Below, piece by piece: positions 1 through 64,000 of a stretch of DNA of 64,000 nucleotides. Positions within the stretch are counted from its first letter, which is position 1, and each line of letters begins with the position of its first letter. Origin of the DNA: an uncultured Clostridia bacterium (GTDB lineage: Bacteria > Bacillota > Clostridia > Oscillospirales > Ruminococcaceae). The notes below the pieces were generated by a model. That model saw only the letters and a program-made list of their open reading frames with translations. It was not told where the DNA came from and made no database searches. The stretch lies in contig CAMNNQ010000195.1 in NCBI GenBank assembly GCA_946545645.1, positions 17,133 through 81,132 on the forward strand, written 5' to 3'. A program made the translations under genes and the position numbers.

Positions 1-358
1 CTCCATACGGTTGTTGTCATACCAGTTGGCTTCGAGCCATTCCTGACTGCCTGCTGAAACTGTCAATAAAGATATGGGCATCAAGCTCATGAGCATAAGC
101 ATTGCCAGCATCAGCGACAGAGACCTTTTCCCGAAACTCAGTTTCATACTACATCCCTCCATTTATGTTGAAATAGCAAATATATACAATAAGCCAATTT
201 AATCATAGCATGCTATAGACTATTTGTAAAGGTAGGGAAACCCCTACCATCCCCGCAGATCGCGAAAATATGAGGGTTATTGATAAATGCTGATCTGTGC
301 CGCCCGACAGCTTCGATCGACAAAAAAAAGATCAAGGTCAGCGTGAGCAGAACCTTGA

Positions 359-1741
359 TCATTTTCCTGTCATGGTCTTGTGAAACAGATCTGTCAGTCC
401 CGAACGGGTAGAGGTGTCTGTTTTGCGGTAGAGTGAGGTAACATACTTTTGCAGCCCCTTTACCGTTATCGACAGTCTTTCGCTTATGACTGCCTGTTTG
501 TCTTCAGTGGTGACAAGCTCATAAAACACCTGAGTTTCTCTTGAGGTAAGGGCATACTGTTCACGCAGCCGTTCCAGTGCTGCATCAGCGGAAAGCGCTG
601 CAGGAGCAGCATCAGCCTTCGAGTCCGCAGAAAGGTCAAATCCGCCGCTTACCGCCAAAAGCACGATCGTCAGAACAAGCCCTCCCAGATTAAGCCCGAG
701 AACCATTGGTGCCGAAAAACTTGAAAGCTTTATGCCTGCGCTGACAAGCACCATAACGCTATCCATTATACGCCCCATAGCTGCCCACAGGGAAGGGAAC
801 TTAGTACCTGGCGCAATTCTCCAGAAGGTAATATAATAGTAGGAAACTGCTGCCGCCAGAGAGAAGTAGAAAAGGCACATATTCAGCCAATAAGTCCCCG
901 AACTTCCGATAAGCACGCAGTTCAGCATTCCTGCAAGAGCTATGCACAAGGCTGTCAAAGGCACAAGCTTGCCGTTTCTCTTATCCCCAATATAGGCAAA
1001 AAGTATGTAGCAGGGGATCATAATAAGCCTTGGCCAGGAGTAGACGTTGTAATCCGTATAGCCGCTCTTTATCTGCAAATGGTGGATATACAGGTTATAG
1101 AAGCTTGCCAGCAGCAGAAGTGAGGCTGCGATAAGGCAGACGAAGACTACACTTTTGGTAGCAGTCCTGTTGACCGCTTGACCCGGCTGCGTATCCGGAA
1201 GTTTCAGGATGCGGAGCATATAGAGCGTTAGCAGCAGTGCCGCAGGCAGCATCACGATAAGAGCTCTGCTCTCTCCACGCCAAATGCCGAACAGATACTG
1301 GAGCAGTATCGCAGCAGCCATTCCACCGCCCATAGAAAGCGCAAGCGGCTCGCCTGCAGTGCCGCCTTGAGACATTCTCTGCTGAACGGCTCCGCCGAGA
1401 CAGCCAAGCCCGAAACAGCTTACAAAAGTCACTATAAGATAGAAGGCCGAACCCTTATTCGCCAAGGGCATTACTACTGAGCCGATCAGAAGAAAAACTG
1501 CGATAAGCTTTTGAAGCATGCTTCTTACAGGACTGCGCTTAAAGAAAGACTCCGCCACAAAAAAGGAGATATAACCGCCGATAACGAACAGCTGTATCAT
1601 AAAGTAGACCTTCTCCCTGTGCACTGTAGAGAGATAGCCTTCTCCTGCACGGTTACCGAGCCCGAGAATGGTCAGCTGAAAAAGCATATAAGAAAAAAAC
1701 AGCCAAAGAGGCTTTGGTATTCTGTTGTATATTACCTTCAT
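359..1741 (-). CDS. Multi-TM membrane protein with C-terminal LuxR-type HTH
   Basis: Long hydrophobic N-terminal region with about 12 TM segments; C-terminus ALTSRETQVFYELVTTEDKQAVISERLSITVKGLQKYVTSLYRKT resembles a LuxR/GerE HTH. Confidence 0.75.
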   Translation of the reverse strand: MKVIYNRIPKPLWLFFSYMLFQLTILGLGNRAGEGYLSTVHREKVYFMIQLFVIGGYISFFVAESFFKRSPVRSMLQKLIAVFLLIGSVVMPLANKGSAFYLIVTFVSCFGLGCLGGAVQQRMSQGGTAGEPLALSMGGGMAAAILLQYLFGIWRGESRALIVMLPAALLLTLYMLRILKLPDTQPGQAVNRTATKSVVFVCLIAASLLLLASFYNLYIHHLQIKSGYTDYNVYSWPRLIMIPCYILFAYIGDKRNGKLVPLTALCIALAGMLNCVLIGSSGTYWLNMCLFYFSLAAAVSYYYITFWRIAPGTKFPSLWAAMGRIMDSVMVLVSAGIKLSSFSAPMVLGLNLGGLVLTIVLLAVSGGFDLSADSKADAAPAALSADAALERLREQYALTSRETQVFYELVTTEDKQAVISERLSITVKGLQKYVTSLYRKTDTSTRSGLTDLFHKTMTGK

Positions 1742-2157
1742 AGCAAAGCCTCCCTTGAGTTATCGACCGATCACCTGAACTGACAAATCCAAATATTATG
1801 TATTAGTATAGCATGGACTGAAGGATTTTTCAAGTGCCGATCTTACATGCTTAGAATGCAGTGTAGTACTTTACGATCCCGCAGAATGGTTTTCGCTCTA
1901 TAAATTTCAAAGAGCTATGTTCAAAAATATATCTCCTTCATATTCTGCGGCATAGAAGCAGACATCATCTGCACGACGACGACAGACTCTGCCTGTGGCT
2001 GATTGTTCGGCTATACATTCTTCATTACATCACCTTATGTAAATAATATAACTACTCCAAGTTTTTTCGCCATTATATCACGCAAACCTACCGCTGTCAA
2101 TTAAATGAGCTTTATTTCAGCGAATAGCATATATTAAAACCCCCGGCTTTTATATTT

Positions 2158-2823
2158 TAAGGCAATACCGCACAATGCACACTAAAAACGAGATATATCC
2201 CACCTGTTTCAGTTCCGCAGGGCGCACTTTATCAAGCCGGCAAGTTTTTCTTGTCAGCCAGATAAAGATTCGCCAGTGCGAATATCATATTAAATTTGGC
2301 CTGCTGTTTTCGCAAGCCTTTGTACTGCGTTCGTCGGAATCGAAATAGTCGCTTTACAACTCCGAAAACGTGCTCGACATTCAGATATCCCGAATCACCA
2401 TAAATTTCATCTTCATCACCATGAATAAGGTCGTTGGCGGCTTCCGTATCATGCACATTTGCCGCTGTCGCCTTGACATGATGGACCAGACCGATATCTT
2501 TGTCAACACCGATATGCGCCTTGTAGCCAAAGTACCATTGGTTCCCTTTCTTGACAGAATGCGCTTCGGGGTCACGCTTTCTGTCAGCATTTTTCGTAGA
2601 GGAGGGCGCTGCAATGAGGGTCGAATCGACTATAGTGCCCTTTTTGAGTATGAGGTTATGTTTGCTTAAAATCGACAGCACCTGAGCAAATATCTGCTCA
2701 TCGATGCCGTGCTTGATCAGCAGATTTCTGAATCTGCCGATAGTATCCCCATTGAAGTTTACTTTTCATAGTTCTATTATATCATATTTTTGACTGTGGC
2801 GCAAGTTGTGCGGTGTTGCCTTA
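2158..2823 (-). mobile_element. Internally deleted IS5-family-like insertion sequence
   Basis: 18-bp terminal inverted repeats taaggcaataccgcacaa (2158-2175) and ttgtgcggtgttgcctta (2806-2823), one mismatch, flank a transposase C-terminal fragment. Confidence 0.8.
2232..2681 (-). pseudogene. IS5-family transposase, N-terminally truncated
   Basis: KKGTIVDSTLIAAPSSTKNADRKRDPEAH...YGDSGY...RFRRTQYKGLRKQQAKFNMIFALANLYL is DDE IS5-like; frame stays open upstream (FNGDTIGRFRNLLIKHGIDEQIFAQV) but the first domain is missing. Confidence 0.8.
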
Positions 2824-3004
2824 AGCAAACGTTCAGCATCATTTCGCAAACGAACTAAAATCGCTGGTTTAAGTGAAGATAACCTAAATCACATTCGTAC
2901 ATCTTCAGGCAGTTTCATATAACTTTGTTGACCAAAAGTTGTCCGAGATAGGCTAAGACAGCGGAATATATCGTAAACATCATTACAGCTCATCAATTTA
3001 ATCA

Positions 3005-3132
3005 AAACCACCACTAAAGTGGTGGTTTGCACTACCCCTAAAAGGGGTTATTACTGGCTTAACCCCTCAAGGGGCGTTGAAAGTTCAGCACCGCATTGCT
3101 ATCTCAGGCAGCCGCTAAAGCGGCTGCCTTTT
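3005..3132. repeat. Hairpin cluster at IS200 end and terminator
   Basis: AAACCACCACTaaAGTGGTGGTTT (3005-3028), acccctaaaaggggt, cccctcaagggg, and GCAGCCGCTaaAGCGGCTGC followed by T-run. Confidence 0.7.
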
Positions 3133-3137
3133 TTTGC

Positions 3138-3605
3138 CTACTTGGTCTTACTACCCGTAAACGGGTCCATAAACTCTTTCAGGCTCATTTGATCCTGCAT
3201 ATAATCTTCTTCTGTCTGATTCTTTATGTAGTCGCGTATGACTTTTTCGTTACGTCCTACTGTGTCCACATAATACCCTCTGCACCAAAAATGTCTGCTG
3301 CCATACTTGTATTTCAGATTTGCGTGTCTGTCAAATATCATCAGGGTACTCTTCCCCTTGATATATCCCATAAACTGTGCTATACTTATATACGGTGGAA
3401 TACTCACCAGCATATGTATGTGATCGGGCATTGCTGTTGCTTCCAATATCTCAGCGCCCTTTTGTTCACACAGTTTACGTAGTATTTGCCCTATATCCGC
3501 TCTTAACTGTCCGTATATCACTTTTCGACGGTACTTTGGTGCAAATACTATGTGATACTGACATCTGTACGTTGAATGTGCCGTATGCTTTATTTCGTTT
3601 TTCAC
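3138..3605 (-). CDS. tnpA: IS200/IS605-family transposase TnpA (Y1 HUH)
   Basis: YHIVFAPKYRRKVIYG, MPDHIHMLVSIPP, SRHFWCRGYYVDTVGRNE motifs; 155 aa; hairpin-rich flanks. Confidence 0.95.
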   Translation of the reverse strand: MKNEIKHTAHSTYRCQYHIVFAPKYRRKVIYGQLRADIGQILRKLCEQKGAEILEATAMPDHIHMLVSIPPYISIAQFMGYIKGKSTLMIFDRHANLKYKYGSRHFWCRGYYVDTVGRNEKVIRDYIKNQTEEDYMQDQMSLKEFMDPFTGSKTK

Positions 3606-3800
3606 GCTAATGACCTCCTTGTATTTTACTTTAGTAATGCGGTCGCCAAACCTTTACTATTGTATCATACTTGGAGGTTGTTTTAAAGCGCTCGCTGAAG
3701 CTTTTTTATGTCCCCCGGTATAACCGGGGGTTTATTTGTGCTAAAGCGACCAATAAAATCGCCCATATACTGCTGTTTCGCAGTCTATGGGCGATATCGT

Positions 3801-4037
3801 TTATTGTCTGTCTTTTCTCCTCAAAAGCATTTCAGGATCTTTCACATAGCTTTTTACTACAACTCCGCAGCGTCTGCATATCAGGTGATAGAGTGGTGTT
3901 CCACCGAGTTTATTGTCTAACGCAGTAACGTTTGCGTAAGTTTCTCCTTGTATAGCCTCTATCATTTCCTCATTGCCGCAGTATGGGCATCTGTTCCCTT
4001 CGTTTGTGATTATTTTTGATTTCTCCTTTGCTTCCAC
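3801..4037 (-). CDS. Small zinc-ribbon protein
   Basis: CPYCGNEE...LICRRCGVV: two CxxC pairs. Confidence 0.55.
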   Translation of the reverse strand: MEAKEKSKIITNEGNRCPYCGNEEMIEAIQGETYANVTALDNKLGGTPLYHLICRRCGVVVKSYVKDPEMLLRRKDRQ

Positions 4038-4368
4038 GTTTCCGGCCAGTATTTGTAATCGTCATAGTCGCTGAAATCGTATATCGAAAACCATTCCGAA
4101 TCCTCTGCTCTCCGTTAAGAAGCTCACGCATATCCACATCATAGAATTCCGCAAGCTCTATAAGTATGCTTATGTCGGGCATATTGTTTCCGTTCTCCCA
4201 GCGGCTCACAGTCCTGTTAGATTCCCCGAACTTCTCTGCAAGCTGCTCCTGTGTCAGAGCCTTTTCTTTTCTGAGTTCTTTAAGAAAGCTCCCAATCTTG
4301 ACTTGATCCATTTTGCTGCCTTCCTTCATCACAACCATACCAAAAAGCCCTTCAAAAGTCCACGACAC
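3970..4368 (-). CDS. XRE-family HTH regulator (C-terminus probably frameshifted)
   Basis: KIGSFLKELRKEKALTQEQLAEKFGESNRTVSRWENGNNMPDISILIELAEFYDVDMRELLNGE. Confidence 0.7.
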   Translation of the reverse strand: MSWTFEGLFGMVVMKEGSKMDQVKIGSFLKELRKEKALTQEQLAEKFGESNRTVSRWENGNNMPDISILIELAEFYDVDMRELLNGEQRIRNGFRYTISATMTITNTGRKRGSKGEIKNNHKRREQMPILRQ

Positions 4369-4431
4369 AAAGTGAGAAATGCCGTTTTTGCTATAGGACA
4401 GGGTGTGTCTTGTGATTATTGCATAAATATA

Positions 4432-4982
4432 TTACTTGGTATCATCTACTTCCTCGGCATCAAGCCTTGCCTGATACCTTCTGCAGCTTCTGACCCTATG
4501 CTCGCAAACCGTTATGTTTATTGCAGAAAATATGATCACCGTAATAACTGCATCATAGAGTATCGATTCCGTCACCTTTTTGTCCGTATATACATCAAGA
4601 GCAATAAGCACCGCACCGTAGACAAGTGACTCGATAATGCACAAGCCTGCCCTCCTTGCAAATGCCTTTCTGCCCCGTGAGCAGTCAACGTCCTTCCCCA
4701 GAGAGTGTGCGGCGGCTTGACCGTTTTGCTTGCAAATGACATCAGTGCAAACACTACTGCAATGACGAGCAGCTGCGCCCAATAAGGATATGACTTCTCA
4801 ATATTTCTTGTTATAAAATAGTAGAGTATCATTACGCCGTCAAATATCAGCCCGAATACAAGAGCTGTATTCAGTGCCTGAGAATTCTCCTGCATTTCTC
4901 GCTCATCAGGCAGTCTTCCGCCGTTTTTGTTCTTCATCTTGACGATATAATATTGCTCCGGCTTAGTTTTCTTGTCTTTCAT
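4432..4982 (-). pseudogene. DUF6773-like membrane protein, apparent frameshift near 4690-4705
   Basis: ORF 4572-4982 changes from hydrophobic TM sequence to unrelated sequence; continuation GKDVDCSRGRKAFARRAGLCIIESLVYGAVLIAL lies in the frame of ORF 4432-4782. Confidence 0.5.
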
Positions 4983-4984
4983 AG

Positions 4985-5191
4985 TTATTCTCCTTTCTCG
5001 TCAAACCCAAACAGTTCATCAAGTGTTTTTCCGAGTGCTTTGCAAATTGCAATGCACAGATTGAGCGTCGGGTTATAGTTGCCGAATTCTATCATACTTA
5101 TAGTCTGCCTTGTAACACCTACCGCATAGGCAAGCTGCTGTTGGTTCATGTCGTTTTCAAGGCGTGCGATCTTAATTCTTTTGTTTTTCAA
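4985..5191 (-). CDS. XRE-family HTH regulator, short
   Basis: MKNKRIKIARLENDMNQQQLAYAVGVTRQTISMIEFGNYNPTLNLCIAICKALGKTLDELF. Confidence 0.9.
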   Translation of the reverse strand: MKNKRIKIARLENDMNQQQLAYAVGVTRQTISMIEFGNYNPTLNLCIAICKALGKTLDELFGFDEKGE

Positions 5192-5318
5192 GGAAACACT
5201 CCTTTCAATTGTTCTGCAAATACTTAGTATAGCTATCCTATGACTGTATACTATATTTTTCTGTTTGTCAAGTATATTTTACATTATTTCTGATATTTTT
5301 TTATTTTGGCAAAGTAAC

Positions 5319-5349
5319 AGCGGCAGTATTCATGCCAAATACTGCCGCT
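5319..5349. terminator. Hairpin, possible terminator
   Basis: AGCGGCAGTATT catgcca AATACTGCCGCT, 12-bp stem. Confidence 0.5.
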
Positions 5350-6278
5350 GCTGTCATACTATAAATGCTATAAATAGTATCATATATCTGCTTTTTATCC
5401 GAATTGTTTATGTGTTTTTTTAGCCGCTTCAAGTCCAGATAGCAGGCAATAGACGATGCACCCCCAGAGCAAACAACACAAAGCCCAATAACACAGAAAA
5501 TGGCATGAACACCACCCCTGCAACAGGTGCAGCCATAGACATGGGTATTGCAGCACTTATCAATATCAAGCAGAAATACTAATAATGAGCTGACACAGCA
5601 GACTTTTCCGAGTGGGTGGTCTATTTTTTATACAGAAGTTAATCTCCTAAAGAAGTATACCATTCTCAAGCATACGTCAATACGAACATAGATTGTTTGT
5701 GCACTCTCAATACAATTGTTGAAAATGGAGATTTTTTCTTTTACCCTATAATTTTGCCTTAACTCTCACACTAAAATCCTAAGTATAAGTGAGAGTTATT
5801 CTTTATTGAAATTTATGGATAAGACCTTTAGCTCCTCTTTATCAAAAAAGCTGTGCAAGTCACACATTTTCCATAGGGCTGATTTGTTTAATACAGAGAT
5901 TATTATTACAATTCTCTCGAAACCGCTTTTATAATCGCCTCAAAGTGTCGTTACTAATGAAGGCTATGTTGCATTCGCTATTGTCTGCGCATGTTTTTCA
6001 ACAACTAATAGCCCTCACACTTGCCATTTGTGCAATCTAACAATTTTTTAAAAACCCAATTAACTTTTACGCTCGTCATTCAGAATTAACTTGTGAAAGG
6101 CACATATTTTTTCATGCCTCGCCAGCAGAAGAAAAAAGTACAAAGTCATACATCTAAACATTCAAACCTAAAAGGAGGAAACAGCGGCGTACATTAAAAA
6201 GCTAACTGACAAATAACATCATAACGCTTGACCTATCGCCAAGTCAGGCAGAATAAAAATCAGAGAGGAGAATGACAT

Positions 6279-6572
6279 TTGAATTTAACAGAAAAACAGC
6301 AGATCATTTCGCAGATAGTTCTTCTATTAGAACAACTTATTGAAACGCAGCCGCCTGAGCCTGTACCAAAACCTCAATCGAGCGAAACTCAGCCTCTTGA
6401 AATGCTCACCGTCAAGGAGTGCGCCGCACTTGTAAACGGCTTATCTGAGCACACAGTCCGCCAACTTGTTGCACAGGACAAAGTCGCCTATGTCCGTGCA
6501 GGCAGCGGTGTGAGGGGCAAGATATTGGTGATCAAAACGTCTTTGCTAAAGTATCTTGGAGTAGCAGATTGA
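6279..6572 (+). CDS. Excisionase-like small DNA-binding protein
   Basis: MLTVKECAALVNGLSEHTVRQLVAQDKVAYVRAGSGVRGKILVIKTSLLKYL: winged-helix/Xis-type HTH; lies in an integrative element remnant. Confidence 0.65.
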   Translation: MNLTEKQQIISQIVLLLEQLIETQPPEPVPKPQSSETQPLEMLTVKECAALVNGLSEHTVRQLVAQDKVAYVRAGSGVRGKILVIKTSLLKYLGVAD

Positions 6573-6802
6573 CCGACAAAAAAGCGACCCTACCCAGGAC
6601 GGCAGGGTGAAGCGTGTAAATGTGTATAATAGCATTTTTGATTTACATAATTACGCAAGTACAGAAAGTCCCGGCATTTTACCGGTACTTTCCCGCAGGC
6701 GTTAACGATGTTAACTCTGCGGTGTTTAGTGGCTTTGCAGCCCTAAACGAAGGCTCGGCAAAATCGAGCCGAAAAACTGAAATACATAAAAAGAGAGGAC
6801 TG

Positions 6803-6943
6803 ATGAAAATATCAAGAAAAAACAAAACGCTCCGCCGAAAGGAGATAGTGTATTCAGCCGAGGAATGGGAACAGATTGAAAAGCAAGCTGCTGAGTGTCA
6901 CTTGAAAACCTCGACTTTCAAAGCCTATCAAAGATCAGCCTGA
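6803..6943 (+). pseudogene. MobC-like mobilization protein, N-terminal fragment
   Basis: MKISRKNKTLRRKEIVYSAEEWEQIEKQAAECHLKTSTF resembles plasmid mobilization relaxosome proteins; truncated soon after. Confidence 0.55.
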
Positions 6944-6962
6944 CGCTTTTCGTCTTACAGAG

Positions 6963-7250
6963 ATGTTGTCTGTCATCAACAAGGATCATATTTCGTCAAT
7001 CGGTAATCTGGAGGGTAGGATTCTGCGATTGAGGAAAAAGTATGAAAAGAATAAGGGTGAGAAATGTCTGAAGAAACTGAAGGAGTATTTGGGTATTCGG
7101 GATACCTACAACGAAATCTCTCAGGGTTACTATATCTCCAAGCTGGTAAATCAAGAAAAACTCCGCAGGGAGCAGGAGCAGAAAAAGCAGCCACCAAAAA
7201 AGAAACACCACCGATTAATATTCAAAGATTTAACGCAACTTTTATATTGA
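6963..7250 (+). pseudogene. Fragment of a mobile-element protein (possibly relaxase C-terminus)
   Basis: Charged coiled-coil sequence between MobC-like fragment and integrase; in-frame upstream extension without start. Confidence 0.3.
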
Positions 7251-7360
7251 ACTAATCAGCGGAATGTGTTATACTTAGGGTACGATATATTCCGCTGTCG
7301 GAAAGGAGTTAAAATGATAAGACAGCAGAAAAATACCACCACTCGAAAGGTGGTGGCGGA

Positions 7361-8561
7361 ATGAATATACAAGAACGCAAAAACAAAGAGGGCAAGATCA
7401 CCTCATATCGCATAAGGGTGTTTGACCACAGAGACGCTCAAACGGGCAAGCAGGTTTTCCGAACGCTATCTGTAAAGTATGACGATATCAAGTCAGCGGC
7501 ATGGAACAAGAAGAACGCCGAAAAGCAGGCGGTGATCTTTGAAAAGGGTATCGAGGAGCAGACAGCAAGTGACTCAAGAGTGACTTTTGATGAATATTGT
7601 GACTACGCTATCAGGATCAAGGAGCAGTCGAGCATATCTGCTTCAACAGCGTACAGCTACCGCAGCAGTAAAAAGCGTATCGCACCTTATCTTGGGCATA
7701 TTCAGCTAAAGAAGATGACACCTGCGATGATCAACAGTGCATACTCTGCAATGCTTGAAATCGGCTTCTCTAAGAACTCGGTCTATGCAATGCACTTGTT
7801 TGTACACGCTATGCTTGCAATGGCTTTCAAGGAGGGGCTTATCCCCCGCAACTATGCCGATGCAGCCACACCTCCAAAAAAGAATCAGCCCGAGGTCGAT
7901 GCACTTTCAGAGGAACAAGCTTGATTTATTTTTCAAATTGCTTTACGAGGATACCTCTGTTCACAGCTATACGTTTCAAGTGCTTTTCAGCCTATTGCTC
8001 GCAACGGGCTGCCGAATCGGTGAGCTATGTGCGCTCTCATGGGATAACGTGGATTTTGACGAGAATCGAATACATATTTGCAGGCATTTCATCAAAGACA
8101 GCACCGGCACACGCATTGAGGAAGGCTGTAAGACAAACGCAAGTGACCGCTGGCTTTACATGGACGATGAAACTATGGATATGCTGAAGGAATACCGCAG
8201 ACATTATGATGAGGTCGCAAAGTCCTACGGCAGCAAGTGGAATTACTTTGCAAAAGCCGTTTTCTTTTCGACACATAACCCAGGATTTTTTATGAACCCC
8301 AGTACAGCAAGAGCATGGCTGCATGAATTTACAAAGAGGAATCATCTGCCGAGGATACACCCTCATCAGTTCAGACACACAGCTATCAGCTTGCAGCTTC
8401 AAAACGGTATCAGCATACCCGAAGCGGCAAAGAGGGCCGGGCACTCTCGACCCGATGTAACCCTTCGCACATACAGTCACACGCTCAAAGACAACGACCG
8501 TCATTGCTGCGAGGTAGTTACCAAAGCTATTCCGAAGATGCCCAAGCGAAAGACTGGCTGA
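7361..8561 (+). pseudogene. Tyrosine recombinase/integrase, frameshifted near 7918
   Basis: ORF 7361-7924 has SAM-like core-binding domain; ORF 7737-8561 has catalytic domain (ATGCRIGELCALSWDNVDF...HPHQFRHTAIS...AGHSRPDVTLRTYSH) one frame over. Confidence 0.85.
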
Positions 8562-8821
8562 CAGCTTACGGGAAGATACGTTAAATGCAAGCTCTGATAA
8601 CTTGCAGCAGCGTAAAAGTTGACCGTTTGTTGACTAAAGCGATTGAAGGGCGGTAGGGCAAAGACGTTAATTGCGTGTTTTCGTGGGGTGGGGTTGCTTT
8701 TTTAGTGTTAATATGGTATAATCTGTATATATTAACCCGTCTGCGAAAATGCAATTTGATACCCGCCGATATTTGTCACGATACCGACCTTATTTATGCT
8801 CCGTCAGAAGGAGGGCCTCTG

Positions 8822-10792
8822 ATGAAAAACACTAAGCGAAAGACTATCTGCCTTGTATCATCTCAGCTCACTACAGACCATGGAAAGCGTATCAGCCGAG
8901 GAATAGCTGCCCAGTGCGAAAAATACGGCTACGATCTGGCTGTTTTTTCTTCGATGGTGAATTTTGATCTCTACTATCAGAGTTATGCCCGGGGCGAGAT
9001 AAACATCTATGATCTTATAAATTTCAGCCTGTTTGACGGTGTTATACTTGATACTGTGAACCTTATGTCATCAGATCTGACCGAGGTCATGGATATGCTC
9101 TGCCAAAAGATCGGCAGAGAAGCTGATGCGCCTGTTGTATGTATAGGCATACCTTACAAAGATCTGGATTTCATCGGCAACTCCAACGATGAACAGCTCA
9201 GGGAGATCTGCCGTCACGCAGCCCGGGTACACGGGTGCAGGGATATATGTATCCTGACGGGGCCGAAGGATAATCACGAGGCGGAGGAACGGCTGGAGAT
9301 CATGCTGGACGAGCTGCATAAGCAGGGGCTTGAAGTCTCTGATGAGCACAGGATTTACGGCGATTTCTGGTACACAAGCGGTATAAAGCTGGCGCAGGAT
9401 ATAATCTCAGGAGCTGTCGGGAAGCCGGACGCTGTTATCGCCGCCAGCGATCACATGGCGCTGGGCTTTATCGATGAGTATACAAAGCAGGGGCGCCGCA
9501 TCCCGGAGGATATGGTGGTCCTGGGGTTTGAGGCCACGAATGATGCTATGCTGGCGGATATCCCACTGACTTCGATAGAGTCGAACTTTGCAAAATGTGC
9601 TGCTGATGCAGTCGATCATATCAGACGGATCATCGAGCCGGATATGAGTATATTGCCATACGAAACGAATAACAGGACAATGATGCATTTCGGGAAAAGC
9701 TGCGGCTGCACACCCGATATGGAAGATATGGTGCAGGCAATCAGGACCTCTCTGTATCACATTGTAAGATATTACTCGCAGGATGTTTTTGAGGATAATG
9801 TAGATATAGGTCTGCTTCTGGAAAACTTCATTCCCGAGCAGCTTACCGCTTCCGATACCCCTGACGAATGTATAGAGAACATCTACAAATCGACCTATGT
9901 TATCTCGCCCTTCCTGAATTTCTATCTATGCCTGAGCCCGGACTGGCTGGACCCGAATAAAGATATCATTTCGGGGCACCCCGACAAAACAGATATGGTC
10001 ATCCTGAGATCCAATACTGGCCGAAACGATAGATACAGGCCGGAGGAAAAGATCACTTTCGATACATCCGTCATGCTCCCGCAGCTTTTTGAGCAGGCAG
10101 ATGAGCCTTCTGCATATTATTTTTCGGCTGCCCATTTTTCGGATAAGACTCTGGGCTATGCCGTATTGCAGAGAAGATACTGCGACAGCAGCAAATTCAA
10201 TATCGTCTATCGCAACTGGCTGAGATTCGTAAACAATGCTCTCGAAATGTCCAGGGCAAGGAACCGCTTTTTTGTCCTTTCGGTATATGACAAGATGACC
10301 GGGCTCTATAACAGGCGGGGCTTATACAGCGAATATGACAAGCTCGTTTCAGGTATATCCGGCGAAAAGGAGATATTCGTCAGCACGATAGATATGGACG
10401 GCCTCAAATACATAAACGACACCTTCGGCCATTCGTCCGGGGATGAAGGGATAATCTGTATAGCCGATGCAGTAAGAGCGATAGCTGCGGAAAAAGATAT
10501 CATGTGCCGCGCAGGGGGAGATGAGTTTATTATACTCGGTCTGCGCGAATGCGGCAGCTTTGACCGGGAACGACACATAAACGAGTTCTGCTCGGTGCTT
10601 GAGAAGCTGTCCGGGAACTCAGGAAGACCTTATCCGATAACTGCAAGCATCGGCTGCGCGGTGGGCAGGATAAATGATACCGAAGACCCGAAAGTTCTCC
10701 TTGAGGATCTTCTGGAAGAATCCGACGAGCAGATGTACCGCTACAAGAGCAACAGGCGGCGGAGAAGAGAAGACAGAAACGGCAGGGATTGA
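8822..10792 (+). CDS. LacI-type periplasmic-binding-like sensor domain fused to GGDEF diguanylate cyclase
   Basis: KTICLVSSQLTTDHGKRISRGIAAQCEKYGYDLAVFSS...AVIAASDHMALGFIDEYTKQGRRIPEDMVVLGFEATNDA; C-terminal MTGLYNRRGL...RAGGDEFIIL; RBS ggaggg upstream. Confidence 0.9.
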   Translation: MKNTKRKTICLVSSQLTTDHGKRISRGIAAQCEKYGYDLAVFSSMVNFDLYYQSYARGEINIYDLINFSLFDGVILDTVNLMSSDLTEVMDMLCQKIGREADAPVVCIGIPYKDLDFIGNSNDEQLREICRHAARVHGCRDICILTGPKDNHEAEERLEIMLDELHKQGLEVSDEHRIYGDFWYTSGIKLAQDIISGAVGKPDAVIAASDHMALGFIDEYTKQGRRIPEDMVVLGFEATNDAMLADIPLTSIESNFAKCAADAVDHIRRIIEPDMSILPYETNNRTMMHFGKSCGCTPDMEDMVQAIRTSLYHIVRYYSQDVFEDNVDIGLLLENFIPEQLTASDTPDECIENIYKSTYVISPFLNFYLCLSPDWLDPNKDIISGHPDKTDMVILRSNTGRNDRYRPEEKITFDTSVMLPQLFEQADEPSAYYFSAAHFSDKTLGYAVLQRRYCDSSKFNIVYRNWLRFVNNALEMSRARNRFFVLSVYDKMTGLYNRRGLYSEYDKLVSGISGEKEIFVSTIDMDGLKYINDTFGHSSGDEGIICIADAVRAIAAEKDIMCRAGGDEFIILGLRECGSFDRERHINEFCSVLEKLSGNSGRPYPITASIGCAVGRINDTEDPKVLLEDLLEESDEQMYRYKSNRRRRREDRNGRD

Positions 10793-10931
10793 CGAAAGTG
10801 CCCGACACCTGTCATGCAGACAACACAATAGGATCTATGCAGTAACCAAAAGCAGTCTGTGCAATTCGTGCAGGCTGCTTTGTGCTTTCCGGAGGCCGTT
10901 TTTTCGGGGGATAGCGTTTTTTATACGGCAA

Positions 10932-10963
10932 TTGTAAACCTGTTACAAAATAACGGTTGACAA
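10932..10963 (+). promoter_or_regulatory. BirA operator upstream of bioY
   Basis: TTGTAAACC-N14-GGTTGACAA; one mismatch from the TTGTAAACC-N14-16-GGTTTACAA dyad. Confidence 0.85.
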
Positions 10964-10985
10964 CGGCCCGGAGCGGTGCTATAAT
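10957..10985 (+). promoter_or_regulatory. Sigma-70-type promoter of bioYBDA
   Basis: TTGACA (10957-10962), 17-bp spacer, TATAAT (10980-10985); -35 lies in right BirA half-site. Confidence 0.85.
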
Positions 10986-10990
10986 ACTGA

Positions 10991-11566
10991 ATGGAGGAAG
11001 TGATAAATATCAACAATGCAAACAAAACAAGAGACATGGCAATGACTGCGATGTTTACCGCACTGATAACCGCAGGGGCATATATCCGTATCCCTGTACC
11101 TGTCTGCCCCTTCACGCTGCAATTCCTGTTTACCACCCTAGCGGGGCTGATACTCGGGAAGAACAGGGGAGCTGCCGCATCGGCTCTGTATGTCGTTCTC
11201 GGACTGGCAGGGCTCCCTGTTTTTACAGGCGGCGGAGGATTGACGTATGTGCTTCAACCGACATTCGGCTATCTTATCGGATTTATAGCGGGCTCATACA
11301 TCACCGGAGCGATCGCCCGCAGCGGAAAGGCAGATACCAGGCGGCTGCTTATGGGCTGCTTTGCGGGGCTTGCGGTGGTTTACGCGCTGGGAATGATCTA
11401 TTACTATGTGATAAGTGCGGTCTATCTTAACGAGCCTGTCGGTATAGGCGCTTTGTTCCTGTACTGCTTTGTGCTGGCAGTCCCGGGGGATATTGCCCTC
11501 TGCTTACTGTCTGCGGCTCTGGCAAAACGGCTCATGCCTGTAATTCACTCGAAAGGGACAGTATAA
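10991..11566 (+). CDS. bioY: Biotin transporter S component BioY (start uncertain)
   Basis: TAMFTALITAGAYIRIPVPVCPFTLQFLFTTLAGLILGKNRGAAASALYVVLGLAGLPVFTGGGGLTYVLQPTFGYLIGFIAGSYITG. Confidence 0.95.
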   Translation: MEEVININNANKTRDMAMTAMFTALITAGAYIRIPVPVCPFTLQFLFTTLAGLILGKNRGAAASALYVVLGLAGLPVFTGGGGLTYVLQPTFGYLIGFIAGSYITGAIARSGKADTRRLLMGCFAGLAVVYALGMIYYYVISAVYLNEPVGIGALFLYCFVLAVPGDIALCLLSAALAKRLMPVIHSKGTV

Positions 11567-12549
11567 TGGAGATAAGGGAGATCACCGAAGAGATAATAAA
11601 CGGCAGAAGGCTGACAAGAGAGGACGACCTGAGCTTTCTCCTGACCGTCGGGCAGGAGGAGCTAATGGGATGTGCGGACAAGCTGAGGAGACATTTCAGC
11701 GGGAACAGGGCGAACCTTTGCAGCATCATCAACGGAAGGAGCGGGCGCTGCCCGGAGGACTGCAAATTCTGTGCGCAGTCGGCGCGGCACTGCACAGGCA
11801 TCGAAGAATACGGCTTTCTCGATAAACAGAGGATATCGGCGGAATGCCGCCATAATGAGGAGCAGGGCGTTCACCGCTTTGCGATAGTTACGGCGGGGCG
11901 GAAGCTCAGCGGGGAAGAGTTCGATAAGGCTCTGGATACATACCGTACTCTCGCCCGGGAGAGCAAAGTGGGGCTGTGCGCTTCATTCGGGCTGCTTGAA
12001 GAAGAGCAGTTTGCCTTGCTGCGTCAGGCAGGAGTTTCAAGGTATCATGCGAATATCGAGACTTCGAGAGCGAATTTCAGGAACATCTGCACGACACATA
12101 CCTTTGAGGATAAGCTGGAATGTATCCGCAGAGCCAAGGCCGCAGGGCTTGAAGTATGCTCGGGAGGCATCATAGGCATGGGTGAAAGCTGGGAGGACCG
12201 CATCGACATGGCTCTGACACTCAGCGAGCTGGGCGTGAGCTCCGTACCGATAAACGCTCTGATACCCATCAAGGGCACGCCTCTGGAAGACCTGGAGCGT
12301 ATCACCGAGGCGGATATACTCAGAACTGTCGCTGTGTTCCGCTTTATTGTCCCCGAAGCGGACATTCGCCTTGCCGCCGGGAGAAACCTTATGTCTAACT
12401 GCGGCGAGCGTGCTTTCCTTGCGGGAGCAAATTCAGCTATTACCGGGGATATGCTTACGACCTCCGGCAACCGCATCCGGGAGGATATAGCTATGTTGGA
12501 AAAGATAGGCTATCAAACCTATCACACAGGGAGGGATAACGATGGCTGA
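11566..12549 (+). CDS. bioB: Biotin synthase
   Basis: NGRSGRCPEDCKFCAQSA radical-SAM CxxxCxxC; HANIETSRANF; ICSGGIIGMGE-like motif. Confidence 0.97.
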   Translation: MEIREITEEIINGRRLTREDDLSFLLTVGQEELMGCADKLRRHFSGNRANLCSIINGRSGRCPEDCKFCAQSARHCTGIEEYGFLDKQRISAECRHNEEQGVHRFAIVTAGRKLSGEEFDKALDTYRTLARESKVGLCASFGLLEEEQFALLRQAGVSRYHANIETSRANFRNICTTHTFEDKLECIRRAKAAGLEVCSGGIIGMGESWEDRIDMALTLSELGVSSVPINALIPIKGTPLEDLERITEADILRTVAVFRFIVPEADIRLAAGRNLMSNCGERAFLAGANSAITGDMLTTSGNRIREDIAMLEKIGYQTYHTGRDNDG

Positions 12550-13240
12550 GGGTCTGTTCGTTACCGGGACAGGAACGGACATAGGGAAGACCTATGTTAC
12601 GGCTCTGCTGGTCAGGAAGCTCCGCAAAGCGGGCTTTGATACAGCCTATTTCAAGGCGGCTGTCAGCGGGAACGAAAGGGATAAAAGCGGCAGGCTCATA
12701 CCGGGGGATGCTGCCTATGTAAAGAGAATATCCGGCACAGATCAGCCGCTGGAAACGATGTGCCCTTATGTTTACGAGGCTGCGGTGTCTCCACACCTCG
12801 CCGCAAGGAAAGAGGGCAGCCCTGTGGAGCTGAGCGTTGTTAAGGCGCAGTATGAAAAGCTCTGCGGAGAATACGGATATGTCATCTGCGAGGGCAGCGG
12901 CGGTATCGTCTGCCCCATCCGCTATGATGAGGAAAAGATAATGCTGGAGGATATCATCAAAGCTCTCGGCCTCCCGACGGTCGTAACGGCAGACGCAGGC
13001 CTCGGGACGATAAACAGCGTGGTGCTTACCTGCGAATATATGAAAGCACACGGTCTGGATATCCGGGGGCTGATACTCAACAACTTTCACAAGGGCGATA
13101 TAATGGAGGAGGACAACAAGCTGATGTGCGAGAAGCTGACAGGGATACCTGTTATCGCCTGTGTCGGTGAGAACGATACCGATATAGATATTTCGGCAGA
13201 TGTACTCAGAAGCATCTGCGGCAGAGGAGGAAAACAATGA
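12542..13240 (+). CDS. bioD: Dethiobiotin synthetase
   Basis: FVTGTGTDIGKTYVTALL P-loop; ICEGSGGI; VTADAGLGTINS. Confidence 0.95.
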   Translation: MAEGLFVTGTGTDIGKTYVTALLVRKLRKAGFDTAYFKAAVSGNERDKSGRLIPGDAAYVKRISGTDQPLETMCPYVYEAAVSPHLAARKEGSPVELSVVKAQYEKLCGEYGYVICEGSGGIVCPIRYDEEKIMLEDIIKALGLPTVVTADAGLGTINSVVLTCEYMKAHGLDIRGLILNNFHKGDIMEEDNKLMCEKLTGIPVIACVGENDTDIDISADVLRSICGRGGKQ

Positions 13241-14436
13241 TCTGGTATCCGTACGCTCAAATGAAAACACTGGATGCCCCCATAAAGATAGCCAGCGCAA
13301 AGGGGGTGCATCTTTACACAGAGGACGGTCACGATCTGATCGACTCGGTGTCTTCCTGGTGGAGCGTGATACACGGCTACGGCCACCCGGAGATAAATGC
13401 CGCTGTCAGGGAGCAGCTCGACAAATTTGCTCACGTTATGCTGGGCGGCCTGACACACGAGCCTGTTCAGAAGCTCTCCGACAAGCTGGCGGAATGGCTG
13501 CCGGGAGACCTTGACTACTGCTTCTTCTCCGATTCGGGAAGTGTGGCGGTCGAAGTCGCATTGAAAATGGCTTTGCAGTTCAACACCAACCGGGGCTCCC
13601 GAAGGGATACGATCCTTGCTCTCGAACACGCCTATCACGGAGACACCTTCAAGGCTATGGAGGTCGGGGACGATGAGGATTATCATTTCGCCTTCGGAGT
13701 CAACAGTGAGAAAAAGCGGGGAGTTGTCCATATACCAACCGAGATCCCGGCGCTTGAAAAAGCCTTTGCGGAATACGGAGAACGTCTGACCTGTTTCATA
13801 GTCGAGCCTCTGCTTCAGGGCGCGGGGGGAATGAGGATGTACGGTGTCAGCTTCCTTGAAAGAGCAAGGCAGCTCTGCGATCAGTATGATGTGCTGCTGA
13901 TCTTTGATGAGGTCGCAACAGGCTTCGGACGTACAGGCAACCGCTTTGTGGCTGATCTTGTCCTGCCGGACATACTTGTTCTGGGAAAGGCTCTGACAGG
14001 CGGGTATATCGGTCACGCTGTGACAGTAGCGAACCGCAGGGTATGGGAGGGCTTCTGGAGCGACGACCCTGCTCATGCCTTTATGCACGGCCCGACATTT
14101 ATGGGCAACGCCCTCGCCTGCTGCGCAGCTCTCAAATCCATCGAGCTTTTCGAGCGGGAGGATTATATCTCGAAGATACGCCGAATAGAGGAGATAACCC
14201 GCCGAGAGATGGCAGGCTTCTCTGACCCTCGCATCAAGGAAGTCCGCATCATGGGCGGCTGTGTCTGCATAGAGGTATATGACGGCAGAGTGCTTGAAGG
14301 CTTCAGAAAATTCGCATACGAACACGGAGTATTCAGCAGGACTTTCCTGAAATATATGTATGCTATGGTCCCCTATGTGATAAGCGAGCAGGAGCTGGTC
14401 AAGGTGCTTGATACAATGAAAGCGTGGTTTGCATAA
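13237..14436 (+). CDS. bioA: Adenosylmethionine-8-amino-7-oxononanoate aminotransferase
   Basis: MIWYPYAQMKT; FFSDSGSVAVEVALKMA; IFDEVATGFGRTG; VLGKALTGGYI. Confidence 0.97.
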   Translation: MIWYPYAQMKTLDAPIKIASAKGVHLYTEDGHDLIDSVSSWWSVIHGYGHPEINAAVREQLDKFAHVMLGGLTHEPVQKLSDKLAEWLPGDLDYCFFSDSGSVAVEVALKMALQFNTNRGSRRDTILALEHAYHGDTFKAMEVGDDEDYHFAFGVNSEKKRGVVHIPTEIPALEKAFAEYGERLTCFIVEPLLQGAGGMRMYGVSFLERARQLCDQYDVLLIFDEVATGFGRTGNRFVADLVLPDILVLGKALTGGYIGHAVTVANRRVWEGFWSDDPAHAFMHGPTFMGNALACCAALKSIELFEREDYISKIRRIEEITRREMAGFSDPRIKEVRIMGGCVCIEVYDGRVLEGFRKFAYEHGVFSRTFLKYMYAMVPYVISEQELVKVLDTMKAWFA

Positions 14437-14483
14437 CAGACCGGGCGGGGAGATGTGCTGCCCGGTCAAAGATATGAAAGAGA

Positions 14484-14510
14484 AAAGGCAGCCGTAAGGC
14501 TGCCTTTAAG
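14484..14510. terminator. Terminator after bioA
   Basis: aaaGGCAGCCgtaaGGCTGCCttta. Confidence 0.75.
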
Positions 14511-14576
14511 TATGTTGTATCCATCATCCGAAACAGATCGCTTCATTGCTGTTTTTATTTTGTTCGGTAGTTTGAA

Positions 14577-14606
14577 AAAGCGGCGGGGAGTTCCCGCCGC
14601 TTTTAT
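14577..14606. terminator. Terminator for the minus-strand operon
   Basis: aaAGCGGCGGGgagttCCCGCCGCTttt. Confidence 0.75.
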
Positions 14607-14634
14607 CTGTAATTTCAGAGAGCGCCGTTAAGCA

Positions 14635-15390
14635 CTATTTCAGCTTGTTGTAGTCGTCGTCCGAAACAGCCTCGCACCATTCCGTTCTGCTGTCCTCGCC
14701 CTGTATCTCGACTGCAAGATGAGCGAACCAACTGTCCTTGGCAGCGCCGTGCCAGTGCTTGACTTCGGCGGGGATATTGACAACATCTCCTGGGCGGAGC
14801 TCTCTGGCTTCCTTGCCCCATTCCTGATACCAGCCGCGTCCGCCGATACAGATGAGCATCTGACCGCCGCCGCTTTTTGCGTGATGTATATGCCAGTTGT
14901 TGCGGCAGGATGGCTCAAAGGTCACGTTGAAGATCGGTATCTGCTCCGAGGAGACCGGCGCAAGATAGCTCTGGCCTGTAAAGAATTTGCCGTAGGGATT
15001 GGGCTCGCCTATGGGGAACATTATCTCGTTCTGGAACCTTTCCTTTTCGGAAAGAGCCGGAGCGCTGTCTGCATAGACCTCCTTGGCGATACCGAATACC
15101 GCCCAGGCATGAGGCCAGCCGGCATAGAAGGCTGTGTGGGTTATGACCGCAGCCATTTCCTTCTGCGAAACGCCGTGATTTTTGGCGTTCTGGATGTGGT
15201 AGCGGATGGAACTGTCTGTCACGCCCTGCGACATAAGAGCGACTACTGTGATGATACTGCGGGTCTTCAGGTCGATATCTGTGTTGTTCCAGTTCTCTCC
15301 GAAGAGGATATCATCGTTGAAGCGGGCAAAATCGGGAGCGAACTCTCCGAGCTGAGCTCTGCCAGCTGTCTGCACTATTTTTTCAGCCAT
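14635..15390 (-). CDS. Carboxymuconolactone decarboxylase domain fused to cupin
   Basis: N-terminal CMD (RSIITVVALMSQGVTDSSIRYHIQNAKNHGVSQKEMAAVITHTAFYAGWPHAW); C-terminal cupin (WHIHHAKSGGGQMLICIGGRGWYQEWGKEARELRPGDVVNIPAEVKHWHGA). Confidence 0.9.
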   Translation of the reverse strand: MAEKIVQTAGRAQLGEFAPDFARFNDDILFGENWNNTDIDLKTRSIITVVALMSQGVTDSSIRYHIQNAKNHGVSQKEMAAVITHTAFYAGWPHAWAVFGIAKEVYADSAPALSEKERFQNEIMFPIGEPNPYGKFFTGQSYLAPVSSEQIPIFNVTFEPSCRNNWHIHHAKSGGGQMLICIGGRGWYQEWGKEARELRPGDVVNIPAEVKHWHGAAKDSWFAHLAVEIQGEDSRTEWCEAVSDDDYNKLK

Positions 15391-15398
15391 TGTGATAC

Positions 15399-15743
15399 CT
15401 ACTTTCTTATAAAATGTTCGTCTTTTTCGGGCAGACCGCCCTCATCGCTGACATAACGCTCCACTGTCATGTGGAGATCGTATTTTTCGCGGAGCTCTGC
15501 GATCTTCTGCATCATAGGCGATGCGTGGTGGCGGTCTATTGCAGACTGATCTGTCCATTCGTCTATCAGCAGAACAGTCTCGGGATCGTCAAGGGAAACA
15601 TAATACTCATACCGCAGATTTCCGTCCTCGCTGCGTATGGCTCCGACCGTTCCGCCGGAAGTCATTTCCTCTGCGAAGGCTCTTGCGGAGCCGTTTCTGC
15701 CGGTATATCTGAGATTAACGGTAATACTCATCCTGCACCTCAC
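15399..15743 (-). CDS. Antibiotic biosynthesis monooxygenase (ABM) family quinol monooxygenase
   Basis: MSITVNLRYTGRNGSARAFAEEMTSGGTVGAIRSEDGNLRYEYYVSLDDPETVLLIDEWTDQSAIDRHHASPMMQKI. Confidence 0.85.
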   Translation of the reverse strand: MRCRMSITVNLRYTGRNGSARAFAEEMTSGGTVGAIRSEDGNLRYEYYVSLDDPETVLLIDEWTDQSAIDRHHASPMMQKIAELREKYDLHMTVERYVSDEGGLPEKDEHFIRK

Positions 15744-15772
15744 ATTTACAGCCGCTGAGCGGCAGTATTTTG

Positions 15773-16315
15773 TCAGACATTTCTGCCAAGCTCATAGGCT
15801 GCGTTCATGTAAGACCCGTTCTTTTCCGCATCTGCCGGATCGCCCAGACCTCCGCCGGACAGCACGCTGACGAGCCTTGCTTTCTCAAAGCAGGCGACCC
15901 AGCCCTGCAAGCCGCCCCTGGCTGTATGACAGACCTCCTCGCCGTCCTCGGCGGAGGCGGTTATCAGATAGACATCTCTGAATCTGTAATCCGAGGGATA
16001 AAGGGGATTGCAGCGGTCGAGCAAGGTCTTGAGCTGGCCGCAAAGCTCATAGTAATAGATCGGATTTGCAAAGATCAGCACATCGGCATTGCCGACTTTC
16101 TCACATATCTCCGAAGCATCGTCCTTGATGACACACTTCATGGTTTTCTGACAGGCAAGGCAGCCCTTGCAGAAATTCAGAGTTTTACCCTTGAGAGTTA
16201 TGAACTCAACATCGTGCCCTGCATCCTCTGCACCCTTTGCTGCCTGCTTTGCCAGTGTTTCGGAATTGCTGCGGTCCCGCAGGCTGGACGATATGACAAG
16301 TACCTTTTTAGCCAT
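15773..16315 (-). CDS. NADPH-dependent FMN reductase / flavodoxin-like
   Basis: KVLVISSSLRDRSNSETLAKQAAKGAEDAGHDVEFITLKGKTLNFCKGCLACQ...DVLIFANPIYYYELCGQLKTLLDR. Confidence 0.9.
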   Translation of the reverse strand: MAKKVLVISSSLRDRSNSETLAKQAAKGAEDAGHDVEFITLKGKTLNFCKGCLACQKTMKCVIKDDASEICEKVGNADVLIFANPIYYYELCGQLKTLLDRCNPLYPSDYRFRDVYLITASAEDGEEVCHTARGGLQGWVACFEKARLVSVLSGGGLGDPADAEKNGSYMNAAYELGRNV

Positions 16316-16326
16316 AGTATTTCTCC

Positions 16327-17325
16327 TTATTTCAGATATTCACGGTAAAACGCTTCCAGCTTGTCAAAGGGGATAGCATCCTTGCCGCCGCCGTCATAGA
16401 GGTCTGTGTGGACGGCATCGGGGATGATGAGCAGCTCCTTGTTGCCGGTATATTTGCTGTCCTTTGTCATAGCGGCATAAGCATCCCTGCTGAAATAGCA
16501 GGAGTGCGCCTTTTCGCCGTGTACGATGAGGACAGCGCTTCTGATCTCGTTTGAGTATGTGTTTATGGGCTGATTCATGAAGGACATACAGCCGATAACG
16601 TTCCAGCCGCCGTTGGAGTTGAGAGAGCGGGGGTGATAGCCTCTCTCGGTCTTGTAGTAGCTGTGGTAGTCCTTTACGAAGAAAGGTGCATCCTCCGGCA
16701 GAGGATCTATAACGCCGCCGCCGAGGGTATACTCGCCGCTCTGATAATCCTTTATGCGCTGCGCATTGAGAGCGGCTTTCTTCTCATAACGCTTTTCTTC
16801 TGTGTTCTCGGAATCGAAATAGCCGTTGGCATTGACACGGGCCATATCATACATAGTAACTGCGGCAGTCGCCTTGATACGGGTATCGAGGGCCGCTGCA
16901 TTTATCGAAAGTCCGCCCCAGCCGCAGATGCCGCAGATGCCGATACGGTCTGCATCCACATTTTCCTGAACGGAGAGGAAGTCAACGGCTGCCTGAAAGT
17001 CCTCGGTGTTGATGTCAGGGGAGGCCATATATCTCGGCTGTCCGCCGCTCTCGCCTGTGAATGAGGGGTCGAAGGCAACGGTCAGAAAGCCGCGCTCTGC
17101 AAGGGTCTGAGCATACAGACCGCTGCACTGCTCCTTGACAGCGCCGAAGGGCCCGCAGACAGCGACAGCAGGGAGCTTTCCTCCGGCATTCTTTGGGATA
17201 TACATATCTGCTGCGAGGGTGATACCGTAGCGGTTGCGGAAGGTCACTTTCCTGTGATCTGTTTTGTCCGATCTCGGAAAGGTCTTGTCCCATTCCTGTG
17301 TCAATGTCAGCATCTCGTTATTCAT
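16327..17325 (-). CDS. Alpha/beta hydrolase (dienelactone-hydrolase/acetyl-xylan-esterase-like)
   Basis: IPKNAGGKLPAVAVCGPFGAVKEQ...GICGICGWGGLSINAAALD; VLIVHGEKAHS; PDAVHTDLYD. Confidence 0.85.
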   Translation of the reverse strand: MNNEMLTLTQEWDKTFPRSDKTDHRKVTFRNRYGITLAADMYIPKNAGGKLPAVAVCGPFGAVKEQCSGLYAQTLAERGFLTVAFDPSFTGESGGQPRYMASPDINTEDFQAAVDFLSVQENVDADRIGICGICGWGGLSINAAALDTRIKATAAVTMYDMARVNANGYFDSENTEEKRYEKKAALNAQRIKDYQSGEYTLGGGVIDPLPEDAPFFVKDYHSYYKTERGYHPRSLNSNGGWNVIGCMSFMNQPINTYSNEIRSAVLIVHGEKAHSCYFSRDAYAAMTKDSKYTGNKELLIIPDAVHTDLYDGGGKDAIPFDKLEAFYREYLK

Positions 17326-17340
17326 AGCGATACCTCCGTT

Positions 17341-17892
17341 TCAATATGACAGCGTTACGGTGATATTTCCCTCACCGAACAGTTCTTTCAGTTCGTCTCC
17401 GCTGATGCCGGCGATGTGCCCCAGCTTTGTATAGCTCCATGAATTCGAGTCATAGAAGATCGTCATCTGATCTCCCTGATAGAGCATTATATCTCCCGCT
17501 TCGGTGGTCACGCTCTCATCCGATCTCGTAAGCGCCCAGGGCAGGCTGCCGACCTTTTCAAATCCTCCGTATTCATGGAGAGAAACGGTGACAGGCTCGG
17601 CTTTCAGCTTCTCCGCAAGCTCTCTTGCAGCGGTGCTGTCGGCAAGCTCTGCGGTAAGCTCTTTGCCGTTTACGGATATTTTCAGTTTCATATCATCATT
17701 CCTTTCGCCGGACGGGAGCGTTTCGGCCACGGAGCTTTCGGCGGTATTATCCGCTGCTCCTGCACCGGTGTTCTGCTGCGATGATACGCTGCTCCCGGAG
17801 CTCCCGCAGGCAGTAAAGAGCGACGCGCAGCCGCATATAGTCAGGATCAGTAACAGTTTTTTCATGGCGCACCCCCGCTTTCCATATTCCAT
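17341..17892 (-). CDS. Lipoprotein with cyclophilin-like fold domain
   Basis: Signal with lipobox LLILTICGCASLFTACG; MKLKISVNGKELTAELADSTAARELAEKL...GDIMLYQGDQMTIFYDSNSWSYTKLGHI. Confidence 0.85.
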   Translation of the reverse strand: MEYGKRGCAMKKLLLILTICGCASLFTACGSSGSSVSSQQNTGAGAADNTAESSVAETLPSGERNDDMKLKISVNGKELTAELADSTAARELAEKLKAEPVTVSLHEYGGFEKVGSLPWALTRSDESVTTEAGDIMLYQGDQMTIFYDSNSWSYTKLGHIAGISGDELKELFGEGNITVTLSY

Positions 17893-18107
17893 ATCAGATT
17901 GTCTATCTTGTCCAGCACAGCCTGTTTCTCGTGAATATTATCCAGCAGCGCTTTACGGGTCTTCCGCAGGATACGCACCTTTTCCGCACAGCAGCAGTTG
18001 TTCTCGCAGTGCCGGAGGAATGACTTTACCTCGCTGTCTGTCATCCCCGAGCTTTTCAGCAGATCTGCCAGTTCATTATCGGTTATTTCGGGTATCGTCA
18101 CCTTCAT
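17862..18107 (-). CDS. MerR C-terminal effector-like protein lacking the DNA-binding domain
   Basis: LLKSSGMTDSEVKSFLRHCENNCCCAEKVRILRKTRKALLDNIHEKQAVLDKIDNLIWNM resembles the MerR dimerization helix region. Confidence 0.55.
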   Translation of the reverse strand: MKVTIPEITDNELADLLKSSGMTDSEVKSFLRHCENNCCCAEKVRILRKTRKALLDNIHEKQAVLDKIDNLIWNMESGGAP

Positions 18108-18331
18108 CTGATCACCTCCGGCAAAAGAAAAAGAGTACAGAGTTTTTGTTCTGTACTCATTATAGCATAGATTTGCTGATATGTAAAATGCTTATATTTA
18201 ATACATTAGTATGCCTGGAACGTATATTTGTATTGGCATTGCTCCGGGCTGAAGTCATACCGGACGGGCTGCTATTTAAGAGATAAGTGACAATAGATAT
18301 TATCAGTATAAACGAAAGGATCTTACAGGTG

Positions 18332-19105
18332 TCATCTAACAGAATAATAATGCAAACAGGGAGAGCATCGATTTGTGATACTCTCCCTGTTTATTTTTTC
18401 GGATAAGGCTTTTTTTCGTAAGTCAGACCCAACAGGTAATCCACCGCAGACCTCACCTATCCTGAGCCCCATTCCGTTTGCCAGGATTATACCAAGGGAT
18501 ATCAGCGAAAAGTCCATTCCTATGTAGAATTTTAGCCTTTCCTGTTCCTGCGGTGTGAGCAGGCGGACTTCTGTCCTTGCAGGCTTTGGGATCACGATCC
18601 CGTCAAGCGGGTTCGGTATATGATAAACTCTCCTCGCATACTTGAACAGCGATTTCATCAGCACGAAAATGTCCGAAATATACCGTGCAGAAAGCCCCGA
18701 GCTGAGCTTGAGATTAATAAGATCATAAAGAGCTTTCGATGTGATCTCATGGCACATAAGACTGCCAAACTGTGGAATTATGTGTTTTTCGATCTTCATT
18801 CTGTAGTTCGCCAGCGTCGAGGGCTTAACTCGGTTGGATATTATCTGAAGCCACTCACGGCACAATTCTCTGACGGAAATCTCCGTTATATCGCCTGCAT
18901 AGCTGTAAGCTATCGCCGCAACCCGTTTATGCAGGGCAGCTTCCTTGGTCTCGCCATAAAATGAGCGATAACCGTGTTTGCCGTCATAGCTGTAGATCCT
19001 TGCCTCCCACCTGCCGTCTTTGCGTTTGTAAACGCCTCTTCCAGTCGTAGTTATTCCTCCGCTCATAAAATAATCAAAAAATGATAGATTTGATATGCTA
19101 AACAA
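18332..19105 (-). pseudogene. Tyrosine integrase, C-terminally truncated
   Basis: GVYKRKDGRWEARIYSYDGKHGYRSFYGETKEAA...WLQIISNRVKPSTLANYRMKIEKHIIPQFG...LTPQEQERLKFYI...GMGLRIGEVCG then ends before HxxR/Y motifs. Confidence 0.85.
18356..18400. terminator. Hairpin/terminator
   Basis: acaGGGAGAGcatcgatttgtgatACTCTCCCtgtttatttttt. Confidence 0.55.
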
Positions 19106-19146
19106 TCCAGTTTGCCGATTTTGATTGATTTATATTCATCTTGCCT

Positions 19147-19175
19147 TGACATCGCCCTGTTCGTGTGATATAATT
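19147..19175 (+). promoter_or_regulatory. Promoter upstream of decayed LicD module
   Basis: TTGACA, 17-bp spacer, TATAAT (ttgacatcgccctgttcgtgtgatataat). Confidence 0.7.
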
Positions 19176-19188
19176 AAAAAGTTAAAAT

Positions 19189-20136
19189 ATGCTTTTAATA
19201 ATGTGCAGACCATTATATCGTATTTTGTCGCAAAATGAATTATTTGGCAATAAAAATTTACCAAAAATTTCAAAAAAGGCGAGGGCCTTTGATGAAGTTT
19301 GTACTAAGCATAATATAAAGTATTTTGTCTATGGTGGAACACTTCTCGGAGCGATCAGGCACGAAGGGTTTATCCCTTGGGACGATGATGAGGATGTTGC
19401 TTTGCTCAGGAAAGATTACAACAAGCTGAGATCTCTTGCGGAGAATGGGGAGTTGTTTCATCATCCTTATTTTTTTCAAGGGCTATTGCAGACTGAGAAA
19501 CAGCGACACTACAGAGATTCCATATGTTGATGTATATGAGAAATGCAATCATGGTATATTTATAGATATTTTTCCGCTAGATGTTCTTCCAAACAGCCCG
19601 AAGGAGATAGACAGATAAAAAGACTTAAAATTGTTAGAACAGCTATGAATTCATACTCAAGATGGTATTCCGGAGTTGGCCCACTGGGAATCTCTAAGGC
19701 AAAAAGAATCGCGTATTATCTTAGCGTTCCTTTGTTTAAGTTACATTTGGTCAATATGAAGAAGCTATACTCACTGTATGAAAAGGTTGCGACCCGATAC
19801 TCAAAGAGTAATTGCAGCAAAAAAGGAAGTGTTGCTGGTACAATGGGTATCAAAAGGTTTGTGTATGACAGAAAAGACTGGAACACAAAGGTGAAATTAA
19901 ATCGTTTTGAAAATCTGCAGGTTCCGATACCAATCACATATTATAAAATACTGACTCATACATACGGAGATTATATGGTTCCTGTGCATGAATCATCGAA
20001 TCATGGGACAACGCTGTTTTCTGCCACTGTACCATATGAAGAGTTCATAAAGGATAATAAACGAATGCTTATGAAAGAACGGTATAAGCTTACCAGCAGT
20101 GGCAAAAAAGAATTAAGTGAAGGATTATACAGATGA
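19189..20136 (+). pseudogene. LicD-family phosphotransferase, frameshifted
   Basis: Three frames together give a protein alignable to the intact LicD at 42112-43038 ([36 protein letters not shown] / [34 protein letters not shown] / HTYGDYMVPVHESSNHGTTLFSATVPYEEF). Confidence 0.9.
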
Positions 20137-20519
20137 AAAATATTGCCTTAATTATAGCTGGCGGTGTCGGTGCCAGGATGAATCAAGATATTCCGAAGCA
20201 GTTTTTAAACGTTTATGATAAACCGGTAATTATTTACACGCTTGAAGCATTTTAGAAGCACCCTCAGATTGACGGAATAGAGGTGGTGTGTCTTGACGGA
20301 TGGCACGATGTTTTGAGGGCATATGCCAAACAGTTTGGTATACTCTCAGATACAAAAGTAAGGTATGAAATCCCTGATGAAACTGAGGTAAAAGGGTTTT
20401 CAAAGCCGCAAAACTGTGTTCTGAAAACCGATAAGATAGAGTCACTTGGTTGGAGCGGGAAATATGATTTGAAAAGTGGTTTGAGTGAAACACTTGAAAT
20501 ACTTTGTGAGAGCAAGTGA
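20133..20519 (+). pseudogene. Chimeric remnant: IspD-like N-terminus joined to C-terminus of NAD-dependent epimerase
   Basis: [40 protein letters not shown](stop)KHPQIDGIEVVCLDGWHDVLRAYAKQFGI then YEIPDETEVKGFSKPQNCVLKTDKIESLGWSGKYDLKSGLSETLEIL, matching the end of the epimerase at 48290-49330. Confidence 0.9.
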
Positions 20520-20626
20520 ATTTGCTTTAGTAATAAGAATTGCTTTTGGATTATTGGTCTGCTAGTAGTGCTATAAAACACAAACAAGAATATCATACTA
20601 TAAACTAACTGAGTATTATATGGGAT

Positions 20627-21670
20627 GTGAAACAAATGCCAACCGAAATCTCACCTACGAAAAATGCAAATACAGAAAGGGATTATCGGTTTGATAATCT
20701 TAAAGGGCTGCTGATAATACTAGTAGTCTTTGCCCATTCGATGGAGGTGACTGCGCGCGGTGGAGTGAGTGCAAATACAGTGGTTTCGACAGTCTATTCT
20801 ATGATATATTTTGTTCATATGCCAGCTTTTATTTTCATTTCAGGGTATTTTTCAAAATCATTTCGTTCTAGGGATACATGGGCTAAGAAAACTATTCAGT
20901 CGTCTTTATTACCTTTCCTGATTGCAAACCTATTCTACTGGATACTTGCCTCACGGGAAATTGATGATTTTTTCTATCCGCAGTTTGCTATGTGGTTTCT
21001 GCTGAGTATGTTCTTTTGGAAGGCGATGGTTCATCCTATTTCGAGAATAAAAGGTTCTATTGTTATAGCAATACTATTATCGTTATATGTCGGTGTCACC
21101 AATGCAGATAAACTCCTTTCACTACAGCGTACCTTTTCGTTTTTTCCTTATTTTCTTGCTGGCTTTTTGACCCCAAAGACGATAGTAGAAAGAATCGCAC
21201 TCATAAAGAAACGGTATTTATTCTCTCTAGTTATAGCCACAACAGTGGCAGTTATAGCATTAACATTTGTTAAAAACTTTAAGCATGGTGTTTTTACTAT
21301 GTCTTATCCCTACCGGCATTTTGGCTACAGTAATATTCAAGGAATACTATTCAGATGCGCTGCCTTGTTTCTTGGGTTTACAGGTGTGTATTTGATGATT
21401 GCTTTGAGTAAGAGCAAAAAAACTGTTCTTTCACTTTTAGGGAAGAATACGATCACAGTATATCTTATTCACCCGTTGTTTGTAAAAGGATATGAATTCT
21501 TGAAGTTTCCTATGTTTAATTCACCATTTATCGTTCTTGGTATTTCAATGCTTGCTTCAATATCAATATGTCTTGCTTGCGGCAACCACTTTGTTTCTAA
21601 TATATATTCTTGCTTAATTAACAAGATAAGCAGTCTAGTCTTCAAGGACAGTGTTCAGAGCACAGAGTAA
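20627..21670 (+). CDS. Acyltransferase 3 family membrane protein
   Basis: RDYRFDNLKGLLIILVVFAHSME...MPAFIFISGYFSKSF; multiple TM. Confidence 0.85.
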   Translation: MKQMPTEISPTKNANTERDYRFDNLKGLLIILVVFAHSMEVTARGGVSANTVVSTVYSMIYFVHMPAFIFISGYFSKSFRSRDTWAKKTIQSSLLPFLIANLFYWILASREIDDFFYPQFAMWFLLSMFFWKAMVHPISRIKGSIVIAILLSLYVGVTNADKLLSLQRTFSFFPYFLAGFLTPKTIVERIALIKKRYLFSLVIATTVAVIALTFVKNFKHGVFTMSYPYRHFGYSNIQGILFRCAALFLGFTGVYLMIALSKSKKTVLSLLGKNTITVYLIHPLFVKGYEFLKFPMFNSPFIVLGISMLASISICLACGNHFVSNIYSCLINKISSLVFKDSVQSTE

Positions 21671-21719
21671 ACGCTTCCGAAACAGATCATGGTTGTAGAA
21701 AGATTTAGGATGGACAGAT

Positions 21720-22335
21720 ATGCAAGACATCCAAACAATAGGCGGCTTATTCACGGAAGAAAGCAGACGAATCGTAGTCACAAATATATGTCGTGTCTTT
21801 AATTGCAATGAGGAAGATAATGAGAATCTTGTTCCAGTTCAGGCAGGACTAACAAATGTTGTTCTTTCATTTAACTTGAACGGTGGAAAATATGTTTACC
21901 GTCACCCTGGGCTTGGCTCTGAAATACTGGTTGAGCGTGGTCGAGAGACTATAATGCAAAAAATCGTAGAGGACGCCGGAATAGATACTACTCTCGTTAC
22001 AAATGGATGTTGATGAAGGCTGGCGTATAGGACGATTTATCGAGCACTATAGTTTTGATTATAAAAACCTTAATGATATGGTAAGAGCAGTGATGCTGTT
22101 CAGAAAACTTCATTCAGCGCCGTGTCATGTACGTTGAAATTTTGATGTCATCAAAAAAGCTGAAGGAATAAAAGCACAGATTGACCCGGAAAAGTACGGG
22201 CATTTCCCTGATTTTGAAAATGTCAGGAGAAAAATTTACAAACTGGCCGAGCTTGCTGAAAGTGACGGTATAAAGAAGTGCAATATACACGGCGATGCAC
22301 GTGATGTCAATTTCCTAATAAACAAAGAAGAAATA
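21720..22335 (+). pseudogene. LicA-like choline kinase, frameshifted and truncated
   Basis: Close match to intact 43115-44149 (TGGLFTEESRRIVV; LVPVQAGLTNVVLSF; KYVYRHPGLGSEILVERGRETIMQKIVEDAGIDTTL); frame lost near 22010; ends at CNIHGDARDVNFLINKEE. Confidence 0.9.
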
Positions 22336-22887
22336 GTCCAAATAATATCTATGGTCGTAAATACAATCATTGCTGCTATACTGATCAAATGCGGAGCACG
22401 TATCCATATTGTTAAGTTAGGTAGTGCATTTGCATTTGTGCTTAATCCGTTGCTTATCAACATTTATACACGCAGACATTATAGAATTGATAAAAAAGTA
22501 AAACCAAATATGTCTCATATAAGCCAGCGTTGGGATGCGCTTGGACATGAGTTACTGTCATCAGATTTCAGAACATTAGTGAGCACAAACGCTGTGATCC
22601 CTCCTACAAGAAGAACAGCGGCGGTAACAATTGCGATTGTTTTTTTGCTTTTCATTGAAATTCCTCCCAAAGAAGAATATAGCATCCAAATATAATCGTT
22701 AAGTGAAACGAATAATAATATGCAATTGTAATTCAGATAAGAAAGGGCCTGAACAACAGGAACTGTTTTCATCCTTGGCAAAGGTATTACATCTAAAAGT
22801 ATTATAATTAATTTGCTGTCATTTGTCAATGTTTATTATTGCCTTAAGTAACTGCCCCCCTTCAGCCCTCAAAATAAAAAAGCCGCA

Positions 22888-22918
22888 GTATTCTGAACTG
22901 CGGCTTTGAATATTTTTG
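22888..22918. terminator. Bidirectional terminator-like hairpin
   Basis: aaAGCCGCAGTattctgaACTGCGGCTtt. Confidence 0.65.
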
Positions 22919-22984
22919 CTGCAATGACTGTAACCGTCAGTGTCATGCTCCGGGACAGATACCGTCAGACATCCCTCAGACCTC

Positions 22985-23566
22985 TCATATCAAGTCATAT
23001 CCCGCTTTGGAAAAGCGGTTGTTCCCGATCTCAAATCTCTTGCCTTCCACCTTCTTTGAAAGCTCGCTGTATTCGATAAAATCCTTTGAAACAGTAACGA
23101 AAAACTGCTTGCTGTCTGTCTCGGCAAGATAATAAGAGCAGACGTCATTAAGCTGGTCTGCTGCTTCAAAGCTCCCAAATCCCGGCATGACTGTCCATTC
23201 CAACAATTTCTCGAACTTTGACAGCTTTTTCTTCCTTATCAGCGGATAGATCTGCACCGCCTGCGGGAATTTGGCTTTTGCCGCTGCGTCCTGTCTTGAA
23301 CGGCACTTGCCGCCTTTTTCATAGTCGCCAAGATCAATGGCTTCTTTGAAAGAGCTGAAGGAGAGCATTTCGCCGTCATCGAGCAGATAGTCGATCGAGA
23401 CACCGAGAAGCTGTGAAGCAGCCTTCAGATTCTCGATATCAGGCATACCCTTGTTCGTTTCCCATTTTGCTACTGCGCTGCGTGAAACGTGCAGCTTCTC
23501 CGAAAGCTGTTCCTGTGACAGCCCCGCCTTTTGTCTTGCGTCTCTTAATTTCTCACCAAATGTCAT
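22985..23566 (-). CDS. XRE-family HTH regulator
   Basis: MTFGEKLRDARQKAGLSQEQLSEKLHVSRSAVAKWETNKGMPDIENLKAASQLLGVSIDYLL. Confidence 0.9.
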   Translation of the reverse strand: MTFGEKLRDARQKAGLSQEQLSEKLHVSRSAVAKWETNKGMPDIENLKAASQLLGVSIDYLLDDGEMLSFSSFKEAIDLGDYEKGGKCRSRQDAAAKAKFPQAVQIYPLIRKKKLSKFEKLLEWTVMPGFGSFEAADQLNDVCSYYLAETDSKQFFVTVSKDFIEYSELSKKVEGKRFEIGNNRFSKAGYDLI

Positions 23567-23728
23567 AGTGCTGTACCTCCGGAATTGTATTCAGCGGATC
23601 GTCCCCTTGCTGTGACTTTAGTATAGCATCGGGTCTCGGAATTGACAAGGGACGTCTGCGAACATCGGTGTTACTCTCCGTAACACAGCGTATTTACGGG
23701 CTTTACCGCCGCCACGGAACCGTTCTTA

Positions 23729-24025
23729 TCAGTACAGCTCCAGCTTGCAGTCATATCCGCTGCCGTTATGGTCAGCGATGGTATCGAGTATTGCCAGCAT
23801 CAGGCTGTCACCAAGATCCTCTCTGCTTTTCCTGTAGCTGAGCCATCTGATAACTATAGGTTCATCGGCCTCATGGAATCCGAAACCACCGGACAGTATA
23901 TCCCTGAACGCATTGAGGTTATGTCCGGTCCTGAATTTCAGGCCTTTTGTCATGATACGGTCTATCTCGCAGTAGAAGCCTTCTATGTCGGAAAAATTAT
24001 TCCCGTCTATGATGTATGTTGTCAT
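23729..24025 (-). CDS. Barstar-family protein
   Basis: YIIDGNNFSDIEGFYCEIDRIM...TGHNLNAFRDILSGGFGFHEADEPIVIRW. Confidence 0.8.
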   Translation of the reverse strand: MTTYIIDGNNFSDIEGFYCEIDRIMTKGLKFRTGHNLNAFRDILSGGFGFHEADEPIVIRWLSYRKSREDLGDSLMLAILDTIADHNGSGYDCKLELY

Positions 24026-24128
24026 AGCTTTCTCCTTGATATAAAAAACTCTTTCACTTTGTCAGGAGTTATTCCCGTAACGGATCCTCTTGATCTGTTC
24101 CGGGACCTTTGTTTACCGCCCTGCTGCT

Positions 24129-24494
24129 CTATACTACCGAATACCCCTCCGAGCCCAGTATTTCCAGCGCTCGTTCAAAGTTTTCTTCCTTGACGAGGAT
24201 ATAATCCGTGTTGTATGTCGATACGGCGAAGATACCGATCCTGTGTTCTGCAAGTATCGAGGACAGCTTTGACAGGATACCTATCAGTGAAAAGTCCAGG
24301 ACTCCCTGTATACGGAATCCCCGCCAGCCGTCATCGCGTTCAAGGGTGTGTATCGGCGTGTCCTCTGTTTTGCATACGAGAGACAGCTCCTCATCGGTCC
24401 TGCCGATGAAATACAGCTCGCTGCTCAGATCTATATCCTCAACTGATGCCACCTTGCATACAGTGAGCCTATGCTCCAGTTTTTTCAGTTTCAT
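24129..24494 (-). CDS. ACT-domain protein
   Basis: GVLDFSLIGILSKLSSILAEHRIGIFAVSTYNTDYILVKEENFERALEILGSEGY. Confidence 0.8.
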   Translation of the reverse strand: MKLKKLEHRLTVCKVASVEDIDLSSELYFIGRTDEELSLVCKTEDTPIHTLERDDGWRGFRIQGVLDFSLIGILSKLSSILAEHRIGIFAVSTYNTDYILVKEENFERALEILGSEGYSVV

Positions 24495-24530
24495 GATCGT
24501 CTTTCCTCCATAGTTCCCGAAGTGACAGCG

Positions 24531-25409
24531 CTATTCGGCGGTCTTGTATGTCTTGATATATTCAAGGAATTTGCCTGCCGCACCTGCATAGGGGCTCAGC
24601 TTCTTCCATGCAAGCACCGATGTCATGGAGAGCTCAGGTGTCAGCGGCCGGAACGCAAAGCGTGCGGGGTCGTACATATCCACAGCTCCCTCAATGGTCA
24701 GGACACAGGCTATGCCCCGTTCCGCCAGCGGCGCGACATTGTCGATGAGGTTCATAGTCGCAACTGTATCAAGCTCCGAGACAGGACATCTGAGCCATTC
24801 CTCTATCTCGCTGCGCAGAGCAGTTCGGCTGGTGATGACCAGAGGCAGTTCTCTGAGCTGATCTCTTGTGACAGCCTTTTCCTGCGCAAGCCTGTGGCCG
24901 GCAGGCAGCAGAACGCCCCATATTTCCTTTGCCGGCAGACGCAGATAATCGAACTTCCCGATATCTATCGGCTCTAACAGGATGCCGAAATCGAGCAGAC
25001 CGTGTTCGAGACGTTCCTTGATATTGTCGGCGTTGCCTGTGATGATCTCAAAGCTGACCAGCGGATAGCGCTCACGGAAATGTTCGATAAGCTCCGGCAG
25101 TATCTTTGCTGCCATGAGCCCTCCGCTCCCGACGGAGACCACTCCGCTGACCTCCTCCTGCTCGCGGAACTCACTGTCTATCTTGTTTATCAGCGACACG
25201 ACTTCCTCGGCTCGTCTGCGGAGCATAACTCCGGAATCTGTCAGCGTCAGCCTTTTGCCCCGGATGAAAAGAGTGGTATGGAGCTCCTCCTCAAGCTCTT
25301 TCATCTGCCGGCTGAGAGTCGGCTGAGTCACATGGAGCAGCTCTGCGGCTCTTGATATATTCTCCTCACGCACTACTGTCAGGAAGTATTCCAGTAAACG
25401 CAGTTCCAT
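24531..25409 (-). CDS. LysR-family transcriptional regulator
   Basis: MELRLLEYFLTVVREENISRAAELLHVTQPTLSRQMKELEEELHTTLFIRGKR. Confidence 0.95.
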   Translation of the reverse strand: MELRLLEYFLTVVREENISRAAELLHVTQPTLSRQMKELEEELHTTLFIRGKRLTLTDSGVMLRRRAEEVVSLINKIDSEFREQEEVSGVVSVGSGGLMAAKILPELIEHFRERYPLVSFEIITGNADNIKERLEHGLLDFGILLEPIDIGKFDYLRLPAKEIWGVLLPAGHRLAQEKAVTRDQLRELPLVITSRTALRSEIEEWLRCPVSELDTVATMNLIDNVAPLAERGIACVLTIEGAVDMYDPARFAFRPLTPELSMTSVLAWKKLSPYAGAAGKFLEYIKTYKTAE

Positions 25410-25436
25410 TTGTTTCCCCCCTTGATTATGAGCGCA

Positions 25437-26048
25437 TTACTGACCGTCAGGCTGCTGACCGTCATGGGCTTTCCATGCACATTCCGTGAGCTCCATATCT
25501 GTAAACACAGCTTTGAAGCTGGAATCCTCGGGGCTGCAGGCATAGACTCCGAAGCGTATCTTTCCTTTGCCTTCCCACATATGACAGACGCGCATCTGGG
25601 TGAAATCCTTTCCGTCATAGGAGCACTCGATGCAGTAATCGTCTTCGCGGCGGCTGAAACGGTACCACATCACCCTGACATCGGAGGGGACAGCCGTCGT
25701 TGCCCAGTCGGAGAAGCCGTGGTTGGTGACTACCGACCCTAAATGCTGGAACTTCTCGTTTTCGTATTCGACAGAGGCTTTCAGCCAGTTGTCCGAGTCG
25801 AGATACATAACTATCCCGCACTGATCGAAGCGGTGATGACTGTCGGAAAAATCTGTCCTTACAACAAAGGAAAAGTATTTTTCATTTGTCTCGATCTGAA
25901 GGACAGGGGCATTGTCGTTGCGGAAATGATAGTATGTCCTCTGCCAGAGGTCGGTATGCGGCTCGGTAACTATCTCTATACGCTCATCGCTGACGGTAAA
26001 CTCCGCAGGCTCTCTTATCCATTTCATCCTGTCTGTCATGTACGTCAC
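25437..26048 (-). CDS. DUF1349-type protein (concanavalin-like fold)
   Basis: PHTDLWQRTYYHFRNDNAPVLQIETNEKYFSFVVRTDFSDSHHRFDQCGIVMYLDSDNWLKASVEYENEKFQHLGSVVTNHGFSDWAT. Confidence 0.85.
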   Translation of the reverse strand: MTYMTDRMKWIREPAEFTVSDERIEIVTEPHTDLWQRTYYHFRNDNAPVLQIETNEKYFSFVVRTDFSDSHHRFDQCGIVMYLDSDNWLKASVEYENEKFQHLGSVVTNHGFSDWATTAVPSDVRVMWYRFSRREDDYCIECSYDGKDFTQMRVCHMWEGKGKIRFGVYACSPEDSSFKAVFTDMELTECAWKAHDGQQPDGQ

Positions 26049-26244
26049 TCCTTTTTATTTTGCTGCGATATTATCATCAACTTAATTATACAGTTATCGC
26101 AGCTATAAGTCAATATGAAACGCCGGGTTTTCGTCAGGCAGGGGAGTTATGGCGGAGGAAAGATCCTTATACGCAAGATCGCCCCGCCGGGGATCAGCGG
26201 GGCGATCTCTATATATATGAATTGTCATGAGGCAATATCTTTGA

Positions 26245-26934
26245 TTACGCCTCTGCGCTTTCCGCGGTCTTGCTTTGGTGCCTGTGTTTTCCGGAGACCT
26301 TGACCTCGTTAAGGGATCCGTTCTCATCGTATTTGAGCTTAAGGATATCTCCGACGGCGATATCGGAAGCAGATGCGCTCTCGCCTTTCCTGGTGACAGC
26401 TACGTCGTCAGTGATATTTACTTCTTCGGTAGTGCCGTTCTCTGTAAATTTACCGCGATGTCCGCCCTTGCCTCCGTGTTTTCTTCCGGCTTTTCCGCCG
26501 GCTTTTTCCTCAGCGGCCGCTGACTCGTCTGTATCGGCAGCCTCGCCTGACTTTGCCTTCCTGCCTTTATTTGCGGGAGCAGCCTCAGAGCCTTCCTCTG
26601 TTTCGGCATCGGACTGCACATCGGTCATCTGAGCCTTGTTTTTACCGGAGCGGCGGGCCTTTTTCGCAGTATCGGAGCTCTCCCCGGCATCGGAGGCTTC
26701 GGCAGAGGCTTTCTTTCCGGAGAATTCGCCCAGAGCGACGGTCAGTCGGCTGCCATCTGCCTCTGTTACCTTTCCGATCTTGATGCTGCCGGATCCTTCG
26801 GCGGTCTGAGATGCGGAAACTGCCTGACCTTCACTGTCTGCTGCATTAACGCCGAATGCTGCGGCGGAAGATGTTGCCATCATCAGTGCGCAGATACAAG
26901 CTGCTGCTTTTCTTGATACCTTCATGGTGATCAT
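26245..26934 (-). CDS. Secreted low-complexity protein, Ala/Glu/Lys/Gly-rich
   Basis: Signal peptide MKVSRKAAACICALMMATSSAAAFGVNA, long charged tract, small beta-rich segments (KIGKVTEADGSRLTVALGEF; DIAVGDILKLKYDENGSLNEVKV). Confidence 0.65.
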   Translation of the reverse strand: MITMKVSRKAAACICALMMATSSAAAFGVNAADSEGQAVSASQTAEGSGSIKIGKVTEADGSRLTVALGEFSGKKASAEASDAGESSDTAKKARRSGKNKAQMTDVQSDAETEEGSEAAPANKGRKAKSGEAADTDESAAAEEKAGGKAGRKHGGKGGHRGKFTENGTTEEVNITDDVAVTRKGESASASDIAVGDILKLKYDENGSLNEVKVSGKHRHQSKTAESAEA

Positions 26935-27193
26935 CCTTTCTTTTTTTGTATCGTTTCAGCTCCTGTCTTTTTTGAGCTTATACACAGTATATATCACCGA
27001 CCTTAAGTATAGTTTAAAACAAATATGATATTTTTTGCAGCAAAAACAATTATGATGCTGACCTTATCAGCGCAGTTGACTCTGTCACAGGCTTTGCTTT
27101 TGTGTTGACGTATCACCGTTGTTGTGATATAATATAGGCGATAAGCGGGGGACCCTGCCCGGAACAGAAGAGATATAATAAAGGAGGTCAGTT

Positions 27194-27862
27194 ATGAACA
27201 TCAGAGAAGCTATCAAAGCAAGACACAGCGTCCGTCAGTTCAAGGATATGCCTGTCGGTGAAGCCGAGGCTGCAAGGCTGCGGGAGATCATCGAAGAATG
27301 CAACGCAGAAAGCGGTCTTAACATCCAGCTCATAGAAAACGACCCCGATTGCTTCAACACGATGCTTGCTCACTACGGCAAGTTCAGGAATGCGGTCAAT
27401 TATATAGCCCTTGTGGGGAGCAAGTCCCTTGATGACCTGGATGAGCGTGCGGGATACTACGGCCAGCGGATAGCTCTCGAAGCGCAGATGCTGGGGCTCA
27501 ATACCTGCTGGGTGGCGGGGACCTACGGAAAAGGGAAGTGCAAGGCCGATACTGCCGCCGGAGAAAAGATCGTCTGCGTTATAGCTGTCGGCTACGGCGA
27601 GACGGAGGGCGTGCCCCATAAGTCAAAGCCCCTCGCTAAGCTGTGCGCTGTAAAAAAGGACGATATGCCGGTATGGTTCAAAAACGGTATGCTCGCGGCG
27701 ACCCTCGCTCCCACAGCCCTGAACCAGCAGAGATTTTTCATCGATATCGACGGCGAGGAAGCTGTCATCACCGCTCAGAGATTCCCGTTGGCAAAGATCG
27801 ATCTGGGTATCGTCAGATATAACTTTGAAGCGGCCTCGGGGCATAAATGCAGAGCGAAATGA
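27194..27862 (+). CDS. Nitroreductase-family protein
   Basis: MNIREAIKARHSVRQFKDMPV; ALEAQMLGLNTCWVAGTY; VIAVGYGE. Confidence 0.9.
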   Translation: MNIREAIKARHSVRQFKDMPVGEAEAARLREIIEECNAESGLNIQLIENDPDCFNTMLAHYGKFRNAVNYIALVGSKSLDDLDERAGYYGQRIALEAQMLGLNTCWVAGTYGKGKCKADTAAGEKIVCVIAVGYGETEGVPHKSKPLAKLCAVKKDDMPVWFKNGMLAATLAPTALNQQRFFIDIDGEEAVITAQRFPLAKIDLGIVRYNFEAASGHKCRAK

Positions 27863-27939
27863 TAAAAAATGGGTGCTTTTTGCGCTGAAAATACCCATAA
27901 GCTGAAAAAACACTTTTGTATTACATGGAGGAAACGATC

Positions 27940-28236
27940 ATGCAGTTTATTATCAAAGCCTATGACGGAGAGGGTATGCTTGAAAAAAGGATGCAGGTGC
28001 GTCCCCGCCATCTTGAGGGTATGGCAAAGCTGGGCAGACATATCATCTGCGCCGGCGGCCTGCTGGATGATGAGGGGAAGATGAAGGGCTCGGCTCTGGT
28101 GGTTGAATTCCCTGACCGCGCCGCTGTCGATGAATACCTTTCAAACGAGCCCTATGTGATCGAGGGCGTATGGCAGAAGATCGAAGTCGAGACAATGAAT
28201 GTAGTCCTTCTGAACGGCGAGAAGTTCGGGAAGTGA
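27940..28236 (+). CDS. YciI-family protein
   Basis: MQFIIKAYDGEGMLEKRMQVRPRHLEGMAKLGRHIICAGGLLDDEGKMKGSALVVEFPDRAAVDEYLSNEPYVIEGVWQKIEV. Confidence 0.85.
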   Translation: MQFIIKAYDGEGMLEKRMQVRPRHLEGMAKLGRHIICAGGLLDDEGKMKGSALVVEFPDRAAVDEYLSNEPYVIEGVWQKIEVETMNVVLLNGEKFGK

Positions 28237-28255
28237 GGGCAGTTTTGGCGAATAA

Positions 28256-28286
28256 AAGCGTCTGTGAGGGATCACGGACGCTTTTT
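28256..28286. terminator. Terminator
   Basis: aAGCGTCTGTGAgggaTCACGGACGCTttttc. Confidence 0.8.
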
Positions 28287-28425
28287 CTGTGTTCAGAGCT
28301 GATATTTTGATGAAAAGTAGTATAGTACCAGTTTGCGGTATTATATGTGTAGATTTTCTCTTTCGGGTGTAGTATAATATCAGACGGAGGCTATAACTTC
28401 AGACCGGATAACGGAGGTAACTATT

Positions 28426-28606
28426 ATGTCAAAAAGACCTGAATGGCTTGATAACGCGGTGTTTTATGAGGTTTATCCGCAATCCTTCAAGGACACGGAC
28501 GGCGACGGTATCGGGAATATCAGCGGGATAACCCAGAAGCTCCCGTATATCAGGGATCTGGGCTGCACAGCCCTCTGGATAAATCCCTGCTTTGAATCGC
28601 CTTTGG
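28426..28606 (+). pseudogene. GH13 alpha-glucosidase/amylase, N-terminal fragment
   Basis: PEWLDNAVFYEVYPQSFKDTDGDGIGNISGITQKLPYIRDLGCTALWINPCFESP then homology ends abruptly. Confidence 0.9.
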
Positions 28607-28607
28607 T

Positions 28608-28985
28608 TTATTCATCAATGCACCCCGACTTATCTGTCATATTGCTTATCATAGCTGAGATCTCCGCAGACTTCAATACTCTGCCCACCGATACGACCTT
28701 TTCGTTCACCACAAGCGCAGGCATTGACATAGCACCATACTCCATGATCTTTTGCAGATCGGTAATGTACTCGACCTCGATACCCATACCCTCCACAGCT
28801 TTCAGAGTGTTGTCATAAAGCTGATGACAGGCTTTACAGCCCGAACCGAGGACTTTGATACAGCAGATACCATTGACCTTTTCTCCACAACAGGTCGATG
28901 TGACCTCACTTGCAGACTGTGAATTTCCGCAGCAGCAAGTTGTTTCAGCCTTTGTTTCTTCCTTTTTCTTTCCAAACAGTGCCAT
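28608..28985 (-). CDS. Small thioredoxin-fold redox-active disulfide protein
   Basis: MALFGKKKEETKAETTCCCG...ICCIKVLGSGCKACHQLYDNTLKAVEGMGIEVEYITDLQKIMEYGAMSMPALVVNEKVVSVGRV. Confidence 0.85.
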   Translation of the reverse strand: MALFGKKKEETKAETTCCCGNSQSASEVTSTCCGEKVNGICCIKVLGSGCKACHQLYDNTLKAVEGMGIEVEYITDLQKIMEYGAMSMPALVVNEKVVSVGRVLKSAEISAMISNMTDKSGCIDE

Positions 28986-28996
28986 AATGGTTCCTC

Positions 28997-29998
28997 CTAA
29001 ATGATATAGATTTGAATGATATTGAAGAAATATCCCACAAGGATAATTCCGACCGTACAGATTGCGATGAAAATGCCGAGTAATTTCGGCTTGATAGCCT
29101 TTTTCAGCATGATCATCGAAGGCAGCGACAGCGTGATAACGCCCATCATAAATGCAAGAACAACACCGAGTTTTGCGCCCTTTGCGACGAGTGCTTCTGC
29201 AATGGGGATACAGCCGAATATGTCTGCATACATCGGTATTCCGCATATCGTGGCAATGATAACTCCGAACGGATTTTCGCTACCAAGTACCTTGACGATC
29301 CATTTCTCCGGTATCCAGTTATGGATAACTGCACCTATCCCCACACCGCCTATGACATAGGGCAAGACTTTTTTCACTGTTTCCGTGACCTGTTCCCATG
29401 AATATTTCAGCCTGTCACGCTTTGTCAGCTCGTTCTGCGGAGCGTCAATGCTCTTGCCGTTTCGGATAAACTCCTCGACCTCACTTTCAAGGTGCAGTTT
29501 TTCGATCAGCGTACCGCCGACCACAGCTATGACAAGCCCGACGATCACATATACCACAGCGACCTTCCAGCCGAATATGCTCATCAGAAGAATAAGAGAA
29601 CCGAGGTCAACCATTGGCGATGAGATCAGAAATGAGAATGTCACTCCCAACGGCAGCCCTGTGCTTGTGAAACCTATAAACAGCGGTATCGACGAACATG
29701 AGCAGAACGGTGTGACCGTTCCGAGCAAGGCGGCAATGCAATTCGCACCGATGCCATGAAACCGTCCGAGTATCTTCTTTGTCCTCTCAGGCGGAAAGTA
29801 GCTCTGAATGTAGGATATAAGAAATATCAGCACACCGAGCAGCACCATGATCTTGATCACATCATAGATGAAAAACTGCACACTTCCGCCGATTTTTTCG
29901 CTTGTATCAAGACCGCAGGTATTCAGCAACGAGCCGATCAGCCTGTTCAGCCATTTCATACAGAGAATCTCGTCTTGTATGAAGTCCCAAATTCCCAT
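28997..29998 (-). CDS. DUF318/ArsP-like permease
   Basis: IGANCIAALLGTVTPFCSCSSIPLFIGFTSTGLPLGVTFSFLISSPMVDLGSLILL. Confidence 0.9.
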   Translation of the reverse strand: MGIWDFIQDEILCMKWLNRLIGSLLNTCGLDTSEKIGGSVQFFIYDVIKIMVLLGVLIFLISYIQSYFPPERTKKILGRFHGIGANCIAALLGTVTPFCSCSSIPLFIGFTSTGLPLGVTFSFLISSPMVDLGSLILLMSIFGWKVAVVYVIVGLVIAVVGGTLIEKLHLESEVEEFIRNGKSIDAPQNELTKRDRLKYSWEQVTETVKKVLPYVIGGVGIGAVIHNWIPEKWIVKVLGSENPFGVIIATICGIPMYADIFGCIPIAEALVAKGAKLGVVLAFMMGVITLSLPSMIMLKKAIKPKLLGIFIAICTVGIILVGYFFNIIQIYII

Positions 29999-30078
29999 AA
30001 AGCACCCCCTTCCATAGATAAATTGAAATCAGTCGATTTATTCACGGGATAAAAAGCCGTATTTTTCATACGGCAGAA

Positions 30079-30516
30079 TTATTCGTTTATCAGCTTTTCA
30101 GCGATCAGCACGGCACTCTCTATCATCTTAGGACATTCCGTCGCAAAGAGCCCCTTTGCCCGTGCATAAGCCTTGCCCTCGGCGGTGGAAATATCGCAGT
30201 CAAGCAGCTCGCGGCAGATGTAGGAGCCGTTCTGCTCTGCGAATTCATCAAGGAAACGCACGGCATAGCTGTTTGCTCTCTCTTTGCTGTCATAGTCACC
30301 GTCCTCGCACATACCGTATTTAAGCCCTAAAGCCATAAGTGCCCCCGTACACGCCCCGCAGACCTCAGCCTTGCACATACCGCCGCCGAAGCAAGCTCCG
30401 ACTTTCAATGCCTGTTTCTTCGTCATTCCAAGCTCCTCGGCAAATGCCGCAAGCACCGCCTGAGAGCAGTAATACCGCTTTGAGAAAAGCTCGCTTGCAA
30501 TCTCTGTGTGTGTCAT
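30079..30516 (-). CDS. C_GCAxxG_C_C family protein
   Basis: YYCSQAVLAAFAEELGM...KVGACFGGGMCKAEVCGACTGALMALGLKYG. Confidence 0.9.
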   Translation of the reverse strand: MTHTEIASELFSKRYYCSQAVLAAFAEELGMTKKQALKVGACFGGGMCKAEVCGACTGALMALGLKYGMCEDGDYDSKERANSYAVRFLDEFAEQNGSYICRELLDCDISTAEGKAYARAKGLFATECPKMIESAVLIAEKLINE

Positions 30517-30561
30517 GGTTATTCTCCTCTATAATCATTTTTATCTGTGGCCAACGGATAT

Positions 30562-30876
30562 TTATTTGCAGCAGCATTCTCCGCTTTCAGGTACCTTTGT
30601 CAGCTCACGCAGACAGTTCACGGCTTTTTCCGTACCCTCCGCAGAAATGGAGTAGTACATCCACTTGCCTTCTTTTCTGCCGGACACAAGGCCGCTTTCG
30701 CAAAGTATCTTCATGTGGTGGGAAAGCGTAGGCTGGGTACACTGCATTGCTTCAAGCAGCTTGCAGGCACATTTCTCGCCGTTTTGCAGAAGTCTGAATA
30801 TCTGCACTCTGTTTTCGTCGCAGAGAGCCTTGAATATCGCTGTGATCTGTTTGTTTGTCATTTCCATATCTCTCAC
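30562..30876 (-). CDS. ArsR-family HTH regulator
   Basis: ITAIFKALCDENRVQIFRLLQNGEKCACKLLEAMQCTQPTLSHHMKILCESGLVSGRKEGKWMYYSI. Confidence 0.95.
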   Translation of the reverse strand: MRDMEMTNKQITAIFKALCDENRVQIFRLLQNGEKCACKLLEAMQCTQPTLSHHMKILCESGLVSGRKEGKWMYYSISAEGTEKAVNCLRELTKVPESGECCCK

Positions 30877-31074
30877 CTCATATAGATGATTTTCTATATT
30901 ATAGCATACATATCGAAGTTTGTCAATGCGTCATCAACGTTTTTTACAAAGAAGACAGCTTTAATTCCCGAGAGATCAGATAAGCCTGCGCTTGCCGGTG
31001 TCTGACATCCTAAAGGGGGATAAAGATAGCAGCAGGCCAGCAGAGAGCTTTGCATATATTTTTCTCTGACCCCC

Positions 31075-31103
31075 TTGACAAATATAACAAAATGTGATAT
31101 AAT
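31075..31103 (+). promoter_or_regulatory. Promoter module copy 1 with embedded dyad
   Basis: TTGACA-N17-TATAAT; spacer contains ATATAACA-AAA-TGTGATAT (31082-31100). Confidence 0.8.
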
Positions 31104-31127
31104 ATAGTCAGTCAGAAAAAGTATAAC

Positions 31128-31170
31128 AAGTCCGGAGTTCCATAGCGGGAGCTCCGGGCTTTTCTTTTTG
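31128..31170 (+). terminator. Terminator-like hairpin shortly downstream of promoter copy 1
   Basis: TCCGGAGTTCC loop GGAGCTCCGGG then cttttcttttt. Confidence 0.75.
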
Positions 31171-31237
31171 ACGTATAAGTTTCCGTATGATTCCAATAAT
31201 ACAGGCGGAAGGATTTCCGCAGAAAGGAGAGGATGCC

Positions 31238-31381
31238 ATGAGCAGTAAGAAAACATCATCCGAGCTGGAGCTCAAAAAGAAGACGCTGGAGGCCTGGGCT
31301 AAGATACTGTATCGGGAGGGAAAGATAGACCTGAGCCGGTGCAACAGGATGATCGAGGCGATAGCAAAGTTAACGGCATAA
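31238..31381 (+). CDS. 47-aa small protein, paralog of 59859-60002
   Basis: MSSKKTSSELELKKKTLEAWAKILYREGKIDLSRCNRMIEAIAKLTA; RBS agaaaggaga. Confidence 0.75.
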   Translation: MSSKKTSSELELKKKTLEAWAKILYREGKIDLSRCNRMIEAIAKLTA

Positions 31382-31400
31382 GGAAAAGAGACAAATATAA

Positions 31401-31437
31401 GCCGCGCAGTCGGACAGGGCTGCGCGGCTTTGTCTTT
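31401..31437. terminator. Terminator after 47-aa ORF
   Basis: GCCGCGCAGtcggacaggg-CTGCGCGGCtttgtctttt. Confidence 0.8.
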
Positions 31438-31701
31438 TCGTTATGAAAGTTCTTCCAGCTTTGACCAGTCTATTTTCAGAGTCGCTGAATCGGCGGCGTA
31501 CTTCATTACCTTCCGGGAGGGGATAAGGTGCTCACTGTCGTCCTCGTCGGGGATGATCAGGTATGCCCCTTTCTTCTGCCCTATGTGATCATTATAATTT
31601 ATGCGGGGTCAAAAATCAATACCCGGGGAACAACTTGCAAGTCTGGGAGCATAGGATGCAGGGGAGGTGGGGTCGCCCGCAAAAATTTTTTCTCAAACCA
31701 C

Positions 31702-31730
31702 TTGACAAATATAACATTCTGTGATATTAT
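31702..31730 (+). promoter_or_regulatory. Promoter module copy 2 with embedded dyad
   Basis: TTGACA-N17-TATTAT; ATATAACA-TTC-TGTGATAT (31709-31727). Confidence 0.8.
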
Positions 31731-31754
31731 ATAGACAGTACAAATTTACTTTGA

Positions 31755-31795
31755 AGTCCGGAGTTTCTACCGCAAGGGAGCTCCGGGCTTTTTTG
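31755..31795 (+). terminator. Terminator-like hairpin shortly downstream of promoter copy 2
   Basis: agTCCGGAGTTTCtaccgcaaGGGAGCTCCGGGcttttttg. Confidence 0.75.
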
Positions 31796-32327
31796 CGTTA
31801 TAACAATTCAGAGGGTCGGCCACAGCGCCCTCTTTTATATAGATCTTCTCCCTCATGGGTGAAAACAAGACGGTTATAACTCAGCGAGAGCTGAGGTGTA
31901 ACCGGCTTGCAGAGATTTTCCGCGCTCCGTAAGTGCTCGGGGGCGGCTTCGGGAACGTTTCTGCGCAACGTTTCAGGGTACCGATTTATGACGGTAAACG
32001 GCACGCCATAAGTGCTTGGCGGTCGGATTGTTAAATTGAGTATTAAGACGGCGTAGTGAGCCCGTAAAAGGGTTGCGCCATTATAAAACTTGGCTGATGC
32101 TGTTTTATCATAGATTTTTGGCATCAGCGGTCATAAGCAGGACTTGAAAAGGCTTGAATGGTCAGGACTTGACCTTAAACGTCCGCGTCTTTGTGCTGAC
32201 GTAAAACTGCACTGCCCGCCGCCGGGAGAGGACCAACTCCCATTCCCGCTTTGAGGAAAAAACAATAGTGTTATGATTTGCGGCATTCGATTTAACAGTC
32301 CGAAATATCGTACAGGAGGAGATCCAT

Positions 32328-33386
32328 ATGAAAACACGCAACAAACAGCTGACCTATGCCCTGAGGGAGAATCTGGAAAGAATGACTGCTTACGGCGAGA
32401 GCAAGTATGCCTACCGTCAGCAGACCAACGAACTGCGCCGGAGAGCCAGGAACGAGCTGATCTGCCAGCACAAGACCCCGGAGGAGATCGAGAAGGCGCT
32501 GCTGCATATCGACGCAGCAAAGGACAAGATATTCAGCTACGGGACGATGCGCTCCTATATCAGATTTGTGGCGGATTTCGCCGCATTTGTTGCAGAGAAA
32601 ACGGGTACCTCCCGCACCTCTGTGGAGGACAGCGTGAAATATATACAGCCCTATGTGGACTACCTTATATATAGGTGCAACTCTCCGAACACCATAAACC
32701 TGAAACTCTCCGCTGTCTGCAAGGCCACCGGGCAATACGTTGTCGATTATACCCACCCGGAGCGCAGATATGCCGATGTGACAAGGGGAGTAAAAGCCGC
32801 TGTCCGGGATAAGTTCAACGAGCACCGCGCAGCAGAGGCATTGGAGCTCAACCGCGCCATAGGTCTCCGCAGGTCGGAGCTTGGCAGGGTAACTATATTC
32901 GATGTTTCCTGGGAGGGCGAGAAAAGCGCCACTATAAGGAGCATCGGCAAGGGCGGAAAGTGCAACGAGACCTATATCACAGACCCGGCAAAGCTGGATA
33001 TCCTTACGAAATACTATTGCGATGCTATTGCCGACGGCCGGGCAGATCTGCTGACAAAAGAGCAGATGCACCACGATGCAGACCTGCATCACGCGAGAGC
33101 GATGTGTGCGATAGATGAATACAGGCGTGTCATGTCGGAGATCAAAGATAATCCCGCGAAGCGTGAGGAGTATAAGAGGTTTATAGTGGAGTTCTTCGCA
33201 AAACACAACAAGCCACTGCGGGAGAACCTCGACAAGCCCTATTTTCTCCGCGGAGCAGGGAAGGCTATGCAGGAAAGCCGCGGGCGGGAGTTTAAGTTTG
33301 ACAGGGTGGCGGTTCTCTATGTCAGCGCAACTATACTGCACCATTTCAGGAGCGATACCACCGTACAGCATTATCTCATCAAGTGA
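32328..33386 (+). CDS. Divergent tyrosine recombinase-like protein
   Basis: AIGLRRSELGRVTIFDV (box I), HHARAMCAIDEYRR (degenerate HxxR), VSATILHHFRSDTTVQHYLIK (box III-like); RBS aggagga. Confidence 0.65.
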   Translation: MKTRNKQLTYALRENLERMTAYGESKYAYRQQTNELRRRARNELICQHKTPEEIEKALLHIDAAKDKIFSYGTMRSYIRFVADFAAFVAEKTGTSRTSVEDSVKYIQPYVDYLIYRCNSPNTINLKLSAVCKATGQYVVDYTHPERRYADVTRGVKAAVRDKFNEHRAAEALELNRAIGLRRSELGRVTIFDVSWEGEKSATIRSIGKGGKCNETYITDPAKLDILTKYYCDAIADGRADLLTKEQMHHDADLHHARAMCAIDEYRRVMSEIKDNPAKREEYKRFIVEFFAKHNKPLRENLDKPYFLRGAGKAMQESRGREFKFDRVAVLYVSATILHHFRSDTTVQHYLIK

Positions 33387-33448
33387 TATTTGTGAAAATA
33401 TCACAAAATGTGATATGGATGTTTGTGAAGAATTTTATCGCAGTGCTA

Positions 33449-33477
33449 TTGACAGATATAACAATTTGTGATATAAT
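33449..33477 (+). promoter_or_regulatory. Promoter module copy 3 with embedded dyad
   Basis: TTGACA-N17-TATAAT; ATATAACA-ATT-TGTGATAT (33456-33474). Confidence 0.8.
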
Positions 33478-33500
33478 TTACCTGTAAGCAAAAGTGTGAA

Positions 33501-33540
33501 AAGTACCGAGTTCCAAATTTGGGGCCCGGTATTTTTATTT
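33501..33540 (+). terminator. Terminator-like hairpin shortly downstream of promoter copy 3
   Basis: TACCGAGTTCCaaatttGGGGCCCGGTAtttttattttt; different stem sequence at same relative position. Confidence 0.65.
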
Positions 33541-33578
33541 TTGCTCCGAAATATGTAAAAGGGAGGTGGTTTGTCCTT

Positions 33579-33689
33579 ATGGGACAGCGCAGTAAAAGGG
33601 CGTATATGCGCCTGAAAGAAAAGCCGCTTACAGCGGCGGATAGTTTACGGATGAGGGATCCTTTCGGGGGGTCCCTCAAAATATTGTGA
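33579..33689 (+). CDS. Possible 36-aa basic leader peptide
   Basis: MGQRSKRAYMRLKEKPLTAADSLRMRDPFGGSLKIL, preceded by gggaggtgg; not in ORF track. Confidence 0.35.
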   Translation: MGQRSKRAYMRLKEKPLTAADSLRMRDPFGGSLKIL

Positions 33690-33710
33690 GATGAAAGGAG
33701 TTATGATGCT

Positions 33711-35249
33711 ATGAGCATAAGTATTTCTGCGCAGCTGAACGCTGCAAACATTGACAGAAAAAAGTGGGAGGCAGTCTTTGAAGACTGCAAAAAGATCGCT
33801 GAGGCGGGACAGTTTGCGGACATCGAGAGTGTGACCGTCCGCGGGGAGGAACTGGAATGTCTTGTGCCAGTCCGGGAGAAGGACGGTAAGCTGCATATCG
33901 TCGGAGACCTGATCCAGGGCAGATGTATTCAGGACTGTGAGCTTGAGCGCGACGTGACAAAGTATATCCTGAAAGGCGTAAAACCGCTGCCCGGAGTTCC
34001 GGTATCAGAGCACTTGTATATGTGCCTTTACAACGGGATCAGCGAATATGAGGAGTATTTCGTACCCTGTTTCGACACCGAGACCTTCGGGGCGCGTCCG
34101 CACATATATCTGCTGGCAATGGGGGTGCTGATAGCAAGCGAGTTCCCGGAGGCAGCCGTTGTGTACGGCGACATAACTCAGGGGCAGTGTCAGGAGGCTT
34201 GCCGTCTGATAAAAGAGGTCACGGGCAGAGATGCAAAAATGCCGATTCAGTATGACTGTATTCGCCTGTTTGATGCGTTCCGTGACAGGGGTCATACCGG
34301 CATCGAGCTGCTGGACAGGTTCCTGACGACATATAAAGGCGTCAGGACGGAAGAGGTTTGTGAGTTGCTGAAAAGCAACTTCTTTGAGGATGAATTTACG
34401 GAATATTTCAAGCGCCACAACACAGATGTGTTCGGGCTTGTCAAAGGGTGGCTGGAGCTGGGTCTGTCGCCGGAGGGACTTTGCAAAGCGTACCGGCAGT
34501 TTTGGAAAGGCTGCGATGCGAAGCAGCTTGTGGACTGCCTTATCCTCGGAAAAGTCCAAGTTAAGGAAAAATCCGAGCTGGAGCTTTACGACTTCACCAT
34601 ACCCTCGGAAATAACAGCGGACACCTCGGCAATGTCAAATGCGAGAAAAACCGCAGACGATATGGATTTTAGGCACCGTATCATCAACGCATATATCCCA
34701 CTGGAGGATATGAAAGCGGTCATCAGAAAGCACTTCCCGAATGAAAACATCGACCAGTTTTTTGCAGATGCTCTGGCTGGAAAGGGTCGCCGTTTCAAGA
34801 AGCAGCGGTTCATTGAGCTGATGTATTCGGTCATCGGTGAGGATGCTCTGAAAATGGATGAGCGCAATGCGGACATCATAGACCCTGAAAAGCTCTATAT
34901 GTGGGAGGGTGAAAACACCACCATAGACGAATACGTCATCGAGGAGATGAAAGAGGTACTGCGGCTAGTTCTGCTTGAAGGCAAACAGATCATCGAAAGG
35001 CATCGGCTCGATGACCGGGCAGGCAGAGAAGAATACATCAAAACACACCTGATAAATCGGATCGCTCTGCCGGTGGATGTGGCCGAAAGTATAATCGACC
35101 GCGCAGGCGAAGAAGACTCGACGCTGTATTTCGGGCTTATCGGGACAAATGTCTTTGACTTCTGGGTATCCCCGATAGTCAAGGCTGTGCTGATGGATCC
35201 GAAGCTGTACGACTATGTTTTGAAACTTATGAAGGAGGACAATCTATGA
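33711..35249 (+). CDS. 512-aa protein of unknown function
   Basis: Long ORF with RBS gaaaggag; coding-like composition; no family recognised. Confidence 0.85.
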   Translation: MSISISAQLNAANIDRKKWEAVFEDCKKIAEAGQFADIESVTVRGEELECLVPVREKDGKLHIVGDLIQGRCIQDCELERDVTKYILKGVKPLPGVPVSEHLYMCLYNGISEYEEYFVPCFDTETFGARPHIYLLAMGVLIASEFPEAAVVYGDITQGQCQEACRLIKEVTGRDAKMPIQYDCIRLFDAFRDRGHTGIELLDRFLTTYKGVRTEEVCELLKSNFFEDEFTEYFKRHNTDVFGLVKGWLELGLSPEGLCKAYRQFWKGCDAKQLVDCLILGKVQVKEKSELELYDFTIPSEITADTSAMSNARKTADDMDFRHRIINAYIPLEDMKAVIRKHFPNENIDQFFADALAGKGRRFKKQRFIELMYSVIGEDALKMDERNADIIDPEKLYMWEGENTTIDEYVIEEMKEVLRLVLLEGKQIIERHRLDDRAGREEYIKTHLINRIALPVDVAESIIDRAGEEDSTLYFGLIGTNVFDFWVSPIVKAVLMDPKLYDYVLKLMKEDNL

Positions 35250-35518
35250 TCGAAAAAAAGGTGAACAAGGAAAAAGAGCAGGAACAGGGGTTATTCCCGA
35301 AAGCGGATCTTGACGAACTGGAGAAAGTATATCTTGAAATTGCCGACCGGGTCAGGAAGCTGGAAAGCCACCTGATATTCAATTTCGTTGACAAGACGCC
35401 GAAGCTCCGTGAATACCTGATGGAGCAGATCAGACTGATGTCGGTGGTGGGACACTATGAGTTTGCGCTCGGTTTCAAGGCCGGCGCAAGGCTGATGAGT
35501 GAATTGCTCAAGGAATAA
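35246..35518 (+). CDS. DUF6809-like small protein
   Basis: LESHLIFNFVDKTPKLREYLMEQIRLMSVVGHYEFALGFKAGARLMSELL; overlaps upstream stop (ATGA). Confidence 0.65.
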   Translation: MIEKKVNKEKEQEQGLFPKADLDELEKVYLEIADRVRKLESHLIFNFVDKTPKLREYLMEQIRLMSVVGHYEFALGFKAGARLMSELLKE

Positions 35519-35523
35519 GAACG

Positions 35524-35556
35524 GCGGCTGCATCTGGGACGGTGCAGCCGCTTTTT
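35524..35556. terminator. Terminator after DUF6809-like gene
   Basis: GCGGCTGCAtctgggacggTGCAGCCGCtttttc. Confidence 0.85.
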
Positions 35557-35744
35557 CTGTGCAGCCTGGTCAAACAGCTGTCAATCGTGACATCGGTCTG
35601 CCAACCGCACAAAAATCCAGAGCAATGTGATATATAATGTTCTTTGTTCCTTTACAATATAGTCAAAAATTCAATCCTGACAGCTAAGATTTATACTAAA
35701 ATGCTGATTTGATCGCGCCGGAAGTTAATCTCAGGCACATCAAC

Positions 35745-35775
35745 TTGACAAAAAGCGGCTATTGTGTTATTATTA
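35745..35775 (+). promoter_or_regulatory. Promoter of polysaccharide locus
   Basis: cTTGACAaaaagcggctattgtgtTATTATtaa, 17-bp spacer (coordinates approximate). Confidence 0.65.
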
Positions 35776-36011
35776 AATGGTGTGAGTATGCCCATTTATA
35801 ATAGGTGCAGCTCCTGTCAGCCTGGTTTCGCAGGATAGAGAGTTTTACGAGAAGTGGAATGGTTTAGGGCGGTTCTTTCTGCTCTGTGCGGATCATATTA
35901 AAGGGCGTAAGCTGCCATCGTGGCAGCAGCTATATAAATCCTACCTCAGCTGTCCTGTGCCGTTTGCAAGGCGGCACAGGGCGGTTGGAGGAATGAAAAG
36001 GAACGATTAAA

Positions 36012-37283
36012 TTGGAAATAAAACCTTTTGAAAAGAAAATCTGGCTTTCCTCACCCACAATGCACGGCGATGAGCTGCGCTGGGTGCAGGATGCTTTTGA
36101 CAAAAACTGGATCACTACAGCAGGCGAGAACCTGAACGAGTGTGAGAAGATAGTAGCAGAGAAGGTGGGCTGCAAGTATGCGGTTGGCCTTTCTTGCGGT
36201 ACGGCTTCGCTTCACCTTGCAGTAAAGCTCGCGGGAGAGAAACTTTACGGTATGCCGAAGCCAAATCAGGGCACACTGCAGGGACATAAGGTCTTCTGCT
36301 CTGATATGACTTTTGATGCTACCGTCAATCCCGTGGCTTATGAGGACGGCGAGGCTGTTTTCATTGACACAGAATATGACACCTGGAACATGGATCCTGT
36401 GGCTCTTGAAAAGGCGTTTGAGATCTATCCGGAGGTCAGGCTCGTTGTAGTCGCACATCTTTATGGTACTCCCGGAAAGATCGACGAGATCAGAGCTGTC
36501 TGTGACAAGTACGGTGCCCTGATAGTCGAGGACGCTGCCGAGAGCTTCGGTGCTACATATAAAGGAGTACAGACAGGTACATTCGGTGACTACGGATGCA
36601 TATCATTCAACGGAAATAAAATAATCACCGGTTCCTCGGGCGGAATGTTCCTTACCGACAGCAAGGAGAACGCGGACAAGGTGCGTAAATGGAGCACTCA
36701 GAGCCGTGAAGATGCTGCCTGGTATCAGCACGAGGAGATCGGATATAACTACCGCATGAGCAACATCATTGCGGGTATTGTACGTGGTCAGATGCCCTAT
36801 CTGGACGAGCATATCGCCCAGAAAAAGGCGATATACGAGCGCTACAAAGAGGGCTTCAAGGGACTGCCTGTAATTATGAATCCCTATGATGAAAAGAACA
36901 GCGAGCCGAATTTCTGGCTCTCCTGCATGATGATAGACAAGGATGCTATGTGCAGGCAGGTGCGCAGCGATAACAAGGCGCTATACATACACGAGCCCGG
37001 CAAGACCTGTCCGACCGAGATCCTTGAGACACTGGCAAAGTACAATGCAGAGGGCCGTCCGATCTGGAAGCCGATGCATATGCAGCCGATCTACCGCAGC
37101 AATCCCTTCATCACCGCAAACGGCAACGGCAGGGCAAAGAGCAATGCCTACATCAAGGAGACCGGGATGATAGATGTCGGCGCGGACATCTTTGAGCGCG
37201 GGCTGTGCCTGCCGTCTGATAACAAGATGACAGCGGAGGAGCAGGAGATTATCATTCAGATCATCAGAAAGTGCTTTGAATAA
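36012..37283 (+). CDS. DegT/DnrJ/EryC1/StrS-family sugar aminotransferase
   Basis: VGLSCGTASLHLAVKLAG; VEDAAESFGATYKG; GCISFNGNKIITGSSGGMF. Confidence 0.93.
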   Translation: MEIKPFEKKIWLSSPTMHGDELRWVQDAFDKNWITTAGENLNECEKIVAEKVGCKYAVGLSCGTASLHLAVKLAGEKLYGMPKPNQGTLQGHKVFCSDMTFDATVNPVAYEDGEAVFIDTEYDTWNMDPVALEKAFEIYPEVRLVVVAHLYGTPGKIDEIRAVCDKYGALIVEDAAESFGATYKGVQTGTFGDYGCISFNGNKIITGSSGGMFLTDSKENADKVRKWSTQSREDAAWYQHEEIGYNYRMSNIIAGIVRGQMPYLDEHIAQKKAIYERYKEGFKGLPVIMNPYDEKNSEPNFWLSCMMIDKDAMCRQVRSDNKALYIHEPGKTCPTEILETLAKYNAEGRPIWKPMHMQPIYRSNPFITANGNGRAKSNAYIKETGMIDVGADIFERGLCLPSDNKMTAEEQEIIIQIIRKCFE

Positions 37284-37289
37284 ATCGGG

Positions 37290-38051
37290 GTGAGATGCTT
37301 GAATAAGCTTATCAAAAACGGGTTGAAGATATTCGGCGGTGTTACTGCGATCGCAGTAGCAACGGGCTGTGCAGCATTTGTGAAGGAGCGCATCGACGAA
37401 GCAAAGGCTCCGAAAGATGCAAACAAGCACAAGCCTTATGGCGTTTATGAAAAGTACATCAAGCGCCCGCTGGATTGCTCGCTGAGTACGGGTGCGCTGA
37501 TCGTATTGAGCCCGGTGCTAGGGGTGACGGCGCTGCTTGTAAAGACAAAGCTGGGGTCGCCGGTGCTGTTCACGCAGGATCGTCCCGGTAAAAATGAAAA
37601 GATCTTCAAGCTCTACAAATTCAGGACGATGACTGATGAACGCGACGAGAACGGTGAACTGCTGCCAGATGATGTGAGATTGACCAGGTTTGGCAAGGCC
37701 CTTCGGGCGACAAGCCTTGATGAGCTGCCGGAGCTGATAAATATCGTTAAGGGTGATATGGCGGTTGTTGGGCCGAGGCCATTGCTGGTGAGGTATCTTG
37801 ACAGATACAACGATCATCAGAAGCGCAGACACGAAGTCCGTCCTGGGTTTACTGGACTTGCCCAGGTGCATGGCAGAAACGCCATCAGCTGGGAAGAAAA
37901 GTTTGACTGGGATGTTAAGTATGTTGATAATGTTACTTTTGCAGGCGATACAAAGGTGATAATTGATACGATTAAGGTCGTGCTGAAGAAAGATGGGATA
38001 AGCTCGAAAACTTCGGCTACGATGGAAGAGTTTTACGGAACAGAGGTATAA
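37290..38051 (+). CDS. Initiating sugar-1-phosphate transferase (bacterial sugar transferase)
   Basis: YIKRPLDCSLSTGALIVLSPVLGVTALLVK; TQDRPGKNEKIFKLYKFRTM; SLDELPELINIVKGDMAVVGPRPLL; RPGFTGLAQVHGRN. Confidence 0.95.
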   Translation: MRCLNKLIKNGLKIFGGVTAIAVATGCAAFVKERIDEAKAPKDANKHKPYGVYEKYIKRPLDCSLSTGALIVLSPVLGVTALLVKTKLGSPVLFTQDRPGKNEKIFKLYKFRTMTDERDENGELLPDDVRLTRFGKALRATSLDELPELINIVKGDMAVVGPRPLLVRYLDRYNDHQKRRHEVRPGFTGLAQVHGRNAISWEEKFDWDVKYVDNVTFAGDTKVIIDTIKVVLKKDGISSKTSATMEEFYGTEV

Positions 38052-38063
38052 GGAATCGGTTGT

Positions 38064-39668
38064 ATGAAGGAATTACATATACTTTTCACCGGTGTTGGCA
38101 GACGTATAGAGCTTATACAAGCCTTTCGTCAGGCAGCTTTGGTGCTTGATTGCAATTTGAAAATCTACGGAGCTGATATGGCAGGCACAGCTCCCGCTTT
38201 AGCTTATTGCGATTTCACACGCAAGGTATGCGGTATGAAGGAAGCATCCTACATCAGTGAACTTACAGAGATATGCCGCAAAGACAAGATAGATTTACTT
38301 ATACCCACCATAGATACCGACTTGCTTGTACTTGCCGAAAGAAAAGCAGAAATAGAAGCAGTCGGGACAATAGTACTGATAAGCGCTCCCGATAAAATAC
38401 GGATATGCAGAGATAAGAACAACACATCGCAGTTCTTTGTTGACTGCGGGTTGAAAGCTCCGATGCCAGTCAATGATTATAGACTTTATAACGGCGACTT
38501 TCCCGCATTTATAAAACCAAAAGATGGAAGCAGTAGTATCAATGCTTTTAAGGTCGATACTCCCGAAGAACTTCCGGTATATGCCGAGCAGATTGAGGAC
38601 TATATCGTTCAGCCTTTCGTTGCAGGCACAGAGTATACGATAGATATTTTCTGCGATTTTAATGGTGAGCCTGTTTATATCGTCCCTCGGGAACGGATGC
38701 AGGTCAGAGCAGGAGAGGTCTTGAAGACCAAGATCTGCCTTGACAGAAAAATGATCGAGGAAGCAAAGGCTCTTATAAAAGAATTCAAGCCCTGCGGCCC
38801 GATGACGGTGCAGCTTATCAGAGATGATAAGACGAGAGAGGATTTCTATATAGAGATCAATCCCCGCTATGGCGGCGGTGCTCCCCTTTCGATGAAAGCT
38901 GGCGCAAGATCGGCAGAGACAGTACTTAAAATGCTGCTTGGTGAAAAAACATCATACAGCGAGTTCGGAATTGAAGACGGCGCTGTTTACAGCAGATTTG
39001 ATCAGTCCGTGTGCATTACCGAAGGCAAGGGACAGATAAAAGGTGTAATTTTCGATCTTGATGATACGCTATATTCCGAGAAGGAGTATGTGAGGTCTGG
39101 CTATAAGGCTGTAAGTGATTATCTTGGCGGTGGATACGAAGAAATGCTATGGAGCTTCTTTGAAGCCGGAAAGCCTGCAATTGATGAGTTGCTGAAAGAG
39201 CTTAACTGCGATGGAGAAAAGGACAAAGTCCTGTCTGTTTATCGTTCCCATAAACCTGACATTCATCTCTTTCCTGGTGTGGCAGAGATGATTTGTGACC
39301 TGAAGTCCAGAGGTGTTAAGGTGGGAATAATCACTGATGGTAGGCCGGAAGGTCAGCGCAATAAGTTAGAGGCTCTTGGTCTAAATGTTGATGATGTAAT
39401 CATTACTGATGAGCTTGGAGGTATTCAATTCCGTAAGCCTTGTGATATTGCATTTAGAATTATGATAATGCGATGGAGATTGAATCCCGCTGATATTGTT
39501 TATGTTGGGGATAATCCTGTAAAGGATTTTCACGCTCCGCAGCAACTTGGAATGAGAAGTGTTTATTTTGCTAACCAAGATGGATTATATCAGGAGAGGA
39601 TGGATGTTGGTTGTCCATCAGTTAATTCTATTGAAAAACTACGGATGTTTGTAAAGGAAATAAGATAA
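38064..39668 (+). CDS. ATP-grasp domain protein fused to HAD hydrolase
   Basis: N-terminal ATP-grasp (FIKPKDGSSSINAF; VQPFVAGTEYTIDIF; YIEINPRYGGGAPLS); C-terminal HAD (VIFDLDDTLYSEKEYV; GIITDGRPEGQRNKLEAL; YVGDNPVKDF). Confidence 0.9.
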   Translation: MKELHILFTGVGRRIELIQAFRQAALVLDCNLKIYGADMAGTAPALAYCDFTRKVCGMKEASYISELTEICRKDKIDLLIPTIDTDLLVLAERKAEIEAVGTIVLISAPDKIRICRDKNNTSQFFVDCGLKAPMPVNDYRLYNGDFPAFIKPKDGSSSINAFKVDTPEELPVYAEQIEDYIVQPFVAGTEYTIDIFCDFNGEPVYIVPRERMQVRAGEVLKTKICLDRKMIEEAKALIKEFKPCGPMTVQLIRDDKTREDFYIEINPRYGGGAPLSMKAGARSAETVLKMLLGEKTSYSEFGIEDGAVYSRFDQSVCITEGKGQIKGVIFDLDDTLYSEKEYVRSGYKAVSDYLGGGYEEMLWSFFEAGKPAIDELLKELNCDGEKDKVLSVYRSHKPDIHLFPGVAEMICDLKSRGVKVGIITDGRPEGQRNKLEALGLNVDDVIITDELGGIQFRKPCDIAFRIMIMRWRLNPADIVYVGDNPVKDFHAPQQLGMRSVYFANQDGLYQERMDVGCPSVNSIEKLRMFVKEIR

Positions 39669-40432
39669 TGAGACAAGAAATAGATCTTTCCAAAACGCAT
39701 CAGGAATTACTGAGTCTCATGAGTGATATTCATGATTATTTGGTCGATCATGGAGTTAATTACAGTCTGACTGGCGGTTCGTTACTTGGGGCGATTCGGC
39801 ATCAGGGGTTTATTCCATGGGATGATGACATTGATATTATGACAGATCGTAAAAATTTCAAAAGAATGCTGAAATGCTTTAAGAAGAATAGAAAATATGA
39901 GCTTGCACGAGGACATTATCTTGCTCCATGGTTGTACAGGATCTCAGCAGTACAATTTGAAGGTGTTATTACTCCAACAATAGATGTTTTCATTGTTGAG
40001 AATTTACCAAATGGTTCTTTTCTTTCAAAAATCAAGCTTTTGAAGTTGAGATTCCTACAAGGAATGCTGAAGAAAGATATCCGATATAAAGAGTTTTCTG
40101 CTTTTTATCGTATTTGTATTTTTATAACACATATTGTCGGTTTACTTTTCTCACAGAGGACAAAGTTGAACTGGTATGACCGTATTTCGATGAAGCAGGG
40201 AAACCAAAAGGCAGAATATGTTTCCATTACAAATGATTCATTTGGATTGCTGGGTAAAAAATACAAAAGTGATTTGATGAATGACTATATGCTTCACGCG
40301 TTTGAAGATAAGCAATTTATGATTATAAAACGGTATGACGAATATCTGAAAGGAAGATATGGAGATTATATGACTCTTCCTGATGAGAAAGATCGAGTAC
40401 CAGGGCATTTAGACAGAAAAAAAGCAGATTAA
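39668..40432 (+). CDS. LicD-family phosphotransferase
   Basis: [37 protein letters not shown]. Confidence 0.93.
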   Translation: MRQEIDLSKTHQELLSLMSDIHDYLVDHGVNYSLTGGSLLGAIRHQGFIPWDDDIDIMTDRKNFKRMLKCFKKNRKYELARGHYLAPWLYRISAVQFEGVITPTIDVFIVENLPNGSFLSKIKLLKLRFLQGMLKKDIRYKEFSAFYRICIFITHIVGLLFSQRTKLNWYDRISMKQGNQKAEYVSITNDSFGLLGKKYKSDLMNDYMLHAFEDKQFMIIKRYDEYLKGRYGDYMTLPDEKDRVPGHLDRKKAD

Positions 40433-40433
40433 T

Positions 40434-41162
40434 ATGGAGGAAACGATGAAAAATATAGCTCTTATAATTGCTGGTGGTGTAGGAGCAAGAATGGGACAGG
40501 ACATACCCAAGCAATTTATAAATGTTTATGACAAACCAGTTATTGTATATACAATGGAAGCTTTTCAGCAGCATCCTCAAATCGATGCAATAGAAATAGT
40601 TTGCCTTGATGAATGGCAGGGACCTTTAAAGGCTTATGCAAAACAGTTTGGGATAGCCAAATTAGAGAATGTGGTCAGCGGCGGAAAGAACGGGCAGGAT
40701 TCAATCAGAAATGGCTTATATGATATTGCTTCAAGGCATACTGATGACGACGACATTGTACTTATTCATGATGCCATAAGACCAATGGTGAGTCAGGATA
40801 TAATAACAGATAATATTCGTGTGTGTCGTGAATATGGAAATGCTATCACAGTTGTTCCCTGTACTGCTGCAATGTTAAAAACCTATGATGCTCTCTCGAC
40901 GACAGAGCAAGTTCCGAGAGACAATTTGAAGATTACACAAACACCGCAGGCGTTTTTTGTTAGAGACATTGTAGAAGCACATAAAGAAGCGCTGAGTAAA
41001 GGAATTACAAATTCTGTTGCTTCCTGCACTATGTACATTGAACTTGGCAGAGAGCTGTATATGTCAGCTGGTTCGGAAAAGAATCTCAAATTGACTACAT
41101 CTGAGGATATTGAAATTTTTAAGGCTTTGTTGAATGCAAAGAAAGATGAGTGGATGCATTGA
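40434..41162 (+). CDS. IspD/TarI-like cytidylyltransferase
   Basis: [39 protein letters not shown]. Confidence 0.93.
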   Translation: MEETMKNIALIIAGGVGARMGQDIPKQFINVYDKPVIVYTMEAFQQHPQIDAIEIVCLDEWQGPLKAYAKQFGIAKLENVVSGGKNGQDSIRNGLYDIASRHTDDDDIVLIHDAIRPMVSQDIITDNIRVCREYGNAITVVPCTAAMLKTYDALSTTEQVPRDNLKITQTPQAFFVRDIVEAHKEALSKGITNSVASCTMYIELGRELYMSAGSEKNLKLTTSEDIEIFKALLNAKKDEWMH

Positions 41163-41166
41163 TGCT

Positions 41167-41352
41167 TTATGAGAGTGTGAAGTATAAAAGAGCAGTTGGA
41201 TGCAGTAGCCGCTGAGATTCCTGTAGACACGGGACGTTTTCTAATAACTGGTGCCAGTGGATTGATCGGCTCATCAAAGCATTAGGCTGGTCCGGAAAAT
41301 ATGATTTGGAACAGGATATTAGCGAAACGATGGAGATATTACGCGAAATGTA
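41167..41352 (+). pseudogene. NAD-dependent epimerase/dehydratase, internally deleted
   Basis: N-terminal AEIPVDTGRFLITGASGLIGS and C-terminal LGWSGKYDLEQDISETMEILREM correspond to the ends of the epimerase at 48290-49330; about 850 nt missing between. Confidence 0.85.
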
Positions 41353-41362
41353 AATTGGAGAC

Positions 41363-42070
41363 TTGGATATGCTTGAAGTTCTAAAGAAACAAGTTTGTGA
41401 TGCAAACCTTGAATTAGTGAAACGCGGAGTTGTGATATACACGTGGGGCAATGTCAGTGGAATTGATAGAGAAAAGGGTCTGATGGTCATCAAACCTTCT
41501 GGCATCGATTATGACGGAATGAAACCGGAAGATATGGTGGTTGTAGATCTCATATCCGGTGAAAAAGTGGAAGGTGAATGGAAACCGTCGTCAGATACTC
41601 AAACACATTTGGAACTCTATCGCGCATTCCCTGAGATCGGAGGAATTACGCACACTCATTCAATCAATGCAGTTGCATTCGCGCAGGCAGGCAGAGACAT
41701 CCCGGCTCTAGGGACGACGCATGCTGATTACTTCTTTGGGTCAATCCCATGCACAAGAGAGTTGACAGAGCAAGAAGTCAAAGAAGCGTATGAACTGAAC
41801 ACCGGTAGAGTAATTACTGAATGTATACGAGAGCGGAGGATAGATCCGCTGGCTGTGCCCGGTGTTGTGGTAAAGAATCACGGACCGTTTAGTTGGGGGA
41901 AGGATGCTGCTGCTTCCGTATATCATGCTGTTGTGATGGAAACAGTTGCAGAGATGGGAATAAAAACAATGTTCCTTAATCCGGAAGCAAACATCGCCCA
42001 GTATATCTTAGATAAACATTATATGAGGAAGCATGGTCCAAATGCCTATTATGGACAGAGTGATGAATGA
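41363..42070 (+). CDS. Class II aldolase family, L-ribulose-5-phosphate 4-epimerase-like
   Basis: [88 protein letters not shown]. Confidence 0.92.
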
Positions 42071-42111
42071 TGTATCTCAGAAAAAGATGTATGGTATAGA
42101 GGTGTTGTATT

Positions 42112-43038
42112 ATGAGCATGAATTTAGTCAATGATGATAAACAACAATTAAACCACATATTAGTTGAGTTGCTTAGAACACTCGATGAGGTGTGCCAAAG
42201 ATATAACATAAAGTATTTCGTTTTTGCGGGAACGATGTTGGGAGCAATTCGCCATAAGGGTATCATTCCCTGGGACGATGATGTGGATGTGGTTTTGTGG
42301 AGAGAGGATTACAATCGATTGATGCAGGTCGCTGACAAGGGCGCTTTTAAACCGCCGTTCTTTTTCCAAAATCCGAATACAGATTCTGGCTTTCCTAAAG
42401 GATACTGTAGATTGCGTAATAGCAATACCACAGAAATTCCTATTGTTGACGTATTTGAGAAATGCAATCACGGGGTTTTTATAGATATTTTTCCGCTTGA
42501 TAATATCCCGGATGATGAAGTAGCATTTTCGAAGCAGATCAGAAATCTGAAAAGAATACGAAATCTAATGAATGTCTACGCAAGATATCATGCAGGAATT
42601 GGAACGCTTGGCGCTTCAGCTGCACAAAGCCTTGCCTACCATGCTGTTGCGTTGCTGTTTAAGACCAAGCTCCTAAGTATGAAAAGTCTATACAGGAAAT
42701 ATGAGAGTATAGCGACCAGATATTCGAATAACCGCACGAAACGCGTTGGGGCGATTGCGGGATTGTTTGACAATCAAAGATTTATTTTTGCGCGAAAACC
42801 ATGGGAAAGCAAGCCAATACTGCTGGATTTTGAAGATATGAAAGTCCCTGTTCCGGAATCCTATGATAAATTATTGAAGCATTCGTATGGAGATTATATG
42901 ACTCCAAAACAGGAAAAGAATAATCATGGGGAGACATTTTTCTCAGCGACAATACCATATGACAAGTATTTCGAGGATAACAAGCAGATGCTTTATGCCA
43001 AAAGGTACAAACTGACTCAATCAGGACGAAAACAATGA
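42112..43038 (+). CDS. LicD-family phosphotransferase
   Basis: YNIKYFVFAGTMLGAIRHKGIIPWDDDVDVVLWREDY. Confidence 0.95.
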   Translation: MSMNLVNDDKQQLNHILVELLRTLDEVCQRYNIKYFVFAGTMLGAIRHKGIIPWDDDVDVVLWREDYNRLMQVADKGAFKPPFFFQNPNTDSGFPKGYCRLRNSNTTEIPIVDVFEKCNHGVFIDIFPLDNIPDDEVAFSKQIRNLKRIRNLMNVYARYHAGIGTLGASAAQSLAYHAVALLFKTKLLSMKSLYRKYESIATRYSNNRTKRVGAIAGLFDNQRFIFARKPWESKPILLDFEDMKVPVPESYDKLLKHSYGDYMTPKQEKNNHGETFFSATIPYDKYFEDNKQMLYAKRYKLTQSGRKQ

Positions 43039-43114
43039 TTCTATGCTCAAAACAGTCGAAAATAAATGAAAATATGTTTTCCAGAGTGATTAGTTGTAAA
43101 AGGACGAGAAGGAG

Positions 43115-44149
43115 GTGCCGCATATGGAAGATATAAAGACTACCGGAGGCTTGTTCACCGAAGAAAGCCGAAGAATCGTCGTCAGAAATATTTGCCAGGT
43201 GTTTGAGTGCTCAGAAGAAGATATTGAAGAGCTTGTTCCAGTGCAGGCTGGTCTTACAAATGTGGTGCTTTCTTTCTGCCTAAACGGTGGCAAATATGTC
43301 TATCGCCATCCTGGTCTCGGTTCTGAAATCCTGGTGGAACGTGGACGAGAGACCATCATGCAAAAGATAGTCGAGGATGCTGGAATTGATACCACTCTCA
43401 TCGCTATGGAAGTGGATGAGGGATGGAGGATAGGTCGCTATATTGATCACTGGGATTTCGATTATAAAAACCTTAATGATATGGTGCGCGCTATAATGCT
43501 CTTCCGACGCCTTCACAAGGCGCCTTGCCATGTTCGTTGGAATTTTGATGTGATCAAAAAGGCGGAGGGAATCAGAGATCAGATTGACCCGGATAAGTAT
43601 GGACATTTCCCGGACTTTGACAATGTCCGCTCACGGATTTATCAGCTTGCAGAGCTGACAAAACATGACGGTATCAGAAAGTGCAATATCCACGGGGACG
43701 CCCGCGATGTGAATTTTCTCATCAATAAAGATGAAATTCACCTTATCGATTGGGAGTATGGTGGGTACGGCGACCCTGGCTTTGATATTGGATCGTATGT
43801 GTGTGGTGGAGAACATACTCTGGCAGAGATTGATCGCATCTTATTCACTTATTTCAGGAGAAAACCAACAGAAAAACAAAAGCGTCACTTCTATGCGTAC
43901 ATAGCAATTACCGGCTGGTTCTTTATGCACTGGTCGATGTTGAAACTCAGCAAAGGTCAAGGAGTTGGTCCGTTGAAGGAGCGTTGGTATCATTTTGCAA
44001 AGAATATGAGCATTGTGGCTCTACCCATGTATGGAGTAGAGGTCGATAAAAAACAGTACGATACTGCGATGGCGGCACTTGTGGATTGTAAATTGGAAGA
44101 CTTAGGCTTCCTGAATCATGAAATCGGCGTTTTCGAGGAGGTAAAGTGA
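43115..44149 (+). CDS. licA: Choline kinase-like phosphotransferase (LicA-like)
   Basis: LTNVVLSFCLNGGKYVYRHPG; NIHGDARDVNFLINKDEIHLIDWEYGGYGDPGFDIGSY. Confidence 0.85.
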   Translation: MPHMEDIKTTGGLFTEESRRIVVRNICQVFECSEEDIEELVPVQAGLTNVVLSFCLNGGKYVYRHPGLGSEILVERGRETIMQKIVEDAGIDTTLIAMEVDEGWRIGRYIDHWDFDYKNLNDMVRAIMLFRRLHKAPCHVRWNFDVIKKAEGIRDQIDPDKYGHFPDFDNVRSRIYQLAELTKHDGIRKCNIHGDARDVNFLINKDEIHLIDWEYGGYGDPGFDIGSYVCGGEHTLAEIDRILFTYFRRKPTEKQKRHFYAYIAITGWFFMHWSMLKLSKGQGVGPLKERWYHFAKNMSIVALPMYGVEVDKKQYDTAMAALVDCKLEDLGFLNHEIGVFEEVK

Positions 44150-44150
44150 G

Positions 44151-44867
44151 ATGATGACTTATATTATTCTTGCTGCGGGCATGGGGAATAATCTTCAACC
44201 TCTGACGCTGAAATATGCTAAGACAAGCTTCAGATTGGATGAGGAAACCACGGTTCTCCAGCGCATGGTAAGAAGCATCAGAAAAGCTGATAAGAATGCC
44301 GAAATAGTTGTGGTTGTCGGATATAAGGCCGACGAAATTAAAAAAGAGCTTGATGAGGAAAATGTTCACTTTGTCATGAATCCGTTTTACGAAGTCACAA
44401 ATTCTATTTCCTCATTGTGGTTTGCTCGAGATTATCTTGAGCGCGAGAATGTAGCAATTGTTCATGGCGATGTCGTTTTTTCTGATGATATTATTTTGAA
44501 GTATCTTACAAGACCTGCGGAATATCCTTACGTTCTTGGGGACTCTTCTTGTGTCCGTCCTGGTGCTTATAATATAGTAGCTAAGGATGATCAGGTTCTT
44601 GTAATGAGCAAGAAACTGGAAAAGTTTACTGCGAAGTATTGCTGCATGACAAAGCTTGATCCTGTGTCATCGCGGCTTCTCAAAGAAGAAATCGACAGCA
44701 TGATCAACAGTAATATGTATGATCAGTATTTTGAAGATAGCCTTGTCCAGATGATCATGTTCCATGACTTCCAACTTTCTTACGTTGATATTGCTGGTAA
44801 GAAGTGGTCTGAAGTTGATACAGTCGATGATCTCCTCACAGCGCAGGAGATTCACAGAGGAAACTGA
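44151..44867 (+). CDS. licC: Nucleotidyltransferase (LicC-like)
   Basis: YIILAAGMGNNLQPLTLKYAKTSFRLDEETTVLQRMV; NSISSLWFARDYLERENVAIVHGDVVF; adjacent to LicA-like gene. Confidence 0.8.
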   Translation: MMTYIILAAGMGNNLQPLTLKYAKTSFRLDEETTVLQRMVRSIRKADKNAEIVVVVGYKADEIKKELDEENVHFVMNPFYEVTNSISSLWFARDYLERENVAIVHGDVVFSDDIILKYLTRPAEYPYVLGDSSCVRPGAYNIVAKDDQVLVMSKKLEKFTAKYCCMTKLDPVSSRLLKEEIDSMINSNMYDQYFEDSLVQMIMFHDFQLSYVDIAGKKWSEVDTVDDLLTAQEIHRGN

Positions 44868-44870
44868 AGA

Positions 44871-46187
44871 ATGAACGTAGCATTGATTTTAGCTGGTGGT
44901 GTTGGAACCCGATTAGGAGCTAAGATTCCAAAGCAGTTTGTTGAGGTGCTTGGCAAACCGGTTCTGGCTTATACAATCGAAGCATTTGAAAAGCATCCGG
45001 AAATAGATGCTATTCTTGTTGCCTGCGTAAAGCCTTACATTGACTATATGTGGGAGATGAAAGAAAAGTATGGGTTCAGCAAATTGAAATGGGTTACTGA
45101 GGGTGGCGATACTTTTCAGGGCTCTGTTTTGAACGGAATCCGATATTTGGAGGATAAGGCTAAAAAGAGTGATATCGTCTTGATCCATTTTGGCGCATCT
45201 CCGTTTATTACAGGCGATATTATATCGGATTGCATCAGGGTGTGCAAGGAGAAAGGCAACGCAATTTCAACAACAGACTTCTACCTGCTGTCGGGGAAAA
45301 AGAAGATAGACTCTTCTGTTTCTGATCCGGAGAACTATACAGAGGAGTATATCAATCGCGATACTGTTGCAATAATGAACACGCCACACGCCTTTAATTA
45401 TGGATTTGTGGCGGATATGTATAAAGAAGCCATAGAAACCGGTATTATAGATACTGTTGAGCCTCATACGACTACTCTAATGTATGCTATGGGGAAGAAG
45501 ATCTACTTTGCCATGGGTAGCCAGAATAATATCAAGATCACACGCAAAGAAGACCTGGAGCTTTTTGAGGGCTATGTTCTTGAGCAACAGCGAAAAAGCC
45601 AGGATATAGTGAATGGAGACGTGGTAGTTTTTCTTGCAGACGGCTTTGAAGAATGCGAAGGGCTTCTGATTGTAGATCTTCTCCGCCGTTCAGGGCTAAA
45701 GGTGGTCATGGCTTCTATTATGGGGCGGAGAGATGTAAAGTCCTCTCGTGAAATCCTTATCCATGCGGATTGTTTGGCTGAGAATGTAGATTATAACAGT
45801 GCTAAGATGATTGTTCTTCCTGGCGGCAGATTGGGGACAAAGAATCTGAGTAAGAGTGATATTGTTATTGAACAGTGTAAAAACTTTGCTGAAGAAAAGT
45901 ATGTCGCGGCTGTTTGCGCAGCACCTTCAATTCTGGCAGGATTAGACCTTATGAAGAAAGCAACAGTTCATCCCGACTTTAAGAACCATATGGGTAAAGT
46001 GGAAGTCACGAATGAATCTGTAGTGGTTGATGGGAATATCATTACTGGACAAGGGTTAGGTTCGACCATTCCATTTTCCTTAGAATTGATAAATGTTTTG
46101 TATGGAGAAGATATAATGAAGAGAATATCACGAGAAATATGCTATAACTGTCAGGATTGTAGTGGTTTTGCCTATAAGCCTATATAG
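44871..46187 (+). CDS. IspD-like cytidylyltransferase domain fused to DJ-1/PfpI domain
   Basis: IspD part: LILAGGVGTRLGAKIPKQFVEVLGKPVLAYTIEAFEKHP. DJ-1 part: VVFLADGFEECEGLLIVDLLRRSGLKVVMAS...MIVLPGGRLGTKNL...VAAVCAAPSILAGLDL...NIITGQGLGSTIPFSLELINVLYG. Confidence 0.93.
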   Translation: MNVALILAGGVGTRLGAKIPKQFVEVLGKPVLAYTIEAFEKHPEIDAILVACVKPYIDYMWEMKEKYGFSKLKWVTEGGDTFQGSVLNGIRYLEDKAKKSDIVLIHFGASPFITGDIISDCIRVCKEKGNAISTTDFYLLSGKKKIDSSVSDPENYTEEYINRDTVAIMNTPHAFNYGFVADMYKEAIETGIIDTVEPHTTTLMYAMGKKIYFAMGSQNNIKITRKEDLELFEGYVLEQQRKSQDIVNGDVVVFLADGFEECEGLLIVDLLRRSGLKVVMASIMGRRDVKSSREILIHADCLAENVDYNSAKMIVLPGGRLGTKNLSKSDIVIEQCKNFAEEKYVAAVCAAPSILAGLDLMKKATVHPDFKNHMGKVEVTNESVVVDGNIITGQGLGSTIPFSLELINVLYGEDIMKRISREICYNCQDCSGFAYKPI

Positions 46188-46400
46188 GAATGGTATCGGG
46201 TTAAATCTCATTCTTGTATTCAGTTAGCAGAGATATAGTTTGTTTTTGAGGTTAAAACTACTATATGTGCCTCGTAAACGTGATGTCGGTTTATTATACC
46301 TCATTCATCGGTTCATCCTACAACCTCTGATAGATGTTACTTGACAGAATTCGGATGAATAAGTGGGTGAAGAATCACGGCTTCAACTGCGCATACTCTT

Positions 46401-46640
46401 GAATGGGACAAGGATGAGTTTTACAAAACTGTCCAGGCAGAGAAAGTACCTTATCCTGTCTTTGGAAAAACATATGGCAGATCTGCAAGTATTAGTATAT
46501 CAAAAGTCTTTGATAAAGAAACAATAGAATTACTGTTCTCCTTTGAAGATGATCTGATGATTTCAGGAATTCCTGGATGACCAGGAAATAGGTGCGGATG
46601 TGTTTATTGATTTGATTTCCGGAGAAGTCGTCTCCATGTG
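46401..46640 (+). pseudogene. Unidentified gene remnant
   Basis: Open frame EWDKDEFYKTVQAEKVPYPVFGKTYGRSASISISKVFDKETIELLFSFEDDLMISGIPG lacking a start, followed by EIGADVFIDLISGEVVSM in another frame. Confidence 0.4.
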
Positions 46641-46707
46641 AAGCATAAGAATGGTATGATTATTTGCTGGTATTTTAAATATGTCCATCGCTGAAAGGAT
46701 GATTAAT

Positions 46708-47586
46708 ATGGAACTGATTAAACTCACTGACAAAGAACTTAAAGAATTGCAAAGAAAAAGCCTGAATATTGTTAAATATACCGCTGAGTTGTGCAAAGAA
46801 CACAATGTTAAGTTTTTCTTATATGGTGGTTCTTGCCTGGGAGCAGTAAGGAATCATGGTTTTATTCCATGGGACGATGATATGGATATAAAATTTACAC
46901 CTAAGGAGTACGAAAAGTTTAAAGTGGTTTGGAGAAAATATGCTGATAAGGAGCGTTTTACCTTTTGGGAACAGAGTAAAGGACACAACGACCATACATT
47001 ATCTGCTTCTATAAGAGATAATAATACGACATATATTACTGATTCCACGGTAAACTATGATGTAAATCAAGGACTTGCTGTAGATGTTGGTGTGTGTTCA
47101 GCTTGTGCTAAATCAAGAATAGGAGAAATTGTTCAAATGATTTGCGGAGCTGGAGCTGGTCTATTTAAAGCAGGAAGGGTTCCAGCCAGAAAAAGTAAAA
47201 CAGTAAAGACAGCTGCTAAGATTATTCTAGGGGTTTTCAGGACTGAAAATAGCCAGTATTATATGTATCGTTTCTTTGCGAGAATAGCAAAGGCTCCAAA
47301 CAAGTATTATGATTCCGCAGAGTATGTAAAAGAGCTTAACATGTTTCCAAAATTGAAGTTCAGAAGAGAATGGTTTGACGATGTCAAATGGGTACGGTTT
47401 GAGGATACAGAATTGCCGATCCCGATAGGAGCTAAAAAGTATCTGAAGGCCAGGTATGGCAATTACATGGAATTACCTCCGGAGGAAAAAAGACATCCGG
47501 AACACAGAATTGTATTTTTGGATCTGAATACTCCTTATAAGAAGTATCGAGGGAAAAAGTATTTTGTTAACGGAAGGAAAAAGTAA
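46708..47586 (+). CDS. LicD-family phosphotransferase
   Basis: [58 protein letters not shown]. Confidence 0.93.
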   Translation: MELIKLTDKELKELQRKSLNIVKYTAELCKEHNVKFFLYGGSCLGAVRNHGFIPWDDDMDIKFTPKEYEKFKVVWRKYADKERFTFWEQSKGHNDHTLSASIRDNNTTYITDSTVNYDVNQGLAVDVGVCSACAKSRIGEIVQMICGAGAGLFKAGRVPARKSKTVKTAAKIILGVFRTENSQYYMYRFFARIAKAPNKYYDSAEYVKELNMFPKLKFRREWFDDVKWVRFEDTELPIPIGAKKYLKARYGNYMELPPEEKRHPEHRIVFLDLNTPYKKYRGKKYFVNGRKK

Positions 47587-48302
47587 TGGCTAATATAGGA
47601 TTGATAATAGCGGGAGGCGTGGGTGCCCGAATGGGGCAGGATATACCCAAACAGTTTCTTAATGTGTATGATAAGCCGGTGATCGTGTATACTATGGAGG
47701 CTTTTCAGAAACACCCGGATATTGATGCTATCGAGATAGTATGTGTTGATGAATGGCAAGGAGCCTTAAAAGCATATGCAAAGCAGTTTGGTATAGCAAA
47801 ACTTGAAAATGTAGTAAGCGGCGGAAAGAACGGGCAAGATTCCATTAGAAATGGGTTATATGATATTGCTGAACGACATCACAGTGATGATGACATCGTA
47901 CTCATCCACGATGCTATCAGACCAATGGTCAGTCAGGAGATCATCACCGACAATATCAAAGTTTGCAGAGAACACGGAAATGCGATCACAGTCGTTCCTT
48001 GTACTGCCGCCATGCTGAAAACTTATGATTCACTTTCTACCACGGAACAGGTGCCGCGGGATAATCTTAAGATCACTCAGACTCCTCAGGCGTTCTTTTT
48101 GAACGAGATCGTTGAAGCCCACAAAGAGGCATTGAGTAAAGGTATAACCAATTCAGTTGCATCATGCACGCTGTATATTGAACTTGGAAGGAAGTTGTAT
48201 ATGTCACGCGGCTCTGAGAAGAACCTTAAACTGACGACCACTGAGGATATCGAAATCTTTAAAGCTTTGCTTAACGCTAAGAAGGATGAGTGGCTGCACT
48301 GA
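47586..48302 (+). CDS. IspD/TarI-like cytidylyltransferase
   Basis: [48 protein letters not shown]; overlaps upstream stop. Confidence 0.94.
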   Translation: MANIGLIIAGGVGARMGQDIPKQFLNVYDKPVIVYTMEAFQKHPDIDAIEIVCVDEWQGALKAYAKQFGIAKLENVVSGGKNGQDSIRNGLYDIAERHHSDDDIVLIHDAIRPMVSQEIITDNIKVCREHGNAITVVPCTAAMLKTYDSLSTTEQVPRDNLKITQTPQAFFLNEIVEAHKEALSKGITNSVASCTLYIELGRKLYMSRGSEKNLKLTTTEDIEIFKALLNAKKDEWLH

Positions 48303-49330
48303 TGATCAAAGATTGTATGACATATAAGACCGCAATAAATGCTGTAGCAGCCGAGATCAGCACCAAAGGCGGAAGAATACTGGTAACTGGTTCAACAGGC
48401 CTGATCGGTTCCTGTATCATTGATGTGTTATTAGCTGCTAATGCTTCGTTTGGTAAAGAATATGAGATCTTTGCTCTGGGAAGGAGCGAAGAAAAGATGT
48501 TAAACAGATTTGGAAAAAACGATAATCTGCATTTTGTTGTTCAGGATGTGACTGAACCCATAACAGTAGATGGTTTGGATCATGTTATCCATGCAGCAAG
48601 TAATGCCGATCCGAGGAGCTATGCGCTTTATCCTGCGGAAACAATAATAACTAATATCAAAGGGGCAATAAATGTCCTTGAGTATTGCAAGAGAAACAAT
48701 ACTCGAGTATTGTTAACATCTTCTTTCGAAGTGTATGGAAAGCTCGAACAAGATATATATGATGAGACTCATTACGGAATCATAGATTTAAATATGATCC
48801 GCTCGTGCTATCCGGAAAGCAAACGGACTGCAGAGATGCTTTTTAAGTCATATGCTGATGAGTACAATGTTGATTGTGTTATTGCAAGACTGTCAAGTAT
48901 ATATGGGCCGACAATGAAAAGCGATGACAGTAAAGCCCACGCTCAATTCATTCGCAATGCTCTTGCTGGTGAAAACATAGTCCTGAAAAGCAAAGGTGAA
49001 CAGGTTCGATCCTATTGCTATGTTATGGATGCTGTAAGTGCTTTGTTTGCCATACTCTATAAGGGAAAATCAGGAGAAGCATATAACGTAGCAAATGAAA
49101 ACTCAATCGCATCTATTGCCGAACTGGCTAAGACAATAGCAGATCAAGCCGGGACTGAAGTAGTGTTTGAGCTTCCGGACGAGATCGAAAGCAAAGGTTT
49201 TTCCAAACCGCAGAATTGTGTTTTAAATACTGAGAAGATCAAAAAGCTGGGTTGGTTCGGGAAGTATGATCTGCAAACAGGAATAAGAGAAACATTGACT
49301 GTCCTGACTGAAAACACAATTGCGGAATAA
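48290..49330 (+). CDS. NAD-dependent epimerase/dehydratase (extended SDR)
   Basis: GGRILVTGSTGLIGSCIIDVLL; LLTSSFEVYGK; CYPESKRTAEMLFKSY. Confidence 0.95.
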   Translation: MAALMIKDCMTYKTAINAVAAEISTKGGRILVTGSTGLIGSCIIDVLLAANASFGKEYEIFALGRSEEKMLNRFGKNDNLHFVVQDVTEPITVDGLDHVIHAASNADPRSYALYPAETIITNIKGAINVLEYCKRNNTRVLLTSSFEVYGKLEQDIYDETHYGIIDLNMIRSCYPESKRTAEMLFKSYADEYNVDCVIARLSSIYGPTMKSDDSKAHAQFIRNALAGENIVLKSKGEQVRSYCYVMDAVSALFAILYKGKSGEAYNVANENSIASIAELAKTIADQAGTEVVFELPDEIESKGFSKPQNCVLNTEKIKKLGWFGKYDLQTGIRETLTVLTENTIAE

Positions 49331-49408
49331 AGTCGAATGCAGTTGATCATGCTGTTCGTCTAAAACTGCGAATAGTTGATTTACCAGCAAAGCAGAGGTG
49401 ACGTTAAG

Positions 49409-50428
49409 ATAATGGATGCAAAAATTAGTTATACCAGCCTATCATCAGACGGTGCAACACTGGCAAAAATAATTGCTACATTCAGTGTTGTTCTCACACA
49501 TTCATACAAGCTGTTTAAATATATGAATGTAGATAATTCCACGGTGTTTTATTTAAGAGGCTTTCATGCGTTTGCTTCCTGTGGAGTCCCGGTGTTTTTC
49601 TTGCTGTCAGGATACTTTCTGACGTTTAAAGGCAATTGGGATTATAAGAAAAACATCAAGAAAAAGGTCAAGAGTTTGGTGATCCCATATTTGCTGTTTA
49701 CAGCATTATACGCAATAATCAGCTGTGTCGGTGCATTGGCACTGCCGAGTTTTTTTGACAACTTCAAAGAGTTTACTGCAAATGATTGGATTATGCATTT
49801 ATTTGGTATCCCGTTTGTAATAGCTCCGTCCTTCTATGGACCACTGTGGTTTGTAAGAGAATTGCTGGTTCTTAATATAGCCTCGGTCATACTTGTTCCG
49901 GTTGTAAAAAAAATCCCCGGGTACATATTATTACCCGCAATGGCAGTTGTATATTTCCTGCCAATACCTCAGATAATACGGTACTCGATACCTTTCTTTA
50001 TAGTCGGAATGTATTTTGGTTTCAAAAAAAGTATCCCTGTTATAACAAACAATTTTTACATTATAGGTCTGTTTGTTGTTGGATTTGCAATTCCTATTGT
50101 TTTTGAAGGGGAATTAGCCTGGAAAATATCAGTTTTGCTTATGGCGATATTTATCATAACAATATCAGAGATGCTCGCTGTTGAAAATAATATCAGAAAA
50201 ATTGCAAAAATTGCGATTCCCTTCAGCTTCCCTATTTACTTATTACATGAATATCCAATGACTACAACGATGCGGCTACTTGCTATGAAACATATATCTG
50301 TACCTTTAGCTACTGCTGCTTTTCTAATAGTACCGTTCCTGATTATTGCTCTATGCGTAATAGTAATATTAGTTTGGAAACGATTGCTGCCCAAAACATT
50401 CTCTGTATTTACAGGCGGGCGGTATTGA
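49409..50428 (+). CDS. Acyltransferase 3 family membrane protein
   Basis: LAKIIATFSVVLTHSYKLF; GVPVFFLLSGYFLTFKGN; about 10 TM. Confidence 0.85.
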   Translation: MMDAKISYTSLSSDGATLAKIIATFSVVLTHSYKLFKYMNVDNSTVFYLRGFHAFASCGVPVFFLLSGYFLTFKGNWDYKKNIKKKVKSLVIPYLLFTALYAIISCVGALALPSFFDNFKEFTANDWIMHLFGIPFVIAPSFYGPLWFVRELLVLNIASVILVPVVKKIPGYILLPAMAVVYFLPIPQIIRYSIPFFIVGMYFGFKKSIPVITNNFYIIGLFVVGFAIPIVFEGELAWKISVLLMAIFIITISEMLAVENNIRKIAKIAIPFSFPIYLLHEYPMTTTMRLLAMKHISVPLATAAFLIVPFLIIALCVIVILVWKRLLPKTFSVFTGGRY

Positions 50429-50452
50429 TCAGATTATTGGAGGAAATGATCT

Positions 50453-51457
50453 ATGGCTGACATTGATTTCGTACTTACTTATTTAGATTCTAATGATATA
50501 GAATGGCAAAAGGAAAAAAGTAAATATACCCCGGGATCCACATCTGATGTAAACAAAAACAGGTATAGAGAGTGGGATAATCTTCGGTATTTTTTTAGAA
50601 GTATAGATAAATTCGCTCCTTGGGTAAGAAAGGTCCATGTCGTTACATGGGGGCATCTGCCTGAATGGCTGAACACCAAGCACCCTAAGATCCATATTGT
50701 AAACCATAAAGACTATCTGCCTCAAGAGTGGCTGCCTACTTTCAGCAGCAGATGTATTGACATGAATCTTCACAGGATACCTGACTTGGCAGAGCAGTTT
50801 GTATACTTTAATGATGATATGTTTCTTACAGGAGCTGTTGAACCGGATTTCTTCTTTAAAAACGGCTTGCCGTGTGATGCAGCTGTATTGTCCGCTCAGG
50901 CGTTCAACTTGAACAACAGTGTGAAAATGTATTTTGCACCATACGTTGATACCGGTGTGATAAATAAGCATTTCAAGATCAGGAAAGTAATAAAGAGTGA
51001 TCTTGGAAAGTGGATCAATTTAAAGTACCGAAGTGAATTGTTCAGAACAATTACTATGCTTCCATATCCACATTTTATCTGTTTCAGAAACTTTCATTTG
51101 CCATATGGATATCTGAAATCCACATATGAAGAAGTATGGAAAAAAGAGCCTGAGCTGTTAAGTGCAGCATCCTCACATAAGTTCAGAGACATTGCAGATC
51201 CGAATCACTTTTTGTTTACATATTGGCAGTATGTTACCGGAAAGTTCACTCCGAGAAGTGTGAAATATGGAAAATACTATTCAATTCATTATATTGATGA
51301 TGCCAAAAGTGCGGCAAAAGATATCAGGAGCAAGAAGTATAAGATGATGTGTATTAATGATACTATCATTAATGACAACGATTTTGAAAGAATAAAAGAT
51401 ATTGTAAATAAAGCTCTGCATTCCTTGCTTCCACAAAAATCATCGTTTGAAATATGA
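50453..51457 (+). CDS. Stealth-family sugar-phosphotransferase
   Basis: IDFVLTYLDSNDIEWQKEKSKY; NRYREWDNLRYFFRSIDKFAPWVRKVHVVTWGHLPEWLN; SSRCIDMNLHRIPDLAEQFVYFNDDMFL. Confidence 0.9.
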   Translation: MADIDFVLTYLDSNDIEWQKEKSKYTPGSTSDVNKNRYREWDNLRYFFRSIDKFAPWVRKVHVVTWGHLPEWLNTKHPKIHIVNHKDYLPQEWLPTFSSRCIDMNLHRIPDLAEQFVYFNDDMFLTGAVEPDFFFKNGLPCDAAVLSAQAFNLNNSVKMYFAPYVDTGVINKHFKIRKVIKSDLGKWINLKYRSELFRTITMLPYPHFICFRNFHLPYGYLKSTYEEVWKKEPELLSAASSHKFRDIADPNHFLFTYWQYVTGKFTPRSVKYGKYYSIHYIDDAKSAAKDIRSKKYKMMCINDTIINDNDFERIKDIVNKALHSLLPQKSSFEI

Positions 51458-51599
51458 TATTTGTTTTTTGCAATATCACATTATTATATAGAGGTATGGC
51501 AGCATAATATGTCCTCCCGTATGCAGGATATACCATGACAAGTATTAAACTCTATCTAAAGCGTTTGATTTTGAAGACTGATAGAAAAGAGAGGGATAA

Positions 51600-52922
51600 A
51601 TGAATACTATTGTTATAGTTTCAGCAGGTACATTCCTTGCATTTGCGCTGCTTGGCAGATTTTTATATAAATGTATTATTAATCCTATTACTGTTTTTTG
51701 CGGCTTGTGGGGATTTATTCTTTTGCTGTATAGTTTGCCTTTATATAATTTGTTCCCCGCTTCTTCCGATGCTTTATTGCTTATCATTTCCGGAACCGGA
51801 ATGTTTTCTTTGGGAGCTTTTTTTTCAACAACGTTTTTTTTAAAAACCAAAAAGAATAGTGTAATCCCTTCAATTGAATCTAATTCAGTAACGATTCGAT
51901 ACGATATTCTTCTTGTGCTGAATGTTATTTCATTTGTGTTCCTTGTAGGTTTTGGTTTCAGCGTTATCATTTCGCTTATTTCAGGCAGTAATTTTGCATA
52001 TATTCACAAGATGTATAATGTTGTTGATGAAGAAGGAATACTTGGTGCTTCTTCATTTAGCAGGAGTTTCGTTTCATGGATCATTTGGCCTGTAATGCAT
52101 ATGTCTTTGGCAGCATTAGCTGTATTTTCGCAGTGTGATAATAGAAGCAAAATTCCATTGAAAAAATGGTGTGCAATTATAATATTTTCTAATCTTGGTC
52201 TGTTTACACTTATTTCCGGAAAGCGATCTTTTTTGGTTGAAGCTATTGTTTTTTTTGTTGTAGTTTATATTATGCGCGGAAAAAAAGTGAAACTCAGCCG
52301 AAAAACTAAGCTTATTATCATAATAGTTGCCGGCATTCTTGTTTGGGCATTTAATTATATCTCAGTCGGACGTGGTTCCGATTCGATTATCAGCTTGTTT
52401 TATGGGTATTTGGTCGGGTGTATTCCACATTTATCAGTCAAGTTGCAATATATGCCGGTATCTGTTGTTGGATTTACAAGTGTTTATGGTTTTTTTCATG
52501 CACCGATAACTCTCTGTAATGTTGTTCTGCATTCGGAATTATTATCAAATATACGAGATTCTATGTCCCAATTAGTAGAATATACACAAGAGCGCGTTTT
52601 TATAGGTCAGGGAAAGACATACAACGCATTCCTTACGCCTTTTTACTATTTTTACTTAGACGGAGGTTGGGTAGGAAATATACTTTTGAGCTTTTTGTTT
52701 GGACTTATATCAATGCATATATATCATAGATTTTTAAAGAAAAGAGATATGTATTCCATAGTCATCTATGTTCTTCTTTTCTTTAGCTTATATATGTCTA
52801 TGGTTCGTTTTCAGTTCTTTCAGATGAGGTTTGTTCTATCATTTTTTTACGCTTATTTGGTTTTCCATGTTCGTCAAAAAAGATTTGTATTTAGGCGAAG
52901 TAAACTCAATTTTAAAGTATAA
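51600..52922 (+). CDS. O-antigen/oligosaccharide polymerase (Wzy-like)
   Basis: Multi-TM protein between Stealth and flippase; FLTPFYYFYLDGGWVGNILLSFLFGL. Confidence 0.75.
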   Translation: MNTIVIVSAGTFLAFALLGRFLYKCIINPITVFCGLWGFILLLYSLPLYNLFPASSDALLLIISGTGMFSLGAFFSTTFFLKTKKNSVIPSIESNSVTIRYDILLVLNVISFVFLVGFGFSVIISLISGSNFAYIHKMYNVVDEEGILGASSFSRSFVSWIIWPVMHMSLAALAVFSQCDNRSKIPLKKWCAIIIFSNLGLFTLISGKRSFLVEAIVFFVVVYIMRGKKVKLSRKTKLIIIIVAGILVWAFNYISVGRGSDSIISLFYGYLVGCIPHLSVKLQYMPVSVVGFTSVYGFFHAPITLCNVVLHSELLSNIRDSMSQLVEYTQERVFIGQGKTYNAFLTPFYYFYLDGGWVGNILLSFLFGLISMHIYHRFLKKRDMYSIVIYVLLFFSLYMSMVRFQFFQMRFVLSFFYAYLVFHVRQKRFVFRRSKLNFKV

Positions 52923-52952
52923 TATAACACCAAAACACGGTTGAGGGGAAAT

Positions 52953-54419
52953 ATGGCTAAGAAACCTGGACTAAAAAAGAATTTTATGTTCAGCATCTGT
53001 TATCAGATACTGGCTATAATATTACCGCTTATAACAGCGCCGTATATAGCGCGAGTTTTAGGGGCAGCAAATACCGGTATTTACTCCAAAACATTTGCGC
53101 TTGCACGGTATTTCATGCTGTTTGCTATGTTAGGCGTAAACAATTACGGAAACCGCGCTATTGCAAGAGTACACGACGACAAAAAGGAAATGAGCAATAC
53201 CTTTTGGGAGATCTATTCATTTCAAATGTTTTTGGCAATAATCTTTAATCTGCTGTACTTGTGCTTCTGCTTGTTTTTAGCTAAAGAGAACCAGCTCATT
53301 TATCTCATGCAGGGAATTTATATTCTTGGAGGTATGTTTGATATCAACTGGTGCTGCTTTGGCATGGAGAATTTTAAATTGACAACGATCAGAAGCAGCA
53401 TAATAAAGATCGCTTCGGCGATCTGCGTTTTCTGTTTTGTAAACAGTCGTGATGACTTATGGTTATATGCATTGATAATATCACTTTCACATATTATTTC
53501 TGTGCTGGCTGTATGGCCGTTTGTATTAAAACATATAGACATAGTTCGCCCAACGATGGCAGGGATCAAAAAGCATATAAAACCAAATTTGGTCTTATTC
53601 TGGCCTGTGATAGCAGTAAGCATTTATAACCTGATGGACAGGATCATGCTGGGGTGGATGAGCGTTGATGAAGAAGTTGGCTTCTATACTAATGCAGAGA
53701 GTATTGTTACTATACCAACGACGCTTATTCTTGCTTTAGACAACGTTGTGATGCCTCGAATGTCTAATCTTTTTTCCAAGAACGATAGATCTGAAAAGAT
53801 CAAGTTTTTAATGGACTCGGTTATGATGTTCGCAATGTTTATGGCTGCAGCAATGGCGTTCGGAATTGCCGGTGTCTCGGATATATTTGCACCTTGGTTT
53901 TACGGTAAAGATTTTACACGCTGCGGATTTTTTATATTGTTGTTAAGTCCTGTTATTATTTTTAAGGGATGGGCTGGTGCTTTAAGAACTCAGTATATTA
54001 TTCCTACCGGTAAAGATAAAATATATATCATTTCATTGACCGTCGGTGCAATTGTAAATCTTATCCTTAATGCTATATTAATACCTAAGCTAAATGGCGT
54101 TGGTGCTATCATAGGTACACTTGCAGCTGAGTTTTCTGTTTGTTTCATTCAGTTCTTCTTGTGCAGAAAGGAAATCAATCTGAAGGATTATCTTACGAAT
54201 GGGATCAGTTTTTGCATGATAGGAGCTATTATGTTCTTTGCAGTGGAGTCTTTGTCATATATAAGCTCCAGTGCAGTTGTAACGATGGCGGTACAGATAG
54301 TGTGCGGAGGACTGCTGTATGTATTACTTGCATCAGTATATATGATCAAAATCAGAAAGAATCCTGTGCTTGTCAACGAGGGATTGAAAATGCTGCGGAT
54401 AAAATATCGGTTTAAGTGA
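52953..54419 (+). CDS. Polysaccharide flippase (Wzx/MATE-like)
   Basis: NFMFSICYQILAIILPLITAPYIARVLGAANTGIYS; WFYGKDF; 12-14 TM. Confidence 0.92.
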   Translation: MAKKPGLKKNFMFSICYQILAIILPLITAPYIARVLGAANTGIYSKTFALARYFMLFAMLGVNNYGNRAIARVHDDKKEMSNTFWEIYSFQMFLAIIFNLLYLCFCLFLAKENQLIYLMQGIYILGGMFDINWCCFGMENFKLTTIRSSIIKIASAICVFCFVNSRDDLWLYALIISLSHIISVLAVWPFVLKHIDIVRPTMAGIKKHIKPNLVLFWPVIAVSIYNLMDRIMLGWMSVDEEVGFYTNAESIVTIPTTLILALDNVVMPRMSNLFSKNDRSEKIKFLMDSVMMFAMFMAAAMAFGIAGVSDIFAPWFYGKDFTRCGFFILLLSPVIIFKGWAGALRTQYIIPTGKDKIYIISLTVGAIVNLILNAILIPKLNGVGAIIGTLAAEFSVCFIQFFLCRKEINLKDYLTNGISFCMIGAIMFFAVESLSYISSSAVVTMAVQIVCGGLLYVLLASVYMIKIRKNPVLVNEGLKMLRIKYRFK

Positions 54420-54435
54420 TCCAGAGGATAAAGAT

Positions 54436-55464
54436 ATGGAAGAAAAGAGTTACAAAACAGGGCGTATTGAATATCTTGATATATTCCGAGCTTTTGGTAT
54501 CATTCTGATGATCATGGGGCATATCAAGTTTGGCAGTTATTTTGATAAATGGATACACGCTTTTCATATGCCAATGTTTTTCTTCGTGTCAGGGTGGTTT
54601 TTCAAAACTAAAGAGAGTATTGGCACGCAGATCGCAAAAAAGGTTCGCAGCCTTTTGCTTCCCTATGTGTTTTGGGAGATCTTTCTATGGGCTATCCTTA
54701 TGATATTTGTGTCTGAGTACAGATCATTGCAGACCTTGCAGTATATATTCACCGAGAATACTTATAAAATACCGATTGAAAACGGTACTTTTGGTATTTC
54801 GCCTATCCCGGGAGCAATGTGGTTCCTGACAGCACTCTTTTTTGTTGAATTAATTTATATCCTTTTGGATTGGGTTTTGGGCTGCAATTGGAAACTTCAT
54901 GTAGCAGTAATATTCATCTCATGTACAGGTATGCTCGTTCCGACATTAATGACTTTTCGTCTTCCGTTGGCTTTGGATTCAGCATTCGTGGGTATTGGAT
55001 TATTTCATATTGCGAGAATGACAAAAGGCTCCAAGGCAGAAAGGATCATGGATCTGAAGCCATGGCAAACTTTGACAATTGGAGCAGTGGTCAGCATCTC
55101 GATCATTATATGCCCGACGATCAATATGCGAACGGGGAATTATAGCTGGTATATTACCTTTTGGATCAATGCACTTGGAGCTATCGCTGCAGGCTGGAAT
55201 ATATCAAGATATACAGAGAAGCTGCTATCTGGCAGGAGGATACTTTCAAGGGTGTCGGGCTGGCTGAAGGAAATTGGCAGGAATTCTATCGTTTATTTAT
55301 GCTTTAACCAAATTGTTATCCTTGCAGTGACCAAGGGAATGGATATGATAGGCATTAAAGGGATAGTTGCCAAGATGCCGATTTTGATATTCACATTGGC
55401 GATCCTATCCTGTTTTGAGGTCTTGATCTGCAAAACCAAACTGAAAGCGCTAATTGGAAAGTAA
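54436..55464 (+). CDS. Acyltransferase 3 family membrane protein
   Basis: RIEYLDIFRAFGIILMIMGHIKFGSYFDKWIHAFHMPMFFFVSGWFFK. Confidence 0.88.
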   Translation: MEEKSYKTGRIEYLDIFRAFGIILMIMGHIKFGSYFDKWIHAFHMPMFFFVSGWFFKTKESIGTQIAKKVRSLLLPYVFWEIFLWAILMIFVSEYRSLQTLQYIFTENTYKIPIENGTFGISPIPGAMWFLTALFFVELIYILLDWVLGCNWKLHVAVIFISCTGMLVPTLMTFRLPLALDSAFVGIGLFHIARMTKGSKAERIMDLKPWQTLTIGAVVSISIIICPTINMRTGNYSWYITFWINALGAIAAGWNISRYTEKLLSGRRILSRVSGWLKEIGRNSIVYLCFNQIVILAVTKGMDMIGIKGIVAKMPILIFTLAILSCFEVLICKTKLKALIGK

Positions 55465-55618
55465 TACTTCGGAGATATGATGTCTATAAAATACACCCCC
55501 AAAGGCAAATGCGCTCTTGGAGCTTACGGGTATGGTTTTCGGAGCATTATTTATCTTGTCATCGCAAGGCAATAGAATGGCAAGAATTCATCAGAAAAAA
55601 TGGGAGATGTGTAGATTT

Positions 55619-56857
55619 ATGAAAATCGCAGTCGCAGGCACCGGCTATGTCGGCCTTTCGTTGGCAGTATTGCTCTCACAGCACAATAAGGTCACAGCCG
55701 TTGATATAATCCCTGAAAAGGTGGAGCTTATCAACAATAAAAAATCGCCCATTCAGGACGAATACATTGAGAAATATCTTGCCGAAAAGGAGCTTGATCT
55801 GACAGCGACCCTCGACGGCGAGAGCGCATACAAGGACGCCGATTTTGTCATCATCGCAGCGCCGACAAACTACGATCCGAAGAAAAACTTCTTCGATTGC
55901 AGCGCAGTCGAGGCGGTTATTGAGCTTGTGCTCAAAGTCAACCCCAACGCGATAATGGTCATCAAATCGACTATCCCCGTTGGCTACACAAAGAGCGTCC
56001 GCGAGAAATTCGGCACTAAGAACATCATTTTCAGCCCTGAGTTCCTCCGTGAGAGCAAGGCTCTGTACGACAACCTCTACCCCAGCCGTATCATCGTGGG
56101 AACTGACCTTGACGATGAAAAGCTGGTGGATGCTGCCCATAAGTTTGCGGAGCTCTTACAGCAGGGCGCTATCAAGGAAAATATCAACACGCTGTTTATG
56201 GGCTTCACCGAGGCAGAGGCAGTCAAGCTCTTTGCTAATACATATCTTGCTCTCCGCGTCAGCTATTTCAACGAGCTGGATACCTATGCCGAAATGAAGG
56301 GCCTCGACACACAGGCTATCATCAACGGTGTGTGTCTTGATCCGCGTATCGGCAACCATTACAACAATCCCAGCTTCGGCTACGGCGGCTATTGTCTGCC
56401 CAAGGATACCAAGCAGCTCCTTGCAAATTATGCCGATGTCCCGCAGGATATGATGACGGCTATCGTCCAGTCCAACCGTACCCGCAAGGATTTTATCGCG
56501 GATCGAGTGCTTCACATGGCAGGGTACTATGACTATTACAACCGTGGAGATTACAGCGCTGCGGATGAAAAGGAATGTGTTATCGGCGTTTACCGTCTGA
56601 CAATGAAATCCAACAGCGACAATTTCCGTCAGAGCTCCATTCAGGGCGTAATGAAACGTATCAAGGCCAAAGGCGCTATCGTTATCGTCTATGAGCCGAC
56701 CCTTGAAAACGGCAGCACATTCTTCGGCAGCAAGGTCGTAAATGACCTTGCTGAGTTCAAGAAGAGAAGCCACGCTATCATTGCAAACAGATATGACAGC
56801 TGCCTTGATGATGTAAAAGATAAGGTCTACACGAGAGATCTGTTCCGGAGAGATTGA
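55619..56857 (+). CDS. ugd: UDP-glucose 6-dehydrogenase
   Basis: [68 protein letters not shown]. Confidence 0.96.
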
Positions 56858-56869
56858 TAGGAACTCTAA

Positions 56870-57979
56870 ATGGACAAATATATCTACAAACAATCAGCAT
56901 ACTACCTGATATACCTCATTAGATGTGTGCTCAACAATAAGATCCCTGCAAAAGAAACGCTCGACAAGATGGATTTGTCGAGCGTTTTTGACGTAGCGAA
57001 AGCTCATTCGCTGACGACTATCGCAGCGTATGCTCTGGAGTCGGCAGGGATATATGACAAGGACTTCGAGGAAGAGAAGAACAGGGCGATAAGAAAAACT
57101 ATTATTCTCGATTCCGAACGTGAGTGTATTTTTTCAGAGTTTGAAAAAGCCGGGATATGGTATTTGCCACTGAAAGGCATAATCCTCAAGGAGTATTATC
57201 CCGCTTTCGGTATGCGGCAGATGGCGGATCATGATATTTTAATTGACAGAACTCGGCAGAAGGATATAAAGGATATTATGCTGTCTTGCGGCTTTTATGT
57301 GAAGACCTATAACAAGAGCAAGCATGATGTATATTTCAAGAAGCCGGTCTGCAATTTCCAGATGCATATTTCACTTTTTGAAAAAGATGACACTGACAAG
57401 CGGTATTGCTACTTCAAAGACATTGACAAGAGGCTGATCTCAGACAGCACAAGCAGTTTCCGCCGCAGCTTTACCAAAGAGGATTTTTATCTGTATATCA
57501 AAGCACATGAATACAAGCATTTTACGTCTTCCGGTACAGGTCTGCGTAATCTTGTGGACAATTATGTTTTCGATAAAAAATATGGAAACGATCTTGACTG
57601 GGATTATATCAGAGCCGAGCTGGTCAAACTCGGTATGCTTGACTATGAGCGTGAAAGCAGGGAGCTTACGATCAAGCTGTTCGACGGCATAAAAATGACC
57701 GACCGCGAGAAAGAACTCCTTGATTATTATATCTTTTCCGGTACATACGGGAATACTAAGAACTCGATCTCTAACATCCTGAAAAAAAACGGCGGCAGCA
57801 AGGCAAGATATATCAAGGAGCGATTGATCCCGCCGGCAGCGGTGATAAAAAAGCGGTACCCGATATTCTATAGATATAAGGTATTGCTGCCACTCCTACC
57901 TTTATACAGAGCCGCATTTGGACTCATCAAAAACAGGAGAAAGGTATCTTCCGAGCTTAAAGCGCTGATTTATTTATAA
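56870..57979 (+). CDS. Nucleotidyltransferase family protein (PF14907-like)
   Basis: AGIWYLPLKGIILKEYYPAFGMRQMADHDILIDRTRQKDIKDIMLSCGF. Confidence 0.85.
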   Translation: MDKYIYKQSAYYLIYLIRCVLNNKIPAKETLDKMDLSSVFDVAKAHSLTTIAAYALESAGIYDKDFEEEKNRAIRKTIILDSERECIFSEFEKAGIWYLPLKGIILKEYYPAFGMRQMADHDILIDRTRQKDIKDIMLSCGFYVKTYNKSKHDVYFKKPVCNFQMHISLFEKDDTDKRYCYFKDIDKRLISDSTSSFRRSFTKEDFYLYIKAHEYKHFTSSGTGLRNLVDNYVFDKKYGNDLDWDYIRAELVKLGMLDYERESRELTIKLFDGIKMTDREKELLDYYIFSGTYGNTKNSISNILKKNGGSKARYIKERLIPPAAVIKKRYPIFYRYKVLLPLLPLYRAAFGLIKNRRKVSSELKALIYL

Positions 57980-57983
57980 ATCC

Positions 57984-58050
57984 AAAGCACCTCTTGCAGG
58001 TGCTTTTTTTTTTTCACACCTCTTCAGTAAATAAGGGGTGTTTTTTTATG
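57984..58050 (+). terminator. Tandem terminators at end of polysaccharide locus
   Basis: AAGCACCTcttgcAGGTGCTTttttttttt followed by ACACCTCTTcagtaaatAAGGGGTGTttttttt. Confidence 0.88.
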
Positions 58051-58262
58051 CCGCCGTAAATGTTAATTTGGCCAAACTTATTTACAAAAGATTTTCTTTT
58101 TAGGGCAAACTTTGCCTTTGTGGGAGATAAAACGAATGGTATTATAAGCTTGTTTCACAGAATTCTGCAGAATTTTGGACATAAAGCGCATGCTCTTGGA
58201 AAATTTTGACAGAATGCTTTTCAGGGGCTTTCTTAAGTGCGTGCTTTTTTAAGGTGATAACT

Positions 58263-58751
58263 ATGAATTCTGTTTTGGAATTAAATCAAATATTAACTAT
58301 GTCAACGCCGGAGCTCTCATTGTATATACAGCATATTCAATCTGAATCCGTATCGAGGCTTGTAGAACCATTTAATGTGCAGCTAAAGCGCTGTTATAAA
58401 AATATCCAAGTTATTGGATGGAAAGAACGAAAGCAATTATCTTATAATTCTCTTGCGGATCTTATAGGAAAATCAAAAAATCAGATCAATAATATTATGG
58501 CTGGAAAATCATGCAGCAAAACAACATTGATTATTCTATGCTTGGCAATTGGTATCCAACCCATTGACAGTATATCAATACTATCATCGGCTGGATATGG
58601 GTTCAATGTGCACGAGATTAAAGATGCAGTGCTGCAGCATGCTTTATTTACATACTATTCCGCACCGTACGAATTGATATGGAAATTATTATCAAAGGCA
58701 AGCGTAATTGATAGGAATCAATATGCTCCTGCGACACAAGTTATTGATTGA
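58263..58751 (+). CDS. HTH (XRE-like) protein
   Basis: RKQLSYNSLADLIGKSKNQINNIMAGKSCSKTTLIILCLAIGIQPIDSISILSSAGYGF. Confidence 0.65.
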   Translation: MNSVLELNQILTMSTPELSLYIQHIQSESVSRLVEPFNVQLKRCYKNIQVIGWKERKQLSYNSLADLIGKSKNQINNIMAGKSCSKTTLIILCLAIGIQPIDSISILSSAGYGFNVHEIKDAVLQHALFTYYSAPYELIWKLLSKASVIDRNQYAPATQVID

Positions 58752-59113
58752 ACTTCAACAGTCTGTTCGTTTTTGAGCAGACTGTTTTCTTTGCCAGCCT
58801 AAAAAACTATTTCAAAGAAACAATTGAAAAAACCAATAGTACAATTTGAATTATTACAAGTGCGCCATTATAAGTATGCGTAAGAAGGGTAGCTACGCAG
58901 ATATTCAGATCAACTGTGCCGCTCATTACACAGCATATTCCTAACCTCGTAGTATTCTGCTCATTGGAAGTATCAGCAAAAGCAAGATTGTTACACTCAG
59001 TCAAGAGAAAAGGTACAATTTGAATTGGGTCGTAATTATGGTTGAGATGTGGTATTATTAAAATGTAAAGAGAGGAACAACAAAACGCAATATCATCTAA
59101 GCACAGAAAGGAG

Positions 59114-59830
59114 GTGAAACAGGCAATGTCAAAACAATATAATTATCATTCCGATAATCCTTCTTTCCTTATCTACAAAGACACCGAAGAAGATGTTTTT
59201 GAACTGTCGGACGAGGATGCCGGCAAAGTGTTCAAGGCGGTTTTTGCTTTTGCAAAAAGGGGCGAAAAAGTCCCTCTTGATGGCGAAGCGAAGGTTGTGT
59301 ACCGCGGTATATGCCGGTCCATAGATCGCGACGGTGCTAAATATGAAAGTAAATGCCGCACTAATTCGTTGAACGGGAAAAAAGCGCACCATAAGACCGT
59401 CGGCGGTCGTTACTCGTCGGAAACCGAAAGAGAGAACGATATCGCTTTCGAGAAAGACGGCGAAGCAGACCTAGATACAGATATTGATATAGCTGCGATC
59501 GAGAGAGCGATTGGTGAGCGACCTGACGAAGAATCCTGCCGGAAGGTCGGTCTTTCGATCGATCAAAAAGACCTTGAATCTGTTTTAAACGATTTCGGCT
59601 TAGAAACTGTGCGTCCGTATCTCGTCCACATGGCGATGTGGCAATTAAAGTACAAGAGAAGATATCGGGACACAGCCAAAACGTTGATAGAGTGGATTGC
59701 TGAAGACAGAAAAAAAGCGGAAAATAGCAAACCCTCCTATGACCTCGACAAATGGTGGGACTATGCTATGAATCACGTCCCCGACTTCGGAAACAGCGAC
59801 ACACCTTCTCCGGAAACAAACACAACCTGA
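59114..59830 (+). CDS. DUF6291-like protein (mobile-element accessory)
   Basis: NPSFLIYKDTEEDVFELSDEDAGKVFKAVFAFAKRGEKVPLDGEAKVVYRGICRSIDRDGAKYESKCRTNSLNGKK. Confidence 0.75.
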   Translation: MKQAMSKQYNYHSDNPSFLIYKDTEEDVFELSDEDAGKVFKAVFAFAKRGEKVPLDGEAKVVYRGICRSIDRDGAKYESKCRTNSLNGKKAHHKTVGGRYSSETERENDIAFEKDGEADLDTDIDIAAIERAIGERPDEESCRKVGLSIDQKDLESVLNDFGLETVRPYLVHMAMWQLKYKRRYRDTAKTLIEWIAEDRKKAENSKPSYDLDKWWDYAMNHVPDFGNSDTPSPETNTT

Positions 59831-59858
59831 TCAATATACAGAAAGGAGGCACATCCCC

Positions 59859-60002
59859 ATGAAAGCAATTACAGTTGACCCTCAACTCGACCTCAAAAAA
59901 CAGACCCTCACCGCCTGGGTTTTCATCCTGTATAGGGAAGGCCTCATCGATCTCTCTCGTTGCAACAAAATGATCTCTGCTATCAATGCTCTTCGTAGCT
60001 GA
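59859..60002 (+). CDS. 47-aa small protein, paralog of 31238-31381
   Basis: MKAITVDPQLDLKKQTLTAWVFILYREGLIDLSRCNKMISAINALRS; RBS gaaaggagg; absent from ORF track. Confidence 0.75.
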   Translation: MKAITVDPQLDLKKQTLTAWVFILYREGLIDLSRCNKMISAINALRS

Positions 60003-60056
60003 ACCACCCCTCTCAGCGAGTCCTCGAGCCGTCTCCGTCGGGCGGCTCATTTCAAC

Positions 60057-60085
60057 TTGACAAACCAACACCGGTATGGTATAAT
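60057..60085 (+). promoter_or_regulatory. Promoter of serine recombinase gene
   Basis: TTGACA-N17-TATAAT. Confidence 0.75.
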
Positions 60086-60116
60086 CATATCATAACAACG
60101 AAAGCGAGGCACGCCT

Positions 60117-61817
60117 ATGGATATATATGAGACCGCCCGCCGCATGAAAGAAGAGCGCAAGACTATCTTTGACCTCGATCTCCGGGTCACATTCTACGCC
60201 CGTGTGTCATCGAAAAAGGACGAGCAGGAGAACTCCCTTGAAAATCAGATAATGTACTTTTCAGAGCTTATAAAAAACAACCCCCGCTGGACGTATATCG
60301 ACGGCTACGTTGACCGCATCCGCGGCGAGGCGGCGTCCAACCGTCCCAACTTTCAGCGAATGATTGATGACGGCAAAGCGGGAGCATTTGATCTCGTCCT
60401 CACCAAGGAGGTCAGCCGCTTTGCACGCAATACGGTGGATGGCCTGATCGTCACCCGTGAACTGCTGCGGTCAGGGGTCGGAGTGTTCTTTCAGAACGAC
60501 AACCTCTGCACCATTGACACCGATGCCGAGCTGCGCCTGACCATAATGCTCGCTATCGCCACCGATGAGGTCCGCAAGCTCTCCGAGCGTGTCCGCTGGG
60601 GACATAAGCGCTCTATCGAGAGCGGGAAGGTGCTTGGCAATAACCGCATCTTCGGCTACGATAAGGAAGACGGCCGCCTCGTCATCAACGAGCCGGAGGC
60701 CGAAATGGTGCGGCTGATCTTCGAGCTCTATTCCACCGGTCAGTACAGCTCCCGAAAGATCGAGAAGATCCTCTATGACAAGGGCTACCGCGGCCGAGAG
60801 GGGACACGTATACACCACAACACGATCAACGGCATCATCCAGAACCCGAAATATAAGGGCTGGTACTGCGGCAATAAGGTCAAGGTCATCGACCACCGCA
60901 CCCGCGAGCAGCGCTTTCTGCCGGAGGACGAATGGGTGCTCTATAAGGACGAAACAGGCGAGAGCGTTCCGGCTATCGTCACCGAGGAGCTTTGGGAGAG
61001 AGCCAACGCGATCTTCCGGGAGCGCAGCGGCGAGATCAAGAGCCGCACCCGCTCGTTCAAGGACAAGAGCGTCTTTACAGGCAAGATATGGTGCCGCGCC
61101 CACGATGTACCCTATTGGCGCACAAGCTATTCCAACTCTGTCTCGCAGCATAAGCCGGTCTATCAGTGGATTTGCTCCGAGAAGAAACGCTCCGTAGCCA
61201 GAGCCTGCTCTTCCTTCGCGATAATGGAGGATGACCTCTACAAAATGCTCTCCGACCACTTCAAGCTGGTGGCCGGGAACATCGAGGAATACGTTGCGGA
61301 GTTCCTGCGCATCTATAAAGAGACCAACACCGAGGTCAATACCCAGCGGCAGATCAACGAGCTCAAAGTCAAGCTGGATAAGGAAAAAGCCAAGCGAGAA
61401 AAGCTCCTTGACCTCTATACCGAGGAAATGATCTCCAAGCAGGAGTTCAAGTCCCGCAACGACAGCGCCAATGTCCTTATCTCACAGCTGGAGGAGGACA
61501 TCCACTCCCTCGAAGCAGTTGCTGCGGAGAAGTCGGACTACGCCTCCGAGCTTGCAAAGATCGAGCAGTACTTCAAAACGATGTACAGCCCCGAGGGGGA
61601 TATGACTCGAGAGCAGGTGGACGAGCTTGCCCGCACCATCATCGACAGGATAGACGTCGTCCCGATCAACAAGAACTCCATGAAGCTGGAAATAAAGCTG
61701 AAAACCGGCCTTTCCACCGATTTTTCCTACGTCCGGGCAGGGGAGAGATACGCCCGGCGTTCCGGACAGATCACCAAGAAGATGATCGATTCCTACAAGC
61801 AGCAGGGCAGAAACTAA
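60117..61817 (+). CDS. Large serine recombinase
   Basis: VTFYARVSSKKDEQENSLENQIMYF; VLTKEVSRFARNTVDGLIVTRELLRSGVGVFFQNDNL; recombinase and zinc-ribbon-like regions followed by coiled coil. Confidence 0.97.
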   Translation: MDIYETARRMKEERKTIFDLDLRVTFYARVSSKKDEQENSLENQIMYFSELIKNNPRWTYIDGYVDRIRGEAASNRPNFQRMIDDGKAGAFDLVLTKEVSRFARNTVDGLIVTRELLRSGVGVFFQNDNLCTIDTDAELRLTIMLAIATDEVRKLSERVRWGHKRSIESGKVLGNNRIFGYDKEDGRLVINEPEAEMVRLIFELYSTGQYSSRKIEKILYDKGYRGREGTRIHHNTINGIIQNPKYKGWYCGNKVKVIDHRTREQRFLPEDEWVLYKDETGESVPAIVTEELWERANAIFRERSGEIKSRTRSFKDKSVFTGKIWCRAHDVPYWRTSYSNSVSQHKPVYQWICSEKKRSVARACSSFAIMEDDLYKMLSDHFKLVAGNIEEYVAEFLRIYKETNTEVNTQRQINELKVKLDKEKAKREKLLDLYTEEMISKQEFKSRNDSANVLISQLEEDIHSLEAVAAEKSDYASELAKIEQYFKTMYSPEGDMTREQVDELARTIIDRIDVVPINKNSMKLEIKLKTGLSTDFSYVRAGERYARRSGQITKKMIDSYKQQGRN

Positions 61818-61844
61818 GCATCGCCGAAAACGCAGCCTGACAAG

Positions 61845-61876
61845 AACGGGCTCTCCGGAAGGGGAGCCCGTTTTTG
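61845..61876. terminator. Terminator after recombinase
   Basis: aacGGGCTCtccggaaggGGAGCCCgtttttg. Confidence 0.8.
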
Positions 61877-62101
61877 TGTTACGGCGGCTCTTTGTTGCTC
61901 TTTCACAAAGTCCTCTTTCACGAAAACGATTGCTGTATCAGAGCCGAAGAAATGATAAAAATTTATAAATTTGCTCTTGCTTATTACCGAAAATATGATA
62001 TAATTAAAAGGTAAGGCAGAGCATTTTGCTCTTCCGTTATCACGCTTATCCCGGCTGCTATCAGAATACTGATCGGGAAATATTTTATATGAGGTGATCT
62101 T

Positions 62102-63820
62102 ATGACAGAAACCGAACTCTATAAGCTCTGGTGCGAAAAAGCAGTCGATGACCCTGATCTCGGGGCCGAGCTCCGTTCTATCGAGGGCGATAACGATGCT
62201 ATCATCGACAGATTCTACCGTGATCTCGAATTTGGTACAGGCGGCCTCCGCGGCGTTATCGGCGCAGGCACATACAGGCTCAATGTCTATACCATCAGAC
62301 GCGCTACTCAGGGCCTCGCGGATTATGTTAATGAAGCGTTCAGTAACGCTGCTGTCGCTATCAGCTATGACTCCCGTATAAAGTCCGATGTCTTCGCCAG
62401 AGAAGCCGCTGCTGTCCTTGCAGCCAACGGCATCAAGGCTTATATCTATTCCGAGCTCATGCCTACCCCCTGCCTCTCCTGGGCAGTAAGAGAGCTGGGC
62501 TGTCAGGCGGGCATCATGGTTACCGCCTCCCATAACCCCGCAAAGTATAACGGCTATAAGGTCTACGGCGAGGACGGATGCCAGTTGACACTCGATGCCG
62601 CCAATGCCGTTACCGAAAAGATAGAGAGCGTCGAGATGTTCGGCGGCGCTAAGTACGTCAGCTTCGATGAGGCTCTCAAGGACGGCAGGATCGAATACAT
62701 CAAGCAGGAAGTGATCGACAAGTATCTTGATAAGGTCGCAGAGCAGGGGATCCATACCGATCTCGTTGCCGAGAGCGGCCTCAAGGTGGTATATACTCCT
62801 CTCAACGGCACAGGCAACAAGCCCGTAAGAGCTATCCTGAAAAGGATCGGCATCAAGGAAGTAACAGTAGTCCCCGAGCAGGAGCTGCCGGACGGCAATT
62901 TCCCCACCTGCCCCTTCCCGAACCCGGAGATCAAGGAAGCCCTCGCAAAGGGTCTGGAGCTCTGCAATACCGTTAAGCCCGACCTTCTCCTTGCTACCGA
63001 CCCGGACTGCGACAGAGTCGGTATCGCCGTTCCCGACCCGGATGGGAATTATGTCCTCTTCTCGGGCAACGAAGTCGGCGCTCTGCTCCTTAAATATATC
63101 TGCCAGGAGAGAACCGCTCTCGGCACTATGCCAAAGGCTCCCGTCGCCGTCAAAACTATCGTTACAACAGATATCTGCAAGAAGATCGCTGCCGAATACG
63201 GCGTCGAGCTCAGAGAAGTTCTCACAGGTTTCAAGTTCATCGGCGAGCAGATCGGATTCCTGGAAAAGGATAACGAGGCCGGCCGCTATATATTCGGCTT
63301 CGAGGAGAGCTATGGCTATCTTGCCGGCTCATACGTAAGAGATAAGGACGCTGTAGTTGCTTCAATGCTTATCTGCGAGATGGCAGCCTTCTACCGCACC
63401 AAGGGCGTTTCGCTCCTCCAGGCCAGAGAAGAGATGTATAAGCAGTACGGCAATTATGTCCACACCCAGTCTTCCTTCCAGTGCGAGGGCGCAAGCGGTA
63501 TGGAGAGGATGAAGGAGATCATGGCAGGCCTCAGAGCTGAGCCCCCGAAGTCTATCGGCGGCCTCAAGGTCGAGACAGTTGCTGATTATATCGCTTCCGA
63601 GGAGACCGACCTCTCAACAGGCGCCAGGACAGCCCTGACCCTTCCCAAGTCCGATGTTATCGCGTATAAGCTGGACGGCGGTGCAAGCGTTATCATCCGT
63701 CCCTCCGGCACAGAGCCCAAGATCAAGGCTTACTATACCACTATCGGTGATACCCGCGAAGCTGCAAAGGCTCAGGAAGAGACTATCGCTGCCGATTTCA
63801 AGGCTATCCTCGGTTTCTGA
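62102..63820 (+). CDS. pgcA: Phospho-sugar mutase (phosphoglucomutase/phosphomannomutase)
   Basis: FGTGGLRGVIGAGTYRLNVYTIRRATQGLADY; GIMVTASHNPAKYNGYKVYG; ATDPDCDRVGIAV; GFEESYGYLAG; RPSGTEPKIKAYY. Confidence 0.95.
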   Translation: MTETELYKLWCEKAVDDPDLGAELRSIEGDNDAIIDRFYRDLEFGTGGLRGVIGAGTYRLNVYTIRRATQGLADYVNEAFSNAAVAISYDSRIKSDVFAREAAAVLAANGIKAYIYSELMPTPCLSWAVRELGCQAGIMVTASHNPAKYNGYKVYGEDGCQLTLDAANAVTEKIESVEMFGGAKYVSFDEALKDGRIEYIKQEVIDKYLDKVAEQGIHTDLVAESGLKVVYTPLNGTGNKPVRAILKRIGIKEVTVVPEQELPDGNFPTCPFPNPEIKEALAKGLELCNTVKPDLLLATDPDCDRVGIAVPDPDGNYVLFSGNEVGALLLKYICQERTALGTMPKAPVAVKTIVTTDICKKIAAEYGVELREVLTGFKFIGEQIGFLEKDNEAGRYIFGFEESYGYLAGSYVRDKDAVVASMLICEMAAFYRTKGVSLLQAREEMYKQYGNYVHTQSSFQCEGASGMERMKEIMAGLRAEPPKSIGGLKVETVADYIASEETDLSTGARTALTLPKSDVIAYKLDGGASVIIRPSGTEPKIKAYYTTIGDTREAAKAQEETIAADFKAILGF

Positions 63821-63883
63821 GGGCAGCTCAGAACTGGCGGGAAGCTGCAATGCAGACCCTCTTCCTGCTGAAATAATGATACC

Positions 63884-64000
63884 TAAGGCAACACCGCACG
63901 ACCCCTGTGCATCAGTATGCGCAACCTCAACTGGCGTTGAGGCACAGATTTTCGTCAGATTGCCTAAATTTGACGCAGGCTTGCAAGCGAAGTTCACTTC
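63884..64000. mobile_element. Terminal end of a second IS5-type element, cut by window edge
   Basis: taaggcaacaccgcac (63884-63899) matches the TIR of the element at 2158-2823; remainder outside window. Confidence 0.6.

What the first reader, a model, noticed from the sequence alone, without database searches (positions are those of the whole stretch)
31075..33540. Three near-identical dyad-containing promoters, each followed by a position-conserved terminator hairpin
At 31075, 31702 and 33449 there are promoters TTGACA-N17-TATAAT/TATTAT whose spacers all carry ATATAACA-NNN-TGTGATAT. The 8-nt arms are identical in all three copies while the central 3 nt vary (AAA, TTC, ATT). Spacers are not normally conserved, so this looks like an operator. 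Each is followed about 25 nt after the -10 by a hairpin plus T-run; copies 1 and 2 share a CCGGAG/CTCCGG stem, while copy 3 has a different but still paired stem (TACCG.../...CGGTA). This suggests one repressor controlling three units, each giving a short terminated RNA or an attenuated leader. TGTGATATAAT alone could be an extended -10, but the left arm is not explained that way.
Basis: partly seen in the sequence, partly recalled or inferred. Interest (0 to 1): 0.75.

Follow-up and report, generated by a model that had tools for sequence, protein, structure and literature searches.

The report
Operator-promoters with built-in terminators in mobile DNA
A small mobile stretch of DNA in a gut-type bacterium starts its genes from near-identical switchable promoters, each followed at once by a stop signal, and its recombinase gene is also preceded by a long folded RNA not found in the RNA family database; this looks like a multiple lock on a DNA-moving enzyme.

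Summary
Three exact ATATAACA-NNN-TGTGATAT dyads lie in TTGACA-N17-TATAAT/TATTAT promoters at 31075, 31702 and 33449, each followed ~25 nt after the -10 by an intrinsic-terminator hairpin. I add a perfect palindrome 58 bp upstream of copy 3, and a fourth dyad-plus-hairpin on the same contig outside the window. In other Clostridia the same dyad, in the same promoter register, sits at XRE-family regulator genes, so an operator reading is well supported; the repressor here was not found. Copies 2 and 3 drive the two operons of a mobile module (31683-35554): a tyrosine recombinase, then a 512-aa protein with a DUF6809-like protein. In another genus the module keeps promoter plus terminator, with strong stem covariation, but mostly loses the dyad: the terminator is the more widely conserved feature. 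No other consensus promoter precedes these genes, so I favour repressible, attenuated leaders over separate small-RNA genes, which remain possible. Unexpectedly, the ~530 nt between terminator 2 and the recombinase is a conserved, strongly folding leader, not in Rfam, found only with this recombinase family (7 of 398 family genomes).

The parts
31683..35554 (+). Mobile module shared with G284 at 84-87% identity, with different flanks: two transcription units
   Evidence: blastn blocks window 31683-33387 and 33396-35554 against L016 10679-8961 and 8818-6666; flank comparison
31075..31103 (+). Promoter copy 1 with dyad 31082-31100
31128..31161 (+). Terminator hairpin of copy 1 plus T-run; an outer stem pairs the 5' leader with the sequence after the T-run
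31238..31381 (+). 47-aa ORF (p47) downstream of copy 1; paralogue lies beside a serine recombinase at 59859
   Evidence: ORF and tblastn 60% identity
31702..31730 (+). Promoter copy 2 with dyad 31709-31727, driving the recombinase unit
   Evidence: conserved in G284
31753..31791 (+). Terminator hairpin of copy 2
   Evidence: conserved across two genera
31796..32327 (+). Structured 5' leader RNA of the recombinase: GGUUA/UAACC hairpin near 31866-31910, UAAGNGCU-loop hairpins near 31921-31945 and 32000-32025, 3' domain 32218-32284
   Evidence: alignments, fold z -5.1, stem covariation, model R2
32328..33386 (+). 352-aa tyrosine recombinase with conserved R-K-H-R-H-Y residues
   Evidence: Pfam and NCBIfam weak hits, alignment, Foldseek to Cre
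33398..33416 (.). Perfect palindromic operator ATATCACAAAATGTGATAT, 58 bp upstream of the copy 3 dyad
   Evidence: spacing kept in G284 (59 bp)
33449..33477 (+). Promoter copy 3 with dyad 33456-33474
33502..33533 (+). Terminator hairpin of copy 3 (different, still paired stem)
33711..35249 (+). 512-aa protein of unknown function (p512), downstream of copy 3
   Evidence: no Pfam, PHROGs or PADLOC hit and no NCBIfam hit near its cut-off; homologues in two genera
35246..35518 (+). DUF6809-like 90-aa protein
   Evidence: Pfam E 1.4e-4, below the gathering score
35523..35552 (+). Terminator that ends the second unit and the module

Best explanation
The dyad is an operator placed between -35 and -10, so a dimeric XRE (Cro/CI-type) repressor bound there would block RNA polymerase at the promoters of a small mobile module and its neighbours. 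When repression lifts, transcription starts about 7 nt after the -10 but meets a strong intrinsic terminator within about 60 nt, so most transcripts end as short hairpin RNAs and only read-through reaches the recombinase or p512. The recombinase message then carries a further ~530-nt folded leader up to its ribosome-binding site, probably a third control layer. Shown here: sequence anatomy, stem covariation, conservation, operator-like recurrence at XRE genes. Inferred: repressor class, repression, termination, regulated read-through, leader function.
For: Dyad arms are invariant while the central triplet varies. The dyad also occurs without a promoter (33398 and L016:15483) and with conserved 58-59 bp spacing to copy 3. 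The same promoter-dyad sits at XRE HTH genes in 6 of 7 other loci found in a scan of 85,462 species, with HTH_3 or HTH_26 confirmed. The terminator stem covaries across 15 copies. The three copies and the downstream 35745 promoter are the only plus-strand matches of 11/12 or better in 30.9-36.05 kb, so no other such match precedes these genes. Leader: fold z -5.1, -3.9, -5.4, covarying hairpins, model R2 strong hits only in genomes with this recombinase or its remnant.
Against: No XRE gene in the genome was found to carry this operator, and none could be tied to it. The dyad is largely missing in the other genus although the module is kept there. No antitermination or alternative fold was identified. 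Promoter-terminator units without a gene exist (L015:6886, the G284 tandem array), which suits small-RNA genes better. No expression data.
Confidence: 0.55

Rival explanations
1. The promoter-terminator units are independent small-RNA genes (about 65-nt hairpin RNAs acting in trans), controlled by the same repressor; downstream genes use other promoters.
For: Very stable self-contained hairpins with an outer stem; orphan units at L015:6886 and G231:C24:33134; three tandem units about 340 bp apart in G284 ahead of excisionase-like genes.
Against: Units stand in front of genes in the modules of both genera, and no other strong promoter precedes those genes in the window.
Confidence: 0.27
2. The dyads are binding or crossover sites of the encoded tyrosine recombinase rather than repressor operators.
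For: Several sites flank the recombinase gene, and inverted arms with a variable centre resemble recombinase sites.
Against: The arms come within 3 bp, whereas tyrosine recombinases use 6-8 bp crossovers (general knowledge). Recombinases 68-70% identical lack the dyad nearby, apart from one near-copy. The same dyad occurs at XRE genes in unrelated elements.
Confidence: 0.07
3. The similarity reflects duplication of a strong promoter with an extended -10, without operator function.
For: TGTGATATAAT fits an extended -10, and an upstream A/T tract is shared by copies 1 and 2.
Against: The left arm is invariant while other positions vary. Palindromes occur with no promoter (33398, L016:15483), and copy 4 keeps both arms although its promoter decayed.
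Confidence: 0.08

Closest known systems
XRE (Cro/CI-type) repressor-operator circuits of phages and mobile elements
   Same: Palindromic site overlapping the promoter of mobile-element genes; the identical dyad occurs at XRE genes in other Clostridia
   Different: No cognate repressor gene found near these copies, and each promoter is followed by a terminator
Transcription attenuation leaders of mobile elements (for example Tn916 tet(M), from memory)
   Same: Promoter, then terminator hairpin, then gene
   Different: No leader peptide seen in the window copies, and no antiterminator fold identified
Cre/XerD-type tyrosine recombinases
   Same: R-K-H-R-H-Y residues; top Foldseek hits are Cre
   Different: Below Pfam and NCBIfam family cut-offs; carried with a structured leader RNA
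Structured RNAs encoded upstream of recombinases or transposases (IS110 bridge RNA, from memory)
   Same: Long folded RNA just upstream of the recombinase gene
   Different: Enzyme is a tyrosine recombinase; no evidence that the RNA contacts the enzyme or DNA; no Rfam match

Membership tests
XRE repressor operator | Palindromic site at a promoter, recurring at several controlled promoters | tested here: met
XRE repressor operator | Same site at XRE regulator genes | tested here: met
   6 of 7 other loci elsewhere, two of them close relatives; not in this genome
XRE repressor operator | Cognate repressor identified and binding shown | tested here: inconclusive
   32 HTH_3 matches in the genome; the four on this contig lack the dyad in their upstream regions; binding needs experiment
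Transcription attenuator leader | Intrinsic terminator between promoter and gene, structure conserved | tested here: met
Transcription attenuator leader | Alternative antiterminator fold or leader peptide | tested here: inconclusive
   None seen in the window; a mini-ORF MSSEFL overlaps the terminator in G194 and G114 unit 2
Tyrosine recombinase | Catalytic R, K, HxxR, H, Y | tested here: met
   Invariant in six homologues; Cre fold hits from a moderate-confidence model
Tyrosine recombinase crossover site | 6-8 bp crossover between inverted arms | tested here: not met
   Arms separated by 3 bp
Any Rfam RNA family | Score above gathering cut-off | tested here: not met
   0 hits at gathering; only one chance-level hit, elsewhere, at E up to 1

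The most novel reading that the evidence does not exclude
The ~530-nt leader is a new class of structured RNA dedicated to a tyrosine recombinase family, acting with the enzyme (as cofactor or recognition RNA) or as a dedicated switch, rather than being a passive untranslated region.
Probability: 0.15. Interest if true: 0.85.

Novelty: new variant of a known kind. Interest (0 to 1): 0.5.

Why it matters
It describes a layered lock (operator, terminator, long folded leader) on a tyrosine recombinase in a family of Clostridia. It also names a concrete, searchable RNA leader absent from Rfam that travels with that recombinase. Either would open a testable route to how such poorly characterised mobile modules are kept silent.

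Tried and rejected
Recombinase crossover-site reading rejected (spacing, and absence in homologues). Known-RNA reading rejected (Rfam). Defence-system reading of p512 not supported (PADLOC); its AlphaFold model was too poor to search. More distant recombinase relatives (order level) lack the leader and show no convincing promoter-terminator unit. Candidate repressors on the contig (window 22985, 3970, 4985, 58206) and the G284 XRE gene carry no such operator. Literature searches found nothing relevant. A plasmid search with copy 1 found nothing.

Full report
Observation. The three promoter dyads are exact and at the stated places. They are 12/12, 11/12 and 12/12 matches to TTGACA-N17-TATAAT with an extended -10. 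The triplets at the centre are AAA, TTC and ATT. In the whole genome (3.3 Mb, 203 contigs) a fourth exact copy exists 41 kb upstream on the same contig (G000:C195:6886) and nowhere else. It has both arms and the same AGTCCGGAG hairpin, but a decayed -35 and -10. A perfect palindrome, ATATCACAAAATGTGATAT, sits at 33398-33416 between the recombinase stop codon and promoter 3 with no promoter of its own.

Hairpins. Each promoter is followed by a stem of about 14-16 pairs plus a T-run. In copies 1 and 3 an outer stem also pairs the first transcribed bases with the sequence after the T-run. I aligned 15 such units from seven genomes. The 14-bp stem is 91% paired, no slid version exceeds 55%, and six pairs show changes on both sides. 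Copy 3's different stem is therefore genuine compensation.

What the units belong to. Window 31683-35554 matches genome G284 (same genus) at 84-87% with unrelated flanks on both sides, so it behaves as a mobile module. Unit 1 is promoter 2, terminator, long leader, 352-aa recombinase. Unit 2 is promoter 3, terminator, p512, DUF6809-like protein. Four genomes of a second genus carry recombinases 68-70% identical. Three of them have unit-2-type genes, and one has the second unit duplicated. The recombinase keeps R, K, HxxR, H and Y in all six complete homologues, and its moderately confident model matches Cre. Copy 1 precedes a 47-aa ORF whose 60%-identical paralogue lies directly upstream of a large serine recombinase at 60117-61814.

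Operator. A scan of 85,462 species for the dyad in exact promoter register gave eight loci. One is G284 itself. Of the other seven, six lie at genes for XRE HTH proteins, confirmed as HTH_3 or HTH_26; two of these six are close relatives of each other. The seventh lies near a contig end, ahead of a 5S rRNA-like sequence (my reading of the sequence, not tested). I saw no terminator hairpin between promoter and gene at the XRE loci. This supports a Cro/CI-type operator reading, and the promoter-free palindromes and the conserved 58-59 bp spacing upstream of copy 3 add to it. The repressor was not found. The genome has 32 HTH_3 matches, and the four on this contig lack the dyad upstream.

What is conserved. 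In the second genus the dyad is gone or reduced to one near-copy (G194 unit 2, one mismatch to the relaxed pattern), while promoter and terminator remain at similar spacing. The promoter-terminator pair is thus the more widely kept feature, and the operator is lineage-specific. A model of the unit found further instances: two in G231 with the dyad, one in G231 without it, and three tandem copies about 340 bp apart in G284 without it.

Attenuator or small RNA. On the plus strand from 30.9 to 36.05 kb, only the three copies and the downstream promoter at 35745 score 11/12 or better. So the recombinase and p512 have no other obvious promoter, which favours attenuated leaders. Orphan and tandem units keep the small-RNA reading alive.

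The leader RNA. Between terminator 2 and the recombinase start lie about 530 nt that are conserved in seven genomes of two genera. The RNA folds far better than shuffles in three tested members (z -5.1, -3.9, -5.4). A GGUUA/UAACC hairpin has a lower stem that changes in a paired way (CAAG/CUUG, CAAAC/GUUUG, AUAUC/GAUAU). Hairpins with a UAAGNGCU-type loop keep pairing with different stems. The 3' domain is closed by GCCGC/GCGGC and contains an AGGACCAA loop and an invariant AACAAUAGUGUU hairpin; covariation within this domain alone is weak because it hardly varies. A model of it hits exactly the seven genomes with this recombinase or its remnant among 398 in the family (E at most 2e-18; two marginal hits at 0.003); six of these seven, plus the G231 remnant, supplied the model, so the result shows absence elsewhere rather than independent confirmation. 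Rfam has no match. In G231 the leader survives although the recombinase is truncated.

Verdict. The structured recombinase leader is the most novel element, and its function is open.

Noticed in passing
window 31796-32327: Conserved, strongly folding ~530-nt leader before the recombinase gene with repeated UAAGNGCU-loop hairpins; no Rfam match.
   Followed up: yes
window 35745-36010: Consensus promoter and leader with two hairpins ahead of an apparent exopolysaccharide operon; 108 bp of it is 92% identical in G284 (L016:446-553).
   Followed up: partly
window 59859-61814: Paralogue of the 47-aa ORF directly upstream of a large serine recombinase; the same pairing occurs in G114 (L053:7617), so the small protein may assist serine recombinases.
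   Followed up: partly
L016:14080-14847: Three tandem promoter-terminator units about 340 bp apart ahead of excisionase-like and integrase genes in G284.
   Followed up: partly
L051:1760 and 7500; L048:7028: A mini-ORF MSSEFL with a GGAG ribosome-binding sequence overlaps the terminator 5' arm in the second genus, suggesting translation-coupled attenuation there.
   Followed up: no
L023:250: The same dyad-promoter lies just upstream of a 5S rRNA-like sequence near a contig end.
   Followed up: no
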